Source: an uncultured Candidatus Saccharibacteria bacterium
GTDB lineage: Bacteria > Patescibacteriota > Saccharimonadia > Saccharimonadales > Saccharimonadaceae
Direction of reading: 5' to 3'
Assembly (NCBI GenBank): GCA_947307225.1
Contig: CAMZIL010000006.1
Coordinates: forward strand, 1 to 46,333
Length of the DNA stretch: 46,333 nucleotides
A program made the position numbers and the translations under genes. Below are positions 1 through 46,333 of the stretch, in pieces (within the stretch, counting starts at the first letter, position 1; every line of letters starts with the position of its first letter). The notes under the pieces were generated by a model, which saw nothing but the letters and a program-made list of their open reading frames with translations, searched no databases and was not told the origin of the DNA.

Positions 1-20
1 GTTAAAAGTCTAGCGAAATA

Positions 21-47
21 AAAAATGACCCTACGGGGTCGTTTTTT
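21..47. terminator. Bidirectional intrinsic terminator after tRNA-Leu
   Basis: GACCC/GGGTC stem with a four-base loop, flanked by an A-run on the left and a T-run on the right. It sits just past the 3' end of the minus-strand tRNA and could also stop transcription entering from the left edge. Bases 1-20 show no feature I can name. Confidence 0.8.
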
Positions 48-49
48 AA

Positions 50-134
50 TGGTGCCCGAGACTGGACTCGAACCAGCACGCCGAAGGCATATGCTCCTAA
101 GGCATACGTGTATACCAATTTCACCACTCGGGCA
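50..134 (-). tRNA. tRNA-Leu (UAG anticodon)
   Basis: The reverse complement folds as a class II tRNA. It has acceptor TGCCCGA/TCTCGGGCA, an anticodon stem TATGC/GCATA enclosing loop CTTAGGA (anticodon TAG, reading CUA), a long variable arm with a TTCG loop, a T-arm with GGTTCGAGTCC, and an encoded CCA end. The long variable arm supports Leu identity. Confidence 0.95.
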
Positions 135-142
135 GTAACTTA

Positions 143-171
143 AGTTTAACAGATGGTGGTAGAATTCGCAA
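143..171 (-). promoter_or_regulatory. Promoter of tRNA-Leu
   Basis: On the minus strand, TTGCGA (171-166) and TAAACT (148-143) are separated by 17 bp. The predicted start is 1-2 nt before the mature tRNA 5' end at 134, so little or no 5' trailer would need removal. Confidence 0.55.
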
Positions 172-178
172 TATTCGG

Positions 179-184
179 TATAAT
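179..184 (+). promoter_or_regulatory. -10 element (TATAAT) for the 234 gene
   Basis: A perfect TATAAT lies upstream of the gene starting at 234 and predicts a transcript start near 191. This makes the upstream in-frame ATG at 153 unusable and supports the start at 234. No convincing -35 box is visible. Confidence 0.55.
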
Positions 185-233
185 AGACGAATGGCCTTTG
201 CTGCCAAATTGTACACGAAAAGGTGGAATACCA

Positions 234-614
234 ATGGAAAACAAAGTTTTAGTTCCGCATCCGTACCCCATTATACGTAGCTGGACACTTATGTTCTTGA
301 AACGAGTGCCCCGCCCAGAGCGAGACCGATTCAAAGAAGAGATCTACTCCTTCGCAAAAAGTCCGTCTAGATGCAACAATCTCGACATCGTCCCGAGTTA
401 CAGTATTAGCGGCGAGTTGTTCGGCGGAGATTTCCCGGATGGCCACATTGTGGTTACGCACGAAATTTCTCAATTCGAACGAGTCGTCGATGAGACTGCA
501 ATCCGCAAAGTCGTAGACATCAAAGAATGGCAGACGGTTCTTATTGCAAAGACGGTCAGAAACGAAAAGTTTTATCTTGCAGTTGATCGGTATTCGCCCA
601 TTTGTGCCGGATAA
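234..614 (+). CDS. Hypothetical protein, 126 aa
   Basis: I do not recognise this protein. The start at 234 is chosen over an in-frame ATG at 153 because a TATAAT at 179-184 would start the transcript after 153 and an AAAGGTGG Shine-Dalgarno sequence precedes 234. It has no signal peptide or membrane segment, so it is probably cytoplasmic. The sequence is mixed charged and hydrophobic, with a middle region PSYSISGELFGGDFPDGH and a basic N-terminal third. It stands alone, with tRNA-Leu divergent on the left and a strong terminator at 622 on the right, so it is a monocistronic unit. No function is proposed. Confidence 0.7.
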   Translation: MENKVLVPHPYPIIRSWTLMFLKRVPRPERDRFKEEIYSFAKSPSRCNNLDIVPSYSISGELFGGDFPDGHIVVTHEISQFERVVDETAIRKVVDIKEWQTVLIAKTVRNEKFYLAVDRYSPICAG

Positions 615-621
615 TTCCGGC

Positions 622-646
622 GGCCCCATTTGGGGCCATATTTTTT
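622..646 (+). terminator. Intrinsic terminator of the 234 gene
   Basis: A perfect 6-bp stem GGCCCC/GGGGCC with an ATTT loop is followed by ATATTTTTT. Confidence 0.85.
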
Positions 647-658
647 ATGCTTTTATGT

Positions 659-664
659 TAAAAT
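659..664 (+). promoter_or_regulatory. Probable -10 element for the FAD oxidase
   Basis: TAAAAT lies 25 bp upstream of the ATG at 690, directly after the preceding terminator. No clear -35 was identified, since the expected position falls in the terminator T-tract. Confidence 0.4.
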
Positions 665-689
665 AAAGTTAGATGTTAATGGGTGGTCT

Positions 690-2288
690 ATGAATCGCAT
701 TGCGATTTATCTAAACAAGAGTATCGACGGCGTTGTTTACTCGTCGCCTACTATTTTGGAGCAATACGCAACTGACCGCTCGTTGCTCAAAATCCACCCC
801 CGCGTCGTTGCGCTACCGGAGAACGCAACTGATGTTCGCCGCCTCGTTCGCTTTTCTTATCAACTATCACAAAAGAATGTTTCATTCCCGGTGACCGTGC
901 GTGGTGCTGGCTATAGCAAGACCGGTTCGGATTTAGGCTCTGGCCTAATAATCTCGACCGAGCGCATGGACGCGATCCAGGAAATTGATATTCGTCAGCG
1001 TCTCGTGCGCGTTCAGTGTGGCGTGCGCCTTGGCGAGCTAAAGAAAGCACTCAATCTATGCGGCCTAGATTTGCCTGTCATTGGCAACCCGCAGGAAACG
1101 ATAGGTGGCCTTATTGCGAAAGCGGCAAGTGCCAGCAATAATACCGAGCCAAGCACTATTCAGGATTTCATAAATCGTGCAGAAGTTGTCCTTTCGGATG
1201 GCTCGATTATGGAAATCGGCGCGCTCAATCACTTCGCATTGCGCCGCAAGAAAGTTGAGGATACGCGCGAAGGCGAGCTCTATCGCGATCTTGACGATCT
1301 GATTGAAGAGGGATGGGAAAATATCGTTCGTCTGCCGGATGGTAAAAAGAACCGTTTTGGCTACCCGGGTCTAGGTTTCGTTAAAGAGAAAAAGAGCTTC
1401 AATATTATCCCGCTTCTTTGTGGTTCCGAAGGCACGCTAGGTATAGTTACTGAGGTAATTTTAAGGGTCGAGCCGGTCTTTGATCGTCCAAATCGCATTG
1501 CGATTCCGTGCAAGACTGCGACCGCTTTCTCATTTGTCTGCCAAGAGCTAAAACGCCTAAAATTTACGGATATCGTCGTGTACGACACGGAGCTGTTTAA
1601 TGCCACGGAGGACACTGGCAAATCTAGCCGCTTCTTCCGCCGCGTTTCCGATGACGGTTTCCTGGTCGTAGCCTGCGCAAAAGATGATTTGCAGCGCGAT
1701 CGCCGCCATAAGCTCGTCCGGATTCGTCGCGTCTTGCCGGATAGTATCCGCATTATTGAGGAAGAAAAAGAAAACGAGCGCGATTTTGACGAGCTCGAGC
1801 AGACGCTGGATGCATATCTAAATGACTGTACGCCAAACAACTATCATTTGCCGCTCATTGACGGTATTTATATCCCGCCTGAGCAGCAAACAAAGTTTCT
1901 CGACAATGTAATGAAACTAGCCAAGCAAATGGATTTGCCAATGGCGATCTATGGCTCGGTCGACTTTGACACTTTCTCGATTCGTCCAAGCTTCTCGCCA
2001 AGTACGGTAGCAGGACGCAAGAAGATGCTTCAATTCCTCGGCGCTTATCTCAAGCTAATCGCTGCTCACGAAGGTTACCCGTGCGGCGAGGCGCCAGAAG
2101 GACGCTTCATGTCGATTTTTGCAAAGAAATTCGAATCAGAATCGACGCTCGACCTCTATAGAAAGGTTAAACAAATCTTCGATCCGACCGGCGTTTTGAA
2201 CCCTGGTATTAAGCAAGATACCAACATCAAAGCGACACTAAAGCGCTTCCGCAGCGACTATAATCACGGCATTTCGACAAAAGATTAA
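690..2288 (+). CDS. FAD-binding oxidase, GlcD / D-lactate dehydrogenase-like
   Basis: A 532-aa flavoprotein of the FAD-binding PCMH (vanillyl-alcohol oxidase) family. The FAD-binding core carries PVTVRGAGYSKTG near residues 75-87 and CGSEGTLGIVTEVILRV near 253-269. The C-terminus has the family signature IFDPTGVLNPG. Such enzymes oxidise 2-hydroxy acids such as glycolate or D-lactate, passing electrons to a carrier; the substrate cannot be read from the sequence. The start at 690 is preferred over 630 because GGGTGGTCT provides a ribosome site and position 630 lies inside the upstream terminator. There is no signal peptide, so it is cytoplasmic or peripheral. It is a single-gene unit between a terminator and the trigger-factor promoter. 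Confidence 0.85.
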   Translation: MNRIAIYLNKSIDGVVYSSPTILEQYATDRSLLKIHPRVVALPENATDVRRLVRFSYQLSQKNVSFPVTVRGAGYSKTGSDLGSGLIISTERMDAIQEIDIRQRLVRVQCGVRLGELKKALNLCGLDLPVIGNPQETIGGLIAKAASASNNTEPSTIQDFINRAEVVLSDGSIMEIGALNHFALRRKKVEDTREGELYRDLDDLIEEGWENIVRLPDGKKNRFGYPGLGFVKEKKSFNIIPLLCGSEGTLGIVTEVILRVEPVFDRPNRIAIPCKTATAFSFVCQELKRLKFTDIVVYDTELFNATEDTGKSSRFFRRVSDDGFLVVACAKDDLQRDRRHKLVRIRRVLPDSIRIIEEEKENERDFDELEQTLDAYLNDCTPNNYHLPLIDGIYIPPEQQTKFLDNVMKLAKQMDLPMAIYGSVDFDTFSIRPSFSPSTVAGRKKMLQFLGAYLKLIAAHEGYPCGEAPEGRFMSIFAKKFESESTLDLYRKVKQIFDPTGVLNPGIKQDTNIKATLKRFRSDYNHGISTKD

Positions 2289-2319
2289 GCTTACGTTTCC
2301 GTCTCTTATCTGTTCGTGG

Positions 2320-2325
2320 TATAAT
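2320..2325 (+). promoter_or_regulatory. -10 element of tig, leaderless arrangement
   Basis: TATAAT ends 7 nt before the ATG at 2333, so the predicted transcript begins at or within one base of the start codon. No Shine-Dalgarno can exist on such an mRNA. Confidence 0.7.
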
Positions 2326-2332
2326 TTAAGAT

Positions 2333-3613
2333 ATGAAATTTACTACGAATAAGAAGAAAACTTCCGTCGAATTTGACGTTGAGTTTACGAGCAGCGATTT
2401 TGAGCCAGCTCGCCTAAAGGCACTCGCTCGTCTCGCCGGCGACGTAAAGATCCCAGGCTTCCGCAATGGCAAAGCCCCAGCAAATGTAGTCGAACAGCAC
2501 GTTGATCCAAATCAGCTCGCTATGCAGACGCTAGATATCATGGTCCGCGAAGCTATTCCAAAGGTCTATGAGGACGCAAAGCTTCAGCCAATCTCCGCTC
2601 CAAGCGTAGATATCAAGAAGTTTGTCCCAGGCGAAATGGCCGAGGTTACGATCAAGTCCGACATCATGCCAGAGGTAAAGCTCCCAGATTATACCAAGCT
2701 CAAAGCAAAATATGTTGAGCCAAAGGTAGAGGCAAAGGATATTGATGATGTTCTAAATCGCATCGCAGAGAGCTTTGCTGAGAGCAAGGCCGTAAAGCGT
2801 GCCGCAAAGCTAACCGACGAGGTCATCATTGATTTTACCGGCAAGAAAGATGGCGTCGCCTTTGATGGCGGTTCTGCAAAGGATTTCAGACTCAAGCTTG
2901 GTTCCGGTCAGTTCATTCCAGGCTTCGAAGATGGCGTTGTAGGCCACGAACCTGGCGATAAATTCGACCTAAAGCTCAAATTCCCTAAAGATTACCACAG
3001 CAAAAAGCTCGCTGGTGCAGATACTGTCTTTGAGGTTCTTTTGAAGCAGGTTAATGAGATTACTGTTCCAGAGGTTAATGATGAGCTCGCAAAGAAAACC
3101 GGCGCTTTCCCAACTCTAAAGGAGCTCAAGGCTGATATCAAGAAGAATCTTGAGGCTCAGGCAAAGCAGCGCGCAGACGAGGCTTTCAAGGATGATTTGC
3201 TTGATGAGCTCGTAAAGAATTCCAAGACCGAGGCTCCAGAGGCTCTCGTTGCCGAGCAGACTGAACACATCAAGGAAGATATGCTTCGTAACATCAAGGC
3301 TCGCGGCTCGAAGCTCGAGGATTATCTATCCCAGGTTAATCAGACTGAAGAGCAGTGGATGAAAGAGGTCAAAGAGGCCGCCGAAATCCGCGTACTCGGC
3401 CATATCGTTGTAGCAAAACTTGGCGAAGAGCTAAAGATTAAGGTTAGCGATGCTGACGTCGAAAAGCAGGTCGCAGAGCTCCAGGCTGTTTACAAAAAGA
3501 GCCCAGAGATGCTCGCAGATTTGCAGACTCCAGAAGCAGTCGCTTCGATCAAGAACCGCCTTCGCATCAATAAGACGATGGACAAGCTTGCGGATCTAAA
3601 CCGCAAGAAATAA
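2333..3613 (+). CDS. tig: Trigger factor (ribosome-associated chaperone)
   Basis: A 426-aa protein with the full trigger-factor layout. The N-terminal ribosome-binding domain carries the signature loop GFRNGKAP at residues 42-49. A central FKBP-type peptidyl-prolyl isomerase domain covers about 150-245 (DEVIIDFTGKKDG, FIPGFEDGVVG), and a long helical C-terminal chaperone domain rich in Lys and Glu follows. It binds nascent chains at the tunnel exit near protein L23. Length is normal for the family (about 430). It is preceded by a -10 element only 7 nt away, so a leaderless mRNA is predicted, and it is followed by a strong terminator, making it monocistronic. Confidence 0.95.
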   Translation: MKFTTNKKKTSVEFDVEFTSSDFEPARLKALARLAGDVKIPGFRNGKAPANVVEQHVDPNQLAMQTLDIMVREAIPKVYEDAKLQPISAPSVDIKKFVPGEMAEVTIKSDIMPEVKLPDYTKLKAKYVEPKVEAKDIDDVLNRIAESFAESKAVKRAAKLTDEVIIDFTGKKDGVAFDGGSAKDFRLKLGSGQFIPGFEDGVVGHEPGDKFDLKLKFPKDYHSKKLAGADTVFEVLLKQVNEITVPEVNDELAKKTGAFPTLKELKADIKKNLEAQAKQRADEAFKDDLLDELVKNSKTEAPEALVAEQTEHIKEDMLRNIKARGSKLEDYLSQVNQTEEQWMKEVKEAAEIRVLGHIVVAKLGEELKIKVSDADVEKQVAELQAVYKKSPEMLADLQTPEAVASIKNRLRINKTMDKLADLNRKK

Positions 3614-3615
3614 CA

Positions 3616-3646
3616 AAAAGTCCCCGATTAATTCGGGGATTTTTTG
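3616..3646. terminator. Bidirectional terminator between tig and the 3628 gene
   Basis: TCCCCGA/TCGGGGA stem with an A-run on the left and TTTTTT on the right. The stop codon of the minus-strand gene at 3628 lies inside the hairpin, so coding sequence and terminator overlap. Confidence 0.85.
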
Positions 3647-3837
3647 TTGGCCAAGTGCCAGTGGTCCCCGTATTCGCACTTATAGGCCCCCAGCGAATTA
3701 ACTGGAAGGCCGTGCTCGTATTCGACGAGTCTCGCCGAGTCTTCGGCGGTTTCTTGGTCCGGATAGCAAACTTTATGTTTGTCGTTTACCCAGCATTTTT
3801 CTGGCTCGTAGGGAAGTGGCTTTTTCTGACGCGGCAT
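3628..3837 (-). CDS. Small Cys/His protein, putative zinc-binding
   Basis: A 69-aa soluble protein with a basic N-terminus (MPRQKKPLPY) and ordered metal-ligand candidates: Cys-Trp near residue 15, Cys near 24, then CEYGDHWH near 54-61. This spacing suggests a small zinc ribbon, but I know no named family for it. It starts at a TAATG overlap with the end of the AlkD-like gene and has AAAGGAG upstream inside that gene, so the two are co-translated. The association with a DNA repair enzyme may hint at nucleic-acid binding, but that is inference. Its stop codon falls within the shared terminator hairpin. Confidence 0.7.
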   Translation of the reverse strand: MPRQKKPLPYEPEKCWVNDKHKVCYPDQETAEDSARLVEYEHGLPVNSLGAYKCEYGDHWHLANKKSPN

Positions 3838-4532
3838 TAAAACTCTCCTTTCAGGAAACGTTTACGTTGAACTTCGGGCATACGCTCGATTGCATAGCGC
3901 AAAGTTGTTCTGGACATCTGTTTGTAATGGTCGATAATGAAAGATTCTACGAAGTGTTTGTCGACGCGCCAATAAATTTCGCGCAACATCCAGCCGCAAG
4001 CTTTGTGCATGAGAGGTTCTTTGTCACCAAGCAGCTGCTTAATAATATCTGGCCCATCTCCCAATACGCCGGCGCGGTAAAATGCGATGTAACTTACGAC
4101 TGCGATGCGACGCTCCCAAAGGCTCTTTGACTTCGCGAGTTTATGGAAGATTTTCTCATCGTGATGCTCGAGCGCCCAAATGCCGAGAATGCGCCAAGTA
4201 ATGACATCGACGAGGTCCCAGTTATTCACGCATTTAATATTATCAAGTAGAATTTGCCGGCTCTGGTCTGGATTCTTTTTGTACTGCGCGACGAGGATTT
4301 CTAATGCAGCGAAGCGATGCTCGTGAACTTTTGAATGGAGCAGCTCGACGATTTCGTTTGGCGGCATATCCCTATATTGACACGCAATCTTTCGCGCGAC
4401 TGGCACCGGAATGCCGAGCAGAATATCGCCCTCGCCGTAGCCGCCCGGGCAAATACCAAAGAAATGCGCGGTTGCCTCGATGCGCTCGGGGTTGATATGC
4501 TTTTCAAATTCAGCGACAAGCTTATCTTTCAT
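3837..4532 (-). CDS. DNA alkylation repair protein, AlkD-like glycosylase
   Basis: A 231-aa all-helical HEAT-like repeat protein matching the AlkD family, which excises N3- and N7-alkylated purines without base flipping. The catalytic-cleft pattern NNWDLVD places Trp105 and Asp109 with the same W-x3-D spacing as Trp109/Asp113 of Bacillus cereus AlkD. An Arg pair at 141-142 and Trp181 are candidates for the remaining cleft residues. The start at 4532 is chosen because a CATAAT -10 at 4545-4540 lies 7 nt upstream, predicting a leaderless message; the longer reading frame upstream has unrelated composition. It is the first gene of a two-gene unit with the 3628 gene. Confidence 0.85.
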   Translation of the reverse strand: MKDKLVAEFEKHINPERIEATAHFFGICPGGYGEGDILLGIPVPVARKIACQYRDMPPNEIVELLHSKVHEHRFAALEILVAQYKKNPDQSRQILLDNIKCVNNWDLVDVITWRILGIWALEHHDEKIFHKLAKSKSLWERRIAVVSYIAFYRAGVLGDGPDIIKQLLGDKEPLMHKACGWMLREIYWRVDKHFVESFIIDHYKQMSRTTLRYAIERMPEVQRKRFLKGEF

Positions 4533-4539
4533 ACGGTAT

Positions 4540-4545
4540 ATTATG
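4540..4545 (-). promoter_or_regulatory. -10 element of the AlkD-like gene, leaderless arrangement
   Basis: CATAAT on the minus strand lies 7 nt before the ATG at 4532. It matches the consensus at five of six positions and has the spacing seen at other leaderless genes in the window. Confidence 0.5.
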
Positions 4546-4574
4546 CCACACTTTGCGATGCCTAGAAAACATGT

Positions 4575-4580
4575 TATAAT
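4575..4580 (+). promoter_or_regulatory. -10 element for the Cys-cluster gene
   Basis: A perfect TATAAT gives a predicted start near 4587 and a leader of about 27 nt that includes the AAAGGAAGG Shine-Dalgarno region. Confidence 0.6.
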
Positions 4581-4613
4581 ATAATTATTCTGGCCGAAAG
4601 GAAGGTGATGTTC

Positions 4614-5204
4614 ATGGGAGAACAGCCAGGAAGAGATCCGAGCGGAGTCGTAAAGAAAGAAGACTTCATGGCGCACTTCGCAAAGACTTTAGAGAGAATG
4701 CGGGAAGAAGGAGCGAGGCATTACGATAAGGATTATAGCGATCCAATACTCCAGAATGCTGAGCTTTGCGCGCAATGTGGCGGAAAATGCTGCAAGCGCT
4801 GCGGTTGTGCATTTAGCCCAGACGATTTCGAGGATTTGTCCTTTGAGGCACTAAAGACCGAGATCGAGAAAGGCTATATTACAATCGAAGTAGTAGACGG
4901 TGATCAGTTCTACATAGCGGGCTTTGTCCTAATGCTGCGAGTACGCAACGTTGGTGGTTTGGTCTATGAGAACAGGCTGTATAATCGGCCCCGCGGACAG
5001 TGCATCCTTCTTACCGAGCATGGATGTAAGCTGGATTGGGATCACCGCCCTTCCGGCGGCAAGCTACTGATTCCAGGAGAGGGCGGAAACTGCCAGTCGC
5101 GTTACAGTACTGAACGGGCCCTCCGTGAATGGGAAAAGCATCAAGGCGTACTAATCAGACTCTCGCATTACTTCGACGAAAAAGAAATCGAATGCACATT
5201 GTGA
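4614..5204 (+). CDS. Cysteine-cluster protein, YkgJ-like
   Basis: A 196-aa protein with a dense cysteine cluster: Cys52, 55, 59, 60, 63 and 65 (CAQCGGKCCKRCGC), then later Cys in RGQCILL, GCKLDW and GGNC. This resembles the YkgJ / UPF0153 family of putative zinc or iron-sulfur binding proteins, whose biochemical role is unknown. The start at 4614 is preferred over GTG 4605 and ATG 4608 because AGGAAGG then sits 8 nt away. It is soluble, and an acidic and basic helical N-terminus precedes the cluster. It is flanked by its own TATAAT and a hairpin, so it is a single-gene unit convergent with the methyltransferase operon. Confidence 0.75.
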   Translation: MGEQPGRDPSGVVKKEDFMAHFAKTLERMREEGARHYDKDYSDPILQNAELCAQCGGKCCKRCGCAFSPDDFEDLSFEALKTEIEKGYITIEVVDGDQFYIAGFVLMLRVRNVGGLVYENRLYNRPRGQCILLTEHGCKLDWDHRPSGGKLLIPGEGGNCQSRYSTERALREWEKHQGVLIRLSHYFDEKEIECTL

Positions 5205-5206
5205 AA

Positions 5207-5233
5207 CGACCGCCCTATTCGGGGCGGCGTTTT
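5207..5233. terminator. Terminator between convergent genes 4614 and 5215
   Basis: CCGCCC/GGGCGG stem with a six-base loop, then CGTTTT on the plus strand. The T-tract is short. The hairpin overlaps the stop codon of the minus-strand methyltransferase gene. Confidence 0.65.
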
Positions 5234-5766
5234 AATTCTAGCAAAACTGTCGGCACGGCTGGCGGCGGCGTAAAGTATTCCGGCTTCATCGGCAAGCGAA
5301 TGCGCGGATCATAATGGATAAATAGCTGTTTCCCAAGCTGCGACGTGTAGTGGCGGTCATTATTCAGCAGCTTCAGCGCGAATTGTTTCTGGAGAATCAG
5401 ATAAATCGCGGTTGGCGGATTGTCGGCCTCGTCGAGTTTGTGAAGAATCGCGGAGCTAAGATGAAATGGCGGGTTAGCAAAAACCTTGTATTCGCCCTCT
5501 GGCAGCTCCATCTCGAGGAAATCTTGTTCGACGATTTTGACGTTTTCGCATTTGCCGACGTTTTTGCGTAGCAGATTAGCCGTATCATGATCTGGCTCTA
5601 CGGCGATCACTTGTTTGCAGCGGCGACTGAGCGCGGCGGTAATCACGCCAGAGCCGGCGCCGATATCGAGAACTGTATCACGTTTCTTGATGTTGCTATG
5701 ACCGATTAAAAATCCGGCGAGTTTTGGTCCACGTAGGAAGTGCTGGCTTAGCTGGTATTTACGCAT
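5215..5766 (-). CDS. RsmA/Erm-like rRNA adenine methyltransferase, short form
   Basis: A 183-aa protein with the Rossmann methyltransferase core of the KsgA/Erm superfamily: an N-terminal QLSQHFLRG, SAM-binding DIGAGSG (34-40), acidic VEPD and catalytic motif IV NPPF (98-101). KsgA usually has NLPY and Erm NIPF/Y. The C-terminal helical domain that completes KsgA (about 270 aa) and Erm (about 245 aa) is missing, although PPAVPTVLLELKRR resembles the end of the catalytic domain. The start at 5766 overlaps the end of the SpoU gene by 8 nt, so the two are translationally coupled. It may dimethylate 16S rRNA adenines, but the altered motif leaves the target open. Confidence 0.75.
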   Translation of the reverse strand: MRKYQLSQHFLRGPKLAGFLIGHSNIKKRDTVLDIGAGSGVITAALSRRCKQVIAVEPDHDTANLLRKNVGKCENVKIVEQDFLEMELPEGEYKVFANPPFHLSSAILHKLDEADNPPTAIYLILQKQFALKLLNNDRHYTSQLGKQLFIHYDPRIRLPMKPEYFTPPPAVPTVLLELKRRPE

Positions 5767-6304
5767 CTGGCAAAAGTCCCAAGCGGCGTACCGCCTCATA
5801 CATTGCGATGGCGGAAGCGCAACCAACATTGATTGAGCGAGTTGAGCCGAGCTGCTCTATATAGAAAGCCTGATCGGCAGCTTCGAGTAACTCCTGCGAA
5901 ATTCCATCCGATTCGGAGCCGAATACGAGGATGGAATTTGGTACGAGCTCGACGCTTGCGAGCGGTTTCGACTCTGGTCGATTATTGTCGACGGCGACAA
6001 CTTTCATTCCACGCGCATGGGCGTCAGCGATAAACTCTTCGACGGTTGCAAAATGGTCGATATGTAGGTATTTGTCCGTCACCATTGCGCCGCGGCGGTT
6101 GTATTTGCGCTTGCCAATAATATGGACGCGAGAAACATTAAAAGCGTTTGCGTTGCGCACGACGGTTCCGATATTGAAATCATGCGAAAGATTCTCGATA
6201 GCAATTTCGAGCGGAATGCGGCTCTTGTCGAGCTCGGCAATAATTGCCTCGTTCGGCATGCCCTTGAACTTGTCGATGAGATTGCGCGTGTCAGGCTCTT
6301 CCAT
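5759..6304 (-). CDS. SpoU/TrmH family RNA 2'-O-methyltransferase
   Basis: A 181-aa SPOUT-fold enzyme that methylates ribose 2'-OH in tRNA or rRNA. All three SpoU motifs are visible: SHDFNIGTVVRNANAF near 40-55 (motif 1 Asn and Arg), VFGSESDGIS near 127-136 (motif 2), and GSTRSINVGCASAIAMYE near 152-169 (motif 3, forming the knot and SAM site). It lacks the N-terminal substrate domain of larger family members, so it resembles TrmH or TrmL-sized enzymes. It overlaps the upstream membrane-protein gene by 14 nt and the downstream methyltransferase gene by 8 nt, giving a tight three-gene operon with two RNA methylation genes. Confidence 0.9.
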   Translation of the reverse strand: MEEPDTRNLIDKFKGMPNEAIIAELDKSRIPLEIAIENLSHDFNIGTVVRNANAFNVSRVHIIGKRKYNRRGAMVTDKYLHIDHFATVEEFIADAHARGMKVVAVDNNRPESKPLASVELVPNSILVFGSESDGISQELLEAADQAFYIEQLGSTRSINVGCASAIAMYEAVRRLGLLPDA

Positions 6305-6845
6305 GATGCTTCTCGTTTTTTGCTTTAACTGCTACAACATAACCGTAGATTGAAAAGGCCAGCATAACGACCTCTAGAATTACGCCGAAGAGAGATTTCA
6401 CGAAACCGTTATAGATCAGCCAAAGTACCGCCCCGGGGATGCCGAGGAATTTATAAACGATAGGATCCTTTTGCCAGACGGAATAGGTGTAACAGGCGGC
6501 CGCGAAGAAGGACATGAGGCTAAGCGGTCCATTGTAGCCAGGGATGGTTAGCGCAATGGAGGCTGCCATGAATACGATTAGAGCTATGACGTCGCGGCGC
6601 TCAATAGTTTTACGTTCGCCAAAACGTTTTGTGTCCCAAAAGAGGTAAAGATTGCGTACTAAGCCAAGAATGACCATTGCTAGGCCGGTCCAGGCGCTAA
6701 GCAAAATATAGGCCAAAGCGCCAAAAAGTGTGGCGATAAGGCTAATAATAAGGATGTTTGTGCGCTTCTTCGCGAGGTAGCTAAGGCCCAGGAGGGCAAA
6801 CATAATTATCGTGAAGATTTGCGACAAAATATATGCAAAATCCAT
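6291..6845 (-). CDS. YgjV-like inner-membrane protein
   Basis: A 184-aa polytopic protein with about six membrane helices and the arrangement of the YgjV family (bacterial inner-membrane proteins of unknown function): repeated short helices, LGLVRNLYLFWD near the middle and GIPGAVLWLIYNGFVKSLFGVILE near residues 134-157. It is the first gene of an operon with the SpoU and RsmA-like genes and overlaps the former. A TAAAAT -10 at 6857-6852 lies exactly 6 nt before the ATG, so the operon message is predicted to be leaderless. The family is recognised with moderate certainty and no substrate is known. Confidence 0.75.
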   Translation of the reverse strand: MDFAYILSQIFTIIMFALLGLSYLAKKRTNILIISLIATLFGALAYILLSAWTGLAMVILGLVRNLYLFWDTKRFGERKTIERRDVIALIVFMAASIALTIPGYNGPLSLMSFFAAACYTYSVWQKDPIVYKFLGIPGAVLWLIYNGFVKSLFGVILEVVMLAFSIYGYVVAVKAKNEKHHGRA

Positions 6846-6851
6846 AAGTAT

Positions 6852-6857
6852 ATTTTA
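6852..6857 (-). promoter_or_regulatory. Extended -10 of the YgjV-like operon, leaderless arrangement
   Basis: TGCTAAAAT on the minus strand; the hexamer ends 6 nt before the ATG at 6845, placing the predicted +1 on the A of the start codon. Confidence 0.65.
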
Positions 6858-6868
6858 GCAGGTATTAA

Positions 6869-7153
6869 TTAACGCTTTTTAGCGGTTTTCTCGGCGCTTT
6901 TCTTGGCAATCTTTTTGCTTTGGCTGTCGATTGCGAGATGGACTAACGCCCAGAAAACAACGTTCATACAAAGCGCGATGACTGCGACGAGTGGAATAAC
7001 TAGGAGGCTAACACCGAGTGGCTGATTGATTAGTGCGAATAGGCCGGCAACAATGGTAAATACAACGGCAATTGCTGCATAGCAATAACTAAGTAAAACA
7101 ATCTGTTTGTTCTCTTTATAGAGATCAACAAAATAATCAATCACACTCTTCAT
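6869..7153 (-). CDS. Small two-helix membrane protein with basic tail
   Basis: A 94-aa protein with two hydrophobic helices at about residues 21-43 and 49-71 and a Lys/Ala-rich C-terminal tail (KKIAKKSAEKTAKKR) that should sit in the cytoplasm. I do not recognise a family. The start at 7153 is set by a strong promoter whose -10 ends exactly 6 nt upstream (TTGACT, 16 bp, TATAAT), so the transcript should start on the ATG. It ends 23 nt before the YgjV start and is probably transcribed through into that operon, although the YgjV gene has its own -10. Confidence 0.7.
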   Translation of the reverse strand: MKSVIDYFVDLYKENKQIVLLSYCYAAIAVVFTIVAGLFALINQPLGVSLLVIPLVAVIALCMNVVFWALVHLAIDSQSKKIAKKSAEKTAKKR

Positions 7154-7159
7154 GCCGTC

Positions 7160-7187
7160 ATTATAGCACAAAACTACAAAAAGTCAA
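7160..7187 (-). promoter_or_regulatory. Promoter copy 1 of the TTGACTTTT...TTTGTGCTATAAT family
   Basis: On the minus strand TTGACT (7187-7182), a 16-bp spacer and TATAAT (7165-7160) with extended TGC. Near-identical copies occur at 7847, 31261 and 44374. The ATG at 7153 begins 6 nt past the -10. Confidence 0.8.
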
Positions 7188-7226
7188 TAAATAAGGGGTC
7201 CCGCTGCTCGAAAGCAATGGGGCCCC
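7187..7226 (-). terminator. Terminator of the 7256 gene
   Basis: GGGGCCCC pairs with GGGACCCC (one wobble pair), with an inner GCT-TTCG-AGC hairpin, followed on the minus strand by TTATTTATT. The T-tract is imperfect and runs straight into the -35 box of the next promoter. Confidence 0.6.
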
Positions 7227-7255
7227 TAGGGTTGTGCCAGAGGATCGTGAAGAAG

Positions 7256-7795
7256 CTAGTTTTTGTCGGCTCTGGCTGTTGCCTGTTCAAGGATATCTCT
7301 ACCCATGCGGGTAGACCTTAAGCAGAGAAAGTTGTTCTCGTCGATGATGTTTTTGAGCATGTCGCGGTATTCCTTCGCAAGGTTGAGAGCTTTATCCTTA
7401 TCGACGCAGGGAATGTCGAATGACAAATCCTGATCGACGGAAGTGTTCAACTTCGCGATATAGGCGTCGAGAAGCTCGACCTGCTTTGTTGCGGCGCCTG
7501 CTGATACGAGAGCGTCGCAAAGGCATACCTCGCTCGGATATTCAGGCAAGAAAGGCATATCGCAAGATACGGATGCCTTGCTGAGCTTTTCCTCTGCGAG
7601 CGCCAATGTCGATTCAAACTCTTCGAAGTCTTCCTTGCTAATAGTGGAACCGTCGTCGGTAAACTTCTCGCTGAAGCCATACTCTACCGAGAGAGCCAAG
7701 AGCTGAGGCATTGACTTGACATTAAACATCAGCCATCTGAGGAAAAGGTTTTCGTCGAACGAGGGGTACATGAGTTTCAAAAATAACTTTTTCAT
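7256..7795 (-). CDS. Hypothetical cytoplasmic protein, 179 aa
   Basis: I do not recognise this protein. It is mostly helical and acidic in the middle (about residues 48-75), contains scattered cysteines, and has no signal peptide or membrane segment; the N-terminal MKKLFLKLMYPSFDENLFLRWLMF is amphipathic. An AGGAGG Shine-Dalgarno sits 8 nt before the ATG. It is transcribed from a TTGACT/TATAAT promoter at 7875-7847 that belongs to a family of four near-identical promoters here, and it ends at its own terminator. It is therefore a single-gene unit facing away from the cell-wall operon. Confidence 0.7.
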   Translation of the reverse strand: MKKLFLKLMYPSFDENLFLRWLMFNVKSMPQLLALSVEYGFSEKFTDDGSTISKEDFEEFESTLALAEEKLSKASVSCDMPFLPEYPSEVCLCDALVSAGAATKQVELLDAYIAKLNTSVDQDLSFDIPCVDKDKALNLAKEYRDMLKNIIDENNFLCLRSTRMGRDILEQATARADKN

Positions 7796-7846
7796 TGTTT
7801 ATCCTCCTAAAAAGCTTTGTAGTTTTAGATAAAACCCAATACGTCT

Positions 7847-7875
7847 ATTATAGCACAAAAGACGCAAAAAGTCAA
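7847..7875 (-). promoter_or_regulatory. Promoter copy 2 of the TTGACTTTT...TTTGTGCTATAAT family
   Basis: On the minus strand TTGACT (7875-7870), a 17-bp spacer and TATAAT (7852-7847) with extended TGC. It drives the 7256 gene with a leader of about 45 nt. Confidence 0.85.
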
Positions 7876-7889
7876 TAAAACGGATATGC

Positions 7890-7895
7890 TATAAT
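7890..7895 (+). promoter_or_regulatory. Extended -10 of the cell-wall operon, leaderless arrangement
   Basis: TGCTATAAT lies 7 nt before the ATG at 7903. It is divergent from the promoter at 7875-7847, and the two -35 regions overlap. Confidence 0.7.
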
Positions 7896-7902
7896 ATACC
7901 AA

Positions 7903-9171
7903 ATGGCAATTATCGCTAATCTAAAAAAGAAATTTTATTTTGTAGCCGCGGGCTATTTTAAGTTTTTTGCGAATATCTCGCTAAAACGCTGGCATCCGCG
8001 CGTAATTATTATCACCGGTTCGGCCGGTAAAACTACGATGTTGAACCTTGTTGAGAGCCAGCTCGGCGATAAGGCGCACTATTCGCATAATGCGAACTCT
8101 GCGTTCGGTATCGCTTTCGACGTTTTGGGCCAAAAAGGCATTACCGGTAGCCGCTTGCACTGGGTGGCACTCATCCTGAAAGCGCCAATTCTTGCCTTTA
8201 CCTATAAACGTCGCGAGAAGTTCTATATCGTCGAGTGCGACGGCGAGCGCCCACATGAGGCAGAATACGTCGCAAAGTGGCTCAAGCCAGAGGTTTCCTG
8301 CTGGGTTAGCTTGGGTCGTTCGCACGCTGTTTTCTATGAAAAAGAGGTCACGAGTGGCCGCTTCATCAACATCGACGAAGCGATTGCACACGAATTTGCC
8401 ACAATTCCAAAAAATACTAAAAAACTCGTTTTGATCGACGGCGATAATGAGACGATGGTCGAAAAAACGGCCAATCTGAAGGCTAAAGTTGAGGCCGTCA
8501 AAAAAGAGCAGCTCAAGAGCTACGAAGTGTATCCTGAAAAGGCAATTTTTGAGATTGGTCGCCGCAAATTTGAGTTTGCGGAGCCAATGCCGCGCGACGT
8601 CACGACACAGCTTCTTATGCTCGACAAGCTCATGGATTATCTTGGCGAGAAAATCTCTACGGATTTGTCGAATTTCAAGATGCCGCCGGCCCGCAGCAAC
8701 TTCCTTTATGGCAAAAAAGGCATCAAAATCATCGATTCCAGCTACAATGCACATATTATTAGCATGACGACCGTTCTCGAGATGGTTCGTGAGCTAAAAA
8801 CTACGCATAAATGGCTTGTTATCGGCGATATTATTGATCAAGGTAATCTTGAGGGCGAGGAGCACAAAAAGCTCGCACAGCTGCTACTAGATACAAAGGC
8901 AGAAAAGATTGTCATGATTGGCCGCCGTACGAAAAAATATACTGCGCCGTTGCTCGAGGGCAAGTGTGATTTCGAGTCCTTTGATAAGCCGCAGCAGGCG
9001 TTGAAGTATCTCGAGGATAATCTTACTGGCAAAGAGACGGTCATTTTCAAGGGCAGTCAGTACCTCGAGTGGATTGTTGAAAAATTGCTTGAAAATCCGG
9101 ACGACGTCGCAAAGCTCGCGCGCCAAGACGCCGCTCATAAGAAACGCCGCGCAAGTTGGGGACTAAACTAA
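7903..9171 (+). CDS. Mur ligase family protein, MurF-like
   Basis: A 422-aa ATP-dependent ligase. The Mur-ligase P-loop GSAGKTT is at residues 39-45. ECDGERPHEAEYVAKWLKP follows in the central domain, then the C-terminal signature RSNFLYG...IIDSSYNAH with the conserved Asp-Ser-x-Tyr-Asn, GDIIDQG and the end motif KGSQYLEWIVEKLL typical of MurF. MurF joins D-Ala-D-Ala to the UDP-MurNAc tripeptide; whether this copy does so or acts on another wall precursor cannot be told. The N-terminal UDP-binding domain is reduced compared with canonical MurF (about 450 aa). It leads an operon with a hydrolase and two FemAB proteins, all cell-wall themed. A leaderless message is predicted. Confidence 0.85.
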   Translation: MAIIANLKKKFYFVAAGYFKFFANISLKRWHPRVIIITGSAGKTTMLNLVESQLGDKAHYSHNANSAFGIAFDVLGQKGITGSRLHWVALILKAPILAFTYKRREKFYIVECDGERPHEAEYVAKWLKPEVSCWVSLGRSHAVFYEKEVTSGRFINIDEAIAHEFATIPKNTKKLVLIDGDNETMVEKTANLKAKVEAVKKEQLKSYEVYPEKAIFEIGRRKFEFAEPMPRDVTTQLLMLDKLMDYLGEKISTDLSNFKMPPARSNFLYGKKGIKIIDSSYNAHIISMTTVLEMVRELKTTHKWLVIGDIIDQGNLEGEEHKKLAQLLLDTKAEKIVMIGRRTKKYTAPLLEGKCDFESFDKPQQALKYLEDNLTGKETVIFKGSQYLEWIVEKLLENPDDVAKLARQDAAHKKRRASWGLN

Positions 9172-9872
9172 TGACGAAGAAATTGCCAAAACTGTACATT
9201 ATCCACGGTTGGACCTATAAACCGGAGCCGTGGCATGAGGTTATTGCCGATCTGAAAAAGCTCGGCGTTGAAGCGGAGCTGTTGCGCGTGCCGGGTCTCG
9301 GGACAAAATCAGATGAGGTCTATACGATTGAGGACTATGCGAAATGGGCCCGCAAAAACTTGCCAAAGGGTAGTTTTGCGCTTGGGCATAGCAATGGCGG
9401 CCGCATCCTATTGAATTTGCTCGAGAAAGAGCCGGATTATCTTGGTGGCATCATTCTGCTTGATTCGGCCGGTGTCTGGGAAAAGGAAAATCGACGCCTC
9501 GTTCTAAAGGCGCTCTCCAAGGCCTTTGCGCCGCTAAAGAAGTCGAAGTTCATCCGCAAGGCGGTTCATCGCGTAATTGGTGCCAATGACTATGAAAATG
9601 CGCCAGAGAACATGAAAAAGACTCTCGATAATATGATTAATTCCGATAAGGTTCTCGATATTACGAAAGTAACGACGCCTGCTCAGATTATTTGGGGCGA
9701 GGATGACCAAACGACGCCGCTTCGCCAGGGCAAAAAGATGCATGAGTTGCTACCGGATTCCGAACTAACGACCAAGCCGGGCTGGCGCCATTCGCGTTAT
9801 CTGGTTTCGACCAGCGAACTTGCTGAGGAGATTGCGAAACAGCTAACACGTTTAGTGGGGCGCACGAAATGA
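9171..9872 (+). CDS. Alpha/beta hydrolase
   Basis: A 233-aa alpha/beta-hydrolase fold enzyme. HGW near residue 14 forms the oxyanion region, the nucleophile elbow GHSNGG is near 72-77, the acid Asp is in WGEDDQTTPL near 178-187, and the catalytic His is in GWRHSRYL near 206-213. It has no signal peptide. The start is fixed by a one-base TAATG overlap with the MurF-like gene, so it is translationally coupled, and it ends with an ATGA overlap into the first FemAB gene. Context suggests a role in wall precursor or amide/ester processing, but the substrate is unknown. Confidence 0.88.
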   Translation: MTKKLPKLYIIHGWTYKPEPWHEVIADLKKLGVEAELLRVPGLGTKSDEVYTIEDYAKWARKNLPKGSFALGHSNGGRILLNLLEKEPDYLGGIILLDSAGVWEKENRRLVLKALSKAFAPLKKSKFIRKAVHRVIGANDYENAPENMKKTLDNMINSDKVLDITKVTTPAQIIWGEDDQTTPLRQGKKMHELLPDSELTTKPGWRHSRYLVSTSELAEEIAKQLTRLVGRTK

Positions 9873-10885
9873 TGTATCTCCGCGAAATAGAGCCAGAGAC
9901 GCTCGATAAATATGTCGCAAAAGAACACCCAGAGGCAAACTTTTTGCAGACTTCCAATTGGGGGCGCGTTCATGAAAAAGATGGCAAGAAGATTTACTTT
10001 CTCGGTCTATTTGATGAGAAAAAACTAATCGGCTCTAGCGTAGTTATTGTAAAGCCAGCAAAAAGAGGCCGTTATCTCGAGATTCCGGGCGGACCGCTAC
10101 TGGATTGGGATGGCGACATTAAGGCACTTCGCTTCTTTATGAAAGAGATTGCAGAGCTCGCGGAGCGCGAAAAATGCGTATTTGTGCGCATGCGACCGAA
10201 CATTCCAGATACCGAGGAGCATCGAAAGCTCGCAGAGCGTCTAAAGCTCGTGAAGTCTCCTATGCATTTACATGCTGAGCATACCGTAATGCTCGATATT
10301 ACCAAGAGCGATGACGAGTTGATGACTGAGATGCGTCGCCAGACGCGCTATGAGGTTCGTCGTGCGCAGAAACTCGGCATCAAAGTCAGCTATGAAACTA
10401 CCGAGAAGGCATTTAATGATTTTTACGATCTTCAACTAGAGACCGCAGAGCGCCAAGGTTTTATTCCATCCTCTCGTCACATGATTTTGTCGCAACACGA
10501 AGTGTTTGGCGATAAGGCTCGCATCTATACGGCGACTCTCGACGGCAAGGTATTGTCGAAGGGTGAAGTATTGCTTCAGGCTCCAGAGGCTATCTATCAC
10601 GAAGCCGCGTCGACGCTTGACGGCCGCAAGCTGCCCGGTGCCTATGCATTGCAGTGGCAGATTATTCAGGATGCAAAGAAACTTGGACTGAAGCGCTACA
10701 ATCTATTTGGCATCGCTCCGCCAAACTCGCCGCATCATCGTTATGCCGGTGTTACGACCTTCAAGACTGGGTTTGGCGGCGAGCAGGTAGCGTACTTATC
10801 GGCACATGATCTCGTAATAAAACCGATGCATTACCGCTTCGTTCACGCTCTAGAAACAATCCGCAAGAAAAAACGTCATCTATAG
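9869..10885 (+). CDS. FemAB family aminoacyltransferase, copy 1
   Basis: A 338-aa protein of the FemAB/FemX family, which uses aminoacyl-tRNA to add residues to the peptidoglycan stem peptide and build interpeptide bridges. Two tandem GNAT-like domains are expected; visible family features include ANFLQTSNWGRVHE near 24-37, EIPGGPLLDWDG near 71-82, a helical arm with MRRQTRYEVRRAQKLG near 152-167, and LKRYNLFGIAPP near 277-288. The gene overlaps the hydrolase by four bases (ATGA), with two consecutive Met codons at the start. It is a diverged tandem duplicate of the next gene. The cross-bridge amino acid cannot be deduced. Confidence 0.9.
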   Translation: MMYLREIEPETLDKYVAKEHPEANFLQTSNWGRVHEKDGKKIYFLGLFDEKKLIGSSVVIVKPAKRGRYLEIPGGPLLDWDGDIKALRFFMKEIAELAEREKCVFVRMRPNIPDTEEHRKLAERLKLVKSPMHLHAEHTVMLDITKSDDELMTEMRRQTRYEVRRAQKLGIKVSYETTEKAFNDFYDLQLETAERQGFIPSSRHMILSQHEVFGDKARIYTATLDGKVLSKGEVLLQAPEAIYHEAASTLDGRKLPGAYALQWQIIQDAKKLGLKRYNLFGIAPPNSPHHRYAGVTTFKTGFGGEQVAYLSAHDLVIKPMHYRFVHALETIRKKKRHL

Positions 10886-10893
10886 GAGAAAAA

Positions 10894-11913
10894 ATGCAAA
10901 TTATTGATGCCACTGACCAGAAGAAATGGGACAAATTCGTAACAAGCCATCTAGATGCGAACTTTTTGCATTCTTGGGCCTGGGGCGATTTTCATGAAGC
11001 ACGCGGCAAAAAAGTCGTTCGTCGCGTGGCGTTAGATAAAGATGGCGAGATTGTTGCTGCTTATGTGGGCCAGGTTGAAACCGCTAAGCGCGGAACTTAT
11101 ATGGCAATTGCTGGTGGTCCGATTATGGATTGGAGCAAAAAGACCCTACGCGAGGCGATTTTTAATGATATTCGCGAACAGGCTAAGGCTGCGAAGTGCG
11201 TCTTCGTGCGTATTCGTCCACAGATTGAGGATACGCCAAAGAATCGTACCTTGTTCAAGGAACTAGGTCTAAAGTCGGCGCCAATTTACCTCTCTGTTGA
11301 GTATGCTGGCATTCTTGATCTTAATAAAACTGAAGAAGAAATTCTCGCCGGCGCCGCACAGGGGCTTCGCCGCAAGATTCGCAAGGCCGAGAAAAATGAT
11401 ATTACTGTTGCGACCAGCACTGATCCGAAGGACATCCACGAGTTTTATAAGATCGAGCTCGAGACCGCCAAACGCCATGGCTTTGTTGAGTTTTCAGAGA
11501 GCTTCTTGACGAAGCAATTTGAAGCATTTGCAAAGTACGATGAGGTTAAGCTCTATACCGCAAAGCTCGGAGATGAAATTCTAGCGCAGAACTTTATGAT
11601 TTTCTATGGCAATGAGGCTAGCTATCACTACGGCGTCTCGACGGAGCTCGGCACGAAGTACTCCGGTGCACCACTACTCCATATGCAGGCAATGCGTGAT
11701 GCGCGTGAGCGCGGTATCAAGCGCTACAACTTCTGGGGCATCACCGGGCTCGATGAGACTAAACATCGTTTTTATGGCGTTAGTCAGTTTAAACGAAGCT
11801 TTGGTGTTGACGAATTAAAGTATCTCCATGCACATGATATGGTCATTAGCCCAGCAAAATACAAACTCGATTATTTGATTGAAAAAACACGCGCAAAAAT
11901 CCGCCACGTCTAG
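10894..11913 (+). CDS. FemAB family aminoacyltransferase, copy 2
   Basis: A 339-aa FemAB-family protein collinear with the preceding gene. Shared blocks are ANFLHSWAWGDFHE, IAGGPIMDWSK, RRKIRKAEKNDI and IKRYNFWGITGLDETKHRFYG. The two are clearly paralogous but far from identical, so they probably add successive residues of a bridge peptide, as FemA and FemB do in staphylococci; this is inference. An AGGAG Shine-Dalgarno lies 6 nt upstream of the ATG, and the gene starts 8 nt after copy 1 ends. It closes the MurF-like, hydrolase, FemAB, FemAB operon. No hairpin terminator is visible in the 67 nt that follow. Confidence 0.9.
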   Translation: MQIIDATDQKKWDKFVTSHLDANFLHSWAWGDFHEARGKKVVRRVALDKDGEIVAAYVGQVETAKRGTYMAIAGGPIMDWSKKTLREAIFNDIREQAKAAKCVFVRIRPQIEDTPKNRTLFKELGLKSAPIYLSVEYAGILDLNKTEEEILAGAAQGLRRKIRKAEKNDITVATSTDPKDIHEFYKIELETAKRHGFVEFSESFLTKQFEAFAKYDEVKLYTAKLGDEILAQNFMIFYGNEASYHYGVSTELGTKYSGAPLLHMQAMRDARERGIKRYNFWGITGLDETKHRFYGVSQFKRSFGVDELKYLHAHDMVISPAKYKLDYLIEKTRAKIRHV

Positions 11914-11916
11914 GGG

Positions 11917-11970
11917 TAAAATCCTTGCAAAAAGCATAAGCGTGATGTATCCTTAAATTAGATTTAAGGA
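11917..11970 (+). promoter_or_regulatory. Promoter region and SD-masking inverted repeat before the 11981 gene
   Basis: A TAAAAT at 11917-11922, or alternatively TTGCAA (11925-11930) with a 17-bp spacer to TATCCT (11948-11953), could start transcription. A 9-bp perfect inverted repeat TCCTTAAAT (11950-11958) / ATTTAAGGA (11962-11970) with a TAG loop covers most of the AAGGAG ribosome site for the GTG at 11981. Confidence 0.5.
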
Positions 11971-11980
11971 GCTTTTTCAA

Positions 11981-12592
11981 GTGAGCAACACAACGAAAAA
12001 ATTTATTGAAAGCCATTGGCTTACTTTTGCTCTGAAGGGTGCGGTATCTGTTGTAGCGGGGCTTTGCCTCATGTTCGCGCCTAAGGGCGATACATCATTA
12101 ATGACGCAAATTGTCGGATGGACAATGTTCGGCCTTGCATTTGTCGAGCTTGCAAACGTCGCATATCGCAAGAGCCGTTCGCATAACTGGGGCTTCCCAT
12201 TCTTCTTGGGCCTCATTGAGCTATTTATTGCAATCGCATTACTATATACCATCGACCCAAACCAGCAGGGCGACGATCTCCTCTGGCTTCGCATTATCTA
12301 TCTCTCGGCTTATGTCCTCTTTGCATCGGTCGTAACTATTGCAATGGGCTTCATGAGCTTCTCGAACATGACTGATCGCTTCATGTGGATCGTCAATGGT
12401 ATGCTCGGCTGTGTGGTCGCATTCATGATGTTTGGCGGCACCAACCTTGGTGCAGTTGCGCACATCGAACTATTTGGTACCTACCTCATGATTAACGGTA
12501 TCACCGACCTCTTTTATGGCGTTCATAGCAAAGATGAGGCACTCGAAGCTAAGACCGCTCGTGCAGCTGCTCGCAAGAAAGGCAAAAAATAA
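11981..12592 (+). CDS. HdeD/DUF308-like six-helix membrane protein
   Basis: A 203-aa polytopic protein with about six hydrophobic helices (roughly 15-33, 41-60, 72-91, 104-126, 134-152, 160-180) and a basic cytoplasmic tail (AKTARAAARKKGKK). The three two-helix units and the repeated G-x-x-x-x-E/N patterns resemble HdeD-type DUF308 proteins, linked in Enterobacteria to acid stress; the family call is moderate. It uses a GTG start 11 nt from an AAGGAG site that lies inside a 9-bp hairpin. Its stop overlaps the next ATG by one base (TAATG), coupling it to the divergent Mur-ligase-like gene. Confidence 0.65.
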   Translation: MSNTTKKFIESHWLTFALKGAVSVVAGLCLMFAPKGDTSLMTQIVGWTMFGLAFVELANVAYRKSRSHNWGFPFFLGLIELFIAIALLYTIDPNQQGDDLLWLRIIYLSAYVLFASVVTIAMGFMSFSNMTDRFMWIVNGMLGCVVAFMMFGGTNLGAVAHIELFGTYLMINGITDLFYGVHSKDEALEAKTARAAARKKGKK

Positions 12593-13539
12593 TGATCTTT
12601 GACGCGAAGAGCAAAATTGAACGCTATTTGCGCCGCAATCCCCAGATCAAGACCATCGTAATTGCTGGTTCATTTGGTCGTAAGTCGGCTATTCGCTGTA
12701 TTGGTATGATTCTTGGTCAGGCCCTAACTGTTACGATGGGCGTCAACAAGGCTGCCGATCCGGACGTCGTCGTATTGGATTACAACTCGATGGCTGCATT
12801 CCCAGAGATCAATCCAGACATCGTCGTTATCACTAGCTGTGAGGACGAGGAATCTGCTAAGGTATTCTTCGATCTAGCGAACCATGCAAAGCATGTCCTT
12901 ATCAACTACAATGACGTGCCGCAAAAGTATGCAAAATACCTCAAGAATCCAAACATCACCACCTACGGCGACGAATTCCCGGCAGACTTCTACTTTGAGA
13001 ACCACGACGCCGGCCTAGATGGTCAAAAAGGCGACATTGTAAACCCAGAGCGCGAGCATATTCCTGTCTCCGTGAAGCTTATTGGCGAACATAATATGCG
13101 CCCAGTCGTGATGGCTTGTGCGATTGCAAAGCTATTCCAGATTGATCGCGAAAAGATTCTCGCTGGCGTAGAAGCAATTCGCCCTGTTCATGGCCGTATG
13201 TCTCCAGCAAAGGGCCTACACAACTCGATTATTATCGACGACTCGGCTTCGACGTCGGCTACGTCGCTAAAGTATGGCATGCAGGCGCTTTATAGCATTC
13301 AGGCGCCAGATCGTATTCTTGTAACCGATGACGTGCGTAAGCTCGCAAAGGTCGACTATGACCTCGTATCGGAAATCTTGATTCTCGGTCAAAAACCGGT
13401 CAATAACACCAACAAGAAGGTATTGTTCTTCGACCAGGAGATTGACCTCATCAATCACCTCGGTTCACGCCTCGATGAAAATAGCCTTGTTTTACTAGAA
13501 TTCCCACTTCCTGAGATTATCGACTCGTACTTGTGGTAA
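12592..13539 (+). CDS. Divergent Mur-ligase-like protein
   Basis: A 315-aa protein with Mur-ligase architecture but altered motifs. The P-loop reads GSFGRKS (26-32) instead of the usual GTxGKT/S, keeping the terminal Lys-Ser. ISYN-type boundaries are seen at KLIGEHNMRP near 163-172 (Mur ligases have G-x-HN) and at RPVHGRMSPAKG near 197-208 followed by IIIDDSASTSATSLKYGMQAL, matching the MurE/MurF C-terminal start but without the usual Tyr-Asn-Ala-Asn. It is about 100-150 residues shorter than MurE or MurF and lacks a UDP-binding N-terminal domain. It is translationally coupled to the membrane protein at 11981. It may ligate a different substrate or be catalytically changed. Confidence 0.7.
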   Translation: MIFDAKSKIERYLRRNPQIKTIVIAGSFGRKSAIRCIGMILGQALTVTMGVNKAADPDVVVLDYNSMAAFPEINPDIVVITSCEDEESAKVFFDLANHAKHVLINYNDVPQKYAKYLKNPNITTYGDEFPADFYFENHDAGLDGQKGDIVNPEREHIPVSVKLIGEHNMRPVVMACAIAKLFQIDREKILAGVEAIRPVHGRMSPAKGLHNSIIIDDSASTSATSLKYGMQALYSIQAPDRILVTDDVRKLAKVDYDLVSEILILGQKPVNNTNKKVLFFDQEIDLINHLGSRLDENSLVLLEFPLPEIIDSYLW

Positions 13540-13542
13540 AAT
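13537..13542 (+). promoter_or_regulatory. -10 element of parA, leaderless arrangement
   Basis: TAAAAT overlaps the stop codon of the preceding gene and ends 6 nt before the parA ATG, so the predicted +1 is the A of the start codon. Confidence 0.6.
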
Positions 13543-13548
13543 AGTAAT

Positions 13549-14328
13549 ATGGCAAAGGTGATTACGGTTACCAATCAAAAAGGAGGTGTTGGCAAGACCA
13601 CTACGTCTGTCAACTTGGCTTTTTATCTCGCAAAGGCAGGAAAGAAAACCTTGCTTGTAGATTTTGATCCTCAGGGCAACGCTAGCTCTGGCCTTGGCGT
13701 CAAAGAAAAAGATGTCGCCAAAACTATTAGCGCAGTCGTGCTCGGAGATGCTGAATTAAAGGATATTATTGTTCAGCCGGCAAAGAAAAAGTGCAAGAAT
13801 CTCTATCTTGCGCCAACAAACGTCGAGCTCGCCGATTCGGAAGTTAATATGAATGCCGAGGAGAGCCCAGATAAGTTCTTCATTTTGAAGAAGGCTATCG
13901 CTACGGTTGCTAAGGACTATGATTTCATCGTTATCGATAGCCAGCCGAGCCTGTCGCTTTTGACAGTAAATAGCATGGCTGCAGCAAATTATTTACTTCT
14001 ACCAGTCCAGACTGAATATTATGCCCTAGAAGGCGTCGCGGAGCTCCTACGCACCGTTAACGACATCAAGAAGGGTATTAATCCAAAACTAAAGCTTCTT
14101 GGCGTGTTGGCTACTATGTATGACAAGCGCACCTCGCTTAGCTCACAGGTTCTCGCAGAAGTAAAGCGCTACTTCAAGGATAAAGTATTTGAGGTTACTA
14201 TTCCGCGTAACGTTCGTCTCGCTGAGGCACCAAGCCACGGTGTAGCAATTGGCCAGTATGACCGCTTCTCAAAGGGCGCAAAAGCATATAAGTCGCTTGC
14301 CGACGAAGTATTGGAGCGCGTAAAATGA
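13549..14328 (+). CDS. parA: Chromosome partitioning ATPase ParA (Soj)
   Basis: A 259-aa deviant Walker ATPase. The Walker A motif KGGVGKTT is at residues 11-18, the Walker A' region contains LVDFDPQGNASSGLG near 39-53, and Walker B is FIVIDSQPSLSLLTVNSM near 126-143. The C-terminal part has EAPSHG, common in chromosomal Soj proteins. It should form DNA-bound dimers that position the ParB-parS complex during segregation. The ATG is preceded only by a -10 six bases away, so a leaderless start is predicted. It overlaps parB by four bases (ATGA). No parS-like palindrome was found in this window. Confidence 0.97.
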   Translation: MAKVITVTNQKGGVGKTTTSVNLAFYLAKAGKKTLLVDFDPQGNASSGLGVKEKDVAKTISAVVLGDAELKDIIVQPAKKKCKNLYLAPTNVELADSEVNMNAEESPDKFFILKKAIATVAKDYDFIVIDSQPSLSLLTVNSMAAANYLLLPVQTEYYALEGVAELLRTVNDIKKGINPKLKLLGVLATMYDKRTSLSSQVLAEVKRYFKDKVFEVTIPRNVRLAEAPSHGVAIGQYDRFSKGAKAYKSLADEVLERVK

Positions 14329-15206
14329 GCGGCTCGCGCGGTTTAGGGCGTGGGCTTGGCAAATTGATTCCAACTGATATGATCGAAGACTTTTTTGATC
14401 CTACTGCAGAAGAGGACAAAAAAGACAGCAAGCTATGCGATATTGCGGTTAAAGATATTGTTCCAGACGAGGATCAGCCTCGTCGTGTTTTTGATGAGGC
14501 TCAGCTTGCAGCCCTCGCTGATTCTATTCGCGAAAACGGTGTCGTCCAGCCAATTGTCGTCGTCAAAGAGGGCGATAAATACAAGATCGTAGCCGGCGAG
14601 CGCCGTTGGCGTGCTAGCAAGATTGCCGGCCTAGATAAAATTCCGGCAATTATTCGTACGCTCGATGCTCAGAAACGTCTCGAGATTTCTCTTATCGAGA
14701 ACGTCCAGCGCGAGGATTTGAACCCTATCGAAATTGCGACCGTTTACGCGAAGTTCCGCACGCAGTTCAACCTGTCGAACGCGGAAATCGCAAAACGCGT
14801 TGGCAAGAGTGAATCTGCCGTTGTGAATACGACTCGCCTGCTTAACCTACCAGACTCCGCAAAGCATGCCATGGTTGAGCACAAGCTATCCGAGGGTCAG
14901 ATGAGGCCACTCGTAACCTTGACTCCGGAGCAGATTGATGCAATTTTGCCAAAGATCATCGAAGAAGGCTGGTCGGCTCGCAAGGTTGAACAGTACAAGG
15001 TAAATCTAAACAATCGCGCGAAAGCAATTAAGGCTGCTCAGCCAGCTCGCGATCGCTCCGAATCGGATACCTATGCGGAGAGCATTAGCGACCGCCTAGG
15101 CGTAAAGGTTAATATCAAGTCCAGCGCAAGAGGCACTGGCGAAATCGTGCTAAAATTTAAGAATAAAGAGGAGTTTGAGAAACTATGTTCGATACTAACG
15201 GCGTAA
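14325..15206 (+). CDS. parB: Chromosome partitioning protein ParB (Spo0J)
   Basis: A 293-aa CTP-dependent DNA clamp protein. The N-terminal start GLGRGLGKLIP is the ParA-interacting segment typical of chromosomal ParB. The ParB/Srx CTPase domain follows, with DEDQPRR, ENGVVQPIVV and the signature GERRWRA near residues 86-92, and ENVQREDLNPIE near 124-135. A helix-turn-helix is at about 148-170 (NAEIAKRVGKSESAVVNTTRLL), and the C-terminal dimerisation region ends the protein. It overlaps parA by 4 nt upstream and frr by 22 nt downstream, an unusually long overlap linking segregation to ribosome recycling in one transcript. Confidence 0.96.
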   Translation: MSGSRGLGRGLGKLIPTDMIEDFFDPTAEEDKKDSKLCDIAVKDIVPDEDQPRRVFDEAQLAALADSIRENGVVQPIVVVKEGDKYKIVAGERRWRASKIAGLDKIPAIIRTLDAQKRLEISLIENVQREDLNPIEIATVYAKFRTQFNLSNAEIAKRVGKSESAVVNTTRLLNLPDSAKHAMVEHKLSEGQMRPLVTLTPEQIDAILPKIIEEGWSARKVEQYKVNLNNRAKAIKAAQPARDRSESDTYAESISDRLGVKVNIKSSARGTGEIVLKFKNKEEFEKLCSILTA

Positions 15207-15727
15207 AAGCCAAAATGACCGCAACCGTCGACCGCTTTAAAGAGGAAATGAAGAAAGTCCGCACCGGTCGCGCACATCCAGATATGCTTGCCAACGTAAA
15301 GGCAGAAGTATATGGCCAGTATACCCCACTTAACCAGATCGCAAACATTACTGTTTCTGGCGCAACGATGCTTCTCATCACTCCATATGATATGTCCAAT
15401 ATCGACAAGATCTCTAGCGCTATTCGCGCCGATCAGGCTTTGGGCCTTAACCCATCCGATGATGGCCGTGTAATCCGCGTTCCAATTCCGCCGCTCACCG
15501 AGGAACGCCGCCGTGAAATCGTAAAGACTGCTAGCGGCAAGGTTGAAGAAGCAAAGATTTCTCTCCGCCAGGCACGCGATGACGCCCGCAAAGAGATCAA
15601 GAATCTTGAGCTACCAGACGACGCAAAGAAGCGCGCCGAAAAGGCAGTCGATGATATGATTAAGGATTTCAATTCGCAAATCGATCAGCTCTTCTCCGAA
15701 AAAGAGACAGAGATCATGAAGATCTAA
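15185..15727 (+). CDS. frr: Ribosome recycling factor
   Basis: A 180-aa RRF, the normal length for the family (about 185). It splits post-termination ribosomes together with EF-G. Conserved segments include RTGRAHPDML near residues 27-36, YGQYTPLNQIANITV near 43-57, and RVPIPPLTEERRREIVK near 97-113, followed by the long three-helix bundle. The ATG lies inside the end of parB (22-nt overlap), with a GAGGAG ribosome site upstream in the parB coding region. Fusing frr to parAB is unusual, since it commonly follows pyrH or tsf. Confidence 0.96.
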   Translation: MFDTNGVKAKMTATVDRFKEEMKKVRTGRAHPDMLANVKAEVYGQYTPLNQIANITVSGATMLLITPYDMSNIDKISSAIRADQALGLNPSDDGRVIRVPIPPLTEERRREIVKTASGKVEEAKISLRQARDDARKEIKNLELPDDAKKRAEKAVDDMIKDFNSQIDQLFSEKETEIMKI

Positions 15728-15751
15728 TAATAGCCAAAAAGGGAGGCAAAA

Positions 15752-16381
15752 ATGACTGACGAAGACAAAAGAAAAGCAAGAGACAACAATATAAAAATCG
15801 CCGTAACGGCAGTTATGAGCGTTCTCGTCTGCGCGGTATTTATTCTAGCGCTCATCAAGTTCGGTATGAACTTCCAGGAAAAGCTTGACGCTAAAGCGAA
15901 CGAAAGAAACGAAGAGGAGACGATCTCTATCATCAGTGTCGACTATGATGCGACGACCTTCAAATATACCGTCCCAGTAGACGCTACCTCTGATGACGCA
16001 GATAGCGAGTTGCCGAAGAACTACCTCTCGTCGCTCGTTAAATCGAATTACGACAAGAACTATGTCCTTATCGACAACCAAGATTTGTTAGATATTGTTC
16101 TAGACAAGCTTAAAGGCGCTTCTAGTGACAATATTAGCTACAAAGTAGACGATGGCTTCTTCAACTCCGGCTCCATCATCATGGTCACTCAGGAAAGTAT
16201 GGATTTGGCCGACTTCACGATTAGGTCTATCGTCCGTGACGAAAACTACGGTATCCAGATCGATACGATCAAGAAAACCGATAACGAAACGGTTGGTGGC
16301 CTAAAGAGAGGTCGCGCTATCTTCGTAAAGATTCGCAACATTCAGCCAGAAAGCATTCTAATCAACGTAGAAAAGGAATAA
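15752..16381 (+). CDS. Single-pass anchored protein, unknown function
   Basis: A 209-aa protein with a short basic cytoplasmic N-terminus (KRKAR), one transmembrane helix at about residues 16-37, then an acidic extracytoplasmic region with a mixed alpha/beta look. I do not recognise the domain. A GGGAGG Shine-Dalgarno lies 6 nt upstream, 24 nt after frr, so it is probably in the parA-parB-frr transcript. The next gene begins one base after its stop and encodes another anchored protein, suggesting that the two work together at the membrane. Confidence 0.75.
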   Translation: MTDEDKRKARDNNIKIAVTAVMSVLVCAVFILALIKFGMNFQEKLDAKANERNEEETISIISVDYDATTFKYTVPVDATSDDADSELPKNYLSSLVKSNYDKNYVLIDNQDLLDIVLDKLKGASSDNISYKVDDGFFNSGSIIMVTQESMDLADFTIRSIVRDENYGIQIDTIKKTDNETVGGLKRGRAIFVKIRNIQPESILINVEKE

Positions 16382-16382
16382 A

Positions 16383-16799
16383 ATGCCAAAAAAGACCAAT
16401 CTCACACCTAAACGCATCGCAATTGCAGTCGTAATTCTCGCCGTACTTGCGCTCGTTATCTATGGGATTGTCGTTGCAATTCAGCGTAGCAGTATCCCTG
16501 TATTTGATGACGGCAGCGAGCTGAGCGTAGTTTCTCTATACGTAGAGGGTGATTCAGATAGTGAATGGTACGTCACGATTGAAGATACGGCAATCGTAGA
16601 GGTCATAGACACCATCAATATCGGAAACAATACGGACGACGCCAAGCCAGAGGTCCAGTACGTGTTTAAGGGCAAGAAAGCCGGCAGAACGAACGTGACC
16701 TTCCGCTATGGCAAGTTCTCTGACGGCAAGGCAGAGCGAGAGCAAAAATACCTCATCGAGGTTAACGAAAACCTCGAAACGAGGATAACCCAGAGATAG
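16383..16799 (+). CDS. Anchored Ig-like domain protein
   Basis: A 138-aa protein with an N-terminal transmembrane anchor at about residues 11-32 and a single beta-rich extracytoplasmic domain. The pattern WYVTIEDTAIVEV, then YVFKGKKAGRTNVTFRYG, then YLIEVNEN resembles chagasin-like (I42) or bacterial Ig-like folds, in which A-G-x-T-x-(V/I)-x-F precedes a late strand. A cysteine-protease inhibitor role is conceivable but not demonstrated. It lies one base after the 15752 gene, has no clear Shine-Dalgarno of its own, and is followed at once by a strong terminator, closing the operon. Confidence 0.65.
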   Translation: MPKKTNLTPKRIAIAVVILAVLALVIYGIVVAIQRSSIPVFDDGSELSVVSLYVEGDSDSEWYVTIEDTAIVEVIDTINIGNNTDDAKPEVQYVFKGKKAGRTNVTFRYGKFSDGKAEREQKYLIEVNENLETRITQR

Positions 16800-16800
16800 A

Positions 16801-16826
16801 AAAAATGGCCTTCGGGCCATTTTTTA
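16801..16826. terminator. Bidirectional terminator
   Basis: ATGGCC/GGCCAT stem with a TTCG tetraloop, A-run before and T-run after. It serves both the parAB-frr operon and the minus-strand redox operon, whose last codons overlap the right edge. Confidence 0.9.
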
Positions 16827-17294
16827 TTTGAGCTTGATATATTCGCTTAGCCAAACCTTAAAAGCGAGCGAATCGTTATACCGCGGTTCATCCTCGTCGC
16901 TATCTGCGCGGAGCCAGGCTACGACCTCGCCCTTGATCACGATAGCTACCGAAGGTGATAGTTTAACCTTGTCGTGAAGGCTCGATTTTCTGGTTTCATT
17001 CCAGCTCAAACGGTAGTATTTGATATTCAAGTCTTCAAAGTAGTTGCTAATATCCGCTGTCTTGATGCAGCCAAGCTTATCGACGAGAATAACGAAGGAT
17101 TTCTTTTTATCGATCAGCGACTCGTATTCTTCGTGGTCGATAGACATTGATTCGCTCGTGGCGTAATACTCATCGTCGAGGCTATAGCGAACTGGGCCGG
17201 AGTTGGCGAGGATAATGAAGAGGCAAGTTAACCCGGCCGCCAAAACGGCCACAATAGAAACGGTAATGATGATTGCTCGTTTATGCTTCTTCAT
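16824..17294 (-). CDS. Membrane-anchored thioredoxin-like protein with a single Cys
   Basis: A 156-aa protein with a basic N-terminus and one transmembrane helix at about 8-30. The exported domain has the thioredoxin pattern: strand SFVILVDKLGCIKTADI with Cys76 where CxxC would begin, then YFEDLNIKYYRLSW, then LSPSVAIVIKGEVVAWLRA with Pro114 at the position of the cis-proline loop. The second catalytic cysteine is missing (GCIKT), so it is not a classical dithiol oxidoreductase; a monothiol or structural role is possible. It is the last gene of the trxA-trxB-rhodanese operon and starts at a TAATG overlap with the rhodanese-like gene. Confidence 0.65.
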   Translation of the reverse strand: MKKHKRAIIITVSIVAVLAAGLTCLFIILANSGPVRYSLDDEYYATSESMSIDHEEYESLIDKKKSFVILVDKLGCIKTADISNYFEDLNIKYYRLSWNETRKSSLHDKVKLSPSVAIVIKGEVVAWLRADSDEDEPRYNDSLAFKVWLSEYIKLK

Positions 17295-17971
17295 TACTTC
17301 TTCGTAAGTTTACTGAAGTCGATATTATGGTAAGAAATCTTCCAGAAGGAATAACTGCCATCCTCTTGCTTGATCTGCACGTTATGTTCGCCGTCATAGT
17401 ACCAATAGCCGCCGACGACATAGATTTTATTGGTATCCCAGCCGAGATCGACAAGCATGTTCTTTAACATGCCAGAGTAACCGCCGCCGCCGCACATGAG
17501 GAAGATGTTCTTATCCTTCGGGAATAGATCATTGAGAATTTGCTTGGATTCCTTGTAGTTTGCGGTATATTTACCGTCAGCGTGAGTATAGAGAGTGGCG
17601 CCGGTATATGATTGGCCAACGGCTTCAGGCAAACCCTCGACGTTTACGAGATATGGGTATGGAACGACTTCAAAGCCTTCGACGAGGCCGGATAGATAGC
17701 GGTCGCCATCGATTGCTTCGTAATTTGCTGGGTCTTCGAGCATACGGATGTCATAATAGACGCTATCCTTACGGCCGAGATACTTATCGATTGTAGATTC
17801 GTTGACGTTCTTATCGATGCCTAGCTGGCCGCGCTGGCCTTCGCTAAGCTCTGGCTTTGGAAGCTCCGGCAAACTGTTGATCTTCTTGGTCAAAAATGTG
17901 CCAAGCATTAAACCACCGACAAGCAGTAATACCACTAGTACGAAAACAAGTGTCTCTTTGCGTTTTTTCAT
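17294..17971 (-). CDS. Membrane-anchored rhodanese-like protein
   Basis: A 225-aa protein with an N-terminal membrane anchor (about residues 8-27) and an exported rhodanese-like domain. The likely active-site loop starts at Cys160 in FLMCGGGGYSGMLKNMLVDLGW, resembling C-x4-R-S-x-x-A-A but with Gly and Tyr in place of the usual Arg; KIYVVGGYWYYDG follows as in rhodaneses, and VYYDIRMLEDP near 71-81 matches the early D-x-R segment. It may carry persulfide or act as a thiol relay. It is 7 nt downstream of trxB with an AGGAGT ribosome site, and it is coupled to the thioredoxin-like gene by TAATG. Confidence 0.75.
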   Translation of the reverse strand: MKKRKETLVFVLVVLLLVGGLMLGTFLTKKINSLPELPKPELSEGQRGQLGIDKNVNESTIDKYLGRKDSVYYDIRMLEDPANYEAIDGDRYLSGLVEGFEVVPYPYLVNVEGLPEAVGQSYTGATLYTHADGKYTANYKESKQILNDLFPKDKNIFLMCGGGGYSGMLKNMLVDLGWDTNKIYVVGGYWYYDGEHNVQIKQEDGSYSFWKISYHNIDFSKLTKK

Positions 17972-17978
17972 AATACTC

Positions 17979-18878
17979 CTATGATTTATTTAGTAATTTA
18001 ACTACCTCATGTACGGCAACGGCGCCATCGGACGTGGCGGTGACGAGCTGGCGAACTTCCTTATAGCGGCAATCGCCCGCGACGAATATTCCAGGAATAT
18101 TTGTATGGCAGTACTCGCCGTCAATATAGCCTTCACGTAGAGTAATCTTGTTGGCGAATGCGTCAGTTGCTGGAGTGCGACCAATAGCGATAAATAGTGC
18201 TGCAACCTCGAGCTCGGATTTATTGCCGTCATTATCCGTCACCTCGATAGAATTGAGGGTTTTATCATAATTTAATTTCGTAACGTTGGAATTAAGAACT
18301 AACTCGACATTTGGCTGAGCCTTCAGCTTTTCGACAGTCTCGGCGTCGCCGCGGAAGCTATCGCGACGATGAATGAGATATACCTTCTCGGCAATATTAG
18401 ATAGGAATAAAGCATCGTCTAGGGCAGTATTACCGCCGCCAGTAACGGCTACGACGCGGCCACGATAGAACGAACCGTCACAAGTTGCACAATATGAAAC
18501 GCCATGGCCGACGAGATGCGACTCGCCTTCGAGGCCAAGTTTACGTGGCTTTGTGCCAGTGGCGATAATGATAGATTTCGTAGCATAGGTGTTGCTATCG
18601 GTAATAACATCCTTTTCGACGCCGCGGTCGTTGATGTCAGTCACTTCTTCGAAGTTGATGTCTGCGCCGAGCTCTCTAGCCTGAGATTCGAGGCGGCTAG
18701 CAAAATCTAAGCCGGAAATATGCATGGCGGCAGGGTAGTTTTCGATATCAGGAGTAATAATAATCTGGCCACCGCAAGCAGTTGCTTCCAAAACCAAGGT
18801 CTTTAGATTTGCGCGTCGGGCGTAGATTGCGGCCGTCAAGCCGGCTGGACCGCCGCCGATGATAATTACGTCGTACAT
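17979..18878 (-). CDS. trxB: Thioredoxin-disulfide reductase
   Basis: A 299-aa low-molecular-weight flavoprotein that transfers electrons from NADPH through FAD to thioredoxin. FAD-binding GGGPAG is at residues 8-13, the redox-active CATC is at 130-133 followed by DG, the NADPH domain contains GGGNTALDDAL at 147-157 and HRRDSFR near 174-180, and GIFVAGDCR marks the C-terminal FAD contact. GGGNTA with DD replaces the more usual GGGDSAxEE, a mild change. It starts at a one-base overlap with trxA and has AGGAGTAAAATA just upstream. It heads a redox set with two anchored partners, so it may supply reducing power across the membrane indirectly. Confidence 0.95.
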   Translation of the reverse strand: MYDVIIIGGGPAGLTAAIYARRANLKTLVLEATACGGQIIITPDIENYPAAMHISGLDFASRLESQARELGADINFEEVTDINDRGVEKDVITDSNTYATKSIIIATGTKPRKLGLEGESHLVGHGVSYCATCDGSFYRGRVVAVTGGGNTALDDALFLSNIAEKVYLIHRRDSFRGDAETVEKLKAQPNVELVLNSNVTKLNYDKTLNSIEVTDNDGNKSELEVAALFIAIGRTPATDAFANKITLREGYIDGEYCHTNIPGIFVAGDCRYKEVRQLVTATSDGAVAVHEVVKLLNKS

Positions 18879-19189
18879 TATTTTACTCCTAGCATTTTTT
18901 CAATGCGTTTACGAGGCTGTAGACCAATGCGGCGGTCTACTTCTTCGCCGTTCTTAAATGCGATTAAACATGGAATCGAACTAACGCCATAAGAGGCGGA
19001 AAGGGCCGGCTCAGCGTCTACGTCGACGCTAATGATCTTGTATTCATCGCTCTCGGACATCTCTTCGAGCAGCGGTTCTAGTGCGCGGCAAGGCGGGCAC
19101 CAAGTCGCATTAAAATCGACGAGCACGGGTTTATCGGATCGGATAACCTCGGAATCGAAATTTTCGCTCGTTCCCTCAATAATACTCAT
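18878..19189 (-). CDS. trxA: Thioredoxin with CPPC active site
   Basis: A 103-aa thioredoxin of normal length. The active site is WCPPC with Cys31 and Cys34; the usual thioredoxin motif is WCGPC, and CPPC is uncommon and expected to alter redox potential. The cis-proline loop is SIPCL with Pro73 and an extra Cys at 74, where most thioredoxins have TPT. It has no signal peptide, so it is cytoplasmic. It is the first gene of a four-gene minus-strand redox operon, with a TATAAT at 19212-19207 and an AAAGGAG ribosome site 5 nt upstream of the ATG. Confidence 0.93.
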   Translation of the reverse strand: MSIIEGTSENFDSEVIRSDKPVLVDFNATWCPPCRALEPLLEEMSESDEYKIISVDVDAEPALSASYGVSSIPCLIAFKNGEEVDRRIGLQPRKRIEKMLGVK

Positions 19190-19206
19190 GTTTACTCCTT
19201 TTACTC

Positions 19207-19212
19207 ATTATA
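19207..19212 (-). promoter_or_regulatory. -10 element of the trxA redox operon
   Basis: TGTTATAAT on the minus strand, with predicted start near 19200 and an 11-nt leader containing AAAGGAG. No consensus -35 is visible. Confidence 0.6.
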
Positions 19213-19250
19213 ACAGCTAGTGGCTTATTGCGCGAAAATAACTTTTGTGA

Positions 19251-19256
19251 TAAAAT
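19251..19256 (+). promoter_or_regulatory. -10 element of rpmG, near-leaderless
   Basis: TAAAAT ends 9 nt before the ATG at 19266, predicting a leader of about three bases. It is divergent from the trxA promoter. Confidence 0.5.
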
Positions 19257-19265
19257 ATACGCAAT

Positions 19266-19475
19266 ATGGCAAAGAAAAGTAATACCAAGCGCAAGCTTGT
19301 CGGTTTAGTTTCTGAGGAATCTGGCATTCGTCTTTACTATACTAAGAAGAACACCATGAACACTCCTGACAAACTCAGCCTTCGCAAGTACGATCCAGTA
19401 CTCCGCAAGCACGTTGTCTTCACCGAGACCAAAAAGAACCTCGGCCGCAACGAAGTCAAGGAAAAGAAACGCTAA
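19266..19475 (+). CDS. rpmG: Ribosomal protein bL33
   Basis: A 69-aa basic protein of the large subunit. The conserved core [20 protein letters not shown] and [21 protein letters not shown] matches bL33. No cysteine is present, so this is the zinc-free (C-minus) form like that of E. coli. A short Lys-rich C-terminal extension (NEVKEKKR) adds about 10 residues. It is monocistronic, between a near-leaderless -10 and a terminator. Confidence 0.93.
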
Positions 19476-19508
19476 ATACGCACTCCGCCTCGCGGGGGCG
19501 TATTTTTT
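19475..19508 (+). terminator. Terminator of rpmG
   Basis: AATACGC/GCGTATT outer stem, with an inner GC-rich part, followed by a T-run. Confidence 0.85.
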
Positions 19509-19534
19509 TGTCTCAAAAACAAAGATGCTTATGA

Positions 19535-19540
19535 TAAAAT
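19535..19540 (+). promoter_or_regulatory. -10 element of the 19547 gene, leaderless arrangement
   Basis: TAAAAT ends exactly 6 nt before the ATG at 19547. Confidence 0.6.
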
Positions 19541-19546
19541 AAATTC

Positions 19547-20551
19547 ATGAGTGGAGAAGAAAAGTTCAAGCGTAGCGAAATTGGCCACGACGCTAATGAC
19601 TTGCATAAAAATGGCGGGCTAAGCTCTCTAGAAGGGCATACAGAACGTGAAGACCTCGAGAATGCTATCGAGGCGCTCAGCGATTCAGAAGAAACCGAAA
19701 ACCTTCAAGATATCGTGAAGGATATCAAAGAGGATAAGGCGGAAGAAGCTAAAGAAGCTGAGCCTGAGAAAAAGATCGATATTGAGACTGAGGCTAAGAT
19801 TGAAGAGGCTCTCATGGAAGAGGAATCTGTAAAGCCTGAGCCGAAAGATGGCTGGAAGGCTAAGAAAGAGAATTTGCGCTATATGACTGTAGAGGAAATT
19901 GTTGATCCAAAAGCAAAAAAGAGTAATCTTGGCTGGAAAATTGCAGCCTTTCTATTCTTGGCTCTCGCCATTCTTGGCTGTGGCGCATCTGCGTACATAT
20001 TATTTAATAATGGCAAGACCGAATTCTTGGGCCGCGTTATTACTTCGACCAGTAAAGAAGAGAAGGCTAGAAGCGGCATAGTAAACCCAGCAACTGGTGA
20101 AATTGAAGAAATCAATGCTGGCAGTGGTCGCTATATTTTCCTCGACGGCTATGATTTAGTGCTCAAGGTCCCTGACACGCTTAGCAACATTAGCTATCGC
20201 TACGATAGATTCAACGTTAGCCAAGATAAAAACAGCACATTTACTGGCAACTATAGCACCCTCGCCTTTACTGCGACCACGAAAAAGGAAGGCGCCCAGG
20301 CACTACCTAGCTTTATATGGCAAGATACTGATGATTTCGAGCCGCTCGTATATGTCACTATCGCAATCTGCCCAACGACGGAGGTCATTGGCCCATCTCT
20401 AGTAATGAAGACCGATGACAATCATTGTATCTACGTGGAAACTGCGCAAGCTGGTCTTGGCACGGCCGATGATTATGAATGGGAAACGGAGACTGTTACC
20501 GAAATTCAAAAGTGGCTTAACAACAAAGATAGCTACATTAAAACTAAATAA
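19547..20551 (+). CDS. Single-pass membrane protein with acidic cytoplasmic domain
   Basis: A 334-aa protein. Residues 1-127 form a very acidic, low-complexity Glu/Lys-rich cytoplasmic region, one transmembrane helix lies at about 130-153 (WKIAAFLFLALAILGCGAS), and about 180 residues are exported with a beta-rich composition. A GRYIFLDGYDLVLKVPDTL segment opens the exported domain. I do not recognise the family. The inverted layout, with a long cytoplasmic tail and a small outer domain, resembles signalling or anchoring proteins. A leaderless transcript is predicted, and a bidirectional terminator follows, so it is monocistronic. Confidence 0.75.
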   Translation: MSGEEKFKRSEIGHDANDLHKNGGLSSLEGHTEREDLENAIEALSDSEETENLQDIVKDIKEDKAEEAKEAEPEKKIDIETEAKIEEALMEEESVKPEPKDGWKAKKENLRYMTVEEIVDPKAKKSNLGWKIAAFLFLALAILGCGASAYILFNNGKTEFLGRVITSTSKEEKARSGIVNPATGEIEEINAGSGRYIFLDGYDLVLKVPDTLSNISYRYDRFNVSQDKNSTFTGNYSTLAFTATTKKEGAQALPSFIWQDTDDFEPLVYVTIAICPTTEVIGPSLVMKTDDNHCIYVETAQAGLGTADDYEWETETVTEIQKWLNNKDSYIKTK

Positions 20552-20561
20552 TCGAAGCAAT

Positions 20562-20592
20562 AAAAAAGTTCCGGACAAACCGGAACTTTTTT
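20562..20592. terminator. Bidirectional terminator, 19547 gene and rplA
   Basis: AAAAAGTTCCGG/CCGGAACTTTTT around an ACAAA loop, with A- and T-runs on either side. Confidence 0.92.
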
Positions 20593-20603
20593 GATGTCTC
20601 TAA

Positions 20604-21509
20604 TTAGTTGTAGAGATTCTCGACCTGGATGCTTGGGCCCATCGTGGTGGAGATGAAGACGGACTTTACGTACTGACCCTTGATGGATGCAGGCTTCTGG
20701 CTCTTCAAGCTATCAATGAAAGCATTGACATTCTGCGCAATCTTATCGGCGCCGAAGGAAACTTTACCAAGACCAACGTGAACGATGGCTTGCTTGTCAA
20801 CGCGGTACTCAATCTTACCGGCCTTAGCTTCTTTGACGGCCTTCTCGATATCAGTAGTAACAGTGCCAGCCTTTGGATTTGGCATAAGGCCCTTAGGACC
20901 AAGGAGGCGAGCGTACTTACCGAGCTTTGGCATGTACTGTGGAGTAGAAATAAGAACGTCGAAGTCGAGCTGGCTCTTATCGAGGCGCTTTGCGAATTCT
21001 TCATCCTCAGCGATATCTGCACCGGCTGCCTTTGCTGCCTTTGCGACATCGAGCGGAGCGAAGACGGCTACGCGAACGGTCTTACCGGTACCAGCGGGTA
21101 GGGTAACAGTTGCGCGGATGTTCTGGTCTGCCTGGCGTGGATCAACACCGAGACGGAAATGCATCTCAACGGTTGCATCGAACTTAACTGGGCTAGTTTC
21201 GATAGCAAGCTTGATAGCATCAGTAAGGCTATAAACCTTGCCTTTCTCAAGCTTTTCGACTGCCTTGCGGTAGTTTTTACCACGGCGTTCTAGACGAGAG
21301 CGAGTAACTGGCTTTGGACCAGTCTTTTTCTCTGGCTCAGCAGCAGCCTCGGCCTTGCGAGCTTGGCGCTCTTCCTCGGCCTTAACCTCTTCTACGTGTT
21401 TCTTTGATTTCTTACCAGCTTTAGCAAATTTTTCTTCTTCGACAGCTGGAGTTTCTTCGACTACTGCTTCGACAGGAGTCTCAAGATCTTTGGCTTTCTT
21501 TTCTGCCAT
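20604..21509 (-). CDS. rplA: Ribosomal protein uL1 with N-terminal extension
   Basis: A 301-aa protein. The L1 fold covers about residues 70-301, with the family signature near 195-219 ([19 protein letters not shown] then KAGTVT). The first ~70 residues are an added Glu/Ala/Lys-rich, probably disordered extension not present in typical L1 (about 230 aa). L1 forms the ribosome stalk that moves E-site tRNA and in many bacteria represses its own operon. Here it is separated from rplK by an orphan gene and has its own promoter at 21598-21570. The ATG at 21509 is preceded by GAAAGGAATT. Confidence 0.95.
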
Positions 21510-21569
21510 TTGAATTCCTTTCGCGGTACAAACGAGTTTCCTCTCCCGACCATTAAATTAACTTCATAA

Positions 21570-21598
21570 AGTATAACAAAAAGCACCTCTGTAGTCAA
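21570..21598 (-). promoter_or_regulatory. rplA promoter nested in the upstream terminator
   Basis: On the minus strand TTGACT (21598-21593), 17 bp, TATACT (21575-21570). The -35 box lies inside the loop of the terminator hairpin at 21582-21606, and the spacer contains its 3' arm and T-tract. Confidence 0.75.
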
Positions 21599-21606
21599 GA
21601 GGTGCT
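21576..21606 (-). terminator. Terminator of the 21617 gene
   Basis: AGCACCTC/GAGGTGCT 8-bp stem with a 9-nt loop, followed on the minus strand by TTTTTGTT. The loop contains the -35 box of rplA. Confidence 0.85.
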
Positions 21607-21616
21607 TCCCGCAAAA

Positions 21617-22264
21617 TTATTCTTCTTTATACTCGCCGTCTTTGATGGCGTCTGCTGCGGTTACTAGTTCGATTTCGTCTTCAGCCTCGGAGTCATCGTC
21701 TTCCTCGAGGTCATTGTAGTGGACGCAGTAAGCATCGCCGCCAGCTGATGTCTTGTAGCCGGAGAAGACTTCTAACTCGGTCTTTGAGATATTAAGACAG
21801 GTGTTATTGGCGCCTTCAATATTATCTCTGCTAGTAATGAGATTGGCTTTCTTCCAGCTTCCGTTTGGTAGAGGGCGGATAGCAAACTTAACGGCGTTAC
21901 CATTCTTGATCTCGCCAATCATGTAGGTACCGTCCGCGTTGGTTTTGATCGAAAGAATAGAGCCATAATTAAAGCCGGCCGCACCGACGAGCTTGCCGAT
22001 ATCGACATTAAAGTTCTTGAGCGCAAGGCTGTCTTCTGGCTCGCTAGAGCCACTTTGAGAGCTGCCATTGCTGTTAGATTGGCCGTTAGGTACGTCTACG
22101 CCGCCGTTGCCTTCCGTGCCGCCTTTGGTGATCGAAATAATAAAGAAAATGATCGTCGTAACGAAGAAAATGCCACAGAGGATCTTCCAGATTAACCCAG
22201 AATCGGCGCGCTGCGGCTTCTTTGGTGGCAAATCGTCAGGTGATTGAATAATAACTTCTTCCAT
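21617..22264 (-). CDS. Single-pass anchored protein between rplK and rplA
   Basis: A 215-aa protein with a short cytoplasmic part, one transmembrane helix at about residues 24-46, a Gly/Ser/Asn-rich linker (about 48-78) and an exported domain of about 100 residues with two Cys (CLNISK and YCVHY) that could pair, then a strongly acidic tail (DLEEDDDSEAEDE). No family is recognised. It interrupts the normally adjacent rplK-rplA pair, with its own extended -10 (TGCTATCAT) and its own terminator. The ATG is preceded by AGGAGAACTT. Confidence 0.72.
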   Translation of the reverse strand: MEEVIIQSPDDLPPKKPQRADSGLIWKILCGIFFVTTIIFFIISITKGGTEGNGGVDVPNGQSNSNGSSQSGSSEPEDSLALKNFNVDIGKLVGAAGFNYGSILSIKTNADGTYMIGEIKNGNAVKFAIRPLPNGSWKKANLITSRDNIEGANNTCLNISKTELEVFSGYKTSAGGDAYCVHYNDLEEDDDSEAEDEIELVTAADAIKDGEYKEE

Positions 22265-22289
22265 AAGTTCTCCTATAAACCTTACGTTT

Positions 22290-22295
22290 ATGATA
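22290..22295 (-). promoter_or_regulatory. Extended -10 of the 21617 gene, fused to the rplK terminator
   Basis: TTTTTGTGCTATCAT on the minus strand: the T-tract of the rplK terminator runs straight into a TGn-extended -10 (TATCAT). No good -35 was identified. Confidence 0.5.
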
Positions 22296-22298
22296 GCA

Positions 22299-22330
22299 CA
22301 AAAAGAGCTCCATATTCCGGAGCTCTTTTA
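22299..22330 (-). terminator. Terminator of rplK
   Basis: GAGCTCC/GGAGCTC stem, loop of 7, flanked by A- and T-runs. Confidence 0.88.
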
Positions 22331-22334
22331 AGAA

Positions 22335-22760
22335 TTAACCTTCGACTTCAACGCCCATAGAGCGAGCGGTGCCAGCAATAATCTTGCAAGCGCCAGCTTC
22401 GTCAACGGCGTTAAGCTGGTCTTTCTTGACCGCGGCGATTTCCTTAATCTGATCCATCGTGATTTTGCCGACTTTCTCAGTATTAGGGCGACCGCTACCT
22501 TTTTCGAGTTTGATCTTTTCGCGGATCAAATCGTCAACAGGCTGGCCAAGGCATTTCCAATCAAAGGTATGATCTTCGTATACGGCGATATGAACGATAA
22601 CGTTCTTGCCCATATATTCTTTGGTAGCCTCGTTGAATGGGTTGATGAAGTCCATCATGTTTAGACCCCACTGACCAAGGGTGCTACCTACTGGAGGCCC
22701 AGCCGTCGCTTTGCCGCCAGGGATACGCAACTTCAAGTTGCCGATAACCTTTTTTGCCAT
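22335..22760 (-). CDS. rplK: Ribosomal protein uL11
   Basis: A 141-aa protein of standard length. The N-terminal domain contains PGGKATAGPPVGSTLGQWG, close to the invariant P-A-x-P-A-x-P-x-G-x-A-L-G-x-x-G signature, and the C-terminal RNA-binding domain ends with KIIAGTARSMGVEVEG. L11 binds the GTPase-associated region of 23S rRNA. It has its own promoter (TTGCAA, 17 bp, TATAAT) and a structured leader of about 70 nt, and its own terminator, so it is expressed separately from secE-nusG and rplA. An AAAGGA site lies upstream of the ATG. Confidence 0.97.
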   Translation of the reverse strand: MAKKVIGNLKLRIPGGKATAGPPVGSTLGQWGLNMMDFINPFNEATKEYMGKNVIVHIAVYEDHTFDWKCLGQPVDDLIREKIKLEKGSGRPNTEKVGKITMDQIKEIAAVKKDQLNAVDEAGACKIIAGTARSMGVEVEG

Positions 22761-22778
22761 TTTGTTAATTGTCCTTTT

Positions 22779-22823
22779 GCCGGTTTTTGAAGCGCTTCAC
22801 CGGCGATTACGATTAATAATCGT
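22779..22823 (-). promoter_or_regulatory. Structured leader of rplK
   Basis: Two stems lie in the leader: a palindrome ACGATTA-T-TAATCGT (22823-22809), and GCCGGT/ACCGGC (22804-22799 with 22784-22779) enclosing GAA-GCGC-TTC and an unpaired A-run. In other bacteria L1 binds the L11 leader; whether this leader mimics the 23S site was not tested. Confidence 0.5.
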
Positions 22824-22837
22824 GCGTAACGGGGTTA

Positions 22838-22866
22838 ATTATACCGAATTTTGGCGATTTTTGCAA
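22838..22866 (-). promoter_or_regulatory. Promoter of rplK
   Basis: On the minus strand TTGCAA (22866-22861), exactly 17 bp, TATAAT (22843-22838). Confidence 0.8.
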
Positions 22867-22872
22867 GGATAA

Positions 22873-22905
22873 GAAAAACCCACCTTGTCGAAACGGCTTG
22901 GTGGG
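22873..22905 (-). terminator. Terminator of the 22923 gene
   Basis: CCCACC/GGTGGG stem with a 15-nt loop, followed on the minus strand by TTTTTCTT. The rplK -35 begins a few bases downstream. Confidence 0.8.
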
Positions 22906-22922
22906 CCCCGGGCGTGCGCACA

Positions 22923-23369
22923 TTAGTTATTTTTTCGGAGATACTCCTCGCATTTACCTGCGACCGCATCATAGAACTTCTTTGAGATGCTGCTGCCATC
23001 TCTGGTGTCGTTCACTACGTAGACGGTGATAGATATCTTTACTTGATACCTGTCGTCCATCGTAAATCCGATATTATTACTGTAGGCGCCGCTCGTACCG
23101 AGACTATCAAGACCTCTAGCGAGATCAAGCAGATAGAAATCTCTATCGCTCTTGTTCAAGAATTTAATTTCGACGGACATTTCTTCTTCCGAGAATGTCG
23201 TCTCCATCTCAGTCTTCACGATATCCGAGATATCCTTAGCGTACTTCATGAGCCTGCCTTGATAAATCGGAGAACAAGAACGCGAAATTGAATCAATTTC
23301 TTTCAGAGTCTTGGTCGTGAACTTCTTTTTCTTTTTCTTTTTCTCACCGAAGAAGCGCCCTACAAACAT
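22923..23369 (-). CDS. Hypothetical soluble protein between nusG and rplK
   Basis: A 148-aa protein with a basic start (FFGEKKKKKKKFTTKTLKE) and no membrane helix, followed by an alpha/beta region (MSVEIKFLNKSDRDFYLLDLARGLDSLG, then YQVKISITVYVVND). I do not recognise a family; the poly-Lys stretch may bind nucleic acid or the membrane surface. AGAAGG lies 7 nt before the ATG. It interrupts the usual nusG-rplK adjacency and has its own promoter region after the nusG terminator. On the minus strand a TTGACC followed 17 bp later by TAAAAC is one possible promoter. Confidence 0.7.
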   Translation of the reverse strand: MFVGRFFGEKKKKKKKFTTKTLKEIDSISRSCSPIYQGRLMKYAKDISDIVKTEMETTFSEEEMSVEIKFLNKSDRDFYLLDLARGLDSLGTSGAYSNNIGFTMDDRYQVKISITVYVVNDTRDGSSISKKFYDAVAGKCEEYLRKNN

Positions 23370-23470
23370 GCCATCACCTTCTTTCTACAAAGATCAAGAT
23401 TTTATCTCGTTATACTTAAGTTTTATCATCCTGCCGTCCGACGGTCAAACATAACGATTATGAGCAACAA

Positions 23471-23497
23471 AAAGAGGACGAATTACTCATCCTCTTT
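23471..23497 (-). terminator. Terminator of secE-nusG
   Basis: AAAGAGGA/TCCTCTTT stem with an 11-nt loop; on the minus strand it is followed by TTTTTGTTG. Confidence 0.8.
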
Positions 23498-23507
23498 TCT
23501 AGATTAA

Positions 23508-24059
23508 TTAGTCGTCAATCTTCTTGACCTGAAGAGCGTCGAGCTCGACAGCAGTTTCGCGGCCAAACATGGAAACGAGAACTTTAAGCTTGCCCTTATT
23601 GGTATCAATTTCGGAAATCGTACCTTCGAAGCCTTTGAACGGACCATCGGTGACGGAAACAACTTCGCCGGCAGAGTAATTGACGGTGAATTTAGGATCG
23701 TCTACGCCCATGCGCTTCTTGATCTTTTCAATTTCCTTCTTAGAAACAGGAGTTGGCTGGGTACCAGTACCGACGAAACCGGTAACACCTGGGGTGTTGC
23801 GGATGATGTACCAGGTAGCATCGGAGAGCTTCATCTCTACAAGAACATAGCCCTGGAAGATTTTCTTATCGGTGATGCGGCGCTTGCCGTTCTTGATCTC
23901 AATCTGCTTTTCCTTTGGAACCATAACGTCGAAGATCTTATCTGCAAAATCGACGCCATCAAGACGCTGACGGATAGAATCCGCAACCTTGTCTTCGTAG
24001 CCAGAATAGGTGCTAATTGCGTACCATGCGCGGCTACCATCATAACGGTTAACTGCCAT
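23508..24059 (-). CDS. nusG: Transcription termination/antitermination factor NusG
   Basis: A 183-aa protein of normal length. The NGN domain holds AWYAISTYSGYEDKVADSI near residues 11-29 and GYVLVEMKLSDATWYIIRNTPGVTGFVG near 69-96. The C-terminal KOW domain contains AGEVVSVTDGPFKGFEGTISEID near 129-151. NusG binds RNA polymerase and couples it to the ribosome or to Rho. It begins three bases after secE ends, with GGGAGG upstream, so the two are one operon as in most bacteria. Confidence 0.97.
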   Translation of the reverse strand: MAVNRYDGSRAWYAISTYSGYEDKVADSIRQRLDGVDFADKIFDVMVPKEKQIEIKNGKRRITDKKIFQGYVLVEMKLSDATWYIIRNTPGVTGFVGTGTQPTPVSKKEIEKIKKRMGVDDPKFTVNYSAGEVVSVTDGPFKGFEGTISEIDTNKGKLKVLVSMFGRETAVELDALQVKKIDD

Positions 24060-24062
24060 AAA

Positions 24063-24434
24063 TTAGTTTCCTCCCAATAGTTTATTAAAGATAAATTGAA
24101 GCAGGGCGTCGAGTAACATAATTGCCGCTGCGAGAATAACGACGTAGACAATGACGGAAAGAGTCATCTTCCAGGTCTCTTTGCGGTTTGGCCAACGAAC
24201 TTGGCGAATTTCCTGGAAAGAGCCGCGGAAATAACCGACTTTCTTATCTTTCTTGTCGGAAGCCTTTTCGGCCTTTTTGGTTTCTTTAGCCTTTGCCTTC
24301 TTGGCGGCTACGGTCTTTTTGTTTTCGCTGTTCTTCGCCTTTACGCTTACTTTGCGAACAGGCTGCTCAGATTTTTCTTCGCGAGTTTTTGGGCCTTCAT
24401 CGTTGGCCTTGATGCGCGTAATCTTTGTTGCCAT
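24063..24434 (-). CDS. secE: Preprotein translocase subunit SecE with long basic N-terminus
   Basis: A 123-aa protein. The C-terminal part is a minimal SecE: amphipathic FRGSFQEIRQVRWPNRKETWKMT at about 69-91 followed by one transmembrane helix at 91-115. The first ~65 residues form a Lys/Ala/Glu-rich, low-complexity extension unlike the two extra helices of E. coli SecE. SecE clamps SecY in the translocon. It heads the secE-nusG operon, with GGAG five bases before the ATG. Confidence 0.95.
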   Translation of the reverse strand: MATKITRIKANDEGPKTREEKSEQPVRKVSVKAKNSENKKTVAAKKAKAKETKKAEKASDKKDKKVGYFRGSFQEIRQVRWPNRKETWKMTLSVIVYVVILAAAIMLLDALLQFIFNKLLGGN

Positions 24435-24447
24435 ATTTACTCCATTA

Positions 24448-24487
24448 AAAATAGTCCTGCTTCGGACTTGTCAATAGTATAACACAC
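24448..24487 (-). promoter_or_regulatory. Upstream region of secE with a small hairpin
   Basis: On the minus strand GTTATACT is a candidate -10; downstream of it AGTCC/GGACT forms a short hairpin followed by ATTTTTAA before the GGAG site, resembling a weak attenuator. The -35 is not clear. Confidence 0.35.
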
Positions 24488-24502
24488 TAATCAAGAAAAG
24501 TA

Positions 24503-24508
24503 TATAAT
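24503..24508 (+). promoter_or_regulatory. -10 element of the 24515 gene, leaderless arrangement
   Basis: TATAAT ends exactly 6 nt before the ATG at 24515. It is divergent from the secE promoter. Confidence 0.65.
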
Positions 24509-24514
24509 TAATAC

Positions 24515-26041
24515 ATGTTTAGTGGCGAAAAAGTCAACAAAGAAGAGGGGGCAGGCGCAGCTACGAGCTGGGATGACCTAAAATCTGTACCATTCAATCC
24601 AAATCAAAAACAGCAAAAAACCGAAGAGACGAGCTATTTTGGCGAAGACCCTTACCGAAAAATGCACCAAGAGAACGCGGATAAACGCGAGGAGCATCAG
24701 CGCGCAATAGAGCGGGCTCGCAATGATAAAGAACAATACGTTAAGACGCAACATATTCAAGAAGTGATAGAACGCGATTTAAATTCGCGAATTATGTCAG
24801 CTAAAGACTTATGTAGTAACGAAGGCGCCGAGATGCGGACGATACCGTATGGCGAGAAACAAATAGAAGTTATTGAAATGAAAGGTGCTCCGTATCGCAT
24901 GCTGGTAACGGATATAGGCTTTAAGACCGACAGTGAAAACGCGGACGGTCACGGAATGGCAATGAGAGTGCTAGCGGATCCATCTCTTTGGAACCAAAAC
25001 CGCGAGGAGGCCGAAAAAGACGAAAATTTTGGGAAAAAATACGGAGAATTCAGACGTGGCGATACGATTTGTACGTCATATGTGAACTCGGAAGCCAATG
25101 CTAACTCATTTAATAAAGGAGAGGTCGTTTATGGGTTCGACGCCATCAGACGCGATTCAGTAATTAGGGTTGCGAATAAAGATAATATGACGGCAAGCGA
25201 TATTGGCAGCAGTAAACCCTCTATCCATCAAGATGATTTGGAGTTCGTTAGCAAGTTGGAGCGTGGACAGACTAATGGCTACAATGAAATTACACTTAGG
25301 CGATACGACGAGAATGGTAAACCGCTAAAGCCGAGTTATATTGTCGTCGTAGATGGCAAAATAACCGATACCGTAATGCGACATGCGGACTACTGGGGCA
25401 TCCCTATCATAAATATAGAGTCACAAACGTACAGGGAGAGGTTAGAGAAAAAAGGCAAAGCGATAATTGACTCAATTGACGAAAATATTAGTTTCATCGA
25501 GCTAGAGAAAAAGCTAGAAGAATATGACAGCGTCTCGGAGGATCATCAATTTGCTCCACTTTCAACGGAGGTAGGTTATTTCAATGATGTGACAGAAGGG
25601 GGCGTCGAGGAAAGGAAGCGTCGGAACATTAGGGAACTTGAGATAGCGAAATCATTAGAGTATCTCAAAGGCGTTATTGAGGATATAACAAAACGGATTG
25701 ACGACGATACGGAGAACGGCGTCGTCTCTACGGCTAGCGCCTCAGATTATGGCCTCGATAAATTTGACGTTGTAATATACGAGAAAGATGGCCGTCATCT
25801 TAGCGAGAGAGGCGAGAGCCAAGGGCTAGGATATTTATGCAACAAGATAGTTATCTCGATGAGAAACAAGGAAATACCTTTTCGTCCTTGCAATCTATCC
25901 GTCTATGATGGCGAACGAACGACCGATGATTACGAGATAACGGGAGCCGATAGTAGCGCATACGACAGTATAGAGCCTGTGATCAGAAAATACTTTGAAG
26001 CGCGTCGTCGCAATGATCAGCTCAAGGTAACTGCTGCCTAA
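24515..26041 (+). CDS. Large orphan cytoplasmic protein, 508 aa
   Basis: I do not recognise this protein. It has no signal peptide or membrane helix. Residues 1-100 are charged, Gln/Glu/Lys-rich and probably disordered or coiled (MHQENADKREEHQRAIERAR). A folded region follows, in which MAMRVLADPSLWN and the core YNEITLRRYDENGKPLKP, SYIVVVDGKITDTV, DYWGIPIINIES look like alternating strands and helices of an enzyme. The C-terminus ends with an acidic alpha/beta segment. A leaderless transcript is predicted. The stop overlaps the convergent phosphorylase stop by four bases. The soluble, modular character without relatives I know would fit a secreted effector or toxin, but no secretion signal can be shown. 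Confidence 0.7.
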   Translation: MFSGEKVNKEEGAGAATSWDDLKSVPFNPNQKQQKTEETSYFGEDPYRKMHQENADKREEHQRAIERARNDKEQYVKTQHIQEVIERDLNSRIMSAKDLCSNEGAEMRTIPYGEKQIEVIEMKGAPYRMLVTDIGFKTDSENADGHGMAMRVLADPSLWNQNREEAEKDENFGKKYGEFRRGDTICTSYVNSEANANSFNKGEVVYGFDAIRRDSVIRVANKDNMTASDIGSSKPSIHQDDLEFVSKLERGQTNGYNEITLRRYDENGKPLKPSYIVVVDGKITDTVMRHADYWGIPIINIESQTYRERLEKKGKAIIDSIDENISFIELEKKLEEYDSVSEDHQFAPLSTEVGYFNDVTEGGVEERKRRNIRELEIAKSLEYLKGVIEDITKRIDDDTENGVVSTASASDYGLDKFDVVIYEKDGRHLSERGESQGLGYLCNKIVISMRNKEIPFRPCNLSVYDGERTTDDYEITGADSSAYDSIEPVIRKYFEARRRNDQLKVTAA

Positions 26042-27789
26042 AACAGATAATTGAGGTAGTCGCGCATCATGCGAGAGCCAGAAATGACATCTAGATAGGC
26101 AATAAGCTCTTTGTGGATCCAGTATTCTAGATCAAAGTCATTATTCCAGGCATCGGCAGCGACTTCCATTTGTTTGTAAAGCTCTTCGCATTCCTCGGCT
26201 TCAGTTTTGCCGGATACGGTCAAGTAATTATCTGAAGACATATCCGCAACACCACCATCATGCGTAGAGATTAGAAGGCCCATATTTGCGATATCCTTCA
26301 TCCAGCTCGTGCCACAGGCTTCAAGGCCGACGATTGGCGTATTGATCGAGCTATTTGCGCCTAGGCTAAGGCCAAGACCCAACTCCTCGTCGTAATCTGG
26401 TAAGTAGTGGACGCGTTCCTTCAAGATAGGATTCGTATCGATAACATGGAGAAGGTCCATGAGCTTATTAAACATCGTAGTATCGCCCATGTGGACGCGA
26501 CCAGCGAGGATATAGTGAGCGTTGTGCTTTTCGAGAATCTCGGCGAGGCGTTCTGGGTTAGTGAACGGTAGCCACGGACGCTTGTAATCGACGAAGCGAC
26601 GCTTGAAATCAAACAACATTGCGTCCTCTGGGATCTGGATAGTTTTACCGTACTGATCGGTGCGGTGCTGTAATATCTCATTGAGGCGCTGGCGGCCAAT
26701 CTTCTTTAAGCCGCGGATATCGTCTGCGCTAATCTTCGTGATGTTGTCGTCGAAATAATTCTCTACTGGCAAATCGAAACGATCAAGAATATCGTGGTCG
26801 TAGTAATAATTCATGATTTCCGGCAAAGTCCAGGTGCGCATATGAATACCGTTCGTAACAGATTTGAATTTAATCTTTGCACCGTTGATATCATGGTAGT
26901 TTGCGACGCGCGCATGGAGCTTACTGACGCCACTGCGGAGTTCGGCGATTTCTACAGTTGGGGTAGATAGGCGAATAGTGCCATCTGTAAACTTATCTGA
27001 AAGCCAGCGTTTGACGGCGACGCTCTTGATATTCGGGAAGACATACTGTTCAAACTGAGAATAATGGAACGTTGCCTCTGCGGCCTGAACGAGCGTATGG
27101 TTCGTATATAGGGTGTGCTTGCGCGTGTAGACAACGGCCTCATAGAAATCCATACCGGAGCTAACGAGCTCATCGAGACGAGCGACAGCCGCAAAGAAGG
27201 TTGCGACCTCATTTAGCTGGATTACGGCTGGACGAAGACCGACAAGCTTTAATGCCTGATAACCGCCAAAGCCGAGTGAAACCTCTTGGTATAGGCGGTG
27301 ATCGGAACCGGATTCGCCAGAATACAGCTCACCGAAGTTTGGCTCGGTAATACATAGGAAACGAGAGGAGCCAAGCTTCTTTTCGACGACGTCGAGCTCG
27401 ACAGAAGTGGTTGCAGTCTTGATGCGGACAGTGTCTACAAAGTTAAAGCCGAAATCTTTGTAGTTTTTCTCCGTATGGAAGTCGATCTGCTCCATATTTT
27501 GCATCTTCTGATGCGATTCCCAAGGATAAAAAGGTGTAACGAGCACAAAAGGTACCTGTAGCTGCTCGGCAACACGACGCATGTCAGCCGCGAGAACACC
27601 GAGGCCACCGCCACCGCGGATACCGTTTGACTTATCATAGGTCTCGATTGTCCAATAACAATATGGACGCTCTGGAGACAATTTGTGCGTTAGTTTTTCG
27701 CGACGAATCGCAGAGTAAAATTCCTCGACATCTTCCACGCTATCAAGTGGATGATAATCAGTGTTCGGCTTTTTTGTTTGGTCTTCCAC
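26038..27789 (-). CDS. Alpha-glucan phosphorylase (GT35)
   Basis: A 583-aa protein that releases glucose-1-phosphate from alpha-1,4-glucans. GGGGLGVLAADMRRVAEQL near residues 59-77 is the N-terminal glucan phosphorylase signature, RRFVDYKRP and AGRVHMGD follow in the catalytic domain, and LGANSSINTPIVGLEACGTSWMKD contains Lys498, which aligns with the PLP-binding Lys of glycogen phosphorylase (EASGTGNMK). It is shorter than animal or E. coli enzymes (about 800) and nearer the compact bacterial/archaeal type. It uses a GTG start after AAAGGA. Its 3' end overlaps the convergent 24515 gene by 4 nt, leaving no room for a separate terminator. Confidence 0.9.
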   Translation of the reverse strand: MEDQTKKPNTDYHPLDSVEDVEEFYSAIRREKLTHKLSPERPYCYWTIETYDKSNGIRGGGGLGVLAADMRRVAEQLQVPFVLVTPFYPWESHQKMQNMEQIDFHTEKNYKDFGFNFVDTVRIKTATTSVELDVVEKKLGSSRFLCITEPNFGELYSGESGSDHRLYQEVSLGFGGYQALKLVGLRPAVIQLNEVATFFAAVARLDELVSSGMDFYEAVVYTRKHTLYTNHTLVQAAEATFHYSQFEQYVFPNIKSVAVKRWLSDKFTDGTIRLSTPTVEIAELRSGVSKLHARVANYHDINGAKIKFKSVTNGIHMRTWTLPEIMNYYYDHDILDRFDLPVENYFDDNITKISADDIRGLKKIGRQRLNEILQHRTDQYGKTIQIPEDAMLFDFKRRFVDYKRPWLPFTNPERLAEILEKHNAHYILAGRVHMGDTTMFNKLMDLLHVIDTNPILKERVHYLPDYDEELGLGLSLGANSSINTPIVGLEACGTSWMKDIANMGLLISTHDGGVADMSSDNYLTVSGKTEAEECEELYKQMEVAADAWNNDFDLEYWIHKELIAYLDVISGSRMMRDYLNYLF

Positions 27790-27826
27790 CCTTTTTCCTT
27801 TATTTCTTATGCTTATAACTCTTTTA

Positions 27827-27832
27827 ATTGTA
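27827..27832 (-). promoter_or_regulatory. -10 element of the phosphorylase gene
   Basis: TACAAT on the minus strand, just downstream of the terminator T-tract of the preceding gene; the leader is about 30 nt with AAAGGA. Confidence 0.5.
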
Positions 27833-27834
27833 CC

Positions 27835-27873
27835 ATAAAAAATGAGCCGCGCATTGTCTTGCGGCCCATTTTA
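27835..27873 (-). terminator. Terminator of the 27881 gene
   Basis: On the minus strand ATGGGCCGC pairs with GCGGCTCAT (one G-T wobble), loop of 10, then TTTTTTAT. Confidence 0.8.
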
Positions 27874-27880
27874 TTAATGA

Positions 27881-28876
27881 TTAATGAGGTGGCGGATAGA
27901 ACATGGAATTATTGCCAAGATGTGTCCAGAGGCTCGACGTGATAGCCTTTAGAAAATAGCGTTCAAACTCGCGTTGGTTGGTGATATCTGACTTTTTCTT
28001 GCACTGGCGTTCGACGACTTCAGGTGTAATTGGGTCGGAAACGATAAGTTTGTACTCCTTGAACAGATTCAGCCGTTTTGACGCCTTCTTGGGCGGTATG
28101 ACGGCAATCGGAACAAAGAAGCTGTCGATCAATCGTTTTGAGCGCAGTAGGCTCATTGCGATAAGGGTCATCGTTTGCGGTTCAACCTTCTCCGCGCCCA
28201 AATATGCTTCGAAACTGCGGAAGACTGTTGCCTGACGTGTCGCACTGGGTGCAATGAGGACAATATCGTCGCTTACCATGAAATCTGAGCAACATGCGAG
28301 ATAGTAATCGTTAAACTGACGCGCGAGCTTGTCGACATATTCTTCGGCGACTGGATCTGTGATAAATTCCGACATTCTTTCGCGAGCGTATGGCGGGATA
28401 GTCGGCACTATATAGATACCGAACTCTTCCAGACGGCTCGCATATGGAGCTAACGTCTCATACCAAGCAAGGTTTACTGGAAATAAGCATTTCCGTTCAG
28501 GATACTCGGTTACGCAAATTGCGACCAGGCGGAGAATTTCTCCTAAAGTCGGATGATTAAAACCAAAGATCATTCCATGATGAAGTTGCGGAAGATAGCC
28601 ATAAACCTTCGCCGGGGCTCCCCAGTTCAGGATACCGCCAAGCGAGGCACGGAGAGCAAGTTCACGAGACTTATGTCTGCGATTGCGAAATAGTGCGAAG
28701 AACCTGGCGAACCGAATTACGGTTCGGCAAGCCCAGCCCATCTTTTTCATTTCCTTGCGGATTTCATGGCAGCCAATCGTATCAAGAACGGAGTATCTTC
28801 CGGCGCGCAAGTGGTCGATTACGGTTCTAAAGTCGTATTCGGCCAAAACACCGATTGAAGTTCCTTTTAATTTCAA
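27881..28876 (-). CDS. Putative acyltransferase-like protein
   Basis: A 331-aa soluble or peripheral protein. GFNHPTLGEIL near residues 105-115 gives an H-x4-E pattern like the H-x4-D box of glycerolipid acyltransferases (PlsC-type), and a later IVLIAPSATRQATVF near 204-218 could correspond to the substrate-binding block. A basic region RFARFFALFRNRRHKSRE near 55-72 may bind phospholipid. The family call is tentative, since the second acyltransferase box is not clear. It starts at MKLKGT with GAAAGGGG upstream, is transcribed from TATAAT at 28940-28935, and is a single-gene unit divergent from tRNA-Gln. Confidence 0.5.
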   Translation of the reverse strand: MKLKGTSIGVLAEYDFRTVIDHLRAGRYSVLDTIGCHEIRKEMKKMGWACRTVIRFARFFALFRNRRHKSRELALRASLGGILNWGAPAKVYGYLPQLHHGMIFGFNHPTLGEILRLVAICVTEYPERKCLFPVNLAWYETLAPYASRLEEFGIYIVPTIPPYARERMSEFITDPVAEEYVDKLARQFNDYYLACCSDFMVSDDIVLIAPSATRQATVFRSFEAYLGAEKVEPQTMTLIAMSLLRSKRLIDSFFVPIAVIPPKKASKRLNLFKEYKLIVSDPITPEVVERQCKKKSDITNQREFERYFLKAITSSLWTHLGNNSMFYPPPH

Positions 28877-28934
28877 TTTTATTCACCCCTTTCAAAGAGC
28901 TTCTAGAATCCTATATCCCAAGATCGACATCGAT

Positions 28935-28940
28935 ATTATA
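28935..28940 (-). promoter_or_regulatory. -10 element of the 27881 gene
   Basis: A perfect TATAAT on the minus strand, leader of about 50 nt. It lies back to back with the tRNA-Gln promoter. Confidence 0.6.
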
Positions 28941-28947
28941 CAATAAT

Positions 28948-28976
28948 TTGCGTAATTAATCCACCAGTGCTATAAT
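28948..28976 (+). promoter_or_regulatory. Promoter of tRNA-Gln
   Basis: TTGCGT (28948-28953), exactly 17 bp, TATAAT (28971-28976) with an extended TGC. Confidence 0.75.
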
Positions 28977-28990
28977 GCTTATTATCCGAT

Positions 28991-29065
28991 TGGGGATTCG
29001 CCAAGTGGTAAGGCAGTGGGTTCTGGTCCCACCATTCGGGGGTTCGAATCCCTCATCCCCAGCCA
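28991..29065 (+). tRNA. tRNA-Gln (CUG anticodon)
   Basis: Acceptor TGGGGAT/ATCCCCA, anticodon stem GTGGG/CCCAC with loop TTCTGGT (anticodon CTG), T-arm GGTTCGAATCC, and an encoded CCA after discriminator G. It is followed at once by a terminator. Confidence 0.95.
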
Positions 29066-29072
29066 AGATAAA

Positions 29073-29101
29073 AAATATGCCCCGAAGGGCAATATTTTTT
29101 T
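29073..29101. terminator. Terminator after tRNA-Gln, shared with the 29114 gene
   Basis: GCCC/GGGC core with CGAA loop, extended by ATAT pairs, A-run on the left and T-run on the right. Confidence 0.85.
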
Positions 29102-29113
29102 GTCTGAAATGTC

Positions 29114-29647
29114 TTAGATGATCGAGATAGTATACAACTCGCCCTTCAGGAGCTTGATACTGACATGAAAAATCTTGTCTGCTTTATCGGTCTTGAAAGT
29201 GAAAGTAATCTTGTCTTTCTCGTCAGAAATTTTTGCGCCAGCGACATCGTAGTATACGTCGTCATACGAAGACGAAACATAGTACTTACTCAGGGCCTGA
29301 ATCACGTGAGTATTCACGGATTCGATGTCGACATCGGTAAGACCGTATTTCCTCAGGAAGTTAAGTGATTGGTTTTCTGCTAAATCGGCGGATTCGCCAC
29401 CGGTATCTTCGTCTCCACTGTCGTATTCAAGCTTTGACTCGGAAACAGGGGCACTGTTCGTGTCGATGACCTTGTTCTCAGTATTAGACATTACGAGCAA
29501 TACAATCGCGATGATTGCGATAAAGAGGAGAACTGCAACCATGACTATAATAAAAATCTTGTGGCCGCGATTCTTCGGTTTTTCTGGGGCTGCATAACCG
29601 GCCGGAACATTGCCGACTGGGCTGATAAAAGTGTTGTTGTTATCCAT
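29114..29647 (-). CDS. Single-pass anchored protein, partner of the pilin-peptidase gene
   Basis: A 177-aa protein with a Pro/Asn-rich N-terminal cytoplasmic region (PVGNVPAGYAAPEKPK), one transmembrane helix at about 31-54, a Ser/Asp/Glu-rich linker and a small exported alpha/beta domain (RKYGLTDVDIES to the end). No family is recognised. The start at 29647 is set by a one-base TAATG overlap with the upstream pilin-peptidase gene, with GGGAGG inside that gene, so the two are co-translated. It is the last gene of the unit. Confidence 0.75.
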   Translation of the reverse strand: MDNNNTFISPVGNVPAGYAAPEKPKNRGHKIFIIVMVAVLLFIAIIAIVLLVMSNTENKVIDTNSAPVSESKLEYDSGDEDTGGESADLAENQSLNFLRKYGLTDVDIESVNTHVIQALSKYYVSSSYDDVYYDVAGAKISDEKDKITFTFKTDKADKIFHVSIKLLKGELYTISII

Positions 29648-30831
29648 TATTTCCATACCTCCCAATAACCAGTGGCATATGCTGTTGCCGTCGAGAACGA
29701 TACGCTGCTAAAGCTACTAGATGCAGGGTTTTGCACCGTAATAGTGTCTCCGCTGACTTTAGAGAACATGACAAAGTGGCCATTCTTGGAGAAAACCAAG
29801 TTAGTTTCATTGCTACCGCGGGCACCCACGGCGACAACTGCGTGACCAGCTTGAAGAGCACCTTTGATGCGACCGGAATTAATAGATTTAATATTCACAT
29901 GGTAGGCATCGGCGTAATGGTTAATAATATTGCTGCCGAGGTTGCCCCAATAGCTGTTGTCCGCGAAGAGACCTTTGCGAGAAGTAAAATTATTTGTGTA
30001 GGCCTTCATATGGTTTGCCATAATTTGAGGATTAAGCTGACAGCCTGTCACCTTGATAATGGCATTCAAGATGGCAATCATAGGGCAGCCAGATTTTTTG
30101 ACCGTACAGTTAGGGCAATCGCCACCTTTCCACTTAACGCTTGCATAATCGCCCCATTGCGTAAAGTATGAGCTGCCGGTTGGGACGCCGTAGGACGCAC
30201 AGGAATTGCTGCTCGGATTGATGGTGCCGTTTCCGCCAACGGCATTTGGATCCGGTTTTGAAGGGTTTGGTACGCCAGTACCAGGTGTAGTATTGGCGCC
30301 CGGGCCTGTATAGTTTGGTTTTGCCGCTGGAGTTACGGCGGTCTGGACCCAATCTACGCGTTTCGAAGTTGAACTAACAACGGTCGGAACCTTGTTGACT
30401 GCGCCGCCTGGCATAAAGAGATAAATCAGCGCATCCATGAGCGCGAAAACACCGATGCCGATCACGGTTTGCAATATGCGACCCTTGGCTTGAGAAACCT
30501 GAGCCTCGTTGTCCCTTGCAGACATATAAAGCATACCGGACCAGATAATACCGATCGTTCCCATTACTACGATGCCGGCAGTAAAGATAGTTACGGTCGT
30601 ATTAAGAACACTCACGGTGCCGCCACAGAAACAGCCATTTTTGTCGCCGAAAACGCCAGCGTCAGCGCCTTCTTCAACCTTTGTTGTCCCGTCCGAATAT
30701 TTATTTGTACATTGACAGACTGTCTGTCCGTTTGCTGCCGCAACAGGCAAGGTCGCGGCAAAAGTAGATAATAGTGCGCCTATGATTGCTAACGATACAA
30801 GAAGCACTTTTTGATGCTTATGTTTACTCAT
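29647..30831 (-). CDS. VirB2-like pilin fused to a C39-like cysteine peptidase
   Basis: A 394-aa exported protein with two modules. Residues 1-33 form a signal peptide (VSLAIIGALLSTFAATLPVAAA). A CQC/CFC cysteine pair and two membrane helices (about 74-102 and 119-140, with MLYMSARDNEAQVSQAKGR between) match the TrbC/VirB2-like pilins common in CPR genomes. A Pro/Thr/Gly/Asn linker (about 165-210) leads to a papain-fold C39-like domain: QWGDYASVKWKGGDC, then the SGCP nucleophile Cys249, His352 in NGHFVMF, and Asn368 in VQNPA. It may anchor a peptidase to a secretion pilus or to the membrane. The -10 lies 6 nt upstream of the ATG, so it is leaderless. Confidence 0.8.
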   Translation of the reverse strand: MSKHKHQKVLLVSLAIIGALLSTFAATLPVAAANGQTVCQCTNKYSDGTTKVEEGADAGVFGDKNGCFCGGTVSVLNTTVTIFTAGIVVMGTIGIIWSGMLYMSARDNEAQVSQAKGRILQTVIGIGVFALMDALIYLFMPGGAVNKVPTVVSSTSKRVDWVQTAVTPAAKPNYTGPGANTTPGTGVPNPSKPDPNAVGGNGTINPSSNSCASYGVPTGSSYFTQWGDYASVKWKGGDCPNCTVKKSGCPMIAILNAIIKVTGCQLNPQIMANHMKAYTNNFTSRKGLFADNSYWGNLGSNIINHYADAYHVNIKSINSGRIKGALQAGHAVVAVGARGSNETNLVFSKNGHFVMFSKVSGDTITVQNPASSSFSSVSFSTATAYATGYWEVWK

Positions 30832-30837
30832 GATTCA

Positions 30838-30843
30838 ATTATA
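30838..30843 (-). promoter_or_regulatory. Extended -10 of the pilin-peptidase gene, leaderless arrangement
   Basis: TGCTATAAT on the minus strand ends 6 nt before the ATG at 30831 and directly follows the T-tract of the upstream terminator. Confidence 0.7.
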
Positions 30844-30854
30844 GCAAAAAGAAA

Positions 30855-30884
30855 GAAAAAAGTACGCCCAGACTAAGCTGGGCG
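30855..30884 (-). terminator. Terminator with the stop codon in its loop
   Basis: On the minus strand CGCCCAG/CTGGGCG with loop CTTAGT; the TAG of the 30873 gene lies in the loop. TACTTTTTTC follows. Confidence 0.88.
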
Positions 30885-31196
30885 ATTAAAATCTTCTTTT
30901 GATAGTTGGTGCCTTAGGGCTAAGCGCTGACTATTCGCTCTTGCGAACGAAAACGCCAAGTACAGTAAAGCCTTTACGACGATAACTATCACCAGAAAAT
31001 AAACTATGCGGAGAAAAACAATGTCTCCAGGTTGGAATGAAAATAAAAGTAAGATAAATATGCCGGTTATAATCCCGCTAAAGATTGCTATAGAAACACA
31101 ATCAAAGCAGAGCTGTCGGTATATTTCGATCAAGCTGAAGCCGCGAAAATCGCCATCACCCCAGTATTTCTTTCTCATTTTCATCATAATGATCAT
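30873..31196 (-). CDS. Small two-helix membrane protein
   Basis: A 107-aa protein with a basic Met/Lys N-terminus and two hydrophobic helices at about 35-54 and 60-80, then a basic cytoplasmic tail (SQRLALRHQLSKEDFNRPA). No family is recognised. The start is uncertain. AAAGGAG lies 20 nt before the ATG at 31196, separated by a 6-bp hairpin TGCTCG/CGAGCA, and an in-frame GTG at 31217 overlaps the ribosome site. The last codons and stop form the terminator hairpin. It is transcribed from promoter copy 3 of the four-member family. Confidence 0.6.
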   Translation of the reverse strand: MIIMMKMRKKYWGDGDFRGFSLIEIYRQLCFDCVSIAIFSGIITGIFILLLFSFQPGDIVFLRIVYFLVIVIVVKALLYLAFSFARANSQRLALRHQLSKEDFNRPA

Positions 31197-31260
31197 GCTC
31201 GCCCGGCGAACGAGCACTCCTTTCACTGCATGCCGGTGGGAATAAGGGGTATATCTATAT

Positions 31261-31289
31261 ATTATAGCACAAACGATGCTAAAAGTCAA
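31261..31289 (-). promoter_or_regulatory. Promoter copy 3 of the TTGACTTTT...TTTGTGCTATAAT family
   Basis: On the minus strand TTGACT (31289-31284), 17 bp, TATAAT (31266-31261) with extended TGC. It drives the 30873 gene. Confidence 0.85.
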
Positions 31290-31298
31290 TCAGGGTGA

Positions 31299-31304
31299 TA
31301 TAAT
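31299..31304 (+). promoter_or_regulatory. -10 element of the ABC-F gene, leaderless arrangement
   Basis: TATAAT ends 7 nt before the ATG at 31312. This decides against an in-frame ATG at 31276, which would lie upstream of the predicted transcript start. Confidence 0.65.
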
Positions 31305-31311
31305 AAGCGTC

Positions 31312-32955
31312 ATGAAAGCCGAGCATTTGGTACTGAATTTTGGCGCGAATAAAATCTATGATGATTGTAGCTTTCATTTTGACGCCCAGGACAAAATTGG
31401 CATTGTTGGCGTTAACGGCGCCGGTAAATCGACACTAATCAAAGTGATTCTCGGCGAACAAAAGTTGGATGACGGAAAAATTGAGCTGCCGAGCCTACGC
31501 ATCGGATACCTGCCGCAGGAAATCCGTATCGAATCCGAGCACGACGATGTTACGGTCTGGAATTATATCGCGGCCGGTCGCCCGGTGGACGAGCTCCAGG
31601 AGCAACTCAATCAGGAGTACGAGAAACTGGCGAAATATCCGGAGTCTAATGCTATTATGGATCGAATCATGAAGCTGCAAGACCTGATTGATTCGTATGA
31701 TGTCGCTAATTTCGATTACGAGTTACTGAAAATTGTAGAGAAGATGCAACTCCAAGATCTAGTCGATTCAAAAATGAGCCAGTTGTCGGGCGGCCAAAAA
31801 TCAAAGGTCGCATTCGCAAAAGTCTTATTTGAGAATGCCGGGCTACTCCTCTTGGATGAGCCAACCAACCACCTCGACGTCGAGACGAAAGATTTTGTCG
31901 CAAATTATCTCCGCAACTATCGCGGTATGGTGCTCGTAATTAGCCACGATACGGGCTTCTTGGACGTCGTCACGAACAAGACGCTGTTCGTAAATAAAAC
32001 TACCCACAAGATGAAGACATACGACGGCAACTATACTACATTCCGTCGTCGTTATGCCGAAGAAATGGCCGAGCAGGACCGTCGCGTGACCGAACAGGAA
32101 CGTGAGATCAAACGGATTCGCGAGTTCGTTGAACGTGCCCGTAACGCGAAACGCAGTAATTACTCGCTGATTCGACAGGGGCACGTACGCGAAAAGATGC
32201 TGGACAAGAAGCTCGAAGAACTTGAGGTGCGCGAGAAGGAATACCAGAAGGTGGCCGTAAACATCTCGCCGGCAAAACAGTCCGGCAAAACGCCACTCGA
32301 GCTCCAGAATATTAGCTTCCATTACGACGGGAAGCCTCAGCTATATGACAAGATATCCGTCCAGCTTACGCGCGGTGAGAAATTCCTTATCGTTGGCGAG
32401 AACGGTATCGGCAAGTCCACGCTGCTCAAGCTAATCGTCGGCCAGCTCCAGCCGGACGAAGGCTCAATCATCTTTAGTCAAAACACTACGACTGCATACT
32501 ATGCTCAGGAGTTCGAAATTCTAGATGAGAATCGTACTATCCTTGAGAATGTTCGCAGTTATGACTTTACGGATACGGATATGCGCGGAATACTGAGTAA
32601 TTTCCTCTTCGCCGGAGACGACGTAAACAAGCAAGTCAAAGTCTTAAGCCCGGGCGAAAAGGCACGCGTGGCGCTCTGTAAAATCCTAACCAAGCGCGCA
32701 AACCTTATCATCCTTGATGAGCCGACCAACCATTTTGACCCAGAGACGCAAAAGATTATCGGCGAAAACTTCCGCGACTATGACGGCACGATAATTATGG
32801 TTAGCCATAACCCGTCCTTCGTCGAGCAGGTCGGCATTACGCGCATGCTGATCATACCAAGCCACGAGCCGGATCAGCCAGCAATCCCAATCATCAAAAA
32901 CTATTCTCGCGAATTGCTTGAATATTACTACTATCTGAACTCAGATCTAGTTTAG
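31312..32955 (+). CDS. ABC-F family ATPase
   Basis: A 547-aa soluble protein with two ABC ATPase domains and no membrane segment, the hallmark of ABC-F translation factors such as EttA, Uup or antibiotic-protection proteins. The first domain has Walker A GVNGAGKST (33-41), signature LSGGQKS and Walker B LLLLDEPTNHLD. The linker region is Arg/Lys/Glu-rich. The second has GENGIGKST, LSPGEKARVALCKIL in place of LSGGE/Q, and LIILDEPTNHFD. These proteins act at the ribosomal E site. The subclass is not assigned. The ATG lies 7 nt from the -10, so it is leaderless. Its end overlaps the convergent 32947 gene by 9 nt. Confidence 0.92.
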   Translation: MKAEHLVLNFGANKIYDDCSFHFDAQDKIGIVGVNGAGKSTLIKVILGEQKLDDGKIELPSLRIGYLPQEIRIESEHDDVTVWNYIAAGRPVDELQEQLNQEYEKLAKYPESNAIMDRIMKLQDLIDSYDVANFDYELLKIVEKMQLQDLVDSKMSQLSGGQKSKVAFAKVLFENAGLLLLDEPTNHLDVETKDFVANYLRNYRGMVLVISHDTGFLDVVTNKTLFVNKTTHKMKTYDGNYTTFRRRYAEEMAEQDRRVTEQEREIKRIREFVERARNAKRSNYSLIRQGHVREKMLDKKLEELEVREKEYQKVAVNISPAKQSGKTPLELQNISFHYDGKPQLYDKISVQLTRGEKFLIVGENGIGKSTLLKLIVGQLQPDEGSIIFSQNTTTAYYAQEFEILDENRTILENVRSYDFTDTDMRGILSNFLFAGDDVNKQVKVLSPGEKARVALCKILTKRANLIILDEPTNHFDPETQKIIGENFRDYDGTIIMVSHNPSFVEQVGITRMLIIPSHEPDQPAIPIIKNYSRELLEYYYYLNSDLV

Positions 32956-33537
32956 CCAGCGTTTTTCGGTCTGAGCACGTAGAATACGCGTCGCTTTCGG
33001 GCAGTGACGGACTAATGCGCGATAAATCGGAACTTCATAAGCTTCAAATTCTTCGTCTTCATGAGTGGCGCTATGGGCATAAAAACGGTTTCGACGAATG
33101 CTCTGCATGTGACGCTCGGATAAGTGATCTGTTTTTCGAGCGTAGTATTTAATCGCCGTCTCCGGATAACCGAGTAGCTCTCCAATGCGGCTGTCAATTT
33201 CTGCTGAATCGCCTTTGGCCCAAAGAGAAAGAAATGCATCGCGCAATTCCGCGGCTTTTTTATGCGATCGGCCAATGAAGTACATGGTATAGGTGACCTC
33301 ATTAACGGTGCGTTTATAAAAGATGATCTGGAGGCCAAGATTCTGAACTTTTTGGGTGAATAGCCACAATTCGCGTTCATTCATATCGGCACCCTTGAAA
33401 GCGCCAAGCATAGAGGGCTTTATACCGATAACGACGCCAACTATCGAAGCTAAATCAGTTGCAATACTAGCCTTTTCGCGCTCACCGCGCAGCATAAAAC
33501 GCTCGAGCGAACGGAGGCCTTTATTGCGATTAAACAT
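32947..33537 (-). CDS. Hypothetical protein, 196 aa
   Basis: A soluble basic protein with an Arg/Lys-rich start (MFNRNKGLRSLERFMLRGE) and a basic C-terminus (CPKATRILRAQTEKRW). A central segment IGELLGYPETAIKYYARK may be helical. I do not recognise a family. The start at 33537 is chosen because TATAAT at 33549-33544 ends 6 nt upstream, predicting a leaderless message; the longer frame upstream lacks support. Its 3' end overlaps the ABC-F gene by 9 nt in convergent orientation, with no hairpin between them. Confidence 0.72.
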   Translation of the reverse strand: MFNRNKGLRSLERFMLRGEREKASIATDLASIVGVVIGIKPSMLGAFKGADMNERELWLFTQKVQNLGLQIIFYKRTVNEVTYTMYFIGRSHKKAAELRDAFLSLWAKGDSAEIDSRIGELLGYPETAIKYYARKTDHLSERHMQSIRRNRFYAHSATHEDEEFEAYEVPIYRALVRHCPKATRILRAQTEKRWLN

Positions 33538-33543
33538 GTCTAC

Positions 33544-33549
33544 ATTATA
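33544..33549 (-). promoter_or_regulatory. Extended -10 of the 32947 gene, leaderless arrangement
   Basis: TGCTATAAT on the minus strand, hexamer ends 6 nt before the ATG at 33537. Confidence 0.65.
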
Positions 33550-33614
33550 GCAGAAGCCGCTTATGTTTGAGCACTGAGAAATCGGAGCATATAATGAATA
33601 TAACCTTGCCCGAG

Positions 33615-33623
33615 AGGAGGTGA
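33615..33623 (+). promoter_or_regulatory. Full-length Shine-Dalgarno AGGAGGTGA
   Basis: A near-perfect complement of the 16S rRNA 3' end, but no start codon at a normal distance opens the long downstream frame. The nearest ATG is at 33637, 16 nt after AGGAGG and in another frame. Confidence 0.5.
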
Positions 33624-33636
33624 TTCGTTTTCGGAC

Positions 33637-34037
33637 ATGTTCATTCAAGACGCAAAAAGCAGGTCAATACTAACCGTCATCATCTTCTGTTCCCAAAAAA
33701 CGTATGGAATGAAGCGGGAGACGACGCGAAGTATATCCGAAGCATCTTCATTGTAGAGCTTCCGTGCGATGTTCATGAAGATCTCCATAGAGAGCTTAGC
33801 CACAGATTAGGCAAATACAATGACATATCAGTAAAAGATTTACCTCAAAAGTCGCTACTTAAATCGATCGCTCGTCGCATACAGAGCAACGAGGATCAAT
33901 TTAGGAAGAAACCGGCGAAAGACAAAATGATATGGCTGAGAAAACAGTTGCTTAATAAAAAGAAAAGTCCTTATATGAAGAGATTGATGGACCGCGAGAT
34001 CGAGTTTTTGCGCAAACACGAGGGGGAGTGCGCCTAG
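33637..34037 (+). pseudogene. Small basic protein gene with apparent frameshift
   Basis: A long open frame runs from just after a TGA at 33621 to a TAG at 34035 but contains no ATG, GTG or TTG near its 5' end. Its translation looks like a real protein (KKQVNTNRHHLLFPKNVWNE... then KYIRSIFIVELPCDVHEDLH, ending with a Lys/Arg-rich tail). The ATG at 33637 (MFIQDAK...) is one base out of frame. Adding one A to the A5 run at 33654-33658 would join the two into a protein of about 133 aa. It is therefore either a recent 1-nt deletion, a sequencing error, slippage at the A-run, or a non-standard start. A strong Shine-Dalgarno remains. Confidence 0.6.
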
Positions 34038-34048
34038 CACTCCCTTTT
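34024..34048 (+). terminator. Terminator with the stop codon at its loop
   Basis: GGGAGTGC/GCACTCCC 8-bp stem, loop GCCTA, then TTTTCTG. The TAG at 34035-34037 spans the loop and first base of the 3' arm. Confidence 0.88.
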
Positions 34049-34054
34049 CTGTGC

Positions 34055-34060
34055 TAAAAT
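34055..34060 (+). promoter_or_regulatory. Extended -10 of the 34081 gene, fused to the terminator
   Basis: TGTGCTAAAAT directly follows the terminator T-tract; the leader is about 14 nt with AAGGAG. Confidence 0.55.
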
Positions 34061-34080
34061 AAACACAAGGAGAATAAATA

Positions 34081-35073
34081 ATGGACGAAAATAATAACGG
34101 GCCAACCGCGGGCATCATCGGCCAAGATGTTCCGTCCGATAGCCAAAACACAGGCGGCACTATCTTTGACAGCTCTAAATTTACGGGTGAACAGAAAAAC
34201 GAGCAGGGCCTAGTGCTCAATCAGAAAACCGAAAAGCCAAAAGGACAGAATCCATTCACGAAGTGGCAGTTCTGGGCGATTACTAGTGGCGTTATCCTAC
34301 TCGCATCCGCAGCGGCGATCGTCATTCTATGTATTATCTTTGACGGCAGAGTAAAGAATGCCGAGAGCGTTGCAAGCTACGACCTAGCGACAAACAACGC
34401 GAATAATGTCGTTGGGGATTTTGATAAGGCATTCAGCGATGTTCTGTCCGACGCGTACGGTACAATGACAACTTCGACGACTAGGGTTTATCCTACGGAA
34501 GAAGAAATCACTAAGTCGAAAGAACAGTGTTTGGGTCGCTTTGGCGTAGATGCCGACGATATCGAATTCGTCACGACTTTGAAAACCGGTGCCGAGCTAA
34601 TGAGCAGCGGTCAAAACGTTGCGCAGGCAAAAGAAAGACTCGATAGGGCGATTGCTAGCTATACAGCAGCTACTACATCAATCGCAAAATGCCGCGAAGA
34701 CATCCTTGCGCCAGTGCTAAAGAAATTCAAGATAGAGCTAGGCGATCTAGAAGTCATCGAATCCGAGAGCAACTCTAGCTATGTAGAACTTTCGCAAATC
34801 GTTAAAGTCACTAACAATTCAGGCAAAGACGTAAGCTCAATTTCGATTACGTTCGATATCGTCGACCGTAATGGCGTAAGCGTAAGAACGAAAACCACGA
34901 CGTACTACGGCTACTCCGACAACAAAGTGTTCGCATCAGGCGATACGATTGAAATGGATATATATAATAGTTACTCAAGGCATATTACTACAAAAGAATC
35001 CGCTAAAACAGAGAAAGGCTACAAGGCCGTACTGAAATCGGTGATCGCATCGTACGCATACACGAGGTATTAA
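34081..35073 (+). CDS. Single-pass anchored protein with FxLYD-like domain
   Basis: A 330-aa protein. Residues 1-60 are a Gly/Asn/Thr-rich cytoplasmic region, one transmembrane helix lies at about 63-87, and about 240 residues are exported. The middle is helical with two Cys (EQCLGRFG, AKCREDI). The C-terminal ~100 residues (QIVKVTNNSGKDVSSISITFD, then IVDRNG) resemble the beta-sandwich FxLYD-type domain found on bacterial surface lipoproteins. Function is unknown. AAGGAG is 8 nt before the ATG. It lies directly upstream of the rpsL terminator-promoter junction. Confidence 0.7.
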   Translation: MDENNNGPTAGIIGQDVPSDSQNTGGTIFDSSKFTGEQKNEQGLVLNQKTEKPKGQNPFTKWQFWAITSGVILLASAAAIVILCIIFDGRVKNAESVASYDLATNNANNVVGDFDKAFSDVLSDAYGTMTTSTTRVYPTEEEITKSKEQCLGRFGVDADDIEFVTTLKTGAELMSSGQNVAQAKERLDRAIASYTAATTSIAKCREDILAPVLKKFKIELGDLEVIESESNSSYVELSQIVKVTNNSGKDVSSISITFDIVDRNGVSVRTKTTTYYGYSDNKVFASGDTIEMDIYNSYSRHITTKESAKTEKGYKAVLKSVIASYAYTRY

Positions 35074-35079
35074 ACGCAG

Positions 35080-35105
35080 GCGCCCCAAAAGGGCGCTTGT
35101 TTTTT
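35080..35105 (+). terminator. Terminator of the 34081 gene
   Basis: GCGCCC/GGGCGC stem with a CAAAA loop, then TTGTTTTTT, which also supplies the rpsL -35 box. Confidence 0.88.
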
Positions 35106-35125
35106 ATGCAGAAATCTGCTACAAT
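35097..35125 (+). promoter_or_regulatory. Promoter of rpsL-rpsG, merged with the terminator
   Basis: TTGTTT (35097-35102), 17 bp, TACAAT (35120-35125) with an extended TGC. The -35 is formed by the terminator T-tract. Confidence 0.7.
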
Positions 35126-35144
35126 ACCAGATAAGAGTTTCGTT

Positions 35145-35211
35145 AGCTCTATTTTGTTAATGCTGGACAGATAGAGCTTTACAGCAATATAAATTATTAA
35201 ATAAAGGATTT
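35145..35211 (+). ncRNA. Structured leader of rpsL, str-leader family
   Basis: AGCTCTAT (35145-35152) pairs with ATAGAGCT (35171-35178), 8 bp. TGCTG in the loop (35161-35165) can also pair with CAGCA (35182-35186) outside it, giving a possible pseudoknot. The element then runs through AAATTATTAA to the ATAAAGGA ribosome site, as in the fusA and tuf leaders. Confidence 0.5.
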
Positions 35212-35214
35212 TTT

Positions 35215-35628
35215 GTGCCTACAATCAATCAGTTAGTGCGTAAGCCACGCCAGACCGCTGCAAAAAAGAGCAAAGCTCCTGCACTCGGTTCTATCGTGAA
35301 TACGCTCAAGACCCGCTATTACAAGCAGGCTGCTCCACTTAAGCGTGGTGTTTGTATTAAAGTTACTACCAAGACTCCAAAGAAACCTAACTCCGCTCTC
35401 CGCAAGGTCGCTCGTGTTCGTTTGACTAACGGTCAGGAAGTTTGGGCTTACATTGGCGGTGAAGGTCACAACCTCCAGGAGCACGCAGTTGTGCTCGTTC
35501 GCGGTGGTCGTGTTCCTGATCTTCCAGGTGTCCGCTATCATATCGTCCGTGGTACCCTCGATCTTCAGGGTGTCCAGGGCCGCAAGCAGGGTCGCTCCAA
35601 GTATGGTGCGAAGAAGGAGGATAAGTAG
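35215..35628 (+). CDS. rpsL: Ribosomal protein uS12
   Basis: A 137-aa protein of the decoding centre. It begins [12 protein letters not shown] and contains the diagnostic [17 protein letters not shown] (near 50-66) with the streptomycin-determinant Lys in KKPNSA, and [19 protein letters not shown] near 102-120. It uses a GTG start; the AAAGGA site lies 6 nt upstream within a conserved-looking leader. It is followed two bases later by rpsG. Confidence 0.98.
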
Positions 35629-35630
35629 TT

Positions 35631-36110
35631 ATGCCACGTAAAGTAACCGCAAGCCTTCAGCGCAAGGTTTCTCCAGATCGCAAATATCAGAGCGTTCTCG
35701 TTCAACGCCTCATCAATAAGTCTATGCTTGATGGTAAAAAGCACGTCGCAGAGCGCGCAGTATACGCCGCAATCGAAGGTGCTGCAAAGAAATTGAAGAG
35801 CGAAAACCCAGTTGAGGTTCTCGAGCAGGCTATCAAGAACGTTAGCCCAGATTTCGAAGTTAAGTCCCGCCGCGTCGGTGGTGCAAACTACCAGATTCCA
35901 TTCCCAATCGCTGGCCATCGCCAGTTACATTTCGCAATGAGCTGGATGGTTCAGGCCGCTCGCGCGCGCTCTGGCATGCCATATGCAAAGCGTCTCGAGG
36001 CTGAAATCGTCGATGCTTACAACGAAGCAGGTGCTGCCTTCAAGAAGAAGGAAGACTGTCATCGTATGGCCGAAGCAAACCGTGCATTCGCACACTTTGC
36101 ACGCGGCTAA
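35631..36110 (+). CDS. rpsG: Ribosomal protein uS7
   Basis: A 159-aa primary binder of the 16S 3' major domain. MPRKVTASLQRKVSPDRKYQSVLVQRLINKSMLDGKKHVAERAVY and the C-terminal RMAEANRAFAHFARG are typical of the family; length is normal (about 156). It begins two bases after rpsL with an AGGAGG-like site inside the rpsL 3' end. In most bacteria fusA follows directly, but here a bidirectional terminator and 5.4 kb of unrelated genes separate them. Confidence 0.98.
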   Translation: MPRKVTASLQRKVSPDRKYQSVLVQRLINKSMLDGKKHVAERAVYAAIEGAAKKLKSENPVEVLEQAIKNVSPDFEVKSRRVGGANYQIPFPIAGHRQLHFAMSWMVQAARARSGMPYAKRLEAEIVDAYNEAGAAFKKKEDCHRMAEANRAFAHFARG

Positions 36111-36122
36111 TCGCAATAGCAT

Positions 36123-36164
36123 TAAAAAATCCAGTTCCGATAATAAGGAGCTGGATTTTTTTAG
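36123..36164. terminator. Bidirectional terminator after rpsG
   Basis: ATCCAGTTCC pairs with GGAGCTGGAT (one wobble), loop of 8, A-run before and T-run after. Confidence 0.9.
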
Positions 36165-36179
36165 TTGCGCTAATAGAAG

Positions 36180-36488
36180 TTAAATATAAGGACGAGGCGA
36201 ATCCTCGTCATCGGGGGCATCATCCTGAACTGACATCATTTTCGTAGATTCGGGCTCACGATAAGAGCTTACAGAGACGACATTAGATACGTCGTATTCG
36301 TGCTGAATTGAGACCGAATGATCATGGTCAGACTCTGCATAATCAGGAGACATCTCGGGAATGAGCGTAAACTCCTCAGTGGCGTCGTTGTCAAAAAAGA
36401 CAACATAGCCGTTGCGTTCTGACGAAATAAACCAAAACGCAACAATAGATAGCGCAACAACTAATGAAACGGCAATGTACTTTTTCAT
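36180..36488 (-). CDS. Small signal-anchored protein
   Basis: A 102-aa protein with an N-terminal signal or anchor helix at about residues 4-21 (IAVSLVVALSIVAFWFI) and an acidic, low-complexity exported tail rich in Asp, Ser and Glu. No family is recognised. GGGGGAGG lies upstream of the ATG, and TATAAT at 36537-36532 is a likely -10. It is divergent from the adhesin gene. Confidence 0.7.
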   Translation of the reverse strand: MKKYIAVSLVVALSIVAFWFISSERNGYVVFFDNDATEEFTLIPEMSPDYAESDHDHSVSIQHEYDVSNVVSVSSYREPESTKMMSVQDDAPDDEDSPRPYI

Positions 36489-36531
36489 CCGTTTTAACCT
36501 CCCCCGTTATTATTGGAATAAAACCAAGATC

Positions 36532-36537
36532 ATTATA
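36532..36537 (-). promoter_or_regulatory. -10 element of the 36180 gene
   Basis: TATAAT on the minus strand, leader of about 38 nt containing GGGGGAGG. Confidence 0.55.
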
Positions 36538-36586
36538 TCACAGATAGGGCGCCGATCGAGCTACTGACGAATTTTGAAAAATGCTA

Positions 36587-36615
36587 TTGCTTTTTAGTCA
36601 AAACGCATGTTTAAT
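36587..36615 (+). promoter_or_regulatory. Promoter of the adhesin gene
   Basis: TTGCTT (36587-36592), 17 bp, TTTAAT (36610-36615). The leader of about 55 nt has only a weak GAGGGAAAG site. Confidence 0.55.
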
Positions 36616-36676
36616 AGTAGTAGAGTGTTAGGAAAATAAAAAAGGTCAAAATTGCGAGGGAAAGAATTTTACCCTG

Positions 36677-39364
36677 ATGTCAATCAAGAGAGCTTCTCGG
36701 CTAGAGAAGAGATATCAAGTTTTTGGAATTGTATTTTTGTTTGCAATTCTAGGCATTATTGCCGTTATTAATGCAAACCATAAAAGCTACGCCGACGTAG
36801 AATATACTGACGGCGGCATTCGCAAAATTGATTGCGACACAATTATTAAGAAAAATAATCTATATAACGCCGATAACAATCTTGGCTCTCTTGGGATGTT
36901 TGGTGTTATTGGCTTCGAAAGAGTAAAAGCTGGCAACTTCAAGAAAGGCTTCGCGACGAATTACTATGAGGGGAATAATGGCGGCGGAAGTATCGGCGAG
37001 CAGGATTATCAAGGCCCGGAGTTAATTGTCTATACCAAGGACACTAATCAAAACGCTTTCGCGTATAACACGAGAGTAACCGGTTCGGATTCAATGTTTG
37101 TACTCGGCAGCAACGTCAGTGCTAGAGCGAAAGACGGTTGGAGCCAATGGTATGCGGAATATTCCATAAATGGTTCAACAATCCCAGCCGCTAAGCTAGC
37201 TAATGCCCTTGGTGAAACTCCACAAAGTACCGAAGCTAATATTTATCAAGAGGATCAGCAGAAATTCATTGATTTGGATGCCCTAAAGAACTCCGCAATA
37301 GATATTAACCAAAAACTCGTCACTGAGCATGCAAGTAATCAAAACGTTCAGACCAACAGTACAGAGAGCTGGAATCAGCAAACGATTACTATTTCGGGTA
37401 GCGGCTTAGCAGTCCTTAATATGTCCGCGCGCTCCAACGACTGGGATGCCGGTTACAAAATCGATAATCTCGGAAGTACTCAGACTCTAATTATCAACTT
37501 CGATATGAGTGGCAGAAGTAATACTCAAATTGGAGGCCTCGAACAAGGTTCGAATTCTAACGTTATCCTAAACGTTTACGACTCGAGCAAAGCCGATAAG
37601 CAATATACTGGCAATATTACGGTCCAGAGCATGCGTGGCTACATACTCGCGCCGTCCGCAACATTGAATATCAACAACAACCTTTGGGGTACCGCAGTCG
37701 TCAACATTGCAAATGTATCTCAATCAAATGCCGGCAATCTATTCCAAGGCGATTTCCCAGTAAGCTCAATTGCGCCTGAGCAATTCGGCGTATGTGATGA
37801 CGGAGGCGATGCGCCAGTCGGTCAGCATAAGCTCACTGTGAACCATTATCTAGAAGGCGAATCTGAGCCATTCGACTCAAAGTTCTATATGATCGATGAT
37901 GGCGAAGGCTATACGGCTGAACTCGCAGATGAAAAGTATTATGAATATAAAGGGCTATACAACGAGGAGTCGGCATCATTTTCCGGTGAGATTACCGAAG
38001 ATATCGTCGTAAATCTAAAATATACACCAAAGAATATTAGCTTCAAGATTCTTCATACTAGTACCGACGAAAACGCTACGCTCATCGAAGAAGAAACGAT
38101 TACGAAACCGTCAACTGAACGTTACACGGTAAAATCGAAAAAATACGAAAACTATAAGTACAAGAGAGCTAGCGCTTCGCTCACCCAAACAGTCAAAGAC
38201 TTCGGCGAATCCATCACGCTCTACTACGACCCATGGACCGACCCAACCACTCGTGTCACGGAAGATCTCAAGTACGAGAATACTTCCTACTACGTGGAAA
38301 GTAAGCTTGGCCAAATGGGCGGCTTCCATATGGTCGGCTTTACGGAGATTGACGCAAGAGTTCGCGTATATGGCAACATTCTCACGAACAAGGTAACGAA
38401 TATGAACGAGTTCGGCCTCGTACATTTTCCGCTGATCAACTACGTCAAAGAAGTAGGCGACGGCATTACTAACCCAAAGTTCTCGCCGAATGACGACGTT
38501 AATACTGTCTTGGTAGTCGGCGAAAACGTTGACATCGATACTGCCGACAACAGTAATCGTTGGACGATTAACGGCGCAAAGGTAGATATTCCGCAGATCC
38601 GACGCGTACGTGGTCCGCAGCCAACCAATATTTGGCGCGAAAAAGACGTAAAGTTTATTGATTTGAACTCCATCAAGAACGACACTCTAGCACTCAGCAA
38701 GCTGCTCGCATCGTACGATGAGGATATTGATACGGAAGCAGACTTTAGCGATCAAAACGCTAAGAGCATTCGCATCCTCAACAACGAGGGCCTAAACGTC
38801 ATCAATCTCACGCACAACGATCTAGACGAATCGCACGATATCTTTGTTGATGGCTTTGATAAAGACAAGAAAGCAACGCTCGTGATCAATATCGATATGG
38901 CCGGCCATCAGGGTGATTTCACCTTCGCTGGCACCCGCCTACGCTGGGGACCAAACGATATCTATAACGAGTCCTTCACCGGCGGCGAGAATATTACTCG
39001 CGAAGATGCCCAGCTAAATAACACCATTACGCTCAACTTCATCGATTCATCGAGCCCAGACGGCCTATACCACGGTCACGTCCGCTCGGCTCGCCCAATG
39101 CTCGCCTATGTGCTCATTCCAGAAGGCCAATTCACGATTCTTTCGTCAACCTTCGCCGGCGCTATTCTAGCAGATCGTATCTCTGGCACGGGCAACTCCT
39201 ACATGATCCTCTTCGATCATTCCTTCTACTACCCAGAGCCAGAAGAAATTCCAGAATCGCCAAAGACTCACGACCCAGTCGCAATGTTTATCGCGGCAGG
39301 CGCACTATTTACCTCCGGTATCGCTCTCGCAATCGTAAAGGCAGCTCAGAAAAGGCGTAACTAA
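36677..39364 (+). CDS. Large surface adhesin with tandem choice-of-anchor A domains
   Basis: An 895-aa exported protein. A signal peptide or anchor is at about 12-39 (ending KSYADVEY). Two diverged copies of a beta-rich adhesive module follow, at about 52-375 and 530-860; they share LGSLGMFGVIGF/LGQMGGFHMVGF, FVLGSNV/LVVGENV, FIDLDALKN/FIDLNSIKN, LIINFDMSG/LVINIDMAG and GYILAPSA/AYVLIPEG. Between them lie MucBP-like repeats (about 385-525). The C-terminus has PKTHD, a transmembrane helix and KRRN, resembling a sortase-type or membrane-anchored cell-wall tail. This is a strong candidate for attachment to a host bacterium or surface. It is followed by a TAATG-coupled GH13 gene. Confidence 0.85.
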   Translation: MSIKRASRLEKRYQVFGIVFLFAILGIIAVINANHKSYADVEYTDGGIRKIDCDTIIKKNNLYNADNNLGSLGMFGVIGFERVKAGNFKKGFATNYYEGNNGGGSIGEQDYQGPELIVYTKDTNQNAFAYNTRVTGSDSMFVLGSNVSARAKDGWSQWYAEYSINGSTIPAAKLANALGETPQSTEANIYQEDQQKFIDLDALKNSAIDINQKLVTEHASNQNVQTNSTESWNQQTITISGSGLAVLNMSARSNDWDAGYKIDNLGSTQTLIINFDMSGRSNTQIGGLEQGSNSNVILNVYDSSKADKQYTGNITVQSMRGYILAPSATLNINNNLWGTAVVNIANVSQSNAGNLFQGDFPVSSIAPEQFGVCDDGGDAPVGQHKLTVNHYLEGESEPFDSKFYMIDDGEGYTAELADEKYYEYKGLYNEESASFSGEITEDIVVNLKYTPKNISFKILHTSTDENATLIEEETITKPSTERYTVKSKKYENYKYKRASASLTQTVKDFGESITLYYDPWTDPTTRVTEDLKYENTSYYVESKLGQMGGFHMVGFTEIDARVRVYGNILTNKVTNMNEFGLVHFPLINYVKEVGDGITNPKFSPNDDVNTVLVVGENVDIDTADNSNRWTINGAKVDIPQIRRVRGPQPTNIWREKDVKFIDLNSIKNDTLALSKLLASYDEDIDTEADFSDQNAKSIRILNNEGLNVINLTHNDLDESHDIFVDGFDKDKKATLVINIDMAGHQGDFTFAGTRLRWGPNDIYNESFTGGENITREDAQLNNTITLNFIDSSSPDGLYHGHVRSARPMLAYVLIPEGQFTILSSTFAGAILADRISGTGNSYMILFDHSFYYPEPEEIPESPKTHDPVAMFIAAGALFTSGIALAIVKAAQKRRN

Positions 39365-40785
39365 TGGCGAAGCATCGCCTTATCTATCAGATATATCCAA
39401 GCGCGGTGGGAGATTTGCGCGATATAGCAGCCAAAATTCCACTAATAGCGACGAAAATTCAGCCAGATTATATCTGGCTGAGTCCTATTTTCCAGAGCCC
39501 ATGGGTAGACGGCGGCTACGACGTAAGTGATTACTGCAAAATCGATCCGCGCTTCGGCACGATGCGTGATTTCCGCCACCTCGTCGCCGTCGCGAAGAAA
39601 TATAACATAGGGATTCTGATGGATCTGGTTATCAACCATACGTCGATTGAGCATACTTGGTTCCGCCGCTCGGAGCTCCATGATAGCTGGTACAAGGATT
39701 ATTATGTCTGGCTCGACAAGCCGCTCAACTGGAAGTCTTTCTTCGGCGGCCCAGCCTTTGACTATTCTGCGCTACGCGGTAAGTATTATTTGCATCTCTA
39801 TGATCGTTCGCAGCCGGATCTAAACTTCAATAATCCACGCGTCATCAAGGAGTTCAGCAATATTATTAACTTCTGGAAGAAAGAGGGCGTTGCTGGCTTC
39901 CGCGTAGATTCAGCGAATGTTTTAGCAGAAAGCAATCTCAAGAAAGGCCGTATTCCGGGGCTACCAGGCTTCTTCTATTACTATCAAACAGGAGACACGG
40001 TTAAAGTCCTCGAAAAACTCCTCGCAAATAAGGGGCTATATACGATCGCTGAGCCAGTTGGCGGTGAATTCTTCAGCAAACGCAAGTTTCACGAGCTAAC
40101 AGACAAGGCCTTCAGTGCAAGCTTCAATGTCGGCACCCTAGATATCGCAGACTCGTTCTTCTCGACAAAGCATAAAGTATACCCGATTAATTATCGCCGT
40201 TGGTTCAAAAAGCTCGCCAAATGGGCGCCAGAGCCGGCATTTTCAATGGCGCTCGAATCACACGATGCGCCACGCGCGCCGAGCCGTTTCGACGTCAATC
40301 CAAGAGTGCTTGCGATGCTACAGTTCTTGTTGCCAAGCTACAACCCATGTATATATCAGGGGCAAGAGCTAGGAACACTAAACGCCGACCTTAGCATGAA
40401 TATTAATGATTATCATGGCGTGCAATCCAGACAGGTCTATCGCCGCCTGCGCAGGGAAGGCAAGACGAAACGCCAGGCAATGTCTATTGTCCGCCGCACA
40501 TCCAGAGATAATGCGCGTCAGCCAATCGATTGGGGCGAATATATTCTGCAAAATCGCCGCCAAGACTCGGTATTGAACTTCTATTCAGACATCATTCAGC
40601 TATGGCGCGAAGATCCAGTCATCAAAGACGGAGCGCTGAAAGTAAAGCGCATTACAAAAAGCGGCATATTCGACTTTTATCGTATCCTCGGCAAAAAGCG
40701 CTACACGATCCATCTCGATTTTTCGGGCAAAACCAAATCTTATCTTCGTGACGACAACGGAGACCTTGTAATTTTCGCCAAATAG
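39364..40785 (+). CDS. GH13 alpha-amylase family enzyme
   Basis: A 473-aa TIM-barrel enzyme with no signal peptide, so cytoplasmic. The conserved regions are DLVINHTS at 87-94 (region I), GFRVDSAN with nucleophile Asp182 (region II), TIAEPVGG with acid/base Glu230 (region III) and ESHDAPR with Asp301 (region IV, SHD instead of the usual NHD). It resembles oligo-1,6-glucosidases and amylosucrase-like enzymes acting on short alpha-glucans; the exact activity is unassigned. It starts at a TAATG overlap with the adhesin gene, an odd pairing of surface protein and cytoplasmic sugar enzyme. Confidence 0.88.
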   Translation: MAKHRLIYQIYPSAVGDLRDIAAKIPLIATKIQPDYIWLSPIFQSPWVDGGYDVSDYCKIDPRFGTMRDFRHLVAVAKKYNIGILMDLVINHTSIEHTWFRRSELHDSWYKDYYVWLDKPLNWKSFFGGPAFDYSALRGKYYLHLYDRSQPDLNFNNPRVIKEFSNIINFWKKEGVAGFRVDSANVLAESNLKKGRIPGLPGFFYYYQTGDTVKVLEKLLANKGLYTIAEPVGGEFFSKRKFHELTDKAFSASFNVGTLDIADSFFSTKHKVYPINYRRWFKKLAKWAPEPAFSMALESHDAPRAPSRFDVNPRVLAMLQFLLPSYNPCIYQGQELGTLNADLSMNINDYHGVQSRQVYRRLRREGKTKRQAMSIVRRTSRDNARQPIDWGEYILQNRRQDSVLNFYSDIIQLWREDPVIKDGALKVKRITKSGIFDFYRILGKKRYTIHLDFSGKTKSYLRDDNGDLVIFAK

Positions 40786-40794
40786 TGGTATAAT
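40766..40794 (+). promoter_or_regulatory. Promoter of the 40841 gene
   Basis: TTGTAA (40766-40771), 17 bp, TATAAT (40789-40794), overlapping the end of the GH13 gene. The leader contains AAAGGAGG. Confidence 0.75.
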
Positions 40795-40840
40795 AATAAG
40801 ATAGCTTTTCGCTAAATCCAAGGCAAAGGAGGGGTCAACC

Positions 40841-41092
40841 ATGCCAACCGAAAAGCTCGCATTTGACGCGAAAAACAGAGGTTCTCCGAGGATTCGGAAA
40901 AAATGCTGGGACGACGGAGGCTGTTGCGGCGAAGATTATACCGGCCACTCAGTCATCAGAAACCCGAAATCAGACGCAGTGATCATCGCAACGCTCGCAA
41001 CGATGCTTGTCTGCCTTATATTAGGGCTAACAGCATTAGTTGCGACTTATCGCAGCATCCAAAAAGCCATCCACCTATTAGCTACAATGTAG
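40841..41092 (+). CDS. Small single-helix membrane protein, Cys-rich N-terminus
   Basis: An 83-aa protein. The N-terminal half is basic with CWDDGGCCGEDY (three Cys in a short span), and one transmembrane helix lies at about 46-70 (AVIIATLATMLVCLILGLTALVATY). No family is recognised. AAAGGAGG lies 8 nt before the ATG, and it has its own TTGTAA/TATAAT promoter. A second small membrane protein follows 43 nt later, so the pair probably forms a two-gene unit. Confidence 0.7.
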   Translation: MPTEKLAFDAKNRGSPRIRKKCWDDGGCCGEDYTGHSVIRNPKSDAVIIATLATMLVCLILGLTALVATYRSIQKAIHLLATM

Positions 41093-41099
41093 CTACGCC

Positions 41100-41120
41100 C
41101 GTGCTCCAAACGGAGCCACG
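41100..41120 (+). repeat. Intercistronic hairpin before the 41136 gene
   Basis: CGTGCTCC pairs with GGAGCCACG (one bulged C) around an AAAC loop and ends right before an AAAGGAG ribosome site. No T-run follows, so it is not a terminator. Confidence 0.5.
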
Positions 41121-41135
41121 AAAGGAGAAAAGACC

Positions 41136-41405
41136 ATGGGAAATTTCGATAAGACAATCGACCTCGATCCCACAGAAGTAGAGCGCGAAGCTGAAATCCA
41201 GGAAGACGCAGCAGAAGACCCCGAATCCTGGGACGACAGCAAGCTCAACAAACCCGTCAAATTTATCTACGACGATGATGGCACCGAAGAATACTTCGAC
41301 GGCGACGCACATGGGGCATTGCTCGTGTTCGGCGCAGTCGTTTTATCAACACTTGCTACCGTCGGCGGATTAATCTGGCTCTTCAAGAAAGCATTCAAGG
41401 GCTAA
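41136..41405 (+). CDS. Small acidic protein with C-terminal membrane helix
   Basis: An 89-aa protein with a strongly acidic N-terminal half (EVEREAEIQEDAAEDPESWDDS) and a transmembrane helix at about 61-84 followed by a basic KKAFKG end, giving a tail-anchored topology with an acidic cytoplasmic or exported domain. No family is recognised. AAAGGAG lies 8 nt upstream. It ends the two-gene unit at a terminator. Confidence 0.7.
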   Translation: MGNFDKTIDLDPTEVEREAEIQEDAAEDPESWDDSKLNKPVKFIYDDDGTEEYFDGDAHGALLVFGAVVLSTLATVGGLIWLFKKAFKG

Positions 41406-41429
41406 ATTAACTAAAAATACTAATATAGG

Positions 41430-41457
41430 CACCTCGGCAATAGCCGAGGTGTTTTTT
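41430..41457 (+). terminator. Terminator before the fusA leader
   Basis: CACCTCGGC/GCCGAGGTG 9-bp stem, loop AATA, then TTTTTTCTTT. Confidence 0.92.
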
Positions 41458-41506
41458 CTTTCAAACAATTGAAAAATATGTTAATATATATCAAAAGCAC
41501 TAATCA

Positions 41507-41547
41507 GGGCTATTATTACTAATGGCCCAAAATATTAACTAATAAGG
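41507..41547 (+). ncRNA. Structured leader of fusA, str-leader family
   Basis: GGGCTATT (41507-41514) pairs with AATGGCCC (41521-41528), 8 bp with one U-G pair and loop ATTACT, followed by AAAATATTAACTAATAAGGA. The tuf leader has the same layout. The promoter was not placed with confidence; A/T-rich candidates lie around 41469-41492. Confidence 0.55.
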
Positions 41548-41553
41548 AAATAT

Positions 41554-43650
41554 ATGGCAAACGAAAAAGTCACTGACTTGTCCAAGTACCGCAATATCGG
41601 TATTATCGCCCATATCGATGCTGGTAAGACTACCACTTCCGAGGCGATTCTTTACCGTACCGGTCTAAAACATAAAATTGATCTCGTTAAAGGCGACACC
41701 GGCGGTGCAACCACCGACTGGATGGAACAGGAAAAGGAACGTGGTATTACCATTACTTCCGCTGCTGTTACCGCTTACTGGAAGGGTCACAAGATTAACA
41801 TTATCGATACCCCGGGCCACATCGACTTTACCGCAGAGGTCGAGCGCTCGCTCCGCGTTCTCGACGGTGCTGTCGTGGTCTTCGATGGTAAGATGGGCGT
41901 CGAGGCTCAGTCCGAGACGGTTTGGCGCCAGGCAGACAAGTATGGCGTTCCACGCATCTGCTTCGTCAATAAGATTAACCAGATCGGTGGCGACTTCTAC
42001 AAGTCCCTCGAATCCATCCACAAGCGCCTCAGCAAGAATGCATTCGCAATTCATCTCCCAATCGGCTTCGAAAAGGATATCTGCGGCGTTGTCGACCTTC
42101 TAACCATGAAGGCTTACACCTACAAAGATTACGCAGACCACGAGCTTGTTGAGGGTGATATCCCAGCAGACATGGTCGAAAAGGCAAAGAACTACCGCTC
42201 CATGCTCGTCGAGGAAGCCGTTCAGGCAGACGAAGCACTCATGGAAAAGTTCTTCAGCGAAGGCGAAGAAGCAATCACTGTTGACGAACTCAAAGCCGCT
42301 CTCCGCAAGCGCGTTATTGACGGCCAGTTCTTCCTAGTCACCGGTGGTGATGGCCGTGGCGTTATCGTAGAAAAAGTGCTTGATCTTGTTACTGATTTCT
42401 TGCCAGCTCCAACTGACATTCCAGCCATCCTTGGCAAGAATCCAAAGACTGGCGAAGACATCGTTCGCCATAGCGATGAAAAAGAACCACTTACTGCACT
42501 CGCATTCAAGATTGCAACCGATCCATTCGTCGGTAAGCTCATCTTCATCCGCGTTTACTCTGGTAAGCTCAGCTCCGGTAGCTACATCCTTAACGCTACT
42601 ACCGGCGAAAAAGAGCGTGTCGGTCGTCTCGTTCGTATGTTCGCAGACAAGCGCGAAGATATCGAATCCGTCGGCGCTGGCGATATCGCAGCCGTCGTAG
42701 GCCTCAAGGATACCACTACTGGTACCACGCTTTGCGATCCAGCACATCCAATCCACCTCGAGTCTATCGACTTCCCAGATCCACCAGTATCCATCGCTGT
42801 TGAGCCAAAGTCTAAGGCTGATCAGGAAAAGATGGGTATCGGTCTTGGCAAGCTCGCAGAAGAGGATCCAACCTTCCGCGTTCGCTCCGATGAAGAATCC
42901 GGCCAGACCATTATTTCCGGTATGGGCGAGCTTCACCTCGATATTATTATCGACCGCTTGAAGCGTGAGTTTAACGTTGAATGTAACACTGGTGAGCCAC
43001 AGGTTGCTTATCGCGAGACTATTCGCGGTACCGCAGAAGCTCAGGGTAAGCACATCAAGCAGTCCGGTGGTCGCGGTCAGTACGGTGACGTCTGGGTTAA
43101 GTTTGAGCCAAACGAAGCTGGTAAGGGCTTTGAATTCATCGATCAGATTAAGGGCGGTGTCGTTCCTCTCGAATATCGCAAGCCAGTCATGGAAGGTATC
43201 AAGGAAACCCTCGAAGGCGGCGTTATCGCTGGTTACCCAGTACTCGACGTCAAGGCAACCCTCTATGATGGTTCCTACCACGACGTCGACTCCTCCGAGC
43301 TCGCATTCCACCTCGCTGGTGTTCTCGCAACTCGCGAAGGTATCAAGAAAGCTAAACCAGTGCTTCTTGAGCCAGTCATGAAGATTGAAATTACTACCCC
43401 AGAAGATTTCATGGGCGACGTAATTGGCGATTTGAACTCTCGCCGCGGTCGCATCGATGCCATGGAAGACCGCGACAATGGCGTCAAGGTCATCACCGGC
43501 TTCGTGCCTCTCGCAAACATGTTTGGTTATACTTCAGACCTTCGTGGTATGTCCCAGGGTCGTGCAGCTTCCACCATGGAGCTCTTCGGTTACGAGGAAG
43601 TCCCACCAAACATCGCTCAAGAGATTATAGAAAAGCGTAACTCTAAGTAA
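41554..43650 (+). CDS. fusA: Elongation factor G
   Basis: A 698-aa translocation GTPase of normal length. The P-loop AHIDAGKT is at 19-26, DTPGH and NKIN (usually NKxD) complete the G-domain motifs, with [12 protein letters not shown] as switch I. The C-terminal half holds [18 protein letters not shown] and [11 protein letters not shown] of domains III-IV. EF-G moves tRNAs and mRNA and, with RRF (encoded at 15185), recycles ribosomes. The third base of NKIN differs from the common Asp, which contacts guanine, and is worth verifying against close relatives. It is monocistronic here, separated from rpsG and tuf. Confidence 0.97.
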
Positions 43651-43675
43651 CACACCTCGAATAACCTCACACCAA

Positions 43676-43710
43676 AATACCGCCGGCCTTACGACCAGCG
43701 GTAATTTTGT
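43676..43710. terminator. Bidirectional terminator after fusA
   Basis: TACCGC/GCGGTA outer stem with a long inner loop, then ATTTTGTTT on the plus strand and ATTTTGG on the minus strand. Confidence 0.7.
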
Positions 43711-43726
43711 TTAGATAAAGAGAAGC

Positions 43727-44317
43727 TTAGCGAAGATAATAGAATCTCAAGATCTGGCAAAGCCAATTAATGCACCTTGAATCGTTATACTCAATAGTCT
43801 CAGTGTCGCCGCTACCGATAACGCAACAGGAGTAATCGTCATCGTTACCAATCACCAAATGATGGTGGTTGAAGTGGCACATATAAGTATCACGTCCGGA
43901 ACAGAGATAAATGCTTGAGTATATTCCAAGCAGGTCCAGATCTAAGCCGAAACGAATGAATGCCATGGGCTCATAGTAAATAGCTAACGTCTGTTCCAGG
44001 TCATTATTCGAGTTTATTCTCTTAAGACTTACGCAGAACCAGCCATTTTGCTGAACCATACCTCTGAGACGCTCCGGAAGGTAGTTCATACCATTCTCGA
44101 TAATAACCGTGTCAGAAGGGCGATCTTCCTCAAACATTACATCGAAGATATATACGCCATTAAGCGCAATATCATTAGCGGTAATGCAAGCAACGCGACC
44201 AACGCCTGCCACGAAGGGCTCGACGTCATTTATAGAAATAGCGTTTTCGCACTCTTTGAGTTGTGCGTCAGCTCTCTCCTTATCCTCATCAAAAATGAAT
44301 TTACAATGCTTCTTCAT
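43727..44317 (-). CDS. Hypothetical soluble protein, Cys-rich C-terminus
   Basis: A 196-aa protein with a basic start (MKKHCKFIFDEDKERADAQ), several Cys near the end (YLCSGRD, YSCCVIG, CINWLC) and HFNHHHL in the middle, which may bind metal. No family is recognised. The start at 44317 is favoured by AAAGGA 11 nt upstream and GAGGTG closer in. It is transcribed from promoter copy 4 of the four-member family and ends near the shared fusA terminator. Confidence 0.65.
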   Translation of the reverse strand: MKKHCKFIFDEDKERADAQLKECENAISINDVEPFVAGVGRVACITANDIALNGVYIFDVMFEEDRPSDTVIIENGMNYLPERLRGMVQQNGWFCVSLKRINSNNDLEQTLAIYYEPMAFIRFGLDLDLLGIYSSIYLCSGRDTYMCHFNHHHLVIGNDDDYSCCVIGSGDTETIEYNDSRCINWLCQILRFYYLR

Positions 44318-44373
44318 ACACCTCACCATCCTTTCTTCAGTATTTTGCATAGATGCAAGAAGCAATCTATATC

Positions 44374-44402
44374 ATTATAGCACAAAATGGCCAAAAAGTC
44401 AA
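44374..44402 (-). promoter_or_regulatory. Promoter copy 4 of the TTGACTTTT...TTTGTGCTATAAT family
   Basis: On the minus strand TTGACT (44402-44397), 17 bp, TATAAT (44379-44374) with extended TGC. It lies directly after the end of the metalloprotease gene; no terminator is visible between them. Confidence 0.85.
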
Positions 44403-44405
44403 TGT

Positions 44406-46037
44406 TTAAGCTTTAGTTTTATAGAATGGAAGCACCTCGTAGGTCGAAGTACTAGTCTCTACAAAATAACTCTTCCATTTGCGATAAATACGGCGGATAT
44501 TACTAGTATTACCGCCCGAGAACATATGATTGCGGTCCTCGCGCAAGAAAATCGGATCACCGATCTTAATAGCTTGCCCATGGCCACTATCCTCTAGATG
44601 ACCGGCGATCAAATCTCCAGTTCCAACGCTGGAAGATTTACCATTTTTAACGCGCCTCTTTAGTAAGGTGACCATATCACCAACGCCGAGCTTGCACTCT
44701 TGCATTAAATCTTCGGCAGTGATCGAGCATTCCGGCGCTTCGCCATCGCCCATCTGAGATATTTCAACAACCGAGCCATCAGTCATCATAAGATAGATAG
44801 TATTTACGGCCTTACCATCGATTTTGTCCTGTTTCATGCGAACATTACGCACGCGACCAAGTTTCTTAGTATTCCGGCTGGAGTTATTTGACATATTACC
44901 GTCGAGATTTAAATCAAGCTCTTCGCCAACGCGCAGGCTACTGGACATAATCCCCCAGGAATGCGTACGCGTACCTACCTCAGGAGTAATTGACACGGCA
45001 ACCTTCTTGCCGGCGTGAAAATCAAGAAACGGGATCAGTTCGTCACCAATCGTGCGCGTTTCGCCGTGCAAATTTGTCTTAACGCGGCCCTTAGCGGGCT
45101 CATGATTCTTCTCGTCATAAAAGAAACGATCATAGTGGCTCATAATAAAGTCCATCGCGAATGTATCAGCAAAGGTCTCGCTCCGAGAAGTACGATACAT
45201 CTTGCCCGACAACACCTTGCGCTCTTGCGGCGTACGGATGTCCAGGCTCTTCAGGCGCTGGTGAAATATATTAATTAGGCGCGTTTCGCCACTAACTTCA
45301 ACTTGCGCATCAAGCATACCGGCTATATCAGCATAGCGATCCTCGTTCGTAGCAGCAATTGCTTCAGGAAGCGCAATAACGCCAATTCCGTCTCTCGTAG
45401 CAGAATTACGGGCCTTGCGAATAGCTGGAGTTAGATAATTCGAATAAAAATCCAGCGCATGACCAAATTCATGCGCGAGCACAAAGGAAGATATTAGCGC
45501 TCGGTTATTGACGATATCGCTAGGTCTAGCACCAGTGCGGAGAGCAATCTCAGCGATAACGGAATCAAAACCACGCAGATCGCCTTTCTCGTTAAATTTC
45601 TCAGACGTATATATATCAGGGTTATCGAAATTAAAGCTCACGGAAGGCTTACAGTCGCCGAATTCATTGAAATGATGGGTACGAAAACAGGCATTCTGGC
45701 GGTGATCTCTAACTAATTCGATATTACGAAGCTCAGGATGCTCGGTTACGATGTCGACATAAGTCTGACGTAAATCCCGGTCGGCATGCACTTTCTCGAG
45801 AAAAACCATATTCCTCGGACCTGAATCGTGCAAATAGTTATGAATTTCCTTAGGAGTGAAATTATGGCGCTCCTCCATGTCATGCGACATGCCTTTTGCG
45901 ACATCCGCCGCATCGAATACGGCCTCGCCAAGTCGTTTACTATCCCGCGGAGCGGGAGCAGATTCTGATAATTCTGGATGGGCCAAAGACTGCCATTTTT
46001 GCTCGCCACGGCCAGGTTTAGCATTATCAGTTTCCAT
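44406..46037 (-). CDS. Putative zinc metalloprotease (HEFGH), cytoplasmic or effector-like
   Basis: A 543-aa protein without a signal peptide or membrane helix. [20 protein letters not shown] carries the zincin motif HExxH (His189, Glu190, His193). [14 protein letters not shown] at 284-297 supplies Glu287 as a likely third ligand, as in gluzincins of the anthrax lethal factor type. The N-terminal ~170 residues and C-terminal ~230 residues (including [16 protein letters not shown]) have no relatives I know. The start at 46037 is chosen because TATAAT ends 6 nt upstream. It sits between fusA and tuf. It could be a self-contained protease or a secreted effector acting on a host; neither is proven. 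Confidence 0.75.
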
Positions 46038-46043
46038 ATCTAA

Positions 46044-46049
46044 ATTATA
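46044..46049 (-). promoter_or_regulatory. -10 element of the metalloprotease gene, leaderless arrangement
   Basis: TATAAT on the minus strand ends exactly 6 nt before the ATG at 46037. An in-frame ATG at 46055 lies upstream of the predicted transcript and is rejected. Confidence 0.7.
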
Positions 46050-46062
46050 CAACAATAATCAC

Positions 46063-46091
46063 TTTACACATTCCGTAAAATCGTATAAAAT
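46063..46091 (+). promoter_or_regulatory. Promoter of tuf
   Basis: TTTACA (46063-46068), exactly 17 bp, TAAAAT (46086-46091). The predicted leader is about 70 nt. Confidence 0.75.
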
Positions 46092-46106
46092 ATACGCATA
46101 TATAGC

Positions 46107-46154
46107 TTTGGGCTGGTTAATATTAGTGCCCAAAATTATTAATAATATAAAGGA
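46107..46154 (+). ncRNA. Structured leader of tuf, str-leader family
   Basis: TTTGGGC (46107-46113) pairs with GCCCAAA (46128-46134), 7 bp, enclosing a 14-nt loop. AAAATTATTAA and ATAAAGGAG follow. It has the same order of elements and the same GGGC/GCCC core as the fusA leader. Confidence 0.6.
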
Positions 46155-46167
46155 GAATAAAAACACT

Positions 46168-46333
46168 ATGGCAGATTTTGACCGTAGCAAGCCACATATC
46201 AATGTGGGTACCATGGGTCACGTTGACCACGGTAAAACTACTTTGACTGCTGCTATCACTGCTGTTCTCGCAAAGAAGCTTCCTTCCGAGATCAACAAGC
46301 CAGTCGCTTACGACCAGATCGATAACGCTCCAG
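46168..46333 (+). CDS. tuf: Elongation factor Tu, 5' part
   Basis: Only the first 55 residues are in the window; the gene runs off the right edge. [20 protein letters not shown] then [11 protein letters not shown] is the EF-Tu start, with the P-loop GHVDHGKT at residues 17-24. EF-Tu delivers aminoacyl-tRNA to the ribosome. An AAAGGAG site lies 14 nt upstream of the ATG. It has its own promoter and a leader related to that of fusA, although the two genes are now separated by the 43727 and 44406 genes on the other strand. Confidence 0.97.

What the first reader, a model, noticed from the sequence alone, without database searches (positions are those of the whole stretch)
29647..30831. VirB2-like pilin fused to a C39-like cysteine peptidase
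The protein has a signal peptide, two pilin-type helices, a flexible Pro/Thr/Gly linker and a papain-like domain with plausible triad Cys249, His352 and Asn368. Joining a secretion pilus subunit to a peptidase could place proteolysis at the pilus or cell surface, useful for an epibiont on another bacterium. The following TAATG-coupled anchored protein may be a partner.
Basis: partly seen in the sequence, partly recalled or inferred. Interest (0 to 1): 0.66.

Follow-up and report, generated by a model that had tools for sequence, protein, structure and literature searches.

The report
Wall-enzyme-carrying T4SS pilins in Saccharibacteria
This tiny epibiotic bacterium makes a secretion-pilus subunit with a papain-like enzyme attached to its outer end, and many relatives attach other cell-wall enzymes or adhesins to the same pilin, which suggests that the pilus carries tools for working on a neighbour's surface or on its own cell wall.

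Summary
The fusion is real. It lies on the minus strand (30831 to 29647, 394 aa): signal peptide, two-helix T4SS pilin domain, Pro/Thr/Gly linker and a papain-fold domain (VIA-align Z 13.2 to pseudomurein endoisopeptidase PeiR, 11-12 to C39 and toxin peptidases). Cys249, His352 and Asn368 are invariant in six orthologs that keep the architecture. It is one case of a larger pattern. I collected 101 distinct pilin proteins with long extensions in this genus and family. Cargo includes VanY, C39-like, NlpC/P60, phage-lysozyme, NAGPA, GDSL, esterase and tyrosine-phosphatase domains, at either end. Elsewhere in the phylum pilins carry SLT, amidase or adhesin domains. The pilin part of 90 of 92 fusions tested is closest to the first pilin of the T4SS pilin array. 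The window gene and its TAATG-overlapping neighbour, a single-pass membrane protein, form a conserved two-gene unit; 36 of 63 C-cargo fusions have such a neighbour (control genes 9 of 84), and its family follows the cargo family. Best reading: a specialised T4SS pilin displaying a surface- or wall-acting enzyme, with a cognate membrane-anchored partner. No activity, substrate or pilus incorporation is shown. I found no earlier description in the papers searched.

The parts
29647..30831 (-). pilin-peptidase fusion gene (394 aa)
   Evidence: ORF, T4SS_pilin Pfam match, papain fold, orthologs
30733..30831 (-). Sec-type signal peptide, residues 1 to about 33
   Evidence: sequence reading (KHKHQK, hydrophobic core, PVAAA|N)
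30409..30621 (-). two-helix T4SS pilin domain, residues 71-141, with positive loop ARDNEAQVSQAKGR
   Evidence: Pfam PF18895, AF2 helices 71-104 and 109-139 at low confidence, closest to first array pilin
30190..30408 (-). flexible linker, residues 142-214
   Evidence: low pLDDT, 19-36% identity in orthologs
29650..30189 (-). papain/C39-like peptidase domain, residues 215-394; C249, H352, N368
   Evidence: VIA-align Z 13.2 to 8z4h, 11.8 to 9l5u; invariant triad
29114..29647 (-). partner: single-pass membrane protein with C-terminal alpha + four-strand domain facing outside
   Evidence: TAATG overlap, conserved next to all orthologs, AF2 domain pLDDT about 87-95
29078..29091 (-). terminator-like stem-loop with T tract after the partner gene
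   Evidence: consensus match only
30865..30884 (-). terminator-like stem-loop upstream of the fusion, closing the preceding gene
   Evidence: consensus match only

Best explanation
The gene encodes a specialised subunit of the chromosomal Patescibacteria type IV secretion system. An A1-type VirB2-like pilin (the kind encoded first in the T4SS pilin array) is exported by Sec and sits in the membrane with both ends outside. The C-terminal end carries, on a flexible linker, a papain/C39-fold Cys-His-Asn enzyme. The pilin part lets the enzyme be anchored at, and probably incorporated into, the T4SS pilus or its base, so that it acts on peptidoglycan or on surface proteins at the contact with the host cell, or on the epibiont's own wall where the pilus passes. 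The partner made from the same transcript is a membrane-anchored protein facing outside that is specific to this cargo and most likely restrains or docks the enzyme (immunity, inhibitor or assembly factor). Shown here: architecture, fold, conservation, pilin class, outward topology by charge rule, strict co-occurrence with the partner, variable cargo in relatives. Inferred: pilus incorporation, substrate, role of the partner, shared transcript.
For: Fold and triad. A1-pilin origin: 60 of 62 C-cargo and 30 of 30 N-extended fusions are closest to the first array pilin. Topology: loop net charge +2.5, flanks -2.3 and -1.5. T4SS present in the same genome: TraG/VirB4 P-loop E 7e-30, PrgI E 1e-13, pilin array. 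Cargo families VanY, C39_2, NlpC/P60, Phage_lysozyme2, NAGPA, GDSL, esterase, Y_phosphatase. The T4SS locus itself encodes a secreted Phage_lysozyme2 enzyme, with weak GDSL and NlpC/P60 matches, overlapping a membrane-anchored PEGA-type neighbour, that is, the same enzyme types not fused to a pilin. In another family of the phylum pilins carry SLT + Amidase_2 and SLT + GDSL. Partner enrichment 36/63 against 9/84, p 2e-9; partner family follows cargo family (0.51 against 0.04, 0 of 2000 permutations). In the genus the window-type partner occurs at full length in exactly the six genomes with the fusion.
Against: The window gene is not in the T4SS locus (it lies between an ABC-F gene and a phosphorylase gene on another contig). 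No catalytic or assembly data. About 27 of 63 C-cargo fusions have no detected partner (some loci are cut short), and one partner family serves several cargoes. Related sequences inflate the permutation test. The AF2 pilin part has low confidence.
Confidence: 0.55

Rival explanations
1. Polymorphic toxin and immunity pair: the enzyme is a weapon against host or competing bacteria, delivered on the pilus, and the partner is an immunity protein that protects the producer.
For: Exchange of C-terminal cargo on similar pilin halves (two paralogs in this genome share about 80% DNA identity over the pilin part and then carry C39-like or VanY cargo); partner family follows cargo; structural matches include papain-like toxin/immunity and CDI toxin entries; outward-facing anchored partner fits a wall or surface target.
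Against: No full-length orphan copies of the window-type partner in 39 genus genomes without the fusion, whereas immunity genes often occur alone; the same partner family can accompany different cargo; an obligate epibiont gains little by killing its host quickly; a PEGA-type partner also accompanies the core T4SS wall enzyme.
Confidence: 0.2
2. Housekeeping wall opening: the fusion replaces VirB1 and cuts the producer's own peptidoglycan so that the T4SS pilus can pass.
For: VirB1 is reported missing from most Patescibacteria genomes with VirB2 pilins (PMC12102498); pilin-SLT fusions exist in the phylum; many cargoes are wall-lytic.
Against: This genome already has a core wall enzyme in the T4SS locus; the window type occurs in only 6 of 45 genus genomes, so it is accessory; cargo such as NAGPA, tyrosine phosphatase and esterase does not fit.
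Confidence: 0.13
3. The pilin part is only a convenient two-helix membrane anchor for an ectoenzyme and does not enter a pilus.
For: Many fusions lie outside the T4SS locus; no assembly data; C-terminal cargo of 180-570 residues could be bulky on a polymer.
Against: A generic anchor would not need a conserved A1-type pilin core; the same core takes cargo at either end (Y_phosphatase occurs N- and C-terminally); first array pilins themselves bear N-terminal extensions within the T4SS locus.
Confidence: 0.12

Closest known systems
VirB2/TrbC-like T4SS pilins of Patescibacteria (PF18895, PF04956; essential pilin array in Southlakia epibionticum, PMC10633639; arrays surveyed in PMC12102498)
   Same: Signal peptide, two hydrophobic helices with a positive loop, closest to the first pilin of the array
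   Different: Carries a 180-residue folded enzyme; known VirB2 pilins are small and have no catalytic domain (own knowledge); gene lies outside the T4SS locus
Peptidase C39-like / papain superfamily (PF13529), structural matches PeiR (8z4h), 9l5u, PCAT1, staphopain
   Same: Papain fold, Cys at helix start, His before a strand, conserved Gln; one ortholog passes the PF13529 cut-off
   Different: Asn instead of the Asp usual in C39 as third residue, window protein itself has no Pfam hit there, fused to a pilin
VirB1 / T4SS wall hydrolases
   Same: Envelope-acting enzyme linked to a T4SS
   Different: VirB1 is a separate protein with a lytic transglycosylase domain; here a papain-fold enzyme is covalently joined to the pilin
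Polymorphic toxin systems (PMC3482391) and fused T6SS effectors (own knowledge)
   Same: Conserved trafficking part, variable C-terminal enzyme, neighbouring cargo-matched small protein
   Different: Pilins and type IV secretion are not mentioned in the held text of that survey; toxicity not shown

Membership tests
T4SS pilin (VirB2/TrbC, PF18895) | Sequence match over the pilin domain | tested here: met
   Window protein 26.3 bits, 0.3 below the cut-off; ortholog L012 30.6 bits, above it; 75 of 88 fusions match at E 0.01
T4SS pilin (VirB2/TrbC, PF18895) | Signal peptide and two helices with cytoplasmic positive loop | tested here: met
   Sequence; AF2 helices 71-104 and 109-139; charge pattern over 101 fusions
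T4SS pilin (VirB2/TrbC, PF18895) | Gene in the T4SS locus | tested here: not met
   Window gene is on contig C6, T4SS genes on C1; pilin part nevertheless closest to the first array pilin. So it is filed as a pilin-derived fusion, not as a core T4SS pilin
T4SS pilin (VirB2/TrbC, PF18895) | Polymerises into a pilus | not testable with these tools
   needs pilus purification or microscopy
Papain-fold / C39-like peptidase | Papain fold | tested here: met
   VIA-align Z 13.2 over 138 residues, then many papain-fold rows
Papain-fold / C39-like peptidase | Cys-His-Asp/Asn triad conserved | tested here: met
   C249, H352, N368 in 6 of 6; distances not measured
Papain-fold / C39-like peptidase | PF13529 match above cut-off | tested here: inconclusive
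   Only ortholog L016 passes (32.7 bits); window protein has no hit
Papain-fold / C39-like peptidase | Peptidase activity | not testable with these tools
   needs assay
Polymorphic toxin-immunity system | Variable C-terminal domains on a shared N-terminal part | tested here: met
Polymorphic toxin-immunity system | Adjacent cognate immunity protein | tested here: inconclusive
   cargo-matched adjacent membrane protein but inhibition untested and no orphans seen
VirB8 (for the partner) | Single TM and NTF2-like outer domain | tested here: inconclusive
   Topology fits; VirB8-type chains appear only at Z 3.5-4 among many NTF2/cystatin-like rows
VirB1 | SLT lytic transglycosylase domain | tested here: not met
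   window protein has no SLT match; pilin-SLT fusions exist elsewhere in the phylum

The most novel reading that the evidence does not exclude
Patescibacteria turned the T4SS pilus into an interchangeable tool carrier: a dedicated class of cargo pilins, descended from the first array pilin, presents wall hydrolases, other enzymes and adhesins on the pilus, each with a cognate membrane-anchored partner. This would be a new mode of effector delivery by covalent fusion to the pilin.
Probability: 0.4. Interest if true: 0.88.

Novelty: new variant of a known kind. Interest (0 to 1): 0.72.

Why it matters
The T4SS is essential for epibiotic growth in the one Patescibacterium tested (PMC10633639), but what it delivers is unknown, and VirB1 is reported missing from most genomes with VirB2 pilins (PMC12102498). 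Enzymes fused directly to pilins give concrete candidate effectors and a candidate solution for wall penetration, and they can be tested one gene at a time in culturable, transformable Saccharibacteria.

Tried and rejected
Single-sequence scan of genome contigs: nothing; the alignment found five full-length relatives and one contig-edge fragment. Phage records: no match. Profile search of PDB sequences: no meaningful hit. A common origin of all partner families, suggested by eye from an alpha + four-strand pattern, was not supported by profile comparison except weakly between families 3 and 5 (E 0.0023, probability 12.5%). VirB8 or cystatin identity of the partner: fold matches too weak (best Z 6.4 to a PVC baseplate protein, the rest 5.0 or lower). 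First cargo clustering was blurred by low-complexity linkers and was redone with masking; one cluster there still joins CHAP-like, esterase and NAGPA cargo through two-domain proteins. The first classification of array pilins was too loose and was redone. The 3-kb contig of G168 with the peptidase end and partner looks like a stray copy close to L015 and was not counted as a second genus.

Full report
What is there. The finding's coordinates hold an ORF on the minus strand, 30831 to 29647, of 394 aa; the plus-strand reading contains stops. The protein has a signal peptide, a conserved Cys-rich stretch (VCQCTN.YSDGT...CFCGG), a T4SS pilin domain (PF18895, 26.3 bits against a cut-off of 26.6, residues 75-138), a variable linker and a C-terminal domain. 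Orthologs in five other genomes of the genus keep the whole architecture at 41-52% overall identity; in one of them (L014) the first-listed ORF starts late and the N-terminal part lies in an overlapping frame. Named records are Candidatus Saccharibacteria from animal-associated and other metagenomes. The peptidase part is the best conserved large part (43-64%), the linker the least (19-36%).

Fold. An AF2 model built on the six orthologs has a confident C-terminal domain. VIA-align places residues 218-394 with papain-fold enzymes: PeiR pseudomurein endoisopeptidase Z 13.2 (138 residues, 2.7 A), a papain-like toxin/immunity pair 11.8, staphopain, the C39 domains of PCAT1 and ComA about 11, a CDI toxin 11.0. 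Foldseek E-values are modest (about 1e-3). Cys249, His352 and Asn368 are invariant and sit at the expected places of the secondary structure. An ortholog passes the Pfam cut-off for Peptidase_C39_2. Triad distances could not be measured.

The wider pattern. In the same genome two other ORFs have a similar pilin half: one ends in another C39-like domain (L011 10815-12131), one in a VanY carboxypeptidase domain (E 5e-11; L010 2748-3983). These two are about 80% identical in DNA over the pilin part and have unrelated C-terminal domains. Over the genus (45 genomes) and family I collected 101 distinct pilin proteins with long extensions: 63 with C-terminal cargo and 38 with N-terminal extensions only. 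Pfam census over 88 of them: VanY 11, Peptidase_C39_2 5, NAGPA 4, Y_phosphatase3 4, GDSL 3, alpha/beta hydrolases 3, NlpC/P60 2, Phage_lysozyme2 1, and Big_2 linker domains 5; one has a weak metallo-beta-lactamase match below the cut-off. The tyrosine-phosphatase domain occurs N-terminally in two and C-terminally in two. In other families of the phylum, pilin proteins carry SLT + GDSL, SLT + Amidase_2, or long adhesin-like arrays (PKD, TIG, VWA, laminin-G). These are a few examples picked for length, not a rate.

Which pilin. The T4SS locus of the genome has a TraG/VirB4 P-loop protein (E 7e-30), a PrgI protein (E 1e-13), a VirB6-like membrane protein (by position and length; no Pfam hit) and at least six tandem pilins. 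In blastp among pilin domains, 60 of 62 C-cargo and 30 of 30 N-extended fusions have the first pilin of such arrays as their best array match; the other array positions match their own kind. The fusions were found with the window protein as bait, which favours this class, so the number supports descent from that class for what was found and does not exclude others. Loop charges (+2.5 between the helices, -2.3 and -1.5 outside) put both ends outside the membrane.

The partner. The next gene overlaps in TAATG with an internal GGAGG site upstream and is followed by a terminator-like stem. It has a short cytoplasmic N-terminus, one TM helix and an outer alpha + four-strand domain (pLDDT about 87-95). 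It is next to the fusion in all orthologs and, in the genus, full-length only in the six genomes with the fusion. Such single-pass neighbours are enriched at C-cargo fusions (36 of 63 against 9 of 84 control genes, Fisher p 2e-9), and pairs with the same cargo family share the partner family far more often than pairs with different cargo (0.51 against 0.04, 0 of 2000 permutations). The test does not correct for common descent, and partner family 0 goes with several cargoes. The T4SS locus itself encodes a secreted enzyme with a Phage_lysozyme2 domain (weak GDSL and NlpC/P60 matches) overlapping a membrane-anchored protein related to the PEGA-type partners of VanY pilins, which ties these wall enzymes and partners to the T4SS.

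Mechanism. The best reading is a surface-exposed, pilin-tethered papain-fold enzyme placed at the T4SS, acting on peptidoglycan or surface proteins at the contact site, with a cognate membrane-anchored restrainer or docking factor. Toxin/immunity, own-wall opening and plain anchoring remain possible and are scored separately. The papers found (PMC12102498, PMC12857230, PMC10633639, PMC12206443, PMC10768705, PMC3482391) describe Patescibacteria T4SS pilin arrays, their essentiality and polymorphic toxins, and in the passages searched none mentions enzyme-bearing pilins; most papers of subscription journals and all preprints are outside that library.

Noticed in passing
L009 2491-5186 (same genome, T4SS locus): Secreted enzyme with Phage_lysozyme2 and weak GDSL and NlpC/P60 matches, overlapping a PEGA-like single-pass membrane protein, beside VirB4; likely the VirB1 equivalent.
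   Followed up: partly
L145 829-2646 and 3925-6030: Two pilin fusions in another family of the phylum with SLT + Amidase_2 and SLT + GDSL, that is VirB1-type domains joined to a VirB2-type pilin.
   Followed up: partly
L144 134-9364; L146 4167-8951; L143 3341-6499: Very long pilin proteins (3077, 1595 and at least 1053 aa) with adhesin-like Ig, PKD, TIG, VWA or laminin-G domains after the pilin part.
   Followed up: no
e.g. L067 880-2283, L058 930-2297, L140 1645-2841: A large family of N-terminal extensions (27 members, about 300-380 aa, repeat-like) before an A1-type pilin, without Pfam match; often with a family-0 membrane partner upstream.
   Followed up: partly
L009 15315-15971; L080 1510-2412; L146 1258-3185; L151 1760-3010: Pilin genes with two, three or four pilin domains in one protein.
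   Followed up: no
window 27881-28876 (-): 331-aa protein without Pfam match, conserved in synteny near the fusion in four of five relatives (35-41% identity).
   Followed up: no
L014 / L083 (G043): The ortholog's signal-peptide part and pilin part are in two overlapping ORFs, so this copy is either frame-shifted or has a sequencing error.
   Followed up: no
G168 contig C3 (L142): 3-kb contig with the peptidase end and partner almost identical in type to L015, in a genome of another genus; possibly a contaminating contig.
   Followed up: partly
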